The notes beneath the pieces were generated by a model. That model was not told where the DNA came from and did not search any database. It saw only the letters and a list, made by a program, of their open reading frames with translations. This document shows positions 1-64,000 of a DNA stretch of 64,000 nucleotides, piece by piece. This DNA comes from Rhododendron vialii (taxonomy: Eukaryota; Streptophyta; Magnoliopsida; Ericales; Ericaceae). Positions within the stretch are counted from its first letter, which is position 1. Each line of letters opens with the position of its first letter. Made by a program: the position numbers and the translations under genes. The stretch spans positions 11,942,001 to 12,006,000 of the forward strand of contig NC_080560.1 of NCBI RefSeq assembly GCF_030253575.1, read 5' to 3'.

Positions 1-1311
1 GAATCCCCGAAGTGCCGCCAGAGTCCTTGCCTAACTCCCCAACTTGCCTGAAAGAGAAGTTGGAATAAATCCGTCAGCTGACGAGCTCAGTGAATAGCAA
101 GTATGTATAATAAATAAAGTTGAAAGCGGGGATTAAAATAATTTACCATTAAATCATAATTTGGCATATGAGGTGTCCAGCAGAATAATAAATTAATCAA
201 TAAAGCCTTTAACCAATGAACATTCTTAGTGGTGATCACATCAATAACTCCATCAACAATGGGGAACCACAATCAAACAGTACCATGGCCAAAATAAATC
301 TCATCAAAATTGGATCCAATATCGAACTTAGAGTCACCAGGGTTGGCAGCCCGTGGTACTTTTCCCTAAGACGATCCGGCGAAAGAAAGCCGTTGAGCAT
401 TAGGGTCACCGGCCTAACACGGTCTTTTCCCCAATGGCCAGGGTCACCAACACGAGAAGGAATAAGTTCCCTGGACTTCCGAAATAAATGTTCCCATTAA
501 TATCCACCAAGTTCTCACCAAAAAGAATATTAACAATTGATCTTAGAAAACTAATCGCATGCCAATTTATAAAACATCTTATAAACAGTTTCGAGTCTCC
601 AAATAACATTCATATAAATTTCTGAAGGAAATACTTTTAAGGGACACAGAGAACTTTCAAAAATACGTAACATACTTAACTACTCACCTGAATCCAAGGA
701 TAATGCAATCGATCGCACAAAAGAGACTAGCCTGTACCAAAATACAACATGCAAAATAACTAACTAGTTCAGATATAAACTAAGTAAACTAGGAAATAAC
801 ATTTACTATTAAAATACCCAATGCTAGCCTAATTTACCAACTCATCAGTAGCCAACAAAATTTCCTCCGAGAACCATGTTCCCAATTGAGTAAAACCATA
901 CCCAAACTATCCAAAAGCACAACGTCCCTCCAAACTTCCAATACTAATCATTAAATACAATTGCCAAAGGATATGCAACCCTTGCTCACACCTCAAGGAA
1001 AATCACAGTTATACACCTCGTGGCACCAAACTCACACACGCACACCACCGTGCACAAATCTTGACACTTGATCCCACACCCACATCACACAAATCACCTC
1101 CACTCCTCCATACATCAATGGCATTAAAAGAAAATAATCGGTGCCAAAAGAATGGGACCCATTTAACCTCTCAGTAACTCCACTTTTATATATCACCAAA
1201 TAAAAGTCTAACTTTACTCCAACCCATGTAACGAATGGAAAGAGAAACAGGAATAAAGGGAACAAGAATCGCTTACCCGATTGATCACCAATGAACCAAA
1301 TCCTTGATTGC

Positions 1312-1391
<80 letters not shown>

Positions 1392-1735
1392 CGTTCCTCC
1401 AAGACCCAGAACCCTAGCTTATATTTCTATGTACGGGTATGTATGAAAAACTAACCAAAACCCACGTTCTCTCCTAAATTATAGCTAATTAGTTAATTAG
1501 AATTAGATAGAATGTAACACAATTTATAAAATTACCATCCGGTACCACTATTTTACCCAAAATCAATCTCATACCCCAAATATTACAATCGTGTGCTTAA
1601 GCTTTTGGGCCATGTGGTGTGGCCTGTGGATCAAAATCAGGGTACTGAGCCAGTGGTCTGCTCGGGGCGTTACAGCAATGGTGGAAATGGTGGCTGGGTG
1701 GGTTGCCCCTCACTCTCTTTGGCTTGGAGTTTGCG
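1..1735. other. Gene-free left edge
   Basis: No coding region here can be supported. Short open frames on both strands show no recognisable domain and no consistent splice sites. The only clear structures are the TC microsatellite described separately and AT-rich sequence. The stretch may belong to a gene or transposon whose body lies left of the window. Confidence 0.5.
1313..1388. repeat. (TC)38 microsatellite
   Basis: A perfect dinucleotide run of about 76 bases. It should be highly polymorphic. Shorter CT tracts recur near 37.77, 45.9 and 51.26 kb. Confidence 0.97.
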
Positions 1736-1745
1736 TTTTTTTAAA

Positions 1746-2857
1746 GGGGAAATTATAATAAACCCCCTTGAACTACCACCCGGTGGCACTTTGCCCCCCT
1801 CAACTTTAAATTTCAACACTTAACCTCCTTAAACTATTATTTGACTTCGATCTAGACCTTCCGTTTGCCATCCGTTAGGGCTTGGGATGGAAACTTTTAA
1901 CATGCCGTCAAATTGGAAACCAAAGTACAATATTGCCCTCTTCTTTTCTTTTGTGAAAAAAGCCCTTTCATACACAACCCATACCCTCTGCAAATACCAC
2001 AGGCACTTCCGGCGTTACCACCCAAACCAGGAGGACTACAACGGAGTTGAGTACCAGTCCAACTCGGCACGCTCCGACTGGCTCACCAAGCAAGGCGACT
2101 ACATCAAGACCGGTGCCGCCGCAAATGTGTCCTCAAACAGGGCAAGCTCTTCTGATTCAATGACCCTTCCGCCGCTGCCTCCCGCGCCGCCTTCATCCCA
2201 TGCCACGTCATCCCCGTCAGCGACTGCCTGGCCGTCAAGGGCGCCGAGGACGTCATCAACAAGCCCTTGGCATTTGAGATCTCCTCCGATCGATTCACCA
2301 TGTTCGAGGTCTGGGTCAACTCAATTGGGAAGGCTATAGTGCAGCACTCGAGGTCGATGACTCAGTTAGAGGTCATCAATTACAATAGCAAACCCAGGAG
2401 TGGTTTCTGTTATGTAGGTGCGTCTCGATCGTTCTTTCTTTCGTCGTGTTTTGTTTGTTTTGCGATTTGAATTTCGTGGCTTGTATAATCGCTGGGGGGA
2501 TTTGTTTCATCTGTGAAGTATGGCTCAATTTGGAGCATATGAAAGTTGTACTTCATCGCCGATAACGTGACGATTATGAACTAGGACAGAGAAGGAGAGT
2601 GAGAGAGATAGAAGAACGATAATGGAAAAAAGGAATTAGAAGAACTGGTACACACAGACACACACACTCTCTCTCTCTAATCTAGTGCAAATGGAAGGAA
2701 GATGGTAAGGTAATACCGTAACTTCATTCAATTTGTTAACAGAGTTAAGGAGATTCCAATTATTAATAGTTTAAGGAGGTTAAGTGTTGAAATTTAAAGT
2801 TAAGGGAGGCAAAGTGCTACCGGGTGATAGTTCAAGGGGGTTTAACATAATTTCCCC
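1746..2857. mobile_element. Pack-MULE (Mutator-like, gene-carrying, non-autonomous)
   Basis: Terminal inverted repeats of about 95 bp start GGGGAAATTAT at 1746 and end in its complement at 2857. The arms match closely: the CCCCCTTGAACTA block, then a block reading ATTTCAACACTTAACCTCC. The element is flanked by an exact 9-bp target duplication, TTTTTTAAA, at 1737-1745 and 2858-2866. The 9-bp duplication and the long G-starting TIRs are Mutator-superfamily hallmarks. There is no transposase inside. The interior is instead a GC-richer fragment of a PH-domain gene, described separately, which makes this a Pack-MULE. The interior end nearest the right TIR has purine-rich and CT-rich tracts of unknown origin. 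Confidence 0.9.
2007..2400 (+). pseudogene. Captured PH-domain gene fragment (PLECKSTRIN HOMOLOGOUS 1-like)
   Basis: Translation in two frames resembles a small plant pleckstrin-homology protein of the AtPH1 type, which binds phosphoinositides. The first block (2007-2116) contains SDWLTKQGDYIKT. The second frame continues with LKQGKLF, then LAVKGAEDVINKP, then SIGKAIVQHSRS. The fragment is broken: the frame shifts near 2118, a TGA replaces an expected Trp at 2153-2155, and about ten residues before the final helix are missing near 2300. The original start codon is not recognisable; the ATG at 1887 precedes unrelated sequence. The copy is noticeably GC-richer than its surroundings, as expected for a gene exon captured by a Pack-MULE. 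Assignment to AtPH1 is from memory of the family; the breaks are seen directly. Confidence 0.82.
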
Positions 2858-3425
2858 TTTTTTAAACTTATGAGTCTGAAACTTATTTCAGTAATTTTTA
2901 CTACTATTTGTGATTTTTTGTTTAGCTTTTCGTCATAATTTTTGGTGTTAATCATTGATCTCGATGAGATAAATCGGAAAAGTATAAAAACATAGATCAA
3001 TGTTGAAAAAAATTCAATTAAAATGGCACTTTAGACAAGTAAAACTACTGTTTGATATTTTTTTCGTTCAATGAACTTTTTTTTGCTTTCATAATTTTGC
3101 ACTTTTTAGGCTACTCTCGTCAAAATGGATAATTAATTCAAAAAATATCACTCGAATCTAACAAAAATTCAGAAAAAATGAACAAACACACAAAACGGAA
3201 AAAATAATTAAGTTTACCAGTATGAGGTCGGAATTTATCAAACGAACAGACGGAGGGAAAAAGCCACGTTATTTTTTTATTTTTTTTGATCTGACCACGT
3301 GAGCGTGTTGTCACCATGTTGTAAAGGGATGTCGTAAGTACTGAATATACCATTTCTGCAAGTTGAATACTTGTTTAGAAAATTCGAAATGGCTGTATTC
3401 CACGCCCTCCTATTATGGCTTTTCT

Positions 3426-3435
3426 TATATATATT
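3426..3435 (+). promoter_or_regulatory. Candidate TATA box of the receptor kinase gene
   Basis: A TATATATAT run about 90 bases upstream of the ATG at 3525, with no competing TATA-like run closer to the start. Spacing suits a TSS around 3460 and a short 5' UTR. The position is inferred. Confidence 0.4.
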
Positions 3436-3524
3436 AGCTTAATTTCCTTCTCTCGCTTTCCACTTGTAACGCATTTCATTGTGGAAGTGCATATTAACAT
3501 CCTAAGTTCCGACACTATTAATAT

Positions 3525-6500
3525 ATGTGTCCATCCTTAAACATGCGTCTCCATGTAGTACTCCTCTTGTTTTTTTCATTGCTCCTCCTCCTCCTATTAG
3601 CACAACCCAAAGTAGTAGTACTAGCAAAAAACATAACCGCCAACATCGCCAACGTAACCTACAATAGCTTCTTCGTCACCAAGCAGCCCGGTTGCCCACT
3701 CGAATGCGGAAACATAAGGGTCCCTTACCCGTTCGGCATAGGGGTTGACTGCTCCTTGGATTCGAACTTCAAAATCAACTGCAGCACTGATTCAGAGCCC
3801 TTCTTGGACGGCCTCAAGGTCCTATCCATCTCCCCAACCCAAGTTTGGGTCCGAACTTTTGTCGCTTATAAGTGCTACGACCAGGCCGGGAAAGTGACCA
3901 GGGCTAATGGGTCCTGGGCCAATTTGCCGCTGGCTTCGCCATACACGTTTTCGGACACGGCGAATAAGTTCACGGTCATCGGCTGCGATGACTTTGGCCA
4001 AATCGGGGGGTATGATCAAGTTGCAGGGATCTCCTTTGCTGGGTGTGGCTCCGTATGCTCCAACAATACGGACATGACTGATCGAAATTGTCCCGGTATT
4101 GGTTGCTGCCAATCCGATGTTCAAAAGGGGCTGAAGACGTACAACGTTTCCCTTACTAGCTTTCGGAATCATACCCAGGTATCCTTTTTTCTCTCTTTCC
4201 TTTTTCTTTCTTTCTTTCTTTTTTTTTGACAGCCGACACGTGAAAAATAATTAAGGAAATCATTAAAAAAAAATGGCGTAATTACCACAAGTTATTGGGT
4301 ACTCCAACCGCCACGCACTACTCCAATTTCATCCACGTACAACCAGAGGGTAGCCTGAAATCTATATAAATGAGGGCACCATATATTTAAACACATTTCA
4401 ACCAAAAGAATTCATACTAAGCAACGTTAGAATTATAAAAAACGTTCGTGGTAAGAATTTAAAAAACTAACATATTTATTAAGAAAGTAACTTAGGTAGA
4501 ATATAAAAACAAACGAATTGCTTGAATTGTCTTAGCAGATCAAGTCTAAGAGCAATTTACTGCGTAATATTTAGCAACCTTGCTCCCATTGTTAATAATT
4601 CCTGACGTATAAAACGCATAGCTCATGGTTTAGACAATATTTTTTAATTTTGGGCATTATGCAATATTATAGAGTTCCAAATAGTAAGTGGCGGCTTATT
4701 TTCACATTAGATATCTCATTTCGCCTGTGTAATGACATTGTTCTAATATGTGAAATGAAAAATTGAGAATTAAATGATATTCAAGATGTGTTAGAGTGAT
4801 TAAAAGTATATTATTGAACTACAATTAACAAGACAAAATACAAAATATTCATTTTTAAGTTTTGAATTTTATTTTTAAAAAAAAAGAAAGAAAGAAATTC
4901 AATGTGCCCTTGCCCCCGCTTGTCCCATACTACCTCCACCACTGCGTACAACTACATGTTGACTTTTGACGCCATGTTTTGGCTCCATCCTGTACACATG
5001 CCGATTTGCATTTACTCGGAAGATTTGGCGTGGGTTGCATTGAATGCAATTGATTCTCCCATGTGGGTAATTGAAGTCAAGATTGACAAGATTTGGAAAA
5101 TCCCAGGCTTGGATTTAGAGCTCTGGCATGGTTTGTGAACAGGAGAAGGTTTTGTCTATAAATTGAGCTCCTGCCATAACATTAGTATCAGAGTGGGAAA
5201 TCAGAGACGTATCTGGTTTTGTTTTCTGTTTGTATCAGTTTGTGAGAGTGTGAGTAGAGTAATTTGTAATCCTCCTCCTCCTAATATAATCCGGCTACCC
5301 CCCGTGGACATACTTAATTCATAGGGAATCACGTAAATCCTTTGTCTCTGTGTTTGTGTGTGTGGTTGTATTCTGGTTCGATCGTTTGTTTCCGCAACAC
5401 TACAAACTTGTGTATAAATGCGGAGAGTATCATGGCAGTGCCCCATATCAAAGGACCACTAAATAATTACTGACCAAAACGTAACAATCATGTTAGATTT
5501 TCAAATTAGTCTTGGATTGAATTTAAAGCGATGAGATTACAAATGAAACTAGAGAGAACATGTAAGATTCACGAGATGATAAATGGAAGTATACGTATTG
5601 TTGGATTAGATAGATAGCTAATTTTACTGAAAGAAAGATAGAAAGACTTTTATGTGTAAACTCAGTTCTTATGCTTATTACAGGTTTGGTCATACGACAA
5701 ATGTGGCTATGCGTTTGTGGGAGCGCGGGATAGCTTTCATTTCCGCAATCTATCAATTTTTTCGGATCCCACTTTCGCGAACCGAGTACCCACAGTAGTT
5801 GATTTTGCGATTGGGAACCAGAGTTGTGTTGAAGCCCAAAACTCAAACGCATCTTTGTGCCAGCAGCTAGGTAATACTACGTGTACTGATAATACGGATA
5901 GTGGCTCTAGAGGATATCGTTGCCGTTGCAAAGATGGTTATCAGGGCAATCCTTATCTCACTTCTGGATGCACAGGTTTGTTGTTGGCTATACTATTTTT
6001 GTTTTTCCAACTGATAATGCTATTGTTAGGAAACCGAATCCCCAAAATTCAATAATGATACGTACAGATTAGACAACAAAAATTGTAAAACCCTATAAAG
6101 CGGAATTAGGGTTCTACCTCAACTCTCTGCGACACGAACGCTGGTTGAACTTGTTATAGCACGTCTTGCTATAAACCACGAATACTGCTCGATCGTACCT
6201 TATGATCTTCTATCGTATTCCCTGCATGTCTAGAACACGAACCTAGTGTGGACTCTTTCGTGATCTGTTTGCTCTCTCTAAGCCTGCCTCTATTTACTGA
6301 ATTTCAGAAAAAAACATTGATTCTGACCTAGAGAGCATAACGTGTATATATAGGGCTACAATAGGGACCTAAGGAGTAATAAGTCTGGGCTCCCAGTGTA
6401 AATAAGAAAACTTAATCCCACCAGGATTCTATTTCTTATTTCACTAATTATAATTCACCCCACTACAGAATTATAATTGCACTCCCGTCCTTATCTCAAT

Positions 6501-9500
6501 TATATTACGAGCTCTATGATATTAAATACTTATTAATCTCCCCATGTTAAGATTACAGATACCTGTTGATTAAAATAAATTACTAACAATCTCCCACTTA
6601 ATCAACATCTTAACTTGAGACTATCCGCTTAACTTATTCGATATGTCGGATACAAATATCCACCTGCAGGATTTGACATAATCGAAACTTATAAGTTTAC
6701 TCAAGGGGTATCATCAATCCCTATCGGGACGTGGATTCCATTAATAATTAATAGTTATCAAATACATAATATTGCTACCCAACTCACCAAGACTATTGAC
6801 CGTATAAAGATCTCACTCTTTAATGAATCAAAGTCAACAACATTAAATATATACTTCTAATAATTATCTTTGGATTAAGAGCATAAGCATTCATAATAAC
6901 CATGAGATTCCAATTGTCTTATAAAGTTAGTATAAAGACAATTACCTCAATACGGTCCCGTTCAATATACACAAAGTATACTAGCACAATGAGTTGGAAT
7001 TAATACCATTCCCTGTAGTCAAGAAAAACCTACTAAAATATTATGCTACAGTCCTACCGATGGTGTGTCAAATTCCATCTAAGACTGTGAACCATAACTT
7101 ATATTCCACAAGAACCGATGATCCAATCTTCTGTGTGTAAGCCGTACTCTACACACTGGATTATCTACTATGTAGAATAAAAGACACACATGCACAACAT
7201 ATAAAAAAATCATGCAAATATTGCCCATAAAAGATTCTCATCAAAAATGGATAAAACTGATTAATAATTAAATATTAATCCATCATATAAAAACATAACT
7301 TTTACATAATCTCCTAACAAACTCCCACTAAGACTTAAAACCATACTGCCGTGCATGTCACTCTCATTCCCTCTACGTGACTATCAAAAGTCTTAGCTGG
7401 TAAGCTCTTCGTAAAATGATCTGCCAGGTTATTCGCTGATGCAATCTTGGTCACAGCAACATCACCTCTCTGTACGATCTCTCGAATCAGATGATACTTA
7501 CGCTCAATATGTTTGCCCTTCTTGTGAGTCCTTGGCTCCTTCGAATTAGCAACTGCACCGCTATTGTCACAATAGAGTGTAATGGCTGATTCTACTGAAG
7601 GGACCACTTCCAGATCCAACAAAAAGTTTCTAAGCCAAACAGCCTCCTTGGCTGCTTCAGAAGCTGCCACATACTTTGCCTCCATGGTAGAATCAGCAAT
7701 GCAAGATTGTTTGATACTCCTCCAACTTATGGCTCCACCTCCCACTGAGGTAGACTTTCTGGAATTCCTATCTGACATGAAGTCTGAGTGTGTGTACCCA
7801 TGATGTACCAGACTATCTGACTGGAACACCAACATATGATCTCTAGTTCTTTTCAGATACTTGAGTATATGTTTCACTGCAGTCCAATGTTCTTGCCTTA
7901 GATTAGACTGAATTCTGTTAACCATGCCAACGGCAAAGCAAATATCAGGTCTAGTACACAACATAGCATACATAAAGCTTCCTACTGCCAAGGCATAAGG
8001 AACTGCCTTCATTTTCTCCATCTCTTCAGGTGTTTTAGGACACTGATCCTTGGATAGATTGATTCCATGTCTAAAAGGGAGGAACCCTTTCTTGGAATCT
8101 TGCATGCTAAAACGGGCTAGAATGACATTGATATAAATAGCTTGTGATAAGCCCAACATCCTATTCTTGCGATCTCGTATAAGCTTAATCCCTAGGATGT
8201 GACCAGCTTCTCCCAAGTCCTTCATTTCGAATTGGCCGGATAACCACACTTTTCACTGAAGATAACACTCCCACATCGTTTCCGATGAGCAGGATATCAT
8301 CGACATATAGTACTAGAAACACTGCAACTTGTCCGTTGCGCTTCTTGTACACACATGACTCATCCGGACATTGATCAAAACCAAAAGACTTGATTGCTTG
8401 ATCAAAACGAATGTTCCAAGATCTAGATGCCTGCTTAAGCCCATAAATAGACTTCTTAAGCTTGCACAACATGTGCTCCTGGCCTTTTGCTATGAATCCA
8501 TCTGGTTGCACCATATAGATACACTCATCCATATTTCCATTAAAGAACGCGGTCTTTACATCCATTTGCCAAATCTCGTAATCGAGATGAGTCGCAATGG
8601 ATAAGAGAATCCGAATGGACTTAAGCATGGCTACTGGCGAAAAAGTTTCCTCATAATCGATCCCTTCTTTTTGAGTATACCCTTTCGCAACAAGCGTAGC
8701 TTTGAAGGTATGCACCTTCCCGTCTGCCCATCTTTTCTTCTTATAGATCTACTTGCATCCAATGGGTTTAATCCCTTCAGGTGGTTCTACAAGATCCCAG
8801 ACCCGATTAGAGTACATAGACTCCATCTCTGATTTCATAACCTTTTGCCAAAGTTCCACATCTTTATCTTGAAGTGCCTCATTGTAGTTACAGGGTTCAG
8901 CATGTTGATCATTAGGGATCATTTCAAAAGACTCTCCCAACAACGTATACTGACTGGGTGGAACAGTAACCCTTCCACTACGACGAGGTACCGATGTGTC
9001 AATAGGTGCCTCTACAAATATCTCTTGTGGCATTTCCTCCTGCACTATTGGTGGTAAAGAAGTTTGTGCCGGTTTCTCTCCTCTCAATTCTTCTAGAACA
9101 ATTTTACTTCTGGGTTTGTGGTCTATCACATAGTTCTCTTCTAAGAACCGGGCATTAGTGCTAACAATGACCTTCTTATCCGCAGGACTATAAAACAGTC
9201 CACCTCTCATTCCTATAGGGTACCCCACAAACAAGCAAACTTCTGTCCTCGATTCCAATTTATCTGCGTTCCCATTCAGCACATGTGCTGGACTACCCCA
9301 AACCCGAACATGCTGGAGACTAGGTTTGCACCCAGTCCATAGTTCTGTGGGTGTAGATGGTACTGACTTAGATGGTACCAAGTTAAGAATATACGCTGCT
9401 GTTTCTAGTGCATGTCCCCAAAAAGAAATTGGTAAATCTGAATAACTCATCATTGATCTTACCATATCCATAAGAGTCCTATTCCTTCTCTCTGCTACAC

Positions 9501-12500
9501 CATTTTGTTGTGGCATACCTGGAGCTGACAACTGGGATGTAATCCCTTCAGCTGACAAGTAGTCCCTAAACTCTCCCAAGAGGTATTCACCACCACGATC
9601 AGATCGTAGTGTCTTGAGACATTTACCCAAACGCTTTTCCGTTTCCGCCCTATACTCCCTGAATTTCTCAAAGCATTCGGACTTACGGCGCATCAAATAA
9701 ATGTATTCATACCTTGAGTAATTGTCAATAAAAGTGACAAAGTACTCAAAATCACCTCTAGCTTGGACATTCATAGGCCCACACAAATCAGAGTGAACCA
9801 ATTCCAACGGCTCTTTGGCTCTATATCATTTTGCTGAAAAAGGCCTTTTGGTCATCTTACCTTCCAAACAGGATTCACAGATTGAAAGTTCCTTAACTTC
9901 TAATGAACCTAAAGGTCCATCTCTAACCAGTCTAGAAATCCTATTCAGATTAATATGACCAAAACGTAAGTGCCAAAAATACGTTTGGTTCACGAAGGCT
10001 CTTTTCTCTTACATGGTAAATTATTAGTGTTATTCAATTCATGCAGTTGCACTATAGAAAATATAGGATTTATAATGTAGAGATCATCCACCAATGAACC
10101 AGAACAGATAAAACGTTTATTTAACTTAATAACTACATAGTCACTAAAATATACCAAATATCCATCCTTTATTAACTTAGAAACCGAAACCAAGTTTCTT
10201 CTAACAGTAGGAACATAAAGACAATCTCTCAAAATTAAACTCCTATTACTACTAAAATTTAAAAAAAAACATTTTCTACTGCAACTGCTGCCACTCTCGT
10301 AGCATTTCCCATATGTAGATAAATCTCCCCATCACTGAGTCTTCTGGTTTCCTGGAACCCCTGCAATGAATTGCAAACATGATTAGTGGCTCGTGTATTT
10401 ACACATCAGGTACTGGTAGATAACACCGCTAAACATGATTCAACAACTAGTGAAAAAGATTTACCTTGTTTGTTCACTTTATTGAGAAAAACTGGACATT
10501 CCTTCTTCCAGTGTCCTTTCTGCTTGCAGTGAAAACACTTGCCCGTAGGCTTTTTCACTCCACCTTGAGGCACATGAACTGCCTCCACAACCTTTTTCTG
10601 AAACTTATTCTGCTTCTTCTTGCCTTTCGGCTTAGAAGTAGAAGCCTTCTCTGCCACTAGCACTGATGGTGGTTTCTTCGCAACCAAAGACCCTCAGCTG
10701 CTTGGAGTTCCTTAAGAAGTTCCGCCAAAGATAAATGCATTTTGTTCATAGAATAAGTCAGGCGAAACTGCTTAAAACTCTCAGACTGCAGTGAGTTAAG
10801 AATGAAATCGATCTGGGTTTCCCCATCAATTTCAGCTCCAAAGATCTCTAGTTCATTAAGAAGAGCTATCATCTTTAGAACATGATCCCTAATCGGGGTC
10901 CCTTCAACATGGGTGATGCTCACCAATTCTTTCATAGCAACTAGCCTTACTGCCCGATTCTGATCCCCAAACATTTCTTTGAGGTTCAGCATCATATCAG
11001 AAGCAGTTTCCATAGCTTGATGCTGATGTTGCAATATATTCGACATAGAAGCCAAAATATAACACCGCGCCATCTCATCAGCCTTAACCCAATCTTTATA
11101 AGGCTTTGCTTCCTGTTCTGTGGCATTTTCTTCAGGTATAGGAGGGCTCGCCGTAGATAGCACATATTTATGGCCCTCAGCAGTTAACACAATATTCAAG
11201 TTTCTTTTCCAATCAACATAGTTTGGTCCAGTAAGTTTATTTTCTTTGAGAATAATGACAAGTGGATTGAAAGAGCCCATTTTTGAATCTGAGAATCAAA
11301 TAACATAACAATCAATTATGAAGGGCAATAAAAATTTTGAATTTCATTTTAATATTGGTTCCCTCTATCACATGTTAAAAGAAAAACATTGGCAACCCTA
11401 CACACCGTGAAGAGCATACCTCGATGGGAAGTCTCTACTCTTTATCATTCGTGTAGATAGGCACAACCTTTTAATTTTACTATCTAGACACTATACCGTG
11501 CCAAGCAAAATTAAATAGCCAATATAACTTCGGTCCTATAAATAATAATAGTGACTCAGATGGTGAGGATACTATTATTTACAGCTAAGTATATACCATT
11601 ACCTAGCCCCATGACCCATTGTTCCGTTATCAATTACCTCAGATGGTGTAGTAATTCACACAACAATCATCATAGATCTATCCTTTAAGGAAGTCTGTAC
11701 CGATGAGGCCATAATTAATTTTGCCCGATGGGGGGGAAGGTTCTAAAACCATCACACAAAATTAATTACATCATCTACATACTAGTAATGGAGACCGTGG
11801 GATTTATAAAAATAAACTCCCTCTCCCACTTAGTTATTTAAAAAAAAATTTGTGAGGGCTATCAAAAAATTTTAAGTTTGCAAAAAACGTGATCTAGGTC
11901 AAAAGCCATATATTACCATGTTGTCCCAATATGGTAAACTATCACATATGCAAACAATCATAGAAACATGCATAAACATAATTTAGGAAACATAATAAAA
12001 TATGCATCCCAACTATTATGGTCAAAGATACAATCCTTGAGCAACAAGGAATCCTTCCAAACTTGAAATCCTTAAACAATAAGGAATCCTTCCAAACTTG
12101 AAATCCTTCGGCTATACTTGTGTAGAAGACTTAGATAGTTTGAATTAATCAAGAAAAACAAAATCCAACCGTGCTTAGGCAAGAAATTTCGGATTTAACA
12201 TATTCCCGCGTAAACTGCACAGCCTTCAGTGTTTTGGCCATATCTTCTTCATCTGACCTTCAATTGAAGTGATTCAAATTGGGTTGGATTCGAAATTCAA
12301 TTATCTACGACTTTTGTGAAGAACAGATTTTCTGATTCCAATGTTTACTGGGTCGAAAGAGCCCTGCAATCAGACCCTACGAATCTGGAAAAAAACTGTT
12401 GCGAGCCAAATAACTTGAATCTTTTGTATCTACCATCTTCGATCTCCGAATAACCGTCGAATACTAGTACAATCGAAGAAACATACAAATATCGATCTTA

Positions 12501-15500
12501 TGCCTCCATTGAAGTTCACAAGCTACATTAATTATTACAACCACGAAAAATAATCGTGGCACCCAATAAATAACACATGCTACGTTAATTATTACAACCA
12601 CGAAAAATAATCATGGTACCCAATAAATAACAATAACCACGAAAAAATTATCGTGGGATCCAATCACATAAAATCAATAAAAATCATGTGACCATAATAG
12701 CTGGGTAAGAATGCTGCAAAACAAGGGTTAGCACAGTTCTACGTTCTACCCTCTATAACCTACTGCTATTTCGACCCTACGAATCTGGAAAAAAACTGTT
12801 GCGAGTCAAATAACTTGAATCTTTTGTATCTACCATCTTCGATCTCCAAATAACCGTCGAATGCTATTACAATCGAAGAAACATACAAATATCGATCTTA
12901 TGCCTCCATTGGAGTTCACATGCTACGTTAATTATTACAACCACAAAAAATAATCGTGGCACTCAATAAATAACACTTGCTACGTTAATTATTACAACTA
13001 CGAAAAATAATCGTGGTACCCAATAAATAACAATAACCACGAAAAAATTATCGTGGGATCCAATCACATAAACCAATAAAAATCATGTGACCATAATAGC
13101 TGGGTAAGAACGCTGCAAAACAAGGGTTAGCACAGTTCTACGTTCTACCCTCTATAACCTACGGACAACATGGCCTGTTTAATCCATACGCGTGATTACA
13201 ACCGGCTCTGATACCACTATTAGGAAACCGAATCCCCAAGACCTAGTAATGATGCGTACAGATTAGACAACAAAAATTGTAAAACCCTATAAAACGGAAT
13301 TAGGGTTCTACCTCAACTCTCTGCGACACGAACGCTGGTTGAACTTGTTATAGCACGTCTTGCTATAAACCACGAATACTGCTCGACCGTACCTTACGAT
13401 CTTCTATCGTATTCCCTGCACGTCTAGAACATGAACCTAGTGTGGACTCTTTCGTGATCTGTTTGCTCTCTCTAAGCCTGCCTCTATTTACTGAATTTCA
13501 GAAAAAACATTGATTCTGACCTAGAGAGCATAATGTGTATATATAGGGCTACAATAGGGACCTAAAGAGTAATAAGTCTGGACTCCCAGTGTAAATAAGA
13601 AAACTTAATCCCACCAGGATTCTATTTCTTATTTCACTAATTATAATTCACCCCACTACAGAATTATAATTGCACTCCCGTCCTTATCTCAATTATATTA
13701 CGAGCTCTATGATATTAAATACTTATTAATCTCCCCATGTTAAGATTACAGATACCCGTTGATTAAAATAAATTACTAACAGCTATGTGGTAAACTCATA
13801 AGTGAAAAAACGAAGTCGACCCAGAGATTAGCGTACCAATATATTTCTTAGTGATTGATTGACAGATATAGACGAATGCATAGATCCCGACCTTAATGAC
13901 TGTGATGAACATGCAACTTGCACAAATACTCCCGGAAGTTTTACTTGTTCTTGTAATCATCATTTCTTTGGTGATGGAAGAAGCGACGGATCTAGGTGCA
14001 CTCCTTCACAATTCTCAGTGATCAAGTTATCTCTAGGTACGTACGTAATTTCCTAGTAGTAAATAAAACGTGCTTCAAATCGAATTCTATGTTGGTAAAG
14101 TCATGCACAATATGGTTGCTAGTTAGTTTAAAATAGCAGATATCATAAGTATTTTTGATAGAGCTATCACGCAATCTCCATCGTTACATAAGAATGAGTG
14201 GTGTATTGGACAATCTCGGCCGATATCTGGCAAACATAGGTATTGAAATTTTAAAATCTTTATCTATCGATCTACGGTTAAGATATTACTGAATTTGTTG
14301 GCTTATTGGTCATGATTGGAATTTAAGGCTCGATTTGGTTTGGTTTGGTTTGGCTACGATTGCTATTTCTCAATCTTAACAAGCAGTGGGAATGGTGTTG
14401 TTTTCTTTCGATGAACTGGGTTACACAATTAATCTGAATAAAATACGCGTAATTCTTATAAAAGTATTTTGGGTACATTAATTTCATTAACCTCCCTTGA
14501 GGTTTTTAACAAATGCAAAGACCTCGCATGAGGTTTCTAAATGATACTAACGTTCGATATAGTTAACAAATTCATAAAGTTATTATAATTATGATTTTGG
14601 AGGGAAAGCTGTATTTGGAAAAGGAATGAGATGTATTTGAAAAATTAGAGATAGAAATAGAGAATTGTACGGTTGGAGTATATATGAATGAATTGTGACA
14701 TTCGATCTCTATATACATTTTTCAATAAAATACAATATTTTGAGTCTCTAAAATAAAGAAATTGAGAGAATTGTGTAGAGTGAAGAAGGGTCTGTGGGAG
14801 AATGGGAGGAAGCCATTTGATTCATGATCAACTATATATATATATGACGGTTCAAGGGACACCCAAAAAAACACCTAAAAAAACACCCCAAATCTCAATC
14901 TCATAGTTTCTGATCAAATTTTTATGATCCGAACCGTTCAATGTGTGCAGAATGTGATTTTAAGGGTGCCCGCGAGAAATTAGCAAAAAAAATGACCGGG
15001 AAAGGCTTGATTTGAGAAGTTTTTATTTGAACCGTTCAATAAAAAACTGTTCAAATCAAGCCTTTCCCGGTCATTTTTTTTGCTGATTTCTCACGGGTAC
15101 TCTTAAAATCACGTTCTGATCACATTGAGCGGCTCGGATTATCAAAATTTGATTGGGAACTATGAGGTATTTTTTTAGGTGTTTTTTTGAGTGTCCCCGG
15201 AACCGTCCCGTATATATATATGTGGACTATATGTGGACTTTCCTATTTTTCGCCTTTCCCGATCTGATTTCGATGATCCGAGCTGCTCAATATGATCAAA
15301 ACGTGATTTTAAGGGTATCCGCGAGAAATCGTCAACAAAAATGACCGGAAAGAGCTTGATTTGAGCAGTTTTTTTGAACCGTTTAATAAAAAATTGTTTG
15401 GAACTGTTCGGATGAAGCCTTTCCCGATCATTTTTTTTGACGATTTCCTATGAGGACCCTTAAAATCACGTTCTGGTCACATTGAATGGCTCGGATCATC

Positions 15501-18500
15501 GAAATCCTATCAGGATCAATGAGGTCCTTATAAGGACGTCCTTATAAGAAGGGAACTAATATATATATATATATGGCAAAAGAGATTTTATTAATCAAAG
15601 AATCGAAGTTACAAAGATCAAACGAAAATGGGAAGATGGTCTCACAATCCGCAACCAACATCCTAACTATGTTGCCAGCTAGGCCGAAGGCAATCATATG
15701 CCACCTGCTATCAACTATATATTTGGTGTTAGGTCATAGTAAATGTAGCCGATCTAGGACAACTCTAGTCTTATGGTTAGGTCTTGGTTTGATTTGGCTC
15801 ACTACTAACTTAGCCATTTTGGTCAGTTAGGTCTTAATTAAGTTTACATGTGACTAGCTTGATTTTCTAGCTAGCCACCAATTCTAAGCAAAGTTATTCT
15901 AGTCAATTATGCTAAATTTCAATATAAATCAATTCCCAAAAACAATTCCAATATTAATCAAACAATAGTTCATACAATTTAGGCAATTAAAGTGTAGTTT
16001 AATTAAATAAAAATGTTTTCAATTAGATTTAAAACTTCAGAATATAACGCATTTTCTCAAATCCGGCTCCGAATTTTACTTGTCAATTAAGAAATAGGTG
16101 CAGAAAAATTGCTCAAGAAACTTTTAGAGTGGGGAAAGTAAAGGAAAATACAACTTTTCTTTCAACATGTGTTGGAAACTATTAAAAAATGAATTTGCGA
16201 AAAAGTTAAAAAGTACTCCCTCCGTCCCTAAATAAGTGTCCTGCTCGCAAATCTAGGCCTTACAAAAGATACATATTTTTCTTTAAAAAATCTAATTTTT
16301 TTCCACAATCGAATAGAACTCATTGCCATCTATTGATTTGTGAAAAAAAATTGATTTTTTTTACGAAACAAATGTATTTTTTTAAAGGCCTAGGTTTGCG
16401 CACCAAACACTTATTTAGGAATGGAAGGAGTAATAGTTTAATAATTTAATTGTATTTGACACTATTAAAAAAAATTCCTACACAATCTTGTGTTTTATGC
16501 CGGATGGATTTTGAGAAAAATCTAATCCCAGTGGGAAAGTTGGAGATCGATCTCACAACTTTCTTACTAATTACTTCTACTTTTTGAATGTACCAATAAA
16601 GAACGATTTGTTAGGTCAACTCGGTAATTTCAGGTTTCAAAAAGTATGGAGAAATTAACTTGCATGAAAATTTATACAGTATATAGTGTCATATAAATAT
16701 TTGGCATTGCATTTTTAATATTTACGTGGCCATAGTACTAAATGGTTGTTGACTGAAGCAATCAAGCCAGAGTGACAAGAACAAGTATTCGATTTAAATA
16801 TAGCGAAGAGCCTCATACAAATATTCGATTAGAAATTGACAGTTGAGCATATTTGAGTCTTTTTTCGCATAGAGTATTGTCTTTTCAAACTTGCAAAGCT
16901 TTTTTTAAGCCATGGTTACTTGCATGAGTGGTTCCTTTTTCGTATCATTCAAACTTATTTACAAAGCAAGCGGCACGTACAATCTCAGCCATCCATTCAC
17001 GCAATTAATGGCTGAGATTCATTTTTAATTATGATCGGTCACAATTAATTGTTACCGGTCATAATTGATTTTCAATCTGGACCGTCCAAAAACACTTTGA
17101 ATGCGCGCAATTGGCCTCTGTAATCTCTTCTTTATAGAATGGTCCACAAATAAGATTTTCTCTTATGCTAAATCTCCTTTTAATGTTAATACTTTCATTT
17201 TGTGTCTGATAGTTTTTTTTTTTTTGCTCGGCAAAAGCGAAATTTTATAACACTCGAAAGGATACATCGAGAGGGAAAGCTGAGGAGCACACATGCTCAG
17301 ACTCAACCTGGGGAGGGGGAGACGCAAATCATCCAGCAGGGGGTTGAATGATTTACGTCAAACTATTTACGTCAAACTATTACAATTTTAACGCACGAAT
17401 ATCATCCAAAAAACTTTTGAAATCCTCTGCAGAGTACAATCTAATATTGAATTTCACTTTGATCCACATAGCCACCCTGAACTTGATTATATCCACCACC
17501 TCCTCAGATCTTGCAGTCGCATTCTTAAAAATATACCCATTCCGCGTCATCCAAATGGACCAAATTGTTGCATAAAAGCAAGCTTTCCAAATGTGTTTTT
17601 CCAAGTTACGGAAACTATTATCAAACCACCAACAAAAAAGATACGCTATCGAAGGCGAGCAAACCCATTTAGTGTGCCACCAATCCAATACCTGGGTCCA
17701 AATGTACCAAGAAAATTGACAGTGAAAGATTAAATGGTTGGGCGTTTCCAGTTGGAGTGAGCAAAATGGGCATAAGGAATCATTCAAGGCAATATTCCTG
17801 TTCAATAGAACTGACCGCGTGGCCAACCTTTCCTGAACCGCCTTCCACGTCAAAACTTCCACCTTAGGGGGACAAATGTTTTTCCACAGGGAGCTCAGAA
17901 TAGGATTTCGATATTGGGTCTGCACTTCCCACTGCTCTTAGACTGATCTTACCGAAAAGTTCTTATTACCCATCCAATTCCATATCAGAGAGTCCGGTTT
18001 GGATGGATCCATGAGATACGATTGTAACCTTAGTTCCAGATTTCTTAACATCAGATTCTCCCTGTCACGTATATCTCTTCTAAACACCAGCCCCCAATTT
18101 CCATTAGCCGCCCCTTCCCATATGTTGCTGACAACCTCATCCTGTTGAGTGGATAATAAAAACAGCATTGGAAAATCTTCTTTTAGTGTTTGGGGACCTA
18201 ACCATCTGTGGTTCCAAAAATAAGTATTATGTCCCGAGTACACACGGATTTTGAAACCCTCTTGCACAATACCTCCAATACTAGACCCAAGATCACCAAT
18301 CGAACAAATGTCTTTCCAAATGGAAGATACTGAACCCCTTGTAGGGCATACCGGCAACCAATTCCTCTGGTCCAGCCTATATTTATCTCTCACCACTCTC
18401 ACCCATAAGGAATTGTTGTCTTTGTTGAATCTCCACCACCATTTAGCCAGCAGTGCTAAATTTTGTTGCAAAAATCTCTTCACCCCTAAGCCTCACTACA

Positions 18501-21500
18501 AGAAAAATGAAAATTAGTGACGAAAAAGTGGCGACGAAATTTAATTTTGTCACTAAATGAGTATATTTGGCGACGAAAAAATAAATTCGTCACTATTTTG
18601 ATAACTTTCGTGACGAAATAATTTCGTCACCAATTATGCCTGTTTGGCGACGAAAAAAATATTTTCGTCACTAAAGGTGCCCATTTGGCGATAAAATACA
18701 TTTTTCGTCGCCGAAAACTTAAAAAATGTGACAAAATTATTTTTTATCGCCAAAGATAATCATTTGGTGACAAAAAATATATTTCGTCGCCAAATGTGAG
18801 CAATTTAGTAACGAAATATTTTTTTCGTCACCAAATGCTTAACTTTGGTGACGAAAAATAATTTCGTCACCATTTTAACGCTTTCAGCGACAAAAAATAT
18901 ATTTTGTTGTCAAATGGGTACCTTTCGTGACGAAATTTATGAATTGCGCTTTGTCACTAAATGTATTTCGGACATAACTCTTTACTAAAGTCTCCGATTG
19001 AAATAATTCAAATTGGGTTTGAACAATAACTCAATTGCCTACAACTTTCATGTTTATCAAAATTGCTAATTTTAATGTTTAAAGGTCCAAAATTACATTC
19101 GAAATATATTTTCATGTTAAACATATGTGTTATATATTAGATATTTCAAATATTTACTGAAAAGTGTGTGTAGTGCAGTTGGTTGGAGCTTGCGCGAAAA
19201 ACTCAAGGGACTCGGGTTCGAAACCCAGCAGGAGCAAGAAAGATGGATTTCTTTTCCCATATGAAAACACTTTCGCAACGAAAAATTTCGTCACCGATTT
19301 CTTGTATTAGTGACAAAAAATTTCGTCACCAATGTGACCCATCGGTGGAAAAAAATTTCGTCACCAATTATTCACTTTTTGGTGACGAAATATTTCGTCA
19401 TCAAAAGGCACTATAGGTGACGACGAAAAATAGATTTCGTCACCAGGTAGGAATCCTCAACAACCTTTAGTCGACAAATTTTTTTTCGTCACCTATATTA
19501 TTTGTGACGAAAAACATGCAATTTGTGACGATTTTCATTCGTCACCCAATTGAATTTTTCTTGTAGTGCTTCCATTTTCTTTCTTCTTTGCTATGCTCTC
19601 CCATTTAACCAAATGCAATTTCTTCTTGTCAATGGTATCCCTCCAAAAGAATTGACGCTGCAACTTTTCCAACTTCTTTGCCATTGCCACTGGCATTTTG
19701 AAAATTGACATAAAATACACAGGTAAGTTAGACATGTTAGAATTAATTTGATTGAATCTCCCTCCCGAGGACAAAGTTCTACTTTTCCATAAGCTTAGTT
19801 TCGTTTGGATTCTATCAATCACAGGTTCCCATGTCTTCACATTCCTAGGATTTGCTCCCAACGGCAATCCAAGATACTTGATTGGCAGGGCTTCAACTAT
19901 GAACCCCAATACTTGAGCAAGGGCAAGCACTTGACGGCGACTAACATTTATACCACATGCATAGAGAACTCTTTGAAAATTTTACCTTCAAGCCTGACAT
20001 TAGCTGGAAATTCCTTAGAATCCTTTTGATATTTTGTGTCTAATAGTTACTGAGTATCTTATATTGTAATCTTATTCTTTACAGAATACTCTATCAAAAT
20101 GAGGTAACAACAACATTTCAAAGCAGTACGCCACGTTGACTGGCTTTATATAGCTAAAGCTGATAAGACTTAATTCTGTTTTCAAATTTGTCACATCATC
20201 CTATATTGATTACCTGCTTGTACATTGTTACGGTTTAGATTCAAATTTCATCATTGACATAGTACTAGCACAGTCAATGAAATTTTCTTAGAATTCTTCC
20301 CCCGTAAATGGAGAGGAGGTTTCATCCATTTTCAAGGGAAAAGGACATGAATGGTGAAAAAAATGAAGAATCATACGGTTAGGTAATGCTACTAATCCAT
20401 TGGAATCACAAGTACCAATTTCCTCCTGTGAAGCACAATGTCTGGGCAAAGCTCATTACAACATATATACTGCGAAATAGCTTTTATTTGTCTTTAGTAG
20501 AGATTATCTAATGACTGAATCTATACCTATGTTTTATGTAGGATTGAGCTTTGGCTTCGTGTCATTACTGATTGGTGTAATTTGGATACACTCCTGCATC
20601 AATAGAAGGAAGCTAATCAAACTAAGAGAGCAATTCTTCCAACAAAACGGTGGCTTATTAATGAAACAAAAAATTTCTTCGCTCGATGGAACAAGTGCGG
20701 AGTCATCAAAAATCTTTACAGCTGAAGAACTAAAGAAAGCCACTAACAACTATGCCAACAACCGAATAATTGGGCGTGGTGGATATGGTGTGGTATATAA
20801 GGGAATTTTACCAGACCAACGCGTAGTCGCCATAAAGAAGTCCAAAGTGATGGATGGGAACCAAGTAGAGCAGTTTATCCATGAGTTGTTGATAGTAACA
20901 CAAGTTAACCATAGGAACGTTGTGAAGCTCTTGGGGTGTTGTTTCGAATCAGAGGTTCCCGAGCTTGTTTACGAGTATATACCAAATGGCACGCTATTTG
21001 AACATATTCATAAGCCATTATCTTGGTTAACACTGGAGCATCGATTGAGAATAGCCATAGAAACAGCTAGTGCACTTTCCTATCTTCACTCTGCCGCATC
21101 CATTCCGATCATTCATAGAGATGTTAAGTCTGCCAATATATTGCTAGAAGCTAATTACGTGGCAAAAATGGCAGATTTTGGTGCTTCGAGATTAGTTCCC
21201 TTGGACCAAACTCAAGTGACTACATTAGTACAAGGGACTTTAGGTTATTTGGATCCCGAGTACTTCCAAACTGGCCAGTTAAACGAGAAGAGTGATGTTT
21301 ATAGTTTCGGAGTGGTTCTAGCAGAATTACTGACTGGAAAAAAGCCTATTTGTCTTGAGAGGTCTCAAGAGGAAAGGAATTTGGCGACCTACTTCCTTGT
21401 GTCAATGAAGGAAAATAGGTTGTACCAAATTTTAGAGCCTCGGGTGGTGAAGGAAGGCACCTTGGAGCAACTCCAAGCAATTGCGGAGCTTGTGAAGAGG

Positions 21501-21749
21501 TGTCTTTGTTTGAGAAGTGAAGAGAGGCCTGCAATGAAAGAAGTGGTGGTGGAATTAGAAAGTTTAAGGAAGTATAGAAAGGACCCATGGGTTAATCAAC
21601 AAAGTCATGAAGAGAGTGTAAGCTTGCTGAGTGACGAAGCACCAACAGACATTTATGCTTTGTCAATAGGTCCTTCTACTGGTGACATATCTGGGCAATA
21701 TAGTTTCGGTAGCAGCACGACATTTCCGCTTAGTAATTCTTTTTACTAG
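3525..21749 (+). CDS. Wall-associated receptor kinase (WAK/WAKL), 774 aa
   Basis: Four exons: 3525-4178, 5684-5975, 13866-14036, 20542-21749. All junctions are GT-AG, phases (0, 1, 1) carry through, and the total is 2325 nt. Exon 1 encodes a signal peptide (Leu-rich, residues 7-27) and a galacturonan-binding GUB_WAK domain starting at [17 protein letters not shown]. Exon 2 completes the extracellular part ([11 protein letters not shown]) and an EGF-like repeat. Exon 3 is a calcium-binding EGF repeat (DIDEC...GSFTCSC). Exon 4 has the transmembrane helix ([15 protein letters not shown]) and a complete Ser/Thr kinase: [11 protein letters not shown] loop, VAIKK lysine, [11 protein letters not shown] catalytic loop (RD type), [12 protein letters not shown] activation segment. 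WAKs sit in the plasma membrane, bind pectin and signal in growth and defence. The kinase looks intact. Introns of 1.5, 7.9 and 6.5 kb are mostly transposons. A start at the next Met (3543) is possible. Confidence 0.94.
4957..5399. mobile_element. Solo LTR in WAK intron 1
   Basis: The unit begins TGTTGAC and ends CCGCAACA, with a 5-bp target duplication CTACA at 4952-4956 and 5400-5404. The internal sequence has LTR character: a TATA-like TCTATAAATT near 5157 and a U5-like block (CCGTGGACATA, then CACGTAAATCC) typical of plant Copia LTRs. No internal domain or second LTR adjoins it, so it is a solo LTR left by LTR-LTR recombination. Confidence 0.8.
6024..6588 (-). repeat. 3' LTR of the Copia element
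   Basis: Begins TGTTAGGAAACC and ends ATTACTAACA on the plus strand. About 97% identical by eye to the partner at 13218-13781. A TATA-like TGTATATATAGG motif lies near 6343. Confidence 0.93.
6589..6600 (-). other. Polypurine tract of the Copia element
   Basis: On the minus strand this reads TAAGTGGGAGAT, immediately upstream of the 3' LTR, which is the expected position for plus-strand priming. Confidence 0.7.
7335..8750 (-). pseudogene. Copia reverse transcriptase and RNase H region
   Basis: The minus strand encodes a Copia [14 protein letters not shown], then the catalytic YVDDILL, followed by RNase H with [13 protein letters not shown] and the terminal ADHFTKSLP. The RT-RNase H frame is interrupted near 8185-8249, where two open segments overlap in different frames. 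A stop near 8748 separates RT from integrase, so no continuous polyprotein is possible. Confidence 0.92.
8749..10232 (-). pseudogene. Copia gag-pre-integrase and integrase region
   Basis: A gag-pre-integrase block ([16 protein letters not shown], 10232 to about 10000) leads into the integrase core ([51 protein letters not shown]). A stop and frame break fall between about 9808 and 9990. Core catalytic acidic residues are present in the 9807-8749 segment. Confidence 0.92.
10290..10440 (-). pseudogene. Copia protease remnant, active site lost
   Basis: The minus-strand segment [11 protein letters not shown] is typical of the stretch just after the aspartic protease active site. The residues where families have D-S-G read N-T-R, and a stop lies five codons before the conserved ATNHVC block. 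The catalytic Asp is therefore gone, so Gag-Pol processing could not occur from this copy. Confidence 0.75.
10406..11280 (-). pseudogene. Copia gag with CCHC zinc knuckle
   Basis: Starts [18 protein letters not shown] on the minus strand. The Copia-type gag domain ([15 protein letters not shown]) is followed by a nucleocapsid knuckle, [15 protein letters not shown] frameshift near 10690 separates the capsid part (to 10657) from the knuckle part (10687-10406). Confidence 0.9.
12373..13164 (-). repeat. 400-bp tandem duplication in the Copia leader with hairpin units
   Basis: Two copies with a 400-bp period start at 12373 and 12773 (shared start GACCCTACGAATCTGG, shared end CCTCTATAACCTAC). Each copy holds three short inverted repeats with a CCACGA stem and an A-rich loop (for example CCACGAAAAATAATCGTGG), each followed by a CAATAAATAACA-like spacer. 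It lies in the untranslated leader between the primer-binding site and gag. Confidence 0.88.
13202..13216 (-). other. Primer-binding site (initiator tRNA-Met)
   Basis: On the minus strand the sequence reads TGGTATCAGAGCCGG, one base inside the 5' LTR. TGGTATCAGAGC is the standard plant Copia primer site. Confidence 0.92.
13218..13781 (-). repeat. 5' LTR of the Copia element
   Basis: Partner of 6024-6588, sharing the AATTACTAACA end. Its outer terminus reads TATTAGG where the other LTR has TGTTAGG, a single mutation of the conserved TG. Confidence 0.93.
14846..15210. mobile_element. Palindromic MITE in WAK intron 3 (copy 1)
   Basis: Both ends carry GACGGTTC...GGGACAC followed by two runs of AAAAAAACACC in inverted orientation, and the inverted similarity extends almost to the centre near 15040. 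It is bordered on both sides by TATATATA, which suggests TA-rich target choice. It has no coding content. Confidence 0.8.
15226..15546. mobile_element. Palindromic MITE in WAK intron 3 (copy 2, left end truncated)
   Basis: It shares with copy 1 the GTGATTTTAAGGGT / GCGAGAAATCGTCA / AATGACCGG arm and its inverted partner after 15410. The right end (CTTATAAGGACGTCC...) has no matching left terminus, so the copy is truncated or rearranged. The two copies are only about 15 bp apart. Confidence 0.7.
16215..16432. mobile_element. Stowaway-type MITE
   Basis: TIR CTCCCTCCGTCCCTAAATAAGTG at the left and its degenerate complement (ending GGAATGGAAGGAG) at the right, flanked by TA on both sides. The CTCCCTCCGTCC end plus a TA target is diagnostic of the Tc1/mariner Stowaway group. 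About 218 bp, non-coding. Confidence 0.88.
18494..19568. mobile_element. Non-autonomous CACTA element nested in the LINE
   Basis: TIR CACTACAAGAAAAAT at 18494 and its exact complement ending at 19568. The flanking 3-bp duplication is CCT (18491-18493) and CTT (19569-19571), one mismatch. Subterminal regions carry many copies, in both orientations, of a GTGACGAAA / TTTCGTCAC motif, as expected for En/Spm-type transposase-binding arrays. Removing the element with one 3-bp copy puts the interrupted LINE frame back in register, which supports the boundaries. No transposase is present. Confidence 0.93.
19167..19237 (+). other. tRNA-like sequence inside the CACTA element
   Basis: An A-box-like GTGCAGTTGGTTGGAGC is followed by a perfect B-box/T-arm palindrome GGGTTCGAAACCC at 19214-19226. 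The acceptor ends do not pair, and no good anticodon stem is visible, so it is not a functional tRNA. It looks like a tRNA- or SINE-derived insertion carried by the transposon. Confidence 0.55.
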
Positions 21750-22447
21750 TGCTGGTGACATCTTGCGCAATAGGTATACGAAGGCAATGTGTCGGGCTTT
21801 CTCATAGCATTGTGGGGTCCTACATACAAAAATGCTTTGCAAATATGCAGTAGTCAATTGTGAAAGTAGATTTTTCTTCGTTTGGGTTTGAATCTTTTGT
21901 AATAATTAAGGTGAAGATTTTGTTTGTTCATGTTGTTAATTATTTGTGAATTCATTATCTGGGTCAGTCTCGTGACTTTTCTTGTTTTCTACTGTAGTAA
22001 ATTATGTTCTTGTGATGGTGTTGTATAGAATGTAGTCTTTTTTGTTGCAACCCAATTCCCATCATAATTGTATAGTTCGTTGAATTTGAATAATACAAAG
22101 ACCTGGGGAGGGAGCTAGATCCATTCTGAAAGAAAAATATCTTATACATGAGTGAGGTTTTTATTTTTATTTTTTATATCAGCAATAAAATTTTATTGAA
22201 GAAAACTTGATAAAGGGTACGTTAAGTTGGAAGAGGGGAGAGTAATCTAACCAACGGTTGAATAAAAACAACTGGGACAAAGCCCAAACACCCTAGGCGT
22301 CTATTTGTGTTCTCAAGAGAAGGAGGAGAGTTTGAATCCTGAGGGGAGATAAAACTTTGCCATTCTTAATTTTTACACGAGTGAGGTCTCGAAAGCAAAT
22401 ACTAAGAATCAATTTCAATTATTCATTAGAGTTCTTCCATATATAAT
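21750..22447. other. WAK 3' UTR and spacer
   Basis: AT-rich sequence following the WAK stop. A 3' UTR of about 200-350 bases is likely; AATAATTAAG near 21900 or AATAATACAAAG near 22088 could serve as polyadenylation signals. No gene is visible. Confidence 0.4.
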
Positions 22448-22489
22448 GTGAGTGTGTCAGCAGCAATAACATGGTGTAGACCAAATTCC

Positions 22490-22792
22490 CATCAAGAAAT
22501 CATTGATGTCTTGGATGTTCGTTCCACCACTACTGGTCGAGGAACCTATACACAATATCTGGTTAATTGGACGGGAATAGCACATTGTGAAGATGCTTGT
22601 GTTTCAGCTCAAAAGCTTAAGAAGTTTGATGAAAAGCTTTGGGAAGATATAGTTGCGAATTCCGGGAAGGCTTCTTTGGACGGGAAAAACACATTGCGAA
22701 GATGCATGGGTTTCCGCTCAAGAGCTTAGGAAGTTTGATGAAAGGCTTTGAGAAGATTTAGTTGTGCGAATTCCAGGAAGGCTTCTTTTCCA
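22490..22792 (+). pseudogene. Gypsy chromodomain remnant with 109-bp tandem duplication
   Basis: The translation VLDVRSTTTGRGTYTQYLVNW followed by FDEKLWED matches the C-terminal chromodomain of chromoviral integrases (usually a VLVKW-type core followed by an acidic ATWE-type segment). A segment of about 109 bp starting ACGGGAATAGCACATTG (22573) is repeated imperfectly from 22680, and the second copy has a stop and a shift. The aromatic cage is not complete. Confidence 0.65.
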
Positions 22793-22863
22793 GCGGAGGA
22801 GAATGATACAGCAGCATGCTAGGGAAATGAGAAGTCTATTTAATACAGATCGAGTGAAAACAA

Positions 22864-23262
22864 TGTTGGGTACACCCAAGTGTGTGGGTGTGTGATGCAG
22901 GGGATTACTCCCCATGTTAAATACATGTGCTGTGTGTGCAGAGTGTGTGTGTGTGGGCTGAGGGACAGAGAGAAGGGCCAGGTAAGAGTGTGAGCCGGTT
23001 AAGGCTCCCCAGTGGGGGGAGTGGGGCTCCTCGGAGATGCTCGTTGCGACTGTCGAAGAGCCACCGAAGTGAGGGAGAGAGAGAGAAGGAGTGATGGCAG
23101 CCGGGTTGTGGCGTGCCCGTGAGGTTTTTTCATGTGTATTGTATTTGTTTTGTGATTAATACATATACGGAGTTTTTTCTCGCCTCTCTCGTATTTGTGC
23201 TTGGAATGTTTGCGTGTTGTGCTTGAGGGTGCGGATTAGAGGGTCGGGGTCACGACCCAACA
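22864..23262 (+). repeat. Gypsy LTR, 399 bp
   Basis: Starts TGTTGGGT and ends ACCCAACA, an 8-bp inverted terminal repeat of the TG..CA type. It contains GT-rich and GA-rich tracts and a TATA-like TTAATACATATA near 23157. It directly follows the chromodomain remnant, as a 3' LTR should. Confidence 0.82.
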
Positions 23263-23806
23263 AACAAACGATACAAAAGTGAACATAGTAAAAGTTGAAC
23301 TGAAAATTTAGACAGTAACAAAAAAAAAACAATAGCAAAATCCACGTAATCCCCAATAGATGGGGTATGGGCCAAGGAGGACCGAGTTGGACATGATTTT
23401 TGACAATGTATGCACAAAATAGCTACTCTCAGAAAGCTTTACTACTGAAATATCTTCCCCCTGTATCTCCAAAATTTGAGAAACTCAATGGACATTATGA
23501 TGCGAAACCATGGCGCCAAATCAAAACCGCAAAGCACCAGAGAGGGCAGAGAAAGAGACCCAATTCAATTTATGTACTCATTACCTTGCTTCATCCTTTC
23601 AAAATTTAGATCATCAATACACAAACAAAATCTAGACAGTAACAACAGTGGCAATAGAAGTCGAGGGAGTCTATTCAAATGCTTCTTCATTGGCTCTTAT
23701 ACTAGACAAAAGCTCTCCCGTGAGTATACCGACTTTTAGGCTGTAGGTATTACAGGTGTAGTGTTATTGCTAAAGGTCATTGGATTTGCATTCTACAATC
23801 TCTCAT

Positions 23807-25564
23807 TCACTGAGGAATCGCAAACCGGCAAACTGGGCATCGACTGCTGCTCTTCACCCATGGCAAGATACATTCTCCATGGAAAACATGACTGCATGGA
23901 GTGACCATAACCTCCTGTCTAGGTTCAAAATCTTCCAAGCAAATGGCACACCTGTAATAATCGTTGTCGTCCTCTTTTTTATCCTTCTCATTGAGCATAT
24001 TTCGGGCATTGTCTCTATAGTACAGGTTCAGTGATCTCCTTCTCCGTGGGTTGTAAATTCCTTTCCTCAGCTTGTTCGAGGCTTTCTTTTGCTTGTCTTG
24101 CATGATTGATTGGCCCAGCCTAGGGTTGATGTCATCAAGGACTAGAACATGCATATGAGAATCAGGTGGTACTGAAACACTGCAAATTGATCAATATTTG
24201 GAGGTATGAAATTCGTAAGAGCCATAGAGAAACATTCAAATAAAAACACGTGCAAAATTTCAAGTATTCATTCTCGAATACCCACTAATATAATATTTGC
24301 ATGCCGCATGGTATTTTCTCAATTGTAGTTGTTTGACAAAAGTTCCTTCTGTTCTCCAAGCAAAGCTCATCGCATCGCAATCCATCATTAATGGAAATAA
24401 ATACAGAAGCTTACTGTTTGCCCTTGATTCCACACTTACGTGTCCAAGTAGATACTGTTACCAACTCTCAAACCATAGTAAAGTTGAAGGAAAGGCAAGA
24501 CCTTGGCATCCTGGTTTGGATTTTGAATATATGGAGAGAAGAACCAAGATGAAAAAAAAAATCTAAAAAGATAATGAAGTGAAAGAAGCAAATAAATGGA
24601 GAAGAAGCAAAAACATTTTTCACTTTTCTTATTGGGCTTAGGAAAACGAGAAGAGAGCAAAATTATATCTTCCAGAACGTTTTTCTTTTCTTTTTTCGTT
24701 AACTGAAAAAACTGGGTTTAAGTCTGCCGAAAAGAGAACAACTTTTCTTTCTGTTGCAAGGTGGAATAGGTCTTTGCCTTTGGAAGTAGAAGGACCTATT
24801 TGTGGAGTCTCAATCTAAGTGATTCAGTGTTCTTTAGGTTTGATGCTATGTTGTCGATAGTTCCTGGCGCAGGAACGTCTTTAGAGGTTAAACTTTTAGG
24901 CCAGTGTATAGAGCTTCAATGAAATCTCTCTGGTTTTAAGGTAATAAAATCAATTACTTACCAAACAATAATGAAAATAAGCATCTGTAAGACATGTTGT
25001 CGCCATTTTCCTTTCCTTATCCTATACAAAACAAAGATCCAAATATAGCCTTATTGATAGATGTAGAACGGTTAGCTATCACCTGGTTAAGCCCGAAGAT
25101 CCTGTCCTCACTCTTTCCTCCACAGGCAAAGTTCCACTGGCATTCTGCAAAATACACATGCCAAAAATTGTCAACTATACAACCTTGGTCAAACTTCAAA
25201 GTAGATACTGACCAGAGGAGCCCCCGAAGGAGGCAAATGTTGCATCAAGTTCCAGTAGTTATTATTATTCCAATCATAGGCTCCATATCCCTGTCCAGAT
25301 TGCCAATTTCCTGGGGCTTGCATCGATGGTACATTGGTGGTGTTGCGACTCATACTATCTGTCTGTCCTCTTGGTTGCCAGAATTTTGGTTTTGTCACCA
25401 GAGAAGATGATGGTGACTTCGACTCTGGAGTCTTGTAGGTTTTATTCCTTGTTTGAATGTCACTCACTCAGAATAGCATCTTTTTGTTGGTTCTTTGTTC
25501 CCCTTATTCTTCTATGCTGACATGAAGTGTTATTCTGAGCTTACTTAAAGAGATGCCCTTTCAT
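23807..25564 (-). CDS. RING-H2 finger protein (probable E3 ubiquitin ligase), about 234 aa
   Basis: Exons on the minus strand: 25564-25545 (tentative), 25462-25213, 25144-25083, 24179-23807. The last three are joined by GT-AG sites with phases 0 and 2 matching. The C-terminal RING-H2 (residues about 188-228) has all eight ligands: CAIC, then CSHVFHGEC, then CPVC, with the Trp (PW) that favours E2 contact. The middle is basic (NPRRRR); the N-terminal third is Ser/Gln/Asn-rich and probably disordered, with the short motif KPKFWQPRGQTD. There is no signal peptide or transmembrane helix, so it is likely soluble. The 20-nt first exon is supported only by phase (2+1) and a GTAAGC donor. If wrong, the true start lies upstream. 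Its neighbour PPR gene ends about 1 kb away on the same strand. Substrate unknown. Confidence 0.78.
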
Positions 25565-26540
25565 GAATTTAAAGACTGATAAAAGAACAGATTCAATCAG
25601 TGAATTTGAAGAAAGCATCCCATTCTTTCACACAGCAGTAACATATGATCTTACTTTCCAAAGCAAAGATATGCCCAATTATGACCTTGAGTTTTTTCAG
25701 CAAATATTTTTGTTTCTGTTTCCTTTCCCCCAAGGAAACAAGAAAAAAGAGAACACAAAAATAAGTTCTCTCACCTTATGTCCTTTTCCCATGTATTCTT
25801 TTCCCTCAGCAAATCAAGTACCCAAACTCACACATTATAATGAAGTGATTACGGCTCTTCAGCTCCATGCGTAAATAGGGATGTGTAACATGTGTTAGTC
25901 GCATGTGACACACAACAAGTGGCTCTAATTATGAAACTAAAATCAAAGAACATAGCCTAATCATCCAAAAGTAGGTAACTTTAAAAGACACAACTCCTAG
26001 TTTGATCTAAGCTACGTCACATGGTCAGGATGGTTAACAATCCCTCTTCAGAAACTGTAGTCATGGCTCCTTGTACACGCTGTTTTTTAAGGTTAAAACC
26101 TAGTAGGTTCAAGGGGAGGACTCCCATCCAAATATTTCTACAATACTCATTGCTCACGTCACATGGTCAATGAACAAGCAGCTCAATCAGAACAATCACC
26201 AGAAATTCTGCTTCAGAAGCAGCACAACATACCATTGTGCCAGAATAAACTGAAAGACTAATACTCCTATGTCCTAGTCACAACAACAGGCAGTTTCTTT
26301 TATCCAATGGGTAGTAATGTCGGGATCCATAATTCAGCTCTAAATCTAGTTAATCAAGAGCTAACAAGTTTGTAGTGATATGGCAATGGAAAAAGCACAA
26401 CAGGTGTGTTAATCTATGTTCCAAAAGAGGGCAAAAGTTACCTTCCTCATGCTGCAACCGTAAAGCTCCCAGGAGAGACAGAGCACATCCATTGCACAAC
26501 AAGAACCATTGAATCGTGTGATTTCAACTCCCTTCTCTTT

Positions 26541-29000
26541 TCACCAGAAATCTCCACAGTTGCAAATTCCATCCTTGAAATGATGAAATCGACTGGCATC
26601 TCTCACAGTTATTTTTCTCCTCGTAATGATCGTGATATACTTTAGGGCTTCATGGCAGTCTCCACAAATTCTCAAATTCTTAGTTACAAGAATAGGCTTG
26701 TCAGAGCCCAGAGTAAGAATCCCAAATGTAACAGCCAGCTTCTCACTATGATAAAGGAGAATGCTTTCCTTCTCCTCCTCTTCAACATCTTGGAAAACAA
26801 AACTAGATTCCGATTGATAACCCAACCTCTTCATCTCCATTAGCAGATCTGCTAATTTATTGTATATTTCTGCTGAACGAGGGTGTGACTGATCTCCACC
26901 CACAAATGCATGGATAACCCCGTTTATCTCCACCCAACTGCATCCGGGTCTTTTCTTGAACCCCTGATCCCTTTGCTTGATTCTAACATGTGCTGCATCA
27001 TCCCACCTCCCAGCAACACTGTACATATTGGACAAGATAACAAAATTTCCACTACTTTCATGTCCCATTTTCTGGATCTTATTGGACACTTCTTCCCCTA
27101 GTTCAATATTTCCATGGGTCCTACAAGCAGCAAGCAAGGCACTCCATACACAAAAATCAGGGTCACATGGCATCTTTTCAATGAATCCCAGGGCCTCGTA
27201 CAAGAGTCCGGCCCGGCCCAAAAGATCGACCATGCATACATAGTGTTCCATCCTTGGTGTTATGTAGAAATATTGACTCATTGCAAAAAAACATTTTTTC
27301 CCTTCATCGACAAGCCCAGAATGGCTACAAGCAGATAAGAGACAAATAAAGGTCACATCATCCGGGCGTAAGCCTGCAATCTCCATATCATGGAACAGCA
27401 AAACTGCTTTCTTCCCTAGCCCATGAATGCCATAACCGAAAATCATAGCATTCCACGAAACGATATCCCTTGTACGCATCCTATCAAAAACTAGTCGGGC
27501 TGTATCAACCTTTCCACACTTGGAGTACATGTCGATCAGCGCATTACAAATTGAGGTATCCGTTGAAAAACCACTAACAATTGAGTAACAGTGGCCGCAA
27601 GCTCCATGTTGAAGAGCAGCCAAATGCGAACAAGCAGGCAAGAAGCTAACCAAGGTTGTCGAATCTGGTTCTAACCCAGACAACTTCATCTCTTGGAAAG
27701 TAACCAGAGCCTCTTTCGCCTTACCATTCTGTGCGCACCCTGAGATAATAGCATTGTGGGAAACCAAATCTTTTGATTCCATTTCACCAAATAGTCTCAC
27801 CGCATCCTCTATAATCCCACACTTGGCATACATTGACAGCAGTGTGTTACCCACCATTAAATCAACCAAATACCCAGACTTAACTATGCTACCATGTATC
27901 TGTCTTCCTCTACTCAGATCAGTCATATTTGAGCAAGCACGCAGTATAGTCCCAAGTATAACTGGTGACAGACACAAACCATCCCTGAGCATTTGGTCAT
28001 ACAATTCCAATGACCGGATAGCAAAATCACATGACACATATGCTCCAATCATAGCACCCCAAGTTACCTCATTTTTCATACCCATTAGGTCAAAAATCCT
28101 ACTTGCATAAACTAGGCAACCACACTTTCCATACATGTCCAAAAGCCCAGTTGCCACCATTAAATCACTATGAAAGCTCCTCCTCAGACAATAACCGTGG
28201 ACTGCTTTCCCCGCACTCAACCCATTCACTTCGCCAATCGCAGGAAGAACTGCTACTACTGTAGAAGGATTAGGGCACAACCCCTCTTCCTGCATCTGAA
28301 CAACCAATCTCATCGCGTCACCGTACAACCCATGAAGAGACGAACCCGCAACCATCGCATTCCACGCCACAACATCTCTTTCAGGCATAATATCAAAAAC
28401 CTTCCGCGCTTCAACTAAACACCCACATTTGGCATAAAAATCAACCAAAGAAGTACTTATATACACATCAGACACCAACCCATTTCGCCTCGCCTGATCA
28501 TGAACCATCTTGCCATCTTCCACGGCCTGTAAACCAGAACAAGCTTTGAGCACAAATGGGTACGTGTATTTATTGGGTATTACCCCAGATTCGACCATTT
28601 CGTAGTACAAATCAATGGCTCTACCAAAGGGTCCTTTCCACGCATAAGCCCTGATCAGTTGGTTCCACAATATTACGTTGTTTTTCCTTTCTGGGTTCGG
28701 AATTTCGTCGAACACCCGGCGAGCAACTTCGAGTTCATTGAATGAAATGTAAAGACGAGTTAATTTGCCCAGTACAATTGGGTTATTGTTGCCATTTTTT
28801 AGGAGATGTTGGTGGACTGTCTTGGCTTCTTTGAGTGATTTTGATTCAATGCAGCGACCAAGAATACTCACGTAGAGATCATAGAAATGGATAGTTGTAC
28901 GACCGGGAATAGTTGTGCGTGAGAGCAGAGGTGTGTGTGGTCTTCTGACTAGGTTGGCGCATGACATCCCGCCCTTTCTGTTAGGGCATTCGCATCTCAA
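26541..29000 (-). CDS. PPR protein, PLS-DYW class, organelle RNA editing factor type, 819 aa
   Basis: A single uninterrupted exon, as usual for the family. About fifteen PLS-type repeats run from residue 40 to 640 (for example YTYPFVLKACSGL, DVVAWNAMVAG, CNALIDMYSKCGKVDTARLVFD). E and E+ motifs follow, then a DYW deaminase domain covering the last 95 residues with the zinc/catalytic signatures HSEKLAVTFG and CGDCH. The protein ends in DFW instead of DYW. The N-terminus is basic with Ser/Thr (MSCANLVRRPHTPLLSRTT), consistent with a mitochondrial or plastid transit peptide. DYW proteins bind organellar RNA one base per repeat and deaminate C to U. The repeat region resembles Arabidopsis At3g16610 (from memory), which is named as an E-class protein without the DYW domain. 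The downstream Met of MSCANL is an alternative start. Confidence 0.96.
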   Translation of the reverse strand: MRCECPNRKGGMSCANLVRRPHTPLLSRTTIPGRTTIHFYDLYVSILGRCIESKSLKEAKTVHQHLLKNGNNNPIVLGKLTRLYISFNELEVARRVFDEIPNPERKNNVILWNQLIRAYAWKGPFGRAIDLYYEMVESGVIPNKYTYPFVLKACSGLQAVEDGKMVHDQARRNGLVSDVYISTSLVDFYAKCGCLVEARKVFDIMPERDVVAWNAMVAGSSLHGLYGDAMRLVVQMQEEGLCPNPSTVVAVLPAIGEVNGLSAGKAVHGYCLRRSFHSDLMVATGLLDMYGKCGCLVYASRIFDLMGMKNEVTWGAMIGAYVSCDFAIRSLELYDQMLRDGLCLSPVILGTILRACSNMTDLSRGRQIHGSIVKSGYLVDLMVGNTLLSMYAKCGIIEDAVRLFGEMESKDLVSHNAIISGCAQNGKAKEALVTFQEMKLSGLEPDSTTLVSFLPACSHLAALQHGACGHCYSIVSGFSTDTSICNALIDMYSKCGKVDTARLVFDRMRTRDIVSWNAMIFGYGIHGLGKKAVLLFHDMEIAGLRPDDVTFICLLSACSHSGLVDEGKKCFFAMSQYFYITPRMEHYVCMVDLLGRAGLLYEALGFIEKMPCDPDFCVWSALLAACRTHGNIELGEEVSNKIQKMGHESSGNFVILSNMYSVAGRWDDAAHVRIKQRDQGFKKRPGCSWVEINGVIHAFVGGDQSHPRSAEIYNKLADLLMEMKRLGYQSESSFVFQDVEEEEKESILLYHSEKLAVTFGILTLGSDKPILVTKNLRICGDCHEALKYITIITRRKITVRDASRFHHFKDGICNCGDFW

Positions 29001-30548
29001 TCGCTACCTCTCCTTTAAAGTTAGAATAAAGAGCAAAATAGAAGAAACTCTCCTGCATCAGCCTCACTCCATCCCTCGCTACTTCCCAATTTATGTAACT
29101 TTGCTACAGTGCCTCGGTTCTTCCCACGAGGCACTGTTCATCACATTAATCATTATTTTACTATTTAATCTGTACTACACTTACTATTCATCAAAGCAAC
29201 CTCATAAGATTTGTTCTTCCCACGTTTCAGCTGCTCCTTCACCTGCTCCCATGCCCGCCTGAGCTCCGACAACGGCTTTGAGCTCGGCCCTCTTCCGCAT
29301 CCCCTGGCGCTCGAGATCTAACCCTTGATCGTGTTTCTTTGTCCGAGACCATCCCAAAGCACCTTACCCGGTCGTCGGAAAATTGCCGGAGTAGCCACAC
29401 ACGTGGCCTGAGTTAGGCACGTATCTGTTGTGGAACTTTCTCGAGAGGGTCTTTTACTGCGAGAGAGAACATCTTTCTTTCAAATGGATGTACATGTGTT
29501 TCCTTCTTTTGCCTGACGGAATAAAGAACATGACGCGGATCAAAAAAAAAAAAAAAATAAAGAACATGACAAAAAAAATATACTAATAAAGAATGAAATA
29601 AACAAGAATAAAGAAACAATAATTTTAATGGGATAATTTTAATATAGAGAGCCTGATGCAGTAAACATTTTAAAAATAAATAACTAAAGTAATAAAGTGA
29701 CTTTTTAAGATGTAATTTGATCCAAAATTTGAAGAGACCGGTGCGGATCCTGTTAGCCCCATTTCGAGGTTGTTGCTGTTTGGGAATACAGCAATTAGTA
29801 GCTTGGGGGTATCTTGAAAACTGCCATGTTTCTTCGTTCCTTTGCTGAACACAAAGAAAAGTTCCGATCTTCGGAAAATTCCCCTAACCAAGGAGCATAA
29901 TTTCGTTCATGATGGGTGAAAGTTGAGTAGATTTCACTAAATCAATATACTTTTTTTTTTTTATCCGCAAATCAATATACTTTTCGGTAACACAATGCTC
30001 TCTTTACCTGATGTTCTTAATTTTTAAATATTTATTTTTTATTTTAGGACAAGTACACAAGAGTAGTTAAAATGTTACTTTATAGCTATTTTATTTATTT
30101 TGGACACCAAAATAACCTTGCATTAGCTTAGGTAAACTAGTAGCTATTTTTCCTTTTACAAAAAATCCTCTTTGCTAGTACCAAGCAATTGTTCATAAAG
30201 GATTTATTAAAAAATTATTTTTTCTCTCTCTTCCCAACCGCTCTCTCATTCTCTATCCTTCTTTATACATTATAATATTATACTCCATACTCTATATAGC
30301 AATTGAATAATATATTTTATAAGGATAATAGAGAGGATTGGTGTGAAATTGAGAGAAATTTGAATAGGTAAAATAAAAAAAGTGGTGTGTTGGGTAGCTA
30401 AAATACCTCACACTTGGTGTACATGCTCTTATGATACATGTCATTCTCTCATTATATATCATTTTTAATTTAAAAAATAAATACTTATTTTTGTTAGCAA
30501 AATGGGGCCATGAGTTTATGGTAGAACCCATACAGATTTCATTAATCA

Positions 30549-31585
30549 CAAAGAGAATAATTTTTTTTTTTTTGAAACCAGTCAATTCATTCAAGCCCGA
30601 AGGCAGAGATTACATCGCAAAATACAGAAGTGCACCAAACTACCTAATCCGGGATTATAGGACACCGTACAAAAGCAAATCAACACAAGGTGTCGATATG
30701 AGAATCCCGTCCGGGACTAGGTAGAGAGATAAAAACTAAAATCACAATACAAACCATTACACAAATAAGGCACAGATGTAACCGAAACAACAACAGAATA
30801 CAAGCAAAAAGACGAGTCTACTCCCATGGTCAGACCATAAGGGCCGCCGGCCGGACTAGCTGAGGAGACTCCATGGCAAGCCTCCGCTGTCATGCGAGAC
30901 TCCGGGCGCAGGGACCAAGGCAACGTCGGAGATCCAAGCAACCACAACAGCTGAAGACCGAACCCTCCTTCACACCAGATCTGCCATTGACGGCCCAGAA
31001 CAGAGGAATACGCAATCAAACGAAACCATACCAAATCTATTCCCGAAATCTTCCAAAACAGGCACCACTGTCGCTGCCGGAAAACCCCAAGAACACCACC
31101 GAACAGCCACCGATCACAGAAACCTCAAATTCGACCAACAACCGAAACCCTAACTAACTTATTCCACCAACCGCCGGACCTGGGGAACCCCGACCAACAC
31201 AGTCCGAATCTAGGAATACCTAGATCGAAAGTTACCCAAACTGAGACAGCTGGTAAGAACGGAAAAAACTAAAGAAAAAGAGAAACCCACCCCCAACCGT
31301 ACACCATATAAAACTCACCGGCGGCCCAAGCTAACCAAAACTAAACTCACTGGACGAGGCCGCGATAGAAGGACATCGCCAATCGCCGGAAAGCCAACGC
31401 AAGGGAATCCTCACCGAACCAAATGGAATTGGCACCTCAACTGGGTAACTCGAAAAAACCAGACCAGAGAGAGAGGAGCGACGAGGTGAGAAGGGGAATG
31501 GGGAAGGAAAACGGGGGGAGGTGAAGGCCTCCCCGCTGAGCGGCGGCTAGGGTACTGCTGTTTGAGAGAGAGAGAGAGAGAGAGA
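30549..31585 (-). mobile_element. LINE-derived non-autonomous retroposon (minus strand)
   Basis: Plus-strand poly(T) at 30549-30560 looks like a reverse-strand poly(A) tail. The far end is a (GA)n run (31564-31585) adjoining GCTGAGCGGCGGCTAGGG, whose complement (CCCTAGCCGCCGC) resembles a LINE 5' UTR. The 1-kb interior has no RT or nuclease domain. No target duplication was found, so the right boundary is uncertain. Confidence 0.5.
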
Positions 31586-32544
31586 AGTTTTGCTATTTTA
31601 GAGAGAGGTTTTGTGGGAAAATCCTTTTAATAATGTTCACCCTCTCTTCTTTAAAGGAGGGTGAACAAAATTATTCTCCTAATCAAGTGATCTATGGTAC
31701 TTTTTTTTTAATAAAGGTACATTTCCAATAAAATAAAAGGATTACAGGAAAATAACTTTAATTGGGTGGGTTTTACAAAGACAGTTTTTGACTTATTTTT
31801 TGTCTTTTAAAAAAAGTTACGTGGTTGGATCAAAATTTTGTACTTTTATGATGTCTCTCTTCAAAGACGAACCAATAAGTTATAAAAATTTGACACAAAA
31901 CTAATAATTGCGAATTTTTTTTGAATAAAGACAAAAAAAGAAGTCACTCTTAGCTTCTTAATCCAAAACCACTTGTTTCCGTTAAATAGTACTTTAGTTG
32001 ATGTATTCGAGGAGAATGACTTGTACAGAAATTCGTAAAAACATGAGCTTTAGTCCATTTAATTTAGCGGGAACTCACCCGTGTTACCAAATAGCCCTAA
32101 AAATCGACAAAATAATTCAATGGGTTGGGTGTCGCTAATTTTTGTTTTTTTTGACAATAGGATGTAACCTCACATTCAAATGGGATGAAAATAATCTACC
32201 TAGGACCGGCAGCAGGGAATCAATACTCAAGAAAAACAATGAGAAGCAACTCAAAAGGGAATTATTGGACGTGACCATAGAGCTACCCACATAGACTTTC
32301 AGCTCTTAATTGGTTGGCCTATCCCAAAAATCGAACTCATTCTTCGGACTTCAGATTGAGAGCAAACCCCTGGCAAGTGGAGTGGATGATTTCAGTGGGT
32401 TGGTACCAAACGGGCCCTATTTGTGATTTAACATCGGTAAACGCGTTGTTGGGTAGGAGTGGGGTCGTCGTGTTTTTTCGTTAGAATTCGGTATTCGGGT
32501 GATGACTGATGACTAGTTTGTTACTGGTAAATGATTAAGGAAAA

Positions 32545-32690
32545 TTCTAAAATTAGCTCATTGGGCTGACAATAATAAGTATGTGAATGTGTATTAAAGG
32601 GTATATAAAGTACACAAGAATACGTGTTTTTCTAGGCTTCTAGTGTATTTATCGTCAGCCCACTGGGCTGACAATAGCAAGACCGAATGA
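32545..32690. repeat. Short inverted repeat, possible MITE
   Basis: TCATTGGGCTGACAATAATAAG at the left and GTCAGCCCACTGGGCTGACAATAGCAAG at the right give an inverted GGGCTGAC pair and a direct copy of the end. Superfamily unknown. Confidence 0.4.
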
Positions 32691-32697
32691 TTAATTA

Positions 32698-32865
32698 TTA
32701 CTCTCCGTCCGGATTTAATAGTTTCTCGTTCAATTCTAATCAAATAAAAAATGAGTTATATTTTTAAATTGGTAATTGATTTTATATTCAATATGGATCT
32801 TGTTTGATAGATTTCAATTAGTTCTCTAATACAATGTTTTCAAAATTACATAAAATATTATAAAT
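32698..32865. mobile_element. Partial Stowaway-like MITE
   Basis: Starts TACTCTCCGTCCGGATT. Its interior (CAATATGGATCTTGTTTGATAG onwards) matches the interior of the adjacent intact element at 32866-33105. The right terminus is missing, as if the second element had inserted into or replaced it. Confidence 0.6.
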
Positions 32866-33105
32866 TACTCCTTCCGTCCCATTTTCTTTGGACTTTTTTG
32901 ATATTCGAGTTGTTTTTCAAACTCTTATATCTTCCAATATGAATCTCTAAATATATGCAATATGGATCTTGTTTGATAGTTCTCGATTAAATCTATAATA
33001 CAAAGTTTTCAAAATTATGAAAAATATTATAAATTGAGAGATATAAGAGTTTGAAGAACGACATGAATATCGAAAAAGACCAAAGATAATGGGACAGAGG
33101 GAGTA
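32866..33105. mobile_element. Stowaway-type MITE
   Basis: TACTCCTTCCGTCCCATTTTC at the left and AATGGGACAGAGGGAGTA at the right, with near-complete inverted arms of about 70 bp (GATATTCGAGTTG... / ...CATGAATATC). Flanked by TA. Confidence 0.88.
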
Positions 33106-34076
33106 CAAGATATAATCGTTTGAAAATTTTTCATATAATTATCCTTAATTCATAGTATTTTTATAATTAACAGAACTTTGTCTAAAGGAATTAAGTGATA
33201 TCTATCAATCAAGATGCATATTTTATATAAATTGTAATATAAATTAGAAAATACAGATGATCTTATAAGAGATGTGAATGGTAAAACATAGGCATTCTTT
33301 ATGTGACGGCAAAAATATTATTTTTAAAGCTCATTAAAAGGTTTCAAATAATGCTTGAACAAGTTACTATTTGACACAGCTTATGATGCATAAAAAAATT
33401 CAAGCTACTCGATTTTGAGTTATAATTGACTCCGTTAATACTTGTCTGAAAACAACTCATAAACTAGTTAAGTTTCCTCATGGGGTGGTTGTATTGCACA
33501 TGTACAGTTCGGTCAGCTCCGACCCCATTTCGGGGCAATTGAAATGATCAGATTAGTTTCCATTGTATACCTCATTGAGTAGTATATATATATATATATA
33601 TTTCTTAAAAAATCGAGTCAATCGGATACCAATTTATATATGATTGGAGCACACATAAGATTTGTTTGAAGGATTGTTTGCGTTAACAACTAATTTTGAA
33701 TAATTTTCTTGAATTTCGTAAAATTTTCAAACTGAGCTCCAACAAATTAGTACTCGTCTCGTTCGGCTTATAATTTATGGAAAAAATTAACTGCTCGAGA
33801 TCGGCACGGAATAGGCTTTGATTAAATCAGGTTGTATAAGATCACAATGATTTATAAACTAGCTAATATCCGGAAAAAAATTCGAACCAAACTTGAACAG
33901 TTATTTGCTCAACCTGTTACCTAGTTAGGAAAAATTATTACTCTCTCCATATCACATTGCGTGCCAATATGAAATGTAATTTTTGGACCAAAAAATCAAA
34001 TATTTGCATGATTTTTAAAAAAAATTTACGCTAAATTAAAGTACTTTAGGACTTCTTTAATCTGGTGTAAATAAAT

Positions 34077-34316
34077 TACTCCTTCCGTCTCAAAAAAGAT
34101 GATAATTTTTGAAATTTGTGCCATTTTTATTACTTATATCTTTTAATTCTATAGTATTTTTCATGAGTTTGAAAATTTTGTATAATAAAACTAATCAATA
34201 ACTATCAAACAAAATCCATAATATTGCATATTTTTTAAATTCATATTGAAAGATATAAGGAATTAAAATTGACACAAATATCACAAATTATCATCCAATT
34301 TGAGACTGAAGGACGT
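34077..34316. mobile_element. Stowaway-type MITE, degenerate
   Basis: Left end TACTCCTTCCGTCTCAAAAAAGATGATAATT; right end AATTATCATCCAATTTGAGACTGAAGGACG. Arms are inverted, and the right TA target is mutated. Confidence 0.75.
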
Positions 34317-34329
34317 CAAATTTTGTAAA

Positions 34330-34535
34330 CAATTATTTTTCAACCACAAACACTTACACACACATTTACACAAATTCACTCACATTCACATTGGGACCCA
34401 CACATACCGTGTATGGGCCTCACCAAATCACATTCATATCGTGACCCACACACCCCGTGTATGAGTGTGTGTGGACCTCACCAAAAAACGTGAATGTGTT
34501 TAAAATATGTGTGTAAATGTTTGTAATCAGAGAAT
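34330..34535. repeat. Palindromic AC/GT-rich repeat
   Basis: TGTAAACAATTA...CACACACATTTACAC at the left is mirrored by GTGTGTAAATGTTTGTAAT at the right. CACATTCACATTGGGACCCACAC is partly repeated in the middle as CACATTCATATCGTGACCCACAC. Probably a MITE of unknown family. Confidence 0.45.
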
Positions 34536-35804
34536 TACTATATTTTTTTTATATTATAGATGAGAGTATGTGAAGTTGTGCCCTATCACATGCATGGGTG
34601 GAGATGTGATGTTTACACGCGGCACTTTTGGGTGCGGATCCACGGCAAAGCCGTGTTTGTCAAGCTAACTTCCCCCACCTACTTTTCCACGTAAAAAATT
34701 ATCACTTGTTCCGGGAGCACCATGCAACAGTGCTCTAGCCATTTCCATAACACATTTGCATGACTTTCACCGCGAAATGTGTGGTTTCCACACAATTGTA
34801 TACAATTACTTAATGCCTATGGGGCATCATACATGGTGTTCTTGGTCTTTTTTTTTACCATACATTAAATCAGAGTCGTCCATAGGGTAAGCTCAACCAG
34901 CGTACTGGCTTGGGCAACCCCATGGGGCAAAAACAAAATACGTAAACTGAACATAAATTTTTTTTTATAAACTCCCAAAAAAAATAATTTCAGATTAAAT
35001 AAAGAAAAGTCCATTCCAAAACTAAATGGGAGGAAACTGCAACGACTCGAGCCAGCGGCCCTGCTAACCCATAACTTAATTATGTAGCTCAAAAGATTAA
35101 CATCATATTATATAAAATAGCTGGCCAAAATTCGGTATATACTAGTATCATTTTTTCAATTTACCTACCAATGTGGGACTGATTATGCCCCATTGGGTTC
35201 TCACAGAAACGCGGAACCCTTTCCCTTATCTCTTACCCTACGGCCTACACCATTCGAACTCGAATGTTCAACTGGTATGTCTTCTTATATATTTAAAGGC
35301 TTATTAGTAAATGGCAACGAAATTTAAGGTCGAACTTAAACAATCCGAACATCAGGCGGTCACTCTTTAGATGTGGGGCTTAAGACAGCCCCATCCCAAC
35401 ATGTGTTGGAAAACAAGCTTCAGATACCACGTGGTTCGGTTGGGTTTTTAGAATTTGGACTTTAAATTATTACTCTACTCTAAATTTCACTCATTATCCA
35501 TACCTTCAATCATTATTTTTTTTTATCTCTATCTCTCTTCAATCATTACCCCTATCTCCTTACCTTCATCATTACAAATTCAAATCCAAAATTCCAAATC
35601 CAAAAACCAAAAAACGAACAAGCCCGTTCATAATCTCTCCGTGCGGTAAAAAAGTTAGTATTAGAGCACAAGGTGACGGTGCTCCTGGAGCACCGAGTAA
35701 TCACTCTCACGGACGGTGTAGATAGAATTAAGTGCGATTCCATCTCCGCTTTACACTCTTCTTCGTCTTTCCTCTGCCTCACCCTGCACCAGTCCTTTCA
35801 ACTC

Positions 35805-37073
35805 ATGTCAACCAATCTCACTCAATCCACGACGGCGCCGGCGCCGGCGCCGGCGGAGGAGCCCTCGCCGGCGAAAGATCTCCCCAAGGACATCATCATC
35901 GACATCCTCTCGCGCCTCCCCGTCCGATCCCTCGTCCAATTCTACTGCGTCTGCAAATCATGGTACGCCCTTCGCCTAAACCCTAATTTCATCTCCAAGC
36001 ACTTCCGCCACTCCACGCTCAGCACCGCCAACCACGGTGACCGTAGCTTTTTCCTGCTGACACGTCACCAATCCAAGGCCATCACTTTACTCTCCGGTAC
36101 CAAATCCGTAGACATCCCAATCAACATGGACATACCTTTCTTAAACATATCGAAACCCTTACGGATCTCCGGTAGCTGTCACGGTTTGGTCTGTCTCAGT
36201 GTCATGCCCATCGCTTCTATACTGATTATCTGGAATCCGGCCACTAGGGTTTTCAAGGACCTGCCGGTCTCGAACGTACAGAGGCCGAACGCGGGGCCCA
36301 TTAAGGTTGTCTTGGGGTTCGGGTTCGATTCGGGTAGTAAAGATTACAAGGTGTTGAGGATTGTGAACTATTGTTACCCTCTGAACCAGGTTGAGATCTA
36401 CTCCTTGGGGACGGATACTTGGAGGGAGATAGAGGCTAATGTGAGGTTTATAATTTTTGAGGCGTCGAGTAGGGTTTTCGTGAGGGGGAGGTTCCATTGG
36501 ACGGCCCTTGGGTTTAGGGAGTTGAATGGACGGGAGCTGATCGTTACGTTCGACTTGGGGGAGGAGGTGTTTAGTCAGTTCATGTTGCCGAATTTTTCCC
36601 GCGAAAATGACGATAATGATGGTGATGATGATGATGATGACGACGAGGAGGATGAGGGGAGATTAGGGTGGCATTTGGTGGCGTGGAAGGATTCTATTGG
36701 TTTGATAGTTTATCCTAACCATTCCAAGGACAAGAAATTCGATATGTGGGTTATGAATGAGTATGGGGTTGCGGGGTCGTGGACTAAGTACATGTCATTT
36801 GGACCTTATCCGAGAGTTAATAAGCCATTGGGATGCCGAATGAATGGTGAGGTTTTATTGCATAAGGAAAATGGGGAATTGGTCTTGTATGACCCTGCCA
36901 CCCAGGAATTTAAGAATGTTCCAGTTAATGATGTTCCTTATTGTTCAGAAGTTTTCAATCATGTGGAGAGTCTGGTTCCAATTAAGGGAGGAAAAGATCT
37001 GGAAGAGGCAAATATGTATACTGTGGTTCCAGACCTTTTCTTTGTTCGGAAAATCGATTTGCTGTTGGAATGA
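35805..37073 (+). CDS. F-box protein with F-box-associated (FBA) domain, 422 aa
   Basis: Intronless. The start at 35805 (MSTNLTQSTT) is preferred because the F-box then begins at residue 26, as is usual; an in-frame ATG at 35673 would add 44 residues of unlikely sequence. The F-box (LPKDIIIDILSRLPVRSLVQF, then CVCKSWYALRLNPNFISKHF) should bind SKP1 in an SCF ubiquitin ligase. The C-terminal two thirds is an FBA type 1 domain with GSCHGLVCL, IWNPATRVFKDLP and VEIYSLGTDTWREI, the substrate-binding part in CPR1-like proteins. A run of about 15 acidic residues (residues about 268-285, DDDDDDDEEDE) is unusual in this family and sits in a likely surface loop. An Ala/Pro repeat precedes the F-box. 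Substrate unknown. Confidence 0.95.
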   Translation: MSTNLTQSTTAPAPAPAEEPSPAKDLPKDIIIDILSRLPVRSLVQFYCVCKSWYALRLNPNFISKHFRHSTLSTANHGDRSFFLLTRHQSKAITLLSGTKSVDIPINMDIPFLNISKPLRISGSCHGLVCLSVMPIASILIIWNPATRVFKDLPVSNVQRPNAGPIKVVLGFGFDSGSKDYKVLRIVNYCYPLNQVEIYSLGTDTWREIEANVRFIIFEASSRVFVRGRFHWTALGFRELNGRELIVTFDLGEEVFSQFMLPNFSRENDDNDGDDDDDDDEEDEGRLGWHLVAWKDSIGLIVYPNHSKDKKFDMWVMNEYGVAGSWTKYMSFGPYPRVNKPLGCRMNGEVLLHKENGELVLYDPATQEFKNVPVNDVPYCSEVFNHVESLVPIKGGKDLEEANMYTVVPDLFFVRKIDLLLE

Positions 37074-37768
37074 TAGTTTCCTGGATTGAGATTTAGCCTA
37101 CTGCTGGGATCCTGTGAGCAATCTGCTTTACTGTAGCCCTCCTCCTCAGTGATTGGCTTTTGTTGTGTTTGTTGTTGTTTCTTTCAGTGGTGTTCAAATG
37201 CTAAGTTGGATTGAAGATGTGCTAATGGAGTGATTCTCTGTGTGACTGGTCGACACCTGGGTGAGGACCATTTCCCATTGGTCTGATTTGGCTCTTGTAG
37301 CAAGAAGTAAGAAAGAAAACGAAAAAACGAGGTCTGAAGAAAATGAGGAAGAAAGAGAAGAGGTATGGTGGCTCGTCTCATCAGAATCTCCTCTAAATTG
37401 TGATGCTCGTTGCAGAATTGCCGGAATTGTATGTCTGTTGTAAGGACAATTTATACATGCGTATGTTCCAGACTTTGGAGTGCACCTGTTATGTACTTAA
37501 TCCTTTTACCTTAACAACTAATGCTTCTCCTGTTGTATCCTGTAGCTCATCGTTTGTGTTTTTAGTTCTCTCTCTTTCTCTTAAGTATTGCAACTTTAGT
37601 ATTGATTTTCATTTGCTTCATTTTATAAGTCACATTTTTTTACTTATGTTGTGAGGTGATTGCTGTGGTATATGTTCATACTTTTCGGTCAGGCTGTTTG
37701 TTAGGAACGCATTAGATAATAACTAGCAATTTGCTCGTTCTGGGTGTCTTTTCCATTATTTGACCAAT

Positions 37769-37770
<2 letters not shown>

Positions 37771-37806
<36 letters not shown>
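37771..37806. repeat. (TC)18 microsatellite
   Basis: Perfect TC run about 0.7 kb downstream of the F-box stop. Confidence 0.95.
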
Positions 37807-37810
<4 letters not shown>

Positions 37811-38215
37811 CAAAACAGAGTAGTTTTTTAAGCATGTATTTTCCCTTGAGTTTTAAGTACATCCAATACTTGCTGTGAACTATCTCAATAGACAAAGGGG
37901 TTCAAGCTCACACTCGAAAGTTTACTGTTTAGTGTGCGTTTGCCGTCGTAATGTCGTGTGTTTCTGTTGTCCTGGTTTCATTTAACACCAAGAGGCTGAG
38001 ATATTTAGTAGTAGCTTCTTCCTCTGCTCTCTTGATTCCTCTTTTGAGAACTACGACATTTCTTTTTCTGTTTACTATTAGTTATCCTATATGAACTTTT
38101 TGTACTGGAATAGAACTACAGTTCTCCCGGCCATTCATTTTTTGATTGTTCCTTGAGATAAAACAACCAGGTTATTCTGCTGTAAGATATGTTGGTTTAA
38201 GTGCGATCTTTGAGT

Positions 38216-38502
38216 TACTCCCTCCGTCCCTTTTTTAGAGTCCAGTATTTCATTTTGGGTTGTCCCTTAATAAGTGTCCATTTTGTAAAGTTAGTAGGTA
38301 AAAGTTCGTGAATTTTCCATTTTGACCCTAAAAATAAATTCTATTTTGAAAAGTTTGTGAGTAAAAATGTAATAATGATGTCTCCATCGAGGGTTTAGAG
38401 AGAAAGTGGAGGTAAAAGTTGATGTGAAAGGTGCAATGATGATATTTTTTTAATAAGTTAGAGTTATGAAGCAGGACATTTAAAAAAGGGACGGAGGGAG
38501 TA
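38216..38502. mobile_element. Stowaway-type MITE
   Basis: TACTCCCTCCGTCCCTTTTTTAGAG at the left and AAAAAAGGGACGGAGGGAGTA at the right, near-perfect TIRs with TA at both ends. It is the best preserved of the Stowaway copies in the window and so probably the youngest. Confidence 0.93.
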
Positions 38503-40791
38503 CTTAAGAACAATATTTGGTGAGCTATATCCAATGTGTTTTCAAGGTTCACTTTTTAACAGGTTCATTTGTAGGGGTGTCTTTGGCTCTATCATATACT
38601 ATGGAGTGGTAGTATGGCATACCTGTCATGAAAGTTTAGCACATGAACTCATGTATTGCCTTAGTTTTTCAAAAGTGTTCTCCTTATATGCAGTAAACCT
38701 GTAAATGGACTGCCAAAAGTGACTTGATGTACTATAGTAGTAGGGTTGTAACACCAGTATGATTAGTGCTCACGCTTGTTTAGAGACTTAAATGCTCGAT
38801 GAGTTATGCGTTATGACGGTAGGCTAATGGAAGCTAGGACTGTGTCTTGGTTAATGCTGGTGGGTAGTTTAGTTTTTATCATCTTCTTCTTTGTCCTCTT
38901 TTCTTTTCTTGACTTTTCCTGCTCTCTAGGCTAGCGGAGTCTCTAACAGTTGTTTTAATTTACTTATCAAGAAAAAGCATGATTAATCTGTTAATGTTCT
39001 GGGAAAATACTGAGGCGATTACCAAAATGGGAATTAGTTGGTGTATTAGTAAAATCCATTAGTAGATGCTTAAACCTGTGCAGCTATGAGTTCTTCGACA
39101 GAACCTGAAATTGCACATGGTTGCCCTTTTAGTCTTGACATTTTGATTTTCCTGCTTTTGTACGGCTAGCTTCGTTGGGGCTTATTTAAAGTAAGAGTGC
39201 CCATTTCTCATCCATGAAAGCAAACACCCGTCTCATTCTCTCTCCGTGATGAGGCTCCTAGTTGTCATTCTTCCGTCTGTCCCGATATTGATTTGGATGC
39301 TCCAATATTTACTTCTTTTGTTCCATTTAAGCACAATGTGAGAAAGAGAAAGCGGGCATGCGGTTGATGGAACGAAACTCAATAACCTCCTACAGTTTAG
39401 TAGCTTAGCTCACGAATTGAAAGGTGTCTATTTCATAACATTGACCTAGGTTTGCTTGCTTCTTTATAGTTTTGGAGTATAGACAGTCCGATCATTGATA
39501 TTCTGCAATTTAGCAAACTGTATGTCGGTTTCTCTTTTACTCCACTTCAGAAGCCTAACGATTCTACCATGGATTGATCGGATACGGAGGGAAACAGTTT
39601 TAGCAGGTGGTTAGTCATTGTTATTCGTTGCTTATATGACGAATCATTTCCTGATTTTTCGTTCTTCTGGAGTATGTGACGGTGGTTATGCTTTTCGGTT
39701 GGTTTTTCTAGTCCCGCTTTATAGATGCATGTTTATGCACTAATGATGCACACGAGAAAATTTACGTGAAGAATAGCATTTTACCCCAGAACAGAGATGC
39801 TGATAGATTTCTACATATGATTTCTGATTGTTATTCCTAGTAGATGATCTGGAATTTATAGAAAGCCTAAACGATGAAGGGGAAGCATTGAACTTAAAAC
39901 AATGTGAGGGCCTTGCCATGAAAAATTGAGAAGCAAAATAGTATGTAGGCCTTTGATATGGTAAAGGAAGTTCCAGTAACAAACCCAAGTCAACTCTGAA
40001 AAGTATAGTCATATTAACTTATCAAAAAGTCTACATACACAGCTTTAAAACACAGCTCCTGTCCGGAGCTGTTCGATGCACAACTTTAAAACAAAACTCC
40101 TGTCCGAAGCCGTTTGATGCATGTGGATCAATGTACATCGAATGGCTCAAGACAGTTGTATTTGGAGTTGTGTTGGTAGCTTTGGTCTTATTTGGTTTAT
40201 CAAGAGAAGAATTGGTTCCGCAAGAAAAAAAGAAAGGACATTGCAGCAAGACAAGCTGCTTATCATTTAGTATAACAATAGAGAGGAGGAAAGAAATCAG
40301 GTGCTTCATTTTGAAGAAAAAAGAAACCAAAAACAATAAGAATAGTCGCTGCAACAAAGCACACCGTTGGTTTGGAGGGAAATTAGACACCGAAGGAAAT
40401 TGCGTGAAAGCATAATATTCAACTTTCAGATTTCTCATAAACAAATCCATCTTTTCACCCCCTTGTAAGCTGCAAAATCAAGAAGAAAAACTACTTGTTC
40501 TCTAACATGAAACTTCAGTCCACTAGTAATTTTTAAACAAACAAAAACTAGTTATTCTCACAAGAGTACTCTGCTATCACTGTCAGGATCAATTTCCTTG
40601 CGAAAGCTACTTAATACTCCCCCGCCCATATCCCATCGAATGGGGACACTGTGTTGAGTCCTAGAAGCGGAGCAAGAAACGAGAAACCACGAACAACACC
40701 AAAAAAATCAGTGACACAAGGCAGCTACTTGGTTAAACCTCTTAGATGCAGGTAATCTCTGATAATCCTGTACCTCGGATGATTCATTCTC

Positions 40792-43700
40792 TTAGATGTC
40801 AGCAGTAAGAAAGTTTCCCGACAAAGTAACCTGTAAAATGCATTCCAAGTTAGGAATCTCCTTACAATCTACACCAGCAATTATCAATTTTTTAAGCAAC
40901 AGCAATTTTAATTAAAGCTGGCTATTAGGTCGAACATATACCTTCTCACCAAGTTTGAAAGGAGGGAGACCCTTGTAAGGGCATGTACTGCACCGAAAAG
41001 CATCACCTAGTCCACACTGCAGGTTCATCCAATTTCCAAAGAGAACAAATTGAGACAAACATGAGACAAAGTTCCAATGAAAGAAAAGTACAAGTGAGAC
41101 AAGCACAGAGGTTTGGCCAAATTTCATGCGCCCTTGAGATTAAGGAGGCTACTTTTCTCTCTACATTATTGGTTATCCATTCCACTGTTTCCATATAAGG
41201 AAACCATTTTAACACTCCCCCTTTATTAGGGCTGTAAATGAACTGAGCCATTCGCGAACTGTTCGAGACTCGGTTCGATAAGAGCTCGTTCGAGTTCGAT
41301 TCGTCTGCTAAATGAACTGAACCTGAACCTCAATTCTAGGCTCGTTCCGTAAATGAGCCGAACCTGAGCCTAACGGTATTCGGCTCGGTTAGGTTCGCGA
41401 ACCTATACTTAAATTTAATTAATAATTCAATAGGGGTCTATTTGTAAATGTTAAAATTTTTAAGGTTGTATATATAATTCAATACTTATTTTTCTCCCAA
41501 ATTATATACGATCAATGAGAGAGTTTGGATTCGCTTGAGTTTAATGAGCTGAGCCGAATCAAACCTGAGTCTTGACGAGCTCAATTCGAGCTTAAATTCG
41601 GCTCGGCTCGATTCATTTGAGTTTAACGAGCCAAACTCGAGCCAAGATGTTCAAGTCCGAATCGAACCCGAACCAAATCCGAGCCGAACTCGAGCCAGAC
41701 TAGTATCTTAACGAACCCAACCGAGCCGAACCCGAGCCTTGAAAAATTTTAATGAGCCGAACTCGAGCCAAATTGTTCAAGCTCGAATCGAACCCGAGCC
41801 GAACTTAATAGGATTCGGCTCGATTCGGTTCGTTTACAGCCCTACCCTTTATAGAACCACACACTCCTTTTTTTTCCTTTACTCAAGTAACACTATGAAT
41901 TACCTTTTTCATTTTCTTAAATTCCAAATCCCTACGCAAATGAAATGCCAAAATTGTGAATTCAGTTACGTAACTAAAAGAAATGGAGTGTGGTTGTACA
42001 AAAGGGGAGTGTTCAAACCACCCACCCTCCCACAAATAGATAAACATACAAAATAGAGTTGGCACACCACATACACTGCCACATGCCGATTGAGGATTGT
42101 CCAGCTGGTCCATAGTCGGTCCTAGCTTCTGTACTTTCTCCTCCTCCTCGGCCCTTCCGCAAGTGCAATTTTTGCACGCTTTCCTTGTACTTCCAACTTC
42201 ACAATCACCAACTGCACAAATGGGGTAATGTGATGCATAAATCAGAAGTTCCCCCACAAATATTGGAGCGAACAAATCCCTAGAATCAAGCAAGTACTGC
42301 TTCGAGAAACAATAAGACTTAAAACTCATTGTCTTACTGGTTGGCAACTGGGGTTTCTTCAAATCCTCTTCAGTCAAAAGGCTATCCTCGTCAATCAAAT
42401 CCATATCATCATTAATCTGGACCTTCGGCAAGCTTTTTGCAGGCTTCTTCTTGAGAGCAAAGGATGAACCAGCCTTCCAAGAAGACTTTGTTGCTCTAAT
42501 CTGTTGAGAAAAGGAAACAACACATGCATCACAGCTTCGCGAGATAGACATCAGAAATAACATACGACCAATTTGATGTATCCTTCAGAAGGGTTCAAAG
42601 AAATGTCAAAGAGCAACAGTGACATGATGAGTTGCGTTAGAACGATTCTAAAACTTCCAAAAACTTGGGGCATCAACTCCGATTTCAGTGTGAAGAAAAA
42701 AAGGCCTAAAAATAAAGTTACAATTATCAACACAATTTCACATTTTCCTGGTAAGAGGACAAAGGTCCAATCTAGATATAAAGTTTAAAGCTGTGTGTAT
42801 GTTACAAGAATACATAATATCTCCACTCAGATTACCCAAAAAGCCAGGAACAAAAAAGTGCAGATGATGAAGTGAAAATAGAGAATGTCATACAAAACAC
42901 TGGTGGTCAGACATTCAAAACCTCTTCTGTTTTTTTGATAAGTTGGGCATTCAGAAACTTGTTGGTATCAGTTTCCCCTGGACCAAGAAAGAGGAAGGAG
43001 TGTGAAGGAAAACTCACGCCAAGAGAGTCTAATGCTTCAGATTGTGAAACCGGCTTCACTGGAAAAATCTGAACATCTAAGAACCCTGCTACAAGCAATT
43101 TGCGCTCAAACTGCAAGGAGATAGGGGGAAAAAAATAAATACGACTTGATGTCAACCAAATAAAGAACAGCATAACAATTATCTCACCATTTTCCCAGTT
43201 GCAGATTTAAATCTCTGGTGAAGTAGGACAGTTCCACCAGGCCTCAACACTCGTGAGATTTCTCCAAACAATTGATCACCAGGAAATTCAGACGATGTAC
43301 AGATAAATATGATTACATCCACTGACGAGGAATCTCTTGGCAGCTCAGCTGCTTAGTCATATGATAAAAATTAGGAAGCAGACAAAAGATAGAACCCAAA
43401 GACTTGAAATGTCACAAAAGAAAAAACTGAAAGAGGCAAGATTTTTTATTCTTTTCCTCTGCCCCACCTTTGGTCTAGATCCAAACCAAAACACTGATGC
43501 CAACTGAGAGACAGCTTCCTACTGTATATATAAAGTGAAAAACTAAAAAATACTCATATTCTTTAACTATCATTAAAAACAAACTTAAGACATCTGGGAC
43601 TTTCTGATACCCATACTAATTTACTTGTCCGGAAAAAGGAAAAAACCAGAGAATGTCACGAGCAAACAGGGAGAAAGGTAAAGAACTAAAGAAAGTCATG

Positions 43701-45893
43701 AGATGAGAGGGAAAATATAACACGAGAGGCAGAGAATCAAGTACAGATGATGAGAAATACTTTTTTTTTTTGAACGGCAAAAGAATGATTTTATTAGGGA
43801 AAGGTTAATGGTTTCCAACCAAAAGTTGGAACACCAGCAGAGGGACGAAGCCCAATACAACACCCGAGGGCCTAAAGTGCCCAGATAAAAACAATAAACA
43901 GCACAAACAACCCAAAAGGCCTACAAGCCCAAATACAACAATAGAAGCCTAACCCAAAGAAAGCGCAAACCTAACCCAAAGGAAACCGTTGCTGCCCACC
44001 AAATCTGACAGAACCACCACCACTGCCAGTTTACACCACTGACATGGCGACATCCACCAAGCCTCCACAGGCCACCCCACGGTAGAGTGAACCGACGCCC
44101 AAAACAAACCCAAACTGCTGCGGACGCTGAACCTTTGCCGTTAGGTGAGTACCGGGCTGCCCAACAACGGCCACGGCAGGAGCCAACGCCGACCGCTCCA
44201 TCCAAACCCGAAAGATCTCTAGCCGTTAAGCAAAAGTCAGAGAACCCACAAAACTCCAACCGGGAATGATGGGCAGATTAATGGCCGAGAAACGGGGACA
44301 AGCACAACGAGGCTAGGGGGTTGGAAAAAGAAAAAGTGAGGTGAGACAGAGAAGACGAAGACGAGAGCCATACCAGAGCTGAACTTTGTTTAAAGTCAGC
44401 AGCTACTTGGAAATCCAAGATTACATGCTGAACCTTGAGGGGCATGAACAATATATTGGCACCAAGTTATGAACTTCCAGGGCTACTTTATCCACCCCCA
44501 AAGCACAAAAATATCTTCACGCTCATCTTTTAAAAATCAATTCCAACACAGGAAACTTATGAAGCTATGTAGTTGGTCCATGATAACGAACCCCACTACC
44601 AAATTGGGCAACTCAAACAACACTAAATCCCGCAGAGAAGGGAGCATTCATGAACTACAAAGTACAAACTGATGAACATATAATCGTCTATTAGCTCTGA
44701 TGAGCCTTCAAATCACTCTTGTCAAAAATAAGAGAAGGAAAAGTGGTCATCTTCCTAACAACTAAGCATTAGCCAAAGCTATTTTGCACAATCATCCAAG
44801 CAACATCAATAAACATTTGCACAAGATTCATGTTAACGCCCCTAATTACAAATCCAACTAAAACAAGACTGATCCCCAAGCCAATATTTTTCAATCTCGT
44901 CCACGTTTCGATCAGTGCATGGCAAAAGCTAATTGCACACAGATCACCTAAGCCTTTCTGTTGAACAACCCTCACAAGATCTACACATGAAAACTGAAGA
45001 GCAAGTAATCAACAGGCATACCGTAGAAAACCACGGTAGACTCATTCACCGCTTAAAACATAGTTGAGTAGCTTTCATCATATGCCAACAACTATGAGGG
45101 CTATCCTCTGGTAAGGCTACAGGTTGCGATATTCAGACCCATCTCAAATTGTCATGTGTATTGCAGCATAAATGCCAAAACAGTAGTTGTTTGGCACTTG
45201 TGGTGATGGTGCATCGTAGGAAGAGAAAGTACGAGATGAAGATAGTGACGCTTGATGCTAATGAGTAATGAAGACAGTCATGACACAAGCTGTTTGTACA
45301 CACACACACACTCATATATATGTTTTTAAAAACAGTTGACTAACAAAAAAGCATTGAGAAATACGGAAGCTTCATTCTCTCTCACTTATTTTACTGTTCT
45401 GTGATTTCCAAAAACAAAAACACAAGGGACCAAAATGAACAAGCACCCTCCCACTTGCTACCCAAATGTTGAAAAACATATCCCACGATACTAGAGACTA
45501 AAAAGCAAAACACAGAACGTAAATAAAGAATACAATGACAAAAAGGGGTACAAGGAAAGCTACAGCATCTCTAACAGCCTCACATCACCCATATTTAGGC
45601 AAAATAGCTAGCGAATCGCTGAAAAAGGCTTCTAAGTTCTAAAAGCAAGCTCCATCCTCGCCAATTTGTTTTTGAGCAACAGTCCCTAGACATTTCTGGC
45701 TAGTCACAGTAGCGCTAACCAACATTTTACTTTTTATTTGTTGACACAGGTTGCTTTCCTTTACCCAAGCAATCTCATTTCAGATGAAACCCATTCAATG
45801 AATCTCTTTGGGTTTCAACAGAGCACCAACCATGAATGCCATTGCCACCTCTCTTCAACAGAGCACCAACCATGAATGCCACCGCTAGTTTAC

Positions 45894-45957
<64 letters not shown>

Positions 45958-48900
45958 AGCGCACGCACACACAAATTTAGGGCTTGAACCAAGTTGTAAT
46001 TCATATTGGGAAGCAAAACTTGAAAAGTGTAAGCCAAATACAGATGATTCATGTGAATCCATATAGAATAATTTTGTTGCTTTGTAGTCCTTCACTATCT
46101 ACTCTTTTTTTGACACGCCTTCACTATCTACTCATTCTTCACTTAGTCACTCTTTATAGAGAAATCGAGCTTAGATGAAAACCCGAGGAAACAGTTGAAA
46201 TAGGAGGGGCTATGCTATTAAAAAAATGAAAAAAGAGTCCATGGAGATGTTAAGGATGGTTTATGTTGGAAGAAAAAGAGGTAGTGCAGTTCTGACACAT
46301 CCTCTTTCTTCCACGAGAGAGTTTCCTTGGCAGAGCATTTGAAAGGTGAGGGCCCCTTCTAACATAGCTATCAATATTTGCATGGATGGCACTCATGGCC
46401 AGAATTTGAAGATTGATAACCTCGTTGGTAGAAGAAACTTTATGGTCAAGACGTGTTGCATGTGCAAAGACAATGAGGAAACAGTGCCACACCATCCGTA
46501 GGGGAATTTTGGAAATTGATGTATGCTCTATTTGGGAGTCATTGGATGTGTGATAGTCATGCAGCCGGGGTGTTGGGGCGTATAAGGGATGAGGAGAGAA
46601 AGGCTTCGTTGCTTGAGCATTGTGTCGCATGTGATTTGATTTGGTTGGAGAGGAATAGAAGATATTTTCATGGTATGGACAAGCCAGCTTCCCATAATAT
46701 TAGCACTTTGTACACTTGGGTCTTGGGTTTAGTACTTTAGTGGTGCCTAGCTTACACTCTATTCAAGATTTTCAAGATTTTCAGGATCCCTTCTAACTAA
46801 GAACAATAGGCTTTTCATGCATTATGTCTTTCTAGGTTTCCCTCTTCCGTAAATAGGTGGCATACCCTCCCTGATTATATTTTGCATTACTCATCAAAAA
46901 AGTAAAAGAGGAGATGCATATAGCTTCCATAGTTTGAACAGAGATAACTATACAATCATAGGAAAAGAAACCAACACTGATGTAGAGGATTAAAGCAACA
47001 CATGAATACTTGAGCAAAGCAAGAGAAACATACTTAGCAATGAAGCTTGAGTGATGATCAGAGGATCAAACTGTTCCACTCCTTCATTCTTTATCAACTT
47101 AATAGCATTTAAAACTGCACTAATAGGCAAAACTGCCATATCAGTAAGCGCCAATATACTACCCTGCATCACTTTAGTGTCCTGCAAAAGAAAATGAGAA
47201 AAGAGATTCATATGGCATGTTCTTCCACAATGTATTACATTTAACTACTTAATGCAGCAATAGTTCTCAAAACCTCCATCTCCAAAGTTTGCTTACACTA
47301 AGTTTGGAGCTTGTGCGAAGAAAGGGAAGTGTGATGAGGGTGTAAGAGCATCCACAATGGCCTAACCGAAGTGGATAATCGAAACATGCTACGTTAGCTT
47401 TTGATTATCCAGTTAGATGTTGCTAAAGTTAAAAATGTCCTGGCCCATATTGGTCATAATTAAAAACAATTGACCCACTGCGTCTATTTAGACATTCCAT
47501 GGTTAATTTCACACCTATTTCGTCCCTCCAATTCTTCCCACTCTCTTCCTGGTCATTTTTTAGTCCAGTAATATCATTCCCTACAATTCTCTCTTCTCAC
47601 CCTTCAATGGAATCCCACCTCTCTCAAATTATGGAATCACAAACACAAGGCCAAAATGGAAATAAAAAATCAAAAGAAAACAAAGAAATCAATTACTCAC
47701 AAGATGAAGATGAAACGCTAATGAAAGCTTGGCTACATATTTCTGGAGATGCGGTGGTCAGAAGGGATCAAAAGTGCAAAATTATGGATGCGAGTTCTAC
47801 AAAGTTTCCATCAATTTCTGGGCATAATTACGGAGAGAAATGCTCAAGGCCTGCAAAATAGGTGGCTAACTATTTCACATGATGTCTCCAAGTTTTGTGG
47901 GTATTACAACAAGATCGGACAATTGAATCCTAGCGGATGGAATGATCGAATGATATTTGATCAAACGCCAAAAACTAATATCATTTGATCATTCCATCCA
48001 TAGTTGTCAAATCGTGAATCAAATCGAGAATCGAAATGGTCATTTTTCGAATCGTGAATCGAATCGAATCGTGAATCGCTCTGATTCAGTCATGACTTCT
48101 ATAATGCATAGAAACCTATGCTTATTGATTAGGGTAACAACAATATATACTACAAATAAAAGATTTAGACCTAAATCAATAAATACTTTCTTCTAAATGA
48201 TGATTTGATAATAACGTGGAATATTAGGTAAGTTGCTTCTATTGCTACTACCAAGAGATGATGATTCGTAAAGCCTACTTATGGTTCTTTTTGTACGAAA
48301 GAGTTATAAGTACAAAACAAACCCTTAGAAGGCCTATTCCATTTATCTTCCTCATTTTCGATTCACTCTTGTAATAAATCTCTTTTTCTTATTATCAATC
48401 CATATAACATAGACAATAGATGATATATAACAATACTAGACCTTAAAAAAATATTTGAACCCTTTTCAAACAAAAAAAGAAGCAAAACAAGAGAAAAATG
48501 AATTTCGGAAATTTTAAGTGAATCGAACGATTCACTGATTCACTTACGATTCTCAGTTATTTCCGATTCGGCAGCCTATTCGTATCGATTACCCACCGAA
48601 TCGTATCGAATCGTACGATATGAATCGTAAATCACCGATTCACTTACGATTCTCAGCTATTTCCGATTCGGCAGCCTATTCGTATCGATTACCCACCGAA
48701 TCGTATCGAATCGTACGATACGAATCGTGAATCGTACGATTCTGACAACTATGATTCCATCCGCTAGGATTCAATCGTCCGATCTTGTTGTAATACGCAC
48801 AAAACTTGAAGACATCATGTGAAATAGTTAGCCACCTATTTTGCAAGCCTTGAGCATTTCTCGCTGTGATTCTGCCCAGAAATTGATGGAAACTTTGTAG

Positions 48901-51167
48901 AACTCACTTCCGTAACTTTGTAAACTTTTGATCCCTTCCGACCACTGCATCTCTGGAAATATGTAACCAAGCTTTTACAAGTGCTCATCTTCATCTTGTA
49001 AGTAATTGGTTTTCCTCGTTTTCTTTTGATTCTTTGTTTCCATTTGGCTTTGGTTTGTGTTTGTGATTCCATAATTTGGGAGGATTGAGAGAAGTGGGAT
49101 TCAATTGAAGGACGAGAGAAGAAAGAATTGGAGGGAATGATATTACTAAACCAAAAAATGGCCAGGAGAGCTAGAAGAATTGGAGGGGACGAAATAGAGG
49201 AAAAAGAATAGGAGGGATGAAATACACGGGAAATTAACGGTGGAATGTCAAAATAGACACAGCTGGCAGTGGGTCCATTTCTTTTTATTATGGACAAAAA
49301 ATGACTTATGTGGGACTTGACATTGCTAACTTTAGCAACCTCTCAATGAATAATCAAAAGCCAATGTGGATAGTTTTGACTATCTATTTTTGGTTAGGCC
49401 AACTTGGATGCTCTCATACCATTTTACTATTTTCTCTTTCTCATTCTTCTCAAACTAAACAATGAATCTTCCCTTCCTTTACACATGCTCCATACATATT
49501 AATTTTTGATGCAATTAAAATGTGAGTTAGTTTTTTTGAAGCTGACTCACATTAATTTCCTAAACTACCCCTAACTGCCTAACAAAACAAAACAAAACTG
49601 CCGAGAAGAAAAACAAATTGCCTAACCTAATTTTGTTCTCCCCTCTTCTACATTCACATCTCACATTTCATTAGAGATTAATCTTAATTGAAGATTTTCC
49701 TTTTTCTCTCTTTTGCATAATACATTTGCACATGCATTGCATGGCACATGCACGTCTAGTATATTATACAAGACAAATACTAGAGAGGAAAGTTAAGAAA
49801 AGGAAATATTAGTGAAAATGATAAACAAATGTGGGAAACCCAAAATCTTTATGGGGCATTTAAATAGGAGTCCTAGGCTCTATGTACTCTTTAATATTCT
49901 CGTTCTTGACCCAGATTATCTTTTAATCCTCCTCTTTTTTAAAACCCAAGAGTACCCTTTCTCTCTCACAATCTTTCAACTATCTCTCTCTTAATCTTCT
50001 CTTCAATCATCTCCCTAAAATCTGCAATCAAATTTTACTAAAACAAGCACAAAAGTCTGAAAAATAAGCCTATCAAATACTATCATTTTGATGCTAAAAT
50101 AATGATATATGTACATTACTTACCAAAACTGAGGAAGATTATAAAAATCTAGATTGTGCAAGAATAAATATGATTATAAAACAAAGGAAGATTATAAAAA
50201 TTAAGATAACATGCCTTAAACAAGAATAATGATAAAAAATATCATAATAATTGAATTGATCAAAATACATTTACAACCGCTAGTCCAAAATACAAGTTCC
50301 CAAGCTCTTTAGGAATTATGATAAATTTTCCAGTAGTAAAATCATAATAACCGAATCTACCATAAGGGAATCTGCTAGTTCAAAACATAAGTGACCGATT
50401 TTTGGGAATTATAACAAATTCATCATAATAACTAAATCAAATTTATCATAATAACTAAATCTACCCTAAGAAATCTTGCAACAAATAAACTTGCCATAGC
50501 TTCTACAGTATTCATAACAAATTTATCACACTTTCTGAAACGAAATTGACCACACAATTACTGGGAAAAACAAAAATACAACAATTACAACCTATGTGAC
50601 AAGGACTGGACCCGTTTTCCCAGAGCGAAGATCAAGATCAAACCGGAAAAAAACACTAAGAACCAAGGTGTGAACTTGGCTAAAGGAGGACAGATCCAAA
50701 GCACAACTTCAGTTGAAGCACAAACTTTATTTTCCAAAACAATGGAATACAAACCCGTGGTATCCATCTTAACAGCCATGAAAACCTCTTTCTCATTCTT
50801 TCCATTGGGAGCATGAATAATCCCTCAAGTAAGAGCCTCATGCCAATATGTGTGTTTGGGACAAGAGCAAACTGATTTTTTCTCTTTTCACTAATAGGTT
50901 TGCTATGTTTCCAAAAAAATAGGGCTCTTAATTAGGAGGATTCCACCGAAGGTAACAATGACGTTCGAATAATGAATGAACTCCTATTTATAATTGGAAA
51001 TTAGATTTTTCAAATTTAAGAAAAGGAATTCGCGAATTCTGACAGATCAAGGTGGAAATACGCATGCTAATTACCAAAAGTGTTGCAAACACATAAAAAA
51101 CAAAAAAAACGAATTGACAATTCCAGGGAAGAGAGAGAGAGAGAAGCAAATGAGAAAATTGTACCAT
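40792..51167 (-). CDS. DRE2: Anamorsin homologue DRE2, cytosolic Fe-S cluster assembly, 272 aa
   Basis: Eight exons on the minus strand: 51167-51165 (coding part), 47181-47034, 43348-43188, 43110-43018, 42500-42338, 42211-42075, 41016-40942, 40830-40792. All are GT-AG and in phase; total 819 nt. The length equals that recalled for Arabidopsis DRE2. The N-terminal half is the methyltransferase-like domain ([34 protein letters not shown]). A linker with [13 protein letters not shown] and [20 protein letters not shown] leads to the CIAPIN1 domain: motif A CX8CX2CXC (ending CKNCTCGR) and motif B CX2C-X7-CX2C ([15 protein letters not shown]), then [17 protein letters not shown]2 passes electrons from TAH18/ATR3 to early cytosolic Fe-S assembly. 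The ATG is the last codon of exon 1, and motif B is split between exons 6 and 7. Intron 1 is 4.0 kb, intron 2 3.7 kb. Confidence 0.95.
41227..41844. mobile_element. Non-autonomous hAT element in DRE2 intron 6
   Basis: TIR TAGGGCTGTAAATGAAC at the left, and its complement GTTCGTTTACAGCCCTA at the right. An exact 8-bp target duplication, CCCTTTAT, lies at 41219-41226 and 41845-41852, the hAT signature. The interior is a degenerate array of GAGCCGAACTCGAGC-like units in both orientations and has no transposase. Confidence 0.93.
43756..44375 (-). mobile_element. LINE-derived retroposon in DRE2 intron 2
   Basis: Plus-strand poly(T) at 43761-43771 with adjoining CGGCAAAAGAATGATTTTATTAGGGAAAGG marks the 3' end of a minus-strand copy. 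It shares the terminal ACTTTTGGTTGGAA and CTAATAAAAT blocks with the element at 62096-62431, so the two belong to one family. No RT remains. The right boundary is approximate because no target duplication was found. Confidence 0.6.
45896..45957. repeat. Compound (CT)n(AC)n microsatellite
   Basis: CT run to 45940, directly followed by an AC run to 45957. Just left is an imperfect duplication of about 36-bp period containing CAACAGAGCACCAACCATGAA. Confidence 0.95.
46250..46900 (+). mobile_element. LINE 3' fragment in DRE2 intron 2
   Basis: Broken plus-strand frames resemble the zf-RVT tail of plant LINEs: a segment after FPWQSI, then [15 protein letters not shown], and finally [13 protein letters not shown]. 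Several stops and shifts interrupt it. The copy appears to end near 46890 at ACTCATCAAAAAA, a typical LINE 3' terminus. Its 5' boundary is unclear. Confidence 0.6.
47610..47940 (+). pseudogene. Harbinger ORF1-like Myb/trihelix fragment, left arm
   Basis: Reads [20 protein letters not shown], then [19 protein letters not shown], and after a frameshift near 47815 [22 protein letters not shown]. This pattern (an acidic/Trp start helix followed by LQ.RW..I..DV.KFCG) is the Myb-like protein of PIF/Harbinger transposons, also seen in plant host proteins derived from it. The shift and the lack of a C-terminus make it non-functional. Confidence 0.72.
47999..48753. mobile_element. Non-autonomous hAT element in the loop of the foldback element
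   Basis: TIR CATAGTTGTCA / TGACAACTATG, flanked by an exact 8-bp duplication ATTCCATC at 47991-47998 and 48754-48761. The interior is built from GAATCGTACGATTC-like units and contains a 100-bp tandem duplication (CACTTACGATTCTCAG at 48541 and 48641). No transposase. It inserted after the foldback structure formed, since the arms meet when it is removed. Confidence 0.92.
48836..49110 (-). pseudogene. Harbinger ORF1-like Myb/trihelix fragment, right arm
   Basis: Mirror copy of the left-arm fragment: minus strand [12 protein letters not shown]..., then a shifted region, then [22 protein letters not shown], which nearly matches [22 protein letters not shown] in the left arm. It carries its own independent shifts, so the arms have diverged since the duplication. 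Confidence 0.7.
50585..50779 (-). CDS. Unrecognised small ORF with one membrane helix, inside DRE2 intron 1
   Basis: 64 codons on the same strand as DRE2, open a further 15 codons upstream ([12 protein letters not shown]...), preceded by a stop. Contains [14 protein letters not shown], then the hydrophobic stretch [20 protein letters not shown]. It could be the last exon of a type I membrane protein or a gene fragment left by a transposon. No matching upstream exon was found, and DRE2 splicing passes over it. Confidence 0.25.
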   Translation of the reverse strand: MAVKMDTTGLYSIVLENKVCASTEVVLWICPPLAKFTPWFLVFFSGLILIFALGKRVQSLSHRL

Positions 51168-51257
51168 GTCGTAAGAGGGCCGGCGTTCGGTGACGATCAA
51201 ACGAAACCCTAATACACCGCACAACGGCTGGAAAGGCTGTAACTTCGACGCCGATTG

Positions 51258-51289
<32 letters not shown>

Positions 51290-51300
51290 AGATTGTTGTT
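51168..51300 (-). promoter_or_regulatory. Probable DRE2 5' UTR with CT microsatellite
   Basis: Minus-strand sequence just upstream of the DRE2 ATG includes GTGTATTAGGGTTTCG, a motif common in leaders of plant housekeeping genes, and a (GA)14-like run at 51262-51289 that reads GA on the coding strand. Extent of the transcript is inferred. Confidence 0.45.
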
Positions 51301-52095
51301 TTGATGGCGGCGAGCTAGACGAAACCCGCGGGCTTTGAATACTTTAAACGCGGTGGTGGGAGGATTGGGTGTGATGGCGGTGCATCAATGTGCGAACGAA
51401 AAGTCCAAGCGGTGACCTGAACGAATACTTGTTGCACGTGTTTTGGTTTCGGTTTGGGTTGGTGCACACGTCGAATTCTCGTTTTGTTAATGCCAAAAAT
51501 GTTGTGCAAAAAAAAAAATCGTAATGCAACGATACTTTTGGTATTAACAAAATAATTTTGACATTGTTACTTCCCTTTGATTTTGGTTTACGTTTTTATG
51601 TGATGAAAGCACTAGAAACAAGGAAGACTATTATTTAAAAAACGTGAGGCGACGAGGCAATTTAGGTTTTTGCGAGCTTTAGAAGTGCGAGGGTTTTGGT
51701 CCCTTCGAGACTATCTCTCAATGCAGAACCTCTCATGTTGTAATTTTACAGGGTTTTTTATGATCTTAATAATATAAAAACCTTTTTTGTCAATAAAAAA
51801 ACGAAAAAGGAAGCCTATGGGATGATGTTTGGTAGCTAAATTGTGTTATGTAAATTTCCTTTATGATGTTAAACAATTACTAACTATCTAGGTTTAAGTT
51901 AGGATCAAGAAATATCATGATTATCATAATACGAACAATAAGCGGAAATTATAATCAAGAACGTCGTATTTGGATCAACAGAAGTTGAGCAATCCAAGAT
52001 TTTATTGAAGCAACCATTGATTTTACAAAGAGGATTTTGCCTTCGGTGGAAGACGTGTTACTATCCCTTACCTGCTAACCACACATATATCTGTA
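51301..52095. other. DRE2 upstream spacer
   Basis: AT-rich sequence with no supported gene. It should include the DRE2 core promoter near its left side. Confidence 0.4.
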
Positions 52096-52437
52096 CATAG
52101 ATTGTGCACAAATTTTATTGTGGGATCCACCACAGGTTCCACACAAATGTTCCGAGCCGTCCATTAAATGTAAAATATTTTTTCAAGAGTCTCTATAAAA
52201 AAATTAGCTCAATCTATTACCTATAAGTGCTCGATCCAATTATCTAAATTTTCATTCAAATTTTCGGGTAATGAAAAGTTAGATAATTTGATCAAGCACC
52301 TAGGTATTGGATTGAGCTGATTTCTCACGAGGACTCTTGAAAAAATGTTTTACATTTAATGAATGGTTCGGATCATTTGTGTGGAATCCGTGGTGGGCCC
52401 CATAACAAAAGTTGTGTACAGATTGTCTGTGTCGACA
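52096..52437. mobile_element. Palindromic MITE
   Basis: The left arm (GTGCACAAATTTTATTGTGGGATCC, CCACACAAATG, CATTAAATGTAAAATATTTTTTCAAGAG) pairs with the right arm (CTCTTGAAAAAATGTTTTACATTTAATG, CATTTGTGTGG, AACAAAAGTTGTGTAC). Organisation resembles the two palindromes in WAK intron 3 (a GAACCGTTCA-type core and ACTCTTGAAA/ACTCTTAAAA segments), so it is probably a related family. Confidence 0.75.
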
Positions 52438-52884
52438 GATTTATCGTACTTTCTTTCTCTCAATATATTATATCACATACTAAGAAATTAGCTGATGCCC
52501 ATGTCTAAAAGCACGTTGGAATATATCATAGTCTCAATTTAAATAAATTATTAATCACAAAATAATTTTAAAAACAAAACAGTTTTCCAAAACTTTTTGT
52601 ATAAAAACTGTTTTTTTAAAACAGTTTAAAAAATATTTTTTGGAAAAAATCAATTTTTTAGTTTTTTTTTTTAAAAAACATTGTTGGGGGAGAGAGTAAA
52701 TTTTTGTGTAATGATTGGTATATTTGATTGACTATACGTGAGGTTCATTAAATTTGGTTATTGGCAAAAAATTACTAATTTTGGTTATCCAAAGTCTAAA
52801 ATTTGATTAATTCTAAAGAAGTTGTTAAATTTGATTATATTATTGCCAGCCATATTTTATATCAATATTGTTAAGTGAGAGTTG

Positions 52885-53985
52885 ATAATGCCAAAACCTC
52901 TTTTATTTCTGCCAAAACCATATGTGTTCCTTCCAAAACTCAATATTTGTCTTTCATTGCATGACTTAATTGTCTTTTAGTACACCACTTGATTTACGAA
53001 AATGCCCCTTAAAATCCCTTAAGAGTATTTTAACATTCTTTTGGCATTCCATCGTCAGAGCATTCTTCTTCTTTTTTCGAAAATACCAGAGCTTCAACTT
53101 CAGCTACACTGCACCCCTTTTTTTTTCTTTCGAGAATACCAGAACTCTATTTTACTATGACTTCTCTTTTTTATTTTCACGTAGTAATAAAAGGCTTCAC
53201 TTCCAAGTCCGTTCAAGATATGCGTAATGGAGTAGTTTTTGTGTGGAGACTAAAGTAGACAATCTAAACCAAGTTTATTATTTTTTTGTCCTAATTTTGA
53301 TACTCTGTTTCATCACTTTTCTTTTTTAATTTTCAAGTAGTGGTGAGGAAGGTGTTTCTTTTAAGCGATATGCATAATGGAGTTTTTGTACGAAGAGAGC
53401 GTAATCATTTGTTAATCGCAGATTTGAACTTTTTGGAATTAATGTTTAATTCTTGACGATGAAGTGAACATGGCTCTTCTAAAATTAACTAGTGTTTGTT
53501 AGACTTATCTTTTTTCAATTTGGGTGAACTTGCTTGCCTTTGCTTGGTCTGTAATACAGTATTTAAACTTGGAGAATATGGTTGTAAGCAGGAGGATTTT
53601 TTTTTGATTGGCAAAGAAAACATTTTATCGGAGAAAGGGGAGGAGAATCTATCAAAAAGTTGAAGACATGAGTTGCTTTGCTTTGAACTCATATGGGTTG
53701 TTTTCATTTGGGATCATAATTTTGCTTGTAATCATGGAACTAAAATTAGTTGCATGCGGCCTCCCCCTCTCTCAATTTGAAACTCTGGTATTCTCGGAAA
53801 AATAATAATAATTTGAAGCCCCGGTGGTGGAATGCAAAAGAATGTTAAAATACTCTCAAGGGATTTCATGGGCATTTTCGTAAAGCAAAAACATTGAGTG
53901 GAGGGTAATTAAGTCATACCATGAAAGATGAACATTGAGTTTTGGCAGGAACAAAAAGGGTGGCATTATCAATTTCCTATTATTA
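52885..53985. mobile_element. 1.1-kb foldback element with about 170-bp arms
   Basis: The left arm (GATAATGCC, CATGACTTAATT, TTTACGAAAATGCCC, GAGTATTTTAACATTCTTTTG-like sequence) is repeated in inverted orientation at 53820-53985. The loop between carries two CGAGAATACCAGA/CGAAAATACCAGA copies and no domain. No clear target duplication, so the superfamily is open; MULE-type is possible. Confidence 0.7.
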
Positions 53986-54869
53986 ACTTTAGAAACCTAT
54001 TATTTTTTATTATGTCACTAGTGCTTGTCCGTGCCTACGGCACTACGCACTCCGGTTGGAATTGTTCGTGCCTACGGTACTTGCTAGCTAATGGCTCAAA
54101 CATTAGTGTGTAATATGTGATTCTCTTCTTAGTGACACGAAAATTTAAAAGTGACAACATATGCAGAAATTAATTCAATCTCAATCTAAAGAATTTATTC
54201 AGCCCTTGCATTGTTGAATACTCCACAATCAATCTCAATAATTTTTGTATCATTCAGTCAAAAATAAATAAACTAAGTCGAACTCATGTGTGCTAAAATT
54301 TGATTGCAATATAGGATGCAAAATCACATGTCTTAAGCCATCTAACATACTGTAACTTCTTTCTTAAGATAGGAAACCTATGTAAATCAATATGGTGTAC
54401 TTTAAGGAAATGAGAAACTGAAGTTTGTATTCTTTGTAATTTAATCCCAATAATTTACCCATCTTTACCATAAAAATCAGATGTTTCCTTCATTTTGAAA
54501 AAAAAAAAAAAAAGGTTTTCCTTTATCTTCACCATTCGTGCCTCAATCAATAGGCTCAGTATTGTTGTTTTCCATTATTGAATAGTTAGCCCTAGGATTT
54601 TAAGCCCCAGGATTACACACTATTTACAAAATATGTCATTGGCTTGTATATGAAGGGTAGAAAAATCTGAACTGTTGGATTTGTTTGTATGAGTAGATAA
54701 AATGAGAAATCTGAACCGTTAGAAAGAAAATATTCTTTAGAAATATTCCCAAAGACCCTCCAGTTTTATAAGATAGATTGTGGATACTCTAAAACTAAGA
54801 TATTCTCAAAGCGTCTACAAATTTAAATTTTTGGCTGCAAATAGGGTATGAGTGACGTAATAGCCACCG

Positions 54870-55005
54870 CACATATTCGGGCCGTTCAAAAATGCAACCG
54901 ACGGTTCAAATTGAAACACATTTTTTCTTTTTCTTTTTTATTCTTTTTTTTTTAAATTCGTTCGATACTTTCAATCTAAACCGTCGATTGCATTTTTTTA
55001 CGAAT
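54870..55005. repeat. Short palindromic repeat
   Basis: AAAAATGCAACCGACGGTTCAAATTGAAA pairs with TTTCAATCTAAACCGTCGATTGCATTTTTT around a T-rich loop. It resembles a MITE of the GGTTCAAATTG type. Confidence 0.55.
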
Positions 55006-55212
55006 ATGCTCTTGACAAACAACCTGTTGGAAATTGGAGGGTAAAACTATAAGCGAAATTTGCTCCGAAACCAAATCCCAAATGGAAAGGATATCTTTAG
55101 GCAATCTAAATTATGCCCAATTCGATACAATTCGGATGCTAGCTAGGTGTATAAAAATAAATTACCCCTTGCATCGCTTCGTACTCATCATCGATCAGTT
55201 GGTGTTCAACAA

Positions 55213-56590
55213 TGCCAAACTCTTGTCGTTCCAGGAAAAGAAGAAGGCCGGCATCATCGATCAGACTGGTCGGGTCTTCACAGCGATCTTCTGGGCTCAA
55301 TCCTAGATCGCCTGTCTTTCGTCCACATCGTTTGTTTTGGGGCGGTCTGTCCTTCGTGGCTATCGGTTGCTAAATCGCACACTTCATCCACGCCGCCAAT
55401 GCTCATGCTTCCCGATGACCTAGAAGAAGAAGAACGCTACACCCTGAGCAGTTGGTCGGAGCACGATTACGGGAGCACTCGCTTCTACAGTCTCAGTGAT
55501 GAAGAACGCTACACCCTGAGCAGCAACCAGTGGAAGCTGGGCAAGACTCGCTGCGTTGGATCTTCTCACGGCTGGCTGATCCTTTCAGAGGATCAACCTT
55601 TACATATACAATCCCTTTCGCCGAGTATCGATTCAGCTTCCTTCTATACGTAGCTTCCCGGCTGTTACAAGCAATGTTCGCAAAGATATCTATTCACACA
55701 CTGACGACGATGACGTTTTGCAAGTTGAATACCTGTTGTTACACACCTTGTTTCCGCAGGGTGGATGGATACGTGTGAAATCCCTTAAAACTATCTTGAT
55801 CAATAAAGCTGTGTTATCATCGGATCTGTGTCGCAACAAGAGCTGCTGCACATTCGTAGCTGTTGTGTACGATCAATCGCGTCTTGTCCTTTTTAGGATT
55901 GGAGACAGTAAATGGACAGACCTCCAAGCCGCGAATAAATTCAGCTTCTTCTACATGGACGTTATATGGTGCCAAGACCATTTATGTGCTTTATCTCGTA
56001 AGGCCTCGGTTGAAATTTGGGATTTTAGCAGCAGCGCATCGTCAGTTCCCGTGAAGAAGATGGAAATCGAACCTACTTTCTTTGAGACCGAGGTTGAGTT
56101 AAAAGAGCTTTCCAGGGATCTACACACCAATCAGAGTTACATTGTTGAAGCAATGGGAGAGATTTTGCTTGTTGTCAGGTATATCGGACAATTTGTTCGC
56201 AAGGAGGATCGCGTACCTGTCCCCAAGAAAGATCGTTCCCTATATGGCTGCACATACATGACGTTGAAATTCCGGGTATTTAAGCTGGATTTTGCTCGGA
56301 CGGTGTGGGAGGAGATAGAGTCCTTGGGTGATCGCGCGTTGTTTTTGGGTGGAAATCACTCTTTGTCGCTCTCTACTGCTGGTCATGGCTCTCCAAGTTG
56401 TCGCCAAAACTCAATCTATTTCACCGATGCTAATTGGTCTGAGATGGATTCATCTCGCTGGGGCTGGGCTGGTGGTCATGATATGGGAGTCTTCAACATG
56501 GAGGATAAAAGTATCAAACAGGTGTACAAAACCAAATCTTCGGTTATTCAACCACCCCCATTTTGGGTTGTTCCGGCCAGTCCACGGTAG
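55213..56590 (+). pseudogene. F-box/DUF295 (KIB-like propeller) gene with two frameshifts
   Basis: Single-exon structure. Start candidate ATG at 55213 (MPNSCRSRKRRRPASS). The frame shifts near 55260 into the F-box (SDWSGLHSDLLGSILDRLSF, then CPSWLSVAKSH) and again near 55600 into the long C-terminal frame to 56590 (PFRRVSIQLPSI, LLLHTLFPQGGW, and the terminal DUF295 signature NSIYFTDANW, DMGVFNMEDKSIK, PPPFWVVP). A 72-bp in-frame tandem duplication adds 24 codons (EERYTLSS repeated at 55429 and 55501). Each shift can be explained by one or two bases, so an assembly error cannot be excluded. Otherwise this is a recently inactivated SCF adaptor. The long intact C-terminal frame argues for recent loss. 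Confidence 0.85.
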
Positions 56591-57347
56591 AGACGGTACT
56601 GTATAACATTAAACATAACTAATTTCTGGTAGTTTTGCTCCTTCTTCTTGATTATACGCGTGGTGATGTTATTTTTATAAGCACTTTGCCTCGTAACATA
56701 ATCTTGAGTGGCTTTTCGAATTGTTGTGGATGTAATGCTAAGTAAAAATGTTTGGTACACATATAGTTCTCAAGATTGCGCTATGGAATTGTCGTTAGAG
56801 CATCTCTAAGTTTCCAACGGGGAAGTCAAATTCCCTCTAGAGCTCCAACAATTAAATTTGGAGATGATGAACTTTTGGGGTATCAAATTTGGAGATGTCA
56901 AGTTGTTAAATCAGCCTTCGAAAAAATTTAACATCTCCCAATCTCAAGCTAAGATTGGACTTGCACTAATGGAAAACAAATTAGAGTAATGATTTTTGAA
57001 CTTCTCTTTCTCTTAAATGCATTCTAAAATTCGTTTTCCGGTGCTTCAAATTACACCCAAGATAAATACTAAAAAAACATTGGACAGAGTTTATAAAAAA
57101 AGTGGACTGCAAGACTAATTTTTTAATCAAATTCTCACAATTCATTGGCTAAACAATCGTTTGCGGCTCCAAGATGCTTTTATTCACTGTGTATGAGAAA
57201 GAACAAACAAATCACTGTTTGTTTTGGTAAGAAAGCAATAAAAATGCCAGAACCAGAAACCACACACTTCGCACACGTTGTGAATGTGTTTGTGCACTTC
57301 TGCGTGCAAACGTGCGTGTGGTTCTAGCACTACTCAAAAAGAATGGT
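56591..57347. other. Spacer between F-box pseudogene and TBL gene (convergent)
   Basis: No gene. Near 56797 an AGAGCATCTCTAAG... segment followed by repeated AAATTTGGAGATG units looks like a decayed Harbinger-type MITE. The TBL 3' UTR must lie just left of 57348. Confidence 0.45.
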
Positions 57348-60300
57348 CTATCTTGAAATGAGGGCTGCATACAGGAGTTGATTCCAAGTATCGGGAACCC
57401 CGGCGATGCACCAGTGGCTGCAGTCCAGCCCACTGTGGCCGCCCAGCCCGTAAGCAGATGGGTGCCCATCTTTCCTTAGTTGGGAAAGGGGTGTTATGTT
57501 TAGCAAATACACTGGCTTGGACATTGCTCTCAACACTTTCTCCGCCACCAATTCTGCCGGATGGGGGCCGGCTGGATAATTTGAGCCCGCCACGGGTCGG
57601 GTTTGTCCTCTGCAGTCCGCCTTCGGCTGGGCCCAATCGCTTCCACTGATACACGAGAGAAAAGAAGTGTTGGGAAGAAGAAGAGAGGATAAGTAATTAT
57701 GAGGACATGAACATCAGGGCAGCTCTTGTCCATTGTTAAAAGCCCCCGGTCTCGTTCAATTTCGCCCATTTTGATGATCGAAACCATTCACTTTTTAGAA
57801 CTCAACAAGAATATTGGCTACGTCAAAAATCACATTGATCGGATATCGTTTGGAATTGTTATGAGTCTAAGAAAAACCCACAAATGTGCAAAATTGGATG
57901 GGACTAGAGGCTATTTTTATTTTTTAACACTGGACAGGAGCTGCCCCAAAAATATAAACAGTTTTTTGAAAACTATTTTCTCATGTTCATTTCGTATTTA
58001 ATGGCATTGGGTAAAGTGGGCGAGGTCGAACAGGGTGCAATAGTAATTGGCTTTTATTTGTTCGACGGTCTAAGGTGTTCGGGTCAGCTTATGTGCACCT
58101 TGACTATTTCCCTCTCTAGTCCGGTGAGGCATGCTATCCACGTTGGCATTAAGGGATTCAACAAGAGATTTCTCTTTACTCGGTGTTCGGGTTAGAGCCG
58201 TCAACAATATTTTTGGCATAAAAAAAGAACTTCATTGCCGAGCAAAAAAAAAAAGAACTTCATTGATATAAAAAAAACGATGCTTTTTCTTTTTCTTTAG
58301 ATGAATAAAGAAAATTGATGTAGGTATTTGTCAAAACATCCAATTGTTTGTTTGTTACTAACATATATAAGCAAGAATTGCTACATAACTTTGATTCCCT
58401 TTCATCCTTTCCCTTGGCAAACTTGTTTTGTATTAGGATTTTGCATTGGAAAAGGTATTCAATGATCCTATCCATTTTTCCCTATATCTATATTCCTACA
58501 TACCCTCAACAGATAGTCTGGTTGGTTGTTAGTTTGCTCGATCACCACACAACTGATTATGGTGCGATCTTCCGGGTCAGGCCGCAAGCAAATAATTTTT
58601 TGTGAATTCGTTAGTTTTGGACGTAGATGGCCTGCTTTTGATCGGACATGAAAGGAGATTAGTTGAGACCCATGTAAGTTGACCCGGATACCTTGACCGT
58701 CGAAGAAAAAAAAATCCACACTCAATCCCGTTCTACTAAGGTTCTTATTTTGTAAGTACTTTATTTTTCGTTTTACAAAACAGGTCATTTTCTCACAATA
58801 CATTACCTTTAAATTCAAAAAAATAAGTATTTATTACTCTTAGCGAAACATGGCCTATTGTTGTTATCCCAACACAACATTAACGAACTAAATAATCACT
58901 TACTTGGCATGATCAGGCGATACACCTTGGAAAATGACTCTGGTTTTTGTAGGATCAATGTTGGACTCAACCCATCTGGCCCATGTATTCAGAGCTTTCT
59001 CGTAGGCAACCAAACGAACCATGTCTTTGTATACAGCACTCCCATCTTGAATAACATCCCATCTGTAACACGCACAGTACAAAAACATTTAGTTAATTTA
59101 CTTACTTCCTGAAAAACTCCGAAACCAATTTTTATTAGTGATATAAAAAGGGTGGAAATTTTTACTCTCAGATTTGTTCGAAAAATATTCAAAGACAATT
59201 GAAAATAAAAACATGAGAGACAGTTGGGTCTCGATCGGATGCTTTTTTTTTTTTTTTCAGAACAGGATTTGTTGATCGATTCTTACGGTTGTTTCCTTCC
59301 GGTGTGAAGCCACCAGTGCCATGAGTTGAATATCAATACGTCCATCCCTTTCCACATTGTGCCGCTCTGGATCGAATCAAGTTTGAGAACCCGTCCACTT
59401 TCTTCGCTCATGATATCAACTAGGAAAGCATTGCGATCGAACATAATCGAAGCGTTGTACGTCTGCATTGTTAAAAAGCGTCCATCGTAGATGTCAGCGT
59501 TCACAGAAGGTGCTCAACTAGGGTTTCATGACTTTTTTTTTTGAAAAGGATGATAACTGTTTTTTATTTTATTTTATTTTATTAATATCGATTCATTTTT
59601 CTAAAATAAAGACACCTCCTCCTTCCCCACTTTTCTTTTCCAATTCCTTCACCTTTATTTTTTTTTCCCCGGCAAAAGTTAGTATTGTTAGAATAGTTAG
59701 ACTAACACCTTAAAAAAATTGAGCTCCTGACCTTTTATCCTCAAATCTAAGTAGAGCTCCTGATGTTGTTGGACCAAAAACCTCTTGGCCCAATTCCTTG
59801 TACCTTCCCCTCAAAAGTAGTACTAGTAACAAAAATTCAACCAAGTATTATTTCAGCCATATGTATGTCGGTGTCTTGTAAGTGTGTACTCTATCACTCC
59901 CCTGGGCTGTGTTTGGAACTCAGGGATAGAAAAAGAAAAGAAAGAAAAATGATTAAGAGGAAAATGAGAAGGAAAGTTAAAGAAGAAAATGAGAGAAAAT
60001 TTGAACTTGAGTTTGAAATTTTCCCTTCTCTCTTTTTGAAGAACCAAACAAGGGAAGGGAAGAAAAATTTCTCTCACAAGTTCTGAACATAGCCCAAGGT
60101 CTCCTCACCAAGGCTCCGTTTGGAACTTAGGAAAAAGAAAAGAAAGGAAAAGAGAAGAAAAATAAGAGGAAAATGGTAGGAAAAATTTGGAGTACTATTC
60201 ACTAAACTTGAAATCTTTATTTTCTTCTCTCTTTCTTTTCTTTTCAAACCAAACAATGAAAGGATTTTTTTATAAAAATTTTTCTTTCTTTTCCTTGAGT

Positions 60301-61641
60301 ACCAAACAGAAGAAAACATGCTTGGCCGTACTACTATTTGTCAAGTCTCTATCGTTTGAAAAACCACTTCATGACGAAGCCATCTCTATCATTCACCCCA
60401 CCCACGATTTTACATCATTTCATCACACAAACATGCCACATGTATTTTTTCTTTAATTTGGTAATGAGAAATTGCAATATTACAGGTCATTTCGGACCGA
60501 CAATCAATAGTAGTAACAAACAAGTCACAAAGATAGTACTCCCGCTGTCCTACTTTGTTGTGTTTGTTTTATTTTTGGCGCCTCACAAAAAATTGTCTAT
60601 CTTTCACAATTTATAATATTTTTTATAATTTCAAAGACTTTGTTTAAAAAAATTAATTGAGATCTATTAAACAATATATCTATATTTCCATACTGAATCT
60701 ATAAAATATTGTAAATTAAGAGATATAAACAACTTTTTGGGACGTCCCAAAAAGAAAACAGGCATAACAAAGTGAGACGGAGAGAATACTAATTAAGATA
60801 TAGGTAAGTCAGATGAAATTCGAATTTGGTTCTAGTCGAAAATTAGCTCTCCATGTATAGTTGATTCTAGTGACAATTATAAATGAACAGTTTTACTATT
60901 TCAGGATTGAGATAAGAAATTTGGCATAGAGGAAATTTGGTGAGCCTGATTCATTTGGCAACGTGGTCTCTATACAACTGAAGTTCTGAACCCCATGCAC
61001 ACATAAATTATTGTTCGCTTTGGGTCTCAAAGTAATCCAATCCCTCTAACTGCATACGGTCCCCATTACATTTTCTCTCCAATTATTACTTTCATTTCTC
61101 TATCTATCTCTCTCCACTCATTACCGCAAACTCCCGTCAAAAGCCAAACCTAACAAATTCTTACTGAACAATTTTGCCAGTCTCAATTCTAGGATCATAG
61201 AGTATCTTCGATACTAGTAAACTATATATAAAAGATACAATTTATCTATTTTTTATTTTTTTAAATAATCAAATGTCCGGGCTAGCTAGGTTGCACGCAT
61301 TACGACTAATTTTGGAGCCCTGAAGCTAACGACAGGGTTAACCCTCCAGTTGCCCCAAAATTTGAAAATGTTTGGCCTACGTGAGATACGGGCATTTGGG
61401 CAAACCCCAATTTGTTCATGCATGCATATTGAACTTAATTAATGCAGAGAGGGATGATAATTAACTCACCGGGAATGTGAAAGTAGAAAGGCCTTGAGTC
61501 CTCTGTAAGGTGTACTTGGCCCGTGGTACTGCCACGTGAATCATGCAAGTGAGTGACTGCCACTGGTTGAGGCTCAGAGAGTCTCCTACAAACAAGAGGC
61601 GTTTCCCTCTCAATCTCCACAACAACTCTGCACCATTAAAC
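57348..61641 (-). CDS. TRICHOME BIREFRINGENCE-LIKE (TBL/PMR5) O-acetyltransferase, 5'-partial, last 4 exons
   Basis: Minus-strand exons 61641-61470, 59462-59287, 59062-58904 and 57645-57348 join by GT-AG sites in phases 0, 2, 2. They give the last 268 residues of the catalytic domain. The GDSL motif ([13 protein letters not shown]) is in the first of them, [16 protein letters not shown] and [13 protein letters not shown] follow, then [11 protein letters not shown] and FQGVSPDH, and finally the DXXH motif (DCSHWC) with [11 protein letters not shown] at the end. The family acetylates xylan, mannan or pectin in the Golgi with a Ser-Asp-His triad, and all of its residues appear present here. The first codon is incomplete. 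The N-terminal exon (membrane anchor and cysteine-rich region) is not seen up to 64000 and is presumably beyond the window edge. Specific substrate cannot be assigned. Confidence 0.92.
58726..58855. mobile_element. Short MITE in TBL intron (CCGTTCTACTAAG family)
   Basis: Left CCCGTTCTACTAAGGTTCTTATTTTGTAAGTAC; right AATAAGTATTTATTACTCTTAGCGAAACATGGCC, in inverted orientation. A sister copy is at 63663-63833, and a right end alone (GTTAGCAAAATGGGGCC) near 30497-30513. Confidence 0.65.
59890..60320. repeat. Two adjacent GTTTGGAACT palindromic units
   Basis: Two A/G-rich units start CTGTGTTTGGAACTCAGGG (about 59907) and CTCCGTTTGGAACTTAGG (about 60113) and end with AGAACCAAACAAGG or AGTACCAAACAGAAG. 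Each looks like a short inverted-repeat MITE. Ends are approximate. Confidence 0.5.
60537..60789. mobile_element. Stowaway-type MITE in TBL intron
   Basis: TACTCCCGCTGTCCTACTTTGTTG at the left; AACAAAGTGAGACGGAGAGAATA at the right. Interior ends match GTTTGTTTTATTTTTGG / CCAAAAAGAAAACAGGC inverted. TA flanks on both sides. Confidence 0.85.
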
Positions 61642-62026
61642 CTATATGTATGAACAGATCAGGTTGATTCAAGTAGTCCTAGCTCGTCTTTGTGCATGCA
61701 GGGGTCCACTAACGTGAAAAACCATTTTTTCATGGAAGCACGATAATATTCAATCTAAGGCCGTGTTTGGTTCGATTGGGTGAACGTTGTAATCATTTTT
61801 CATGGCTGGTAGTGAATGTATGTTGAAATGGACATCGTTACTCCCATTCCAAATTGAGATGTCCTAAAGTTTTTTTTTGCATTTAATGAATTTCCAAAAT
61901 ATTTACTACTTTTAATTACTTGTCAAATGTAAAGAACTTTTGTATGTGTCTTCGCATATCGAAAATCTCAAGACAAATTATCATAAAAAATTATACATTA
62001 CTCATTGACAAAAGTGGATTGAAAGA

Positions 62027-62542
62027 CCACCCTTGGATTGTCCAAGTGGTAAGGGCGAATTTGCGCCTGCAACATGACAGGGTTCAATTTCATTTTGGGC
62101 TGGGCTGTAATGTCTTATCTGGGGGGTGGTGGGCGGTGGTCTGATCTTTTGTGGTTGTGCTTGGGTGCAGGTTGCAGCTCTGTCAGGTGGCCAGTGGTGG
62201 CTTGGTGGTTGGCGGAGTTGTTGTCCGGCGGTGGGGGCGGGTTGAGATCTAGGGTAGGTTTTGGTTTTCTTTTGGGCTGGGCTGTAATGTCTTATCTGGG
62301 CTTTCTGGCTCTTTGGGTGTTTGTTCTTCATTGTATTATCTGGGCTTTCGGCCCTTTGGGTGTTTTTCCAACTTTTGGTTGGAATCATCTTTTCTTCTAA
62401 TAAAATGTTTGCTTTGCCTTTTAAAAAAAAAGGGTTCAATTTCATTTGGAGACACTAGTTCCTCCGTAAGTTTACATTGCATGGATGGGTCCGATACGGC
62501 CCTATCATGGGGTGGTTTCTACGTCGTGAAAAAAAAGAAGAT
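62027..62542 (+). mobile_element. SINE split by a retroposon
   Basis: An 11-bp target duplication GGATTGAAAGA at 62016-62026 and 62543-62553 bounds the unit. It begins with a tRNA-like head: A-box GTCCAAGTGGTAAGGGC near 62038, B-box AGGGTTCAATTTC near 62079. It ends in an A-rich tail GAAAAAAAAGAAGAT. Without the nested insertion at 62096-62431 (and its duplicate target) the SINE is about 164 bp, a normal plant SINE length. Confidence 0.82.
62096..62431 (+). mobile_element. LINE-derived retroposon inserted in the SINE
   Basis: The 336-bp unit is flanked by an exact 16-bp duplication GGGTTCAATTTCATTT at 62080-62095 and 62432-62447 and ends in poly(A) at 62423-62431. The 3' part shares the TTTTGGTTGGAA...CTAATAAAAT signature with the element at 43756-44375. 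A short internal repeat (CTGGGCTGTAATGTCTTATCTGGG) occurs near 62099 and 62276. It has no coding capacity. Confidence 0.85.
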
Positions 62543-63662
62543 GGATTGAAAGAAACATATATAGCAACTATACATTAATAATAGAGTTGTCCCCAAACTT
62601 GGCCAAAGGGAAAAATGTAGTCCCCACGTTTACGTACGTAGTGGTGAATGATTGGATGGAGAGAATCCAACTGAACTGAGCTAGCTGGGCACCACATGAT
62701 GATATTCTGGATTTGGTTTTACGTGTGGTTCCTCATGAAGCCATCTTGTGTGCACGCAATTTCCATTTGGGTAATTAGTGGGATGTTTGGATGGTAAGAT
62801 ATCAATTCACCGGCTGGTGGTACTCCGCATGGCACCCGCAAATAAAAGATTGTCACCATGCTTTGTTGGTCACTCAGTATCTCATAACTACTCAACAAAA
62901 GTAAATGATAGTGTGTCCCTACCGCATAAATAGTTGGAAGTACCACACAGGCAACGTCACATAATCTCGTGAACACTGAATAATTACTCCAATTCAACCG
63001 CGTAACGTAATTCCTTCAGAATTGTTACGTGGTGAGAAAAATTGTACGTACAGGGTCCCTGATCTCAAAGCACAGTTATGAGGAGCCTATCTCCAAATTA
63101 TAGCCACCCTGTAATGCCTGTGAGAGAAATATCGCAGCACTTTTTCTCTTTAGGAATGGCGAAAAAAGAATTTATTAATCCACTGAATATCTTATTTACC
63201 AATTGCAACAAGATCGAAGACAACGCCCCAACGAGATCGCAGTACTCTAAAACCCTCGGCAATCATATGATGCTCAAGGCCGTAGACATACAACATGGTT
63301 GACAAGCAATCAACCAATTAAAGCCGACAATCATAATATTGCAGCACTGTTTCAGGAATAGTACGTACTGATTTAACTTTTCTATGTTAGTGGTAATTGC
63401 ATGAGATTTTGTGTGTTGTCTTTTTCTATGTGGGGCGGTGGTATTTGCATTAGATTTCATGGGTGTCATTTATGATGATTGTTTTTTTATGGCGGAAATG
63501 ACCCAAAAAAAAAAAAAAGAGGAAGAAAAAGTCTAAAATAGAACATGTGAGGAGGGAGCAAAAGTGGACCCAATTATATTTTGAAGTGTCATGGAAAATA
63601 TGAGGCTGACATATGGTGATTTTTTTGTTTCCCAGTGAGAATATCATTATAGGTTAGACTTT

Positions 63663-63833
63663 AACTCGTTCTGTTAAGATTCTTATTTTTTAAGTATTTA
63701 TTTCTGGTTTACGAGATATTTTAAGTACTTATTTTTTGTTTTACGAGACAAATCATTGTTTCATAATACATCACACTTAATTCAAAAAATGAGCGTACGT
63801 ACTTATTTGAGTTAGCGGAACGGGGCCTAAGCC
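63663..63833. mobile_element. Short MITE (CCGTTCTGCTAAG family)
   Basis: Left TCGTTCTGTTAAGATTCTTATTTTTTAAGTA; right TACTTATTTGAGTTAGCGGAACGGGGCC, in inverted orientation, with an internal duplication of TTTTAAGTAYTTATTTTTGGTTTACGAGA type. Sister of the copy at 58726-58855. Confidence 0.65.
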
Positions 63834-64000
63834 AGCTTCGAAAATTATATACTCCGAACTATATTTTTTTACAAAACTACATTTTCATATTATTTTTTTA
63901 TTAGATCACTACATATTCAATGTTAACTCACCAAGCAACGACCAATTTTATTTATCAATTACATTTCGTCTAACTTTTGAGATAAATAAAATAACTAGTA

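Follow-up and report, generated by a model that had tools for sequence, protein, structure and literature searches.

Introduction

Can a hairpin carried in the intron of a housekeeping gene silence the transposon family from which it was made? The textbook example is Mu killer of maize, a natural hairpin from which heritable silencing of a transposon starts. A locus resembling it in anatomy lies in Rhododendron vialii, where a palindromic PIF/Harbinger derivative occupies positions 47346-49413 of the window, the 64,000-nucleotide stretch of contig C4 analyzed here. The host gene, DRE2, encodes an Fe-S assembly factor; it is a housekeeping gene for which wide expression is expected. A preliminary description of this DNA proposed that the two opposed ORF1 pieces of the element could yield small RNAs against active Harbinger copies. 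Here, the structure, origin, and possible effects of the element were analyzed.

Structure of the element and its place in DRE2

The features of the locus are listed in Table 1. At the place given for it, there is indeed an inverted repeat whose arms hold opposed ORF1 pieces. Its right border at 49413 held, and the left border, given as 47345, was one base out, that position being the last A of the TAA flank. The original loop, first put at about 48 bp, is 19 nt long, since pairing extends through 47935-47957 and 47977-47999. Compared with the right arm, the left arm has one 2-bp deletion, and transposase sequence is absent from the element itself.

Table 1. Features of the palindromic element and of DRE2 in window coordinates
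Feature	Position	Strand	Remark
Left flank TAA	47343..47345	.	Presumably one copy of the 3-bp target site
Left arm: Harbinger 5' terminal repeat, 5' non-coding region, ORF1 exon 1	47346..47957	+	
ORF1 exon 1 fragment, left arm	47608..47955	+	Stops at the splice-donor point of relatives
26 nt past exon 1, like the ORF1 exon 2 start, intron absent	47956..47981	+	
Original 19-nt loop of the palindrome	47958..47976	.	
Innermost right-arm piece, severed by the later insertion	47977..47998	-	47991-47998 is one 8-bp duplication copy
Later hAT-like MITE with CATAGTTGTCA ends, 8-bp duplication ATTCCATC, internal 100-bp tandem duplication	47999..48753	.	
Right arm: interrupted ORF1 exon 1, 5' non-coding region, same 5' terminal repeat	48754..49413	-	48754-48761 is the second 8-bp duplication copy
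Right flank TCA, one base off TAA	49414..49416	.	
DRE2 (CIAPIN1) coding span	40792..51167	-	Hand-spliced, 273 aa, no internal stop; Pfam CIAPIN1 67.5 bits
Predicted DRE2 intron 1 with whole element	47182..51164	-	Exon 1 ATG/GT at 51167-51164; acceptor CAG/GACACT at 47182/47181

Both ends of the element show terminal inverted repeats (GAGCATCC...GGATGCTC), with 26 of 32 end positions complementary (81%, flanks counted). As a 3-bp TWA target site duplication, the flanks TAA and TCA contain one mismatch. Among 15 sites of Harbinger-family MITEs, identical TAA or TTA flanks were found at 11 and TAA/CAA at 1, and 3 were unreadable. A single base change after insertion of the whole unit could account for the TAA/TCA pair.

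The right arm is split by a 755-bp insertion. The family of this insertion comprises at least 39 other copies at 90-99% identity and one 77% fragment (40 scored of 275 candidates). Most of the scored copies begin and end at the same borders as the window insertion, which is therefore a separate, younger hAT-like MITE. The tandem duplication in the window copy lies at 48532-48731 (96%).

The predicted exon 1 of DRE2 ends with ATG (51167-51165) ahead of a GT; exon 2 opens at 47181, which gives intron 1 a length of 3,983 bp. The predicted exon borders enclose the whole element, so that its assignment to the first intron was borne out; the distance to exon 2, estimated earlier at about 170 bp, is 164 bp. 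Judged by its reading frame, DRE2 is apparently intact. Other matches resembling DRE2 exon 2 were found at C6:28002657-28002794 (70%) and C12:19738805-19738939 (61%), and an acceptor of the same kind lies ahead of the exon 2-like sequence on C6. Inside a DRE2 intron, a stretch rich in GGCTCG/GAGCCGAA repeats (window 41250-41850, minus strand) is likely another MITE.

Harbinger relatives and origin of the two ends

The source of the arms was sought in the genome (532,647,506 bases in 13 contigs). The left arm gave at least 44 matches: the two arms themselves, five relatives of larger size, and a set of short matches, all counts being lower bounds with 40 of 618 candidates scored. The short matches cover the first 95-190 bases and belong to MITEs or to the relatives' own ends. 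Of the five relatives, four (L031-L034) carry a two-exon ORF1 and a transposase on the opposite strand, with a Plant_tran match of 250.3 bits in L031; in L035, the fifth, ORF1 exon 1 was present but neither exon 2 nor a transposase frame. Because relatives with the same ends carry ORF1 and a DDE transposase gene, the element is Harbinger derived, as first proposed. The active Harbinger target of that proposal was not found: the longest single transposase frames in L031-L034 were 354, 158, 348, and 155 aa, respectively, and no uninterrupted full Harbinger copy was present among these four transposase-bearing relatives.

ORF1 had also been called Myb/trihelix-like. This term is upheld by homology to Harbinger ORF1, whereas the Pfam Myb matches on the arms (best 15.1 and 14.1 bits) stay below the cut-offs of 21.7 and 27, and another Pfam search gave none. 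Among distant ORF1 loci, one gave Myb_DNA-binding at 18.7 bits (cut-off 24.4) and another gave no match. The NAM-associated domain of a full ORF1 sits in exon 2, and the arms are without this domain.

As had been noted, both arms hold the same part of ORF1: each aligns to the relatives from the terminal repeat through the end of ORF1 exon 1, a region present once in every larger relative (5/5). Over 130 columns, the identity of the left arm was 0.72-0.78 to four ORF1-side ends versus 0.51-0.58 to three transposase-side ends, and that of the right arm was 0.76-0.80 versus 0.55-0.59. By this alignment, both ends of the window element are the ORF1-side end. A transposase-side origin for one outer arm was ruled out, since both arms match the ORF1-side end. 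The sampled MITE loci, 28 in all and drawn from the matches of two genome searches (23 + 5), showed the ordinary pair of one ORF1-side and one transposase-side end in 27 cases and a single end in 1. The right end of a doubtful neighboring element in L015 is transposase-side, which makes a 5'/3' pair.

The center of the palindrome (47920-47999) had no second occurrence in the genome at the sensitivity used, and a genome search for its 5' non-coding stretch (49085-49290) hit the other arm and no further place. With two ORF1-side ends and with a center and a 5' non-coding region that are single in the genome, the element differs from an ordinary MITE. As judged by these searches, the palindrome is a single copy at the sensitivity used, at which a multi-copy fold-back family was rejected. 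These searches brought up its source lineage at no other place in this genome, and the remaining relatives are about 14% different in ORF1. The nearest annotated ORF1 proteins are those of Rhododendron griersonianum and Rhododendron molle, and a phylogeny placing the arms among ORF1 proteins was poorly supported.

Two different source elements, which would have diverged before joining, are disfavored because the 5' non-coding stretch is common to the arms and absent from the relatives (identity of 0.81 arm to arm versus 0.54-0.63 to the relatives) and because the arm differences in ORF1 are spread evenly over codon positions. Over the first 113 columns, however, arm-to-arm identity is 0.77, no closer than that to some relatives (up to 0.80).

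Two further features were observed in the relatives. In L033, positions 2699-3938 (locus coordinates, element orientation) apparently hold two MITEs of the same family placed tail to tail and abutting the TTA site of the large Harbinger copy. Closely similar copia-like gag-pol frames occur at 7338-11295 of the window (minus strand) and at 478-4292 of L034 (element orientation), where they stop about 30 bp ahead of the Harbinger start.

Decay and folding of the arms

When the arms were aligned (47346-47957 versus 47977-47998 plus 48762-49413), 523 of 597 columns were identical (87.6%). With the ends set slightly differently, a previous alignment had 532 matches, 78 mismatches, and 78 gap columns. 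Divergence of 12% argues against a fold-back artifact of long reads. In 12 blocks of about 50 columns, identity rose from 0.78 in the outermost to 0.92-0.96 in the three innermost. This loopward gradient was seen in the pairwise alignment (Spearman 0.67, P 0.016; Fisher outer versus inner, P 0.033) and on the multiple alignment (P 0.0007), and arm-to-arm conversion or alignment noise is a possible cause. Within ORF1, the differences between the arms numbered 12, 11, and 12 at codon positions 1, 2, and 3. This even spread indicates that, once joined, the two arms decayed free of coding constraint, and in this comparison the arm differences are neutral decay with no sign of upkeep.

The preliminary description had named arms too divergent to pair as one result that would defeat it. 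This result was not obtained: in the predicted fold, 534 of the 613 bases of the left arm are paired to bases of the right arm, the longest unbroken helix being 36 bp. The predicted minimum free energy of the plus-strand RNA of the element was -986.8, far under the mean of all shuffles (-458.6, sd 8.9, 12 shuffles), so that a chance palindrome was excluded. Depending on the strand, the folding energy was -987 or -1020 kcal/mol.

A possible RNA step in the formation of the palindrome

In the relatives, ORF1 exon 1 ends with ATGATA followed by the donor GTAAGT. Among ORF1 loci that are more distant, all 12 with a fetched exon 1 also had GT at the matching codon; several of these loci are near-copies of each other, and the comparison covered the donor side. 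The window arms stay in line with the relatives right up to ATGATA and then continue with TTTGATCAAACGCCAAAAACTAATAT, without GT. This continuation resembles the start of exon 2, CTTGATGAGGCTAAAAAACAATAT, with an anchored P of 0.0006 versus 32,366 positions and 0.002 versus 461 acceptor-like sites, both values being the best of four near-identical exon 2 sequences in one of four comparisons; versus shuffles, P was 0.0004. No such resemblance to the intron was seen (P 0.11, or 0.05 versus GTAAG sites). The exon 2 resemblance leans on the last five bases, AATAT (P 0.022 without them). In an unanchored scan of the whole element, the exon 2 start came first in L031 (plus strand), and other places in L033 scored equal or higher; with a shorter spacer, it fell outside the top six in both.

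A 105-nt query joining exon 1 to exon 2 gave 12 matches. Those of the relatives split at the junction, only the left arm matched unbroken across it (query 1-73, 85%), and the match of the inner right arm ended on the last base of exon 1 (query 29-49, 100%). Among the 88 matches of a protein search, only the left arm and the distant C10:2779366 (29%) ran well across the junction. The unbroken match in the left arm is a hint of a spliced source. Statistical support for it is mixed, and the balance tips slightly toward a spliced or intronless source.

That the palindrome was made via RNA is a rather unlikely extension of this result. By this route, a read-through Harbinger transcript would have been spliced, and the 3' part of exon 2, AATAT, would have folded onto ATATT, a 5-base partner existing only at the exon 1/exon 2 junction. 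The fold-back would then have primed reverse transcription to the 5' end, and the resulting double-ended DNA, with two ORF1-side ends, would have been cut out and put into DRE2 by the Harbinger transposase as a hairpin ready to silence the family it came from. A weaker form, in which an intronless source copy underwent DNA-level fold-back, is included in the evidence. If the RNA route were true, a DNA transposon would have made its own killer through its spliced mRNA, and an intron-bearing source with an exon 2 starting like TTTGATCAAACGCC would be expected. A spliced junction, if real, would also offer a testable route for the birth of such palindromes.

Possible silencing by the DRE2-borne hairpin and alternative explanations

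What, then, might such a palindrome do in DRE2? We tentatively favor, at somewhat less than an even chance, a single-copy Mu-killer-type PIF/Harbinger derivative whose hairpin, carried by DRE2, gives anti-Harbinger small RNAs and is now worn. Two ORF1-side ends are joined tail to tail about the 19-nt spacer at a TAA site in intron 1, and the palindrome would have entered there as one unit, as suggested by ends that are both intact and transposase-recognizable and by flanks that differ at one base of three. Transcription of DRE2 would carry the element along, giving each pre-mRNA a fold-back of about 600 bp, and Dicer-like enzymes would cut it, before or after splicing, into small RNAs directed at the terminal repeats and at Harbinger ORF1. 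The latter would be a sound target because transposition requires both ORF1 and the transposase; the Myb-like domain of ORF1 is the presumed end-binding part (available text of PMC2836001).

The matches to the relatives bear on how well such RNAs would work today. Perfect 21-mers common to both arms numbered 34 of 593. Those perfectly matching any one of the five relatives numbered 10-31 of 593 for the left arm and 13-32 of 639 for the right arm, rising to 124-154 and 144-165, respectively, at two or fewer mismatches. With so few perfect matches, present-day silencing in trans is probably weak; it may have been strong against the element's own lineage. Since that lineage was not found and the remaining relatives differ in ORF1, the element has today probably become a worn silencer with few targets remaining. 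Counting against silencing, the usually rapid splicing of introns may keep much of the hairpin from ever meeting Dicer.

The same decay and the same scarcity of perfect 21-mer matches would be expected if the palindrome were an inert relic that arrived by transposition, leaves the transcript together with intron 1, and has silenced nothing, its source having been lost through ordinary turnover. This explanation is a plausible one that likewise falls short of an even chance. It accords with the single copy and with the young central MITE, tolerated next to a DRE2 frame without visible harm. However, a strong predicted fold in an intron of DRE2, for which wide expression is expected, is not what an inert sequence would suggest, and 24-nt small interfering RNAs (siRNAs) arise from 486 of 634 gene-near inverted repeats in Arabidopsis (available text of PMC12595863). 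Such siRNAs could instead act in cis, methylating intron 1 and changing the chromatin looping, splicing, or polyadenylation of DRE2, as described for plant gene-near inverted repeats and MITEs, including sunflower HaWRKY6 and the 634 Arabidopsis repeats (PMC12595863). The exon 2 acceptor lies close enough to the element to make this conceivable, but the two DRE2-like exon 2 matches on C6 and C12 could buffer a loss, and we regard an effect in cis as improbable.

Least probable is a proto-microRNA, in which DCL1 would cut the inner stem-loop at 47935-47999 (23 paired positions and the 19-nt loop), separated by the MITE from the remaining right arm, into one dominant small RNA. The 85-nt center does fold well (-35.6 kcal/mol, z -8.1, with 0 of 200 shuffles as good). 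However, no second copy of the stem turned up in the genome at the sensitivity used, and the five Rfam matches in the stretch searched (E 0.016-0.96) are all far below gathering scores. Four of the five are microRNA families at the inner stem-loop, and all five most likely reflect just hairpin shape.

Comparison with known systems

The proposed likeness to Mu killer is, in anatomy, closer than the preliminary description had it, both ends of the window element being the same ORF1-side end. In Mu killer, the gene-bearing end is the source of both terminal inverted repeats, and the two incomplete gene copies meet in an inverted duplication placed where transcription of a flanking gene can read through (available text of PMC3440606). 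Same-end terminal repeats and an inverted partial gene duplication are found here as well, and the predicted DRE2 intron would be such a placement. The two differ in superfamily (Mutator there and PIF/Harbinger here), in the duplicated gene (the transposase there and ORF1, the DNA-binding partner, here), and in arm length (about 1.3 kb there and about 0.6 kb here, with the arms here 12% diverged). In addition, the center of Mu killer resisted sequencing (PMC3440606), whereas that of the window element, which is intronic, is fully readable. Mu killer may act via short antisense transcripts and not through the long hairpin alone (PMC3440606), which calls for caution with a hairpin model at DRE2. 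In the available portions of the literature, including works that name both Harbinger and Mu killer, no Harbinger case of the Mu-killer type was found; one of these works states that, in general, inverted-duplication copies can trigger silencing.

Tourist-like MITEs of the same Harbinger family share the terminal repeat with the window element and sit at a TWA 3-bp target site, to which the TAA/TCA flanks of the window element correspond with one mismatch. Those sampled differ from it in their mixed pair of ends (27/28) as against two ORF1-side ends, and the window element has coding sequence in both of its arms. Foldback and Galileo-type elements with long terminal inverted repeats likewise have long inverted arms and a short center, but they form multi-copy families, in contrast to a single copy with an ORF1 exon in its arms. 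The gene-near inverted repeats of Arabidopsis and the sunflower HaWRKY6 MITE are also transposon-derived fold-backs near or in a gene, from which 24-nt siRNAs are expected (available text of PMC12595863). Here, the arms hold the transposon's own gene, so that targets in trans would include transposon mRNA.

The locus is thus best described as a known plan, that of Mu killer, in a new superfamily, PIF/Harbinger. The description is apt in anatomy, where the likeness is drawn from sequence alone, and a silencing action would follow by analogy only. A readable locus of the Mu-killer plan, in another superfamily and in a housekeeping intron, would demonstrate a repeated origin of such killers and make it possible to ask whether they outlive their victims.
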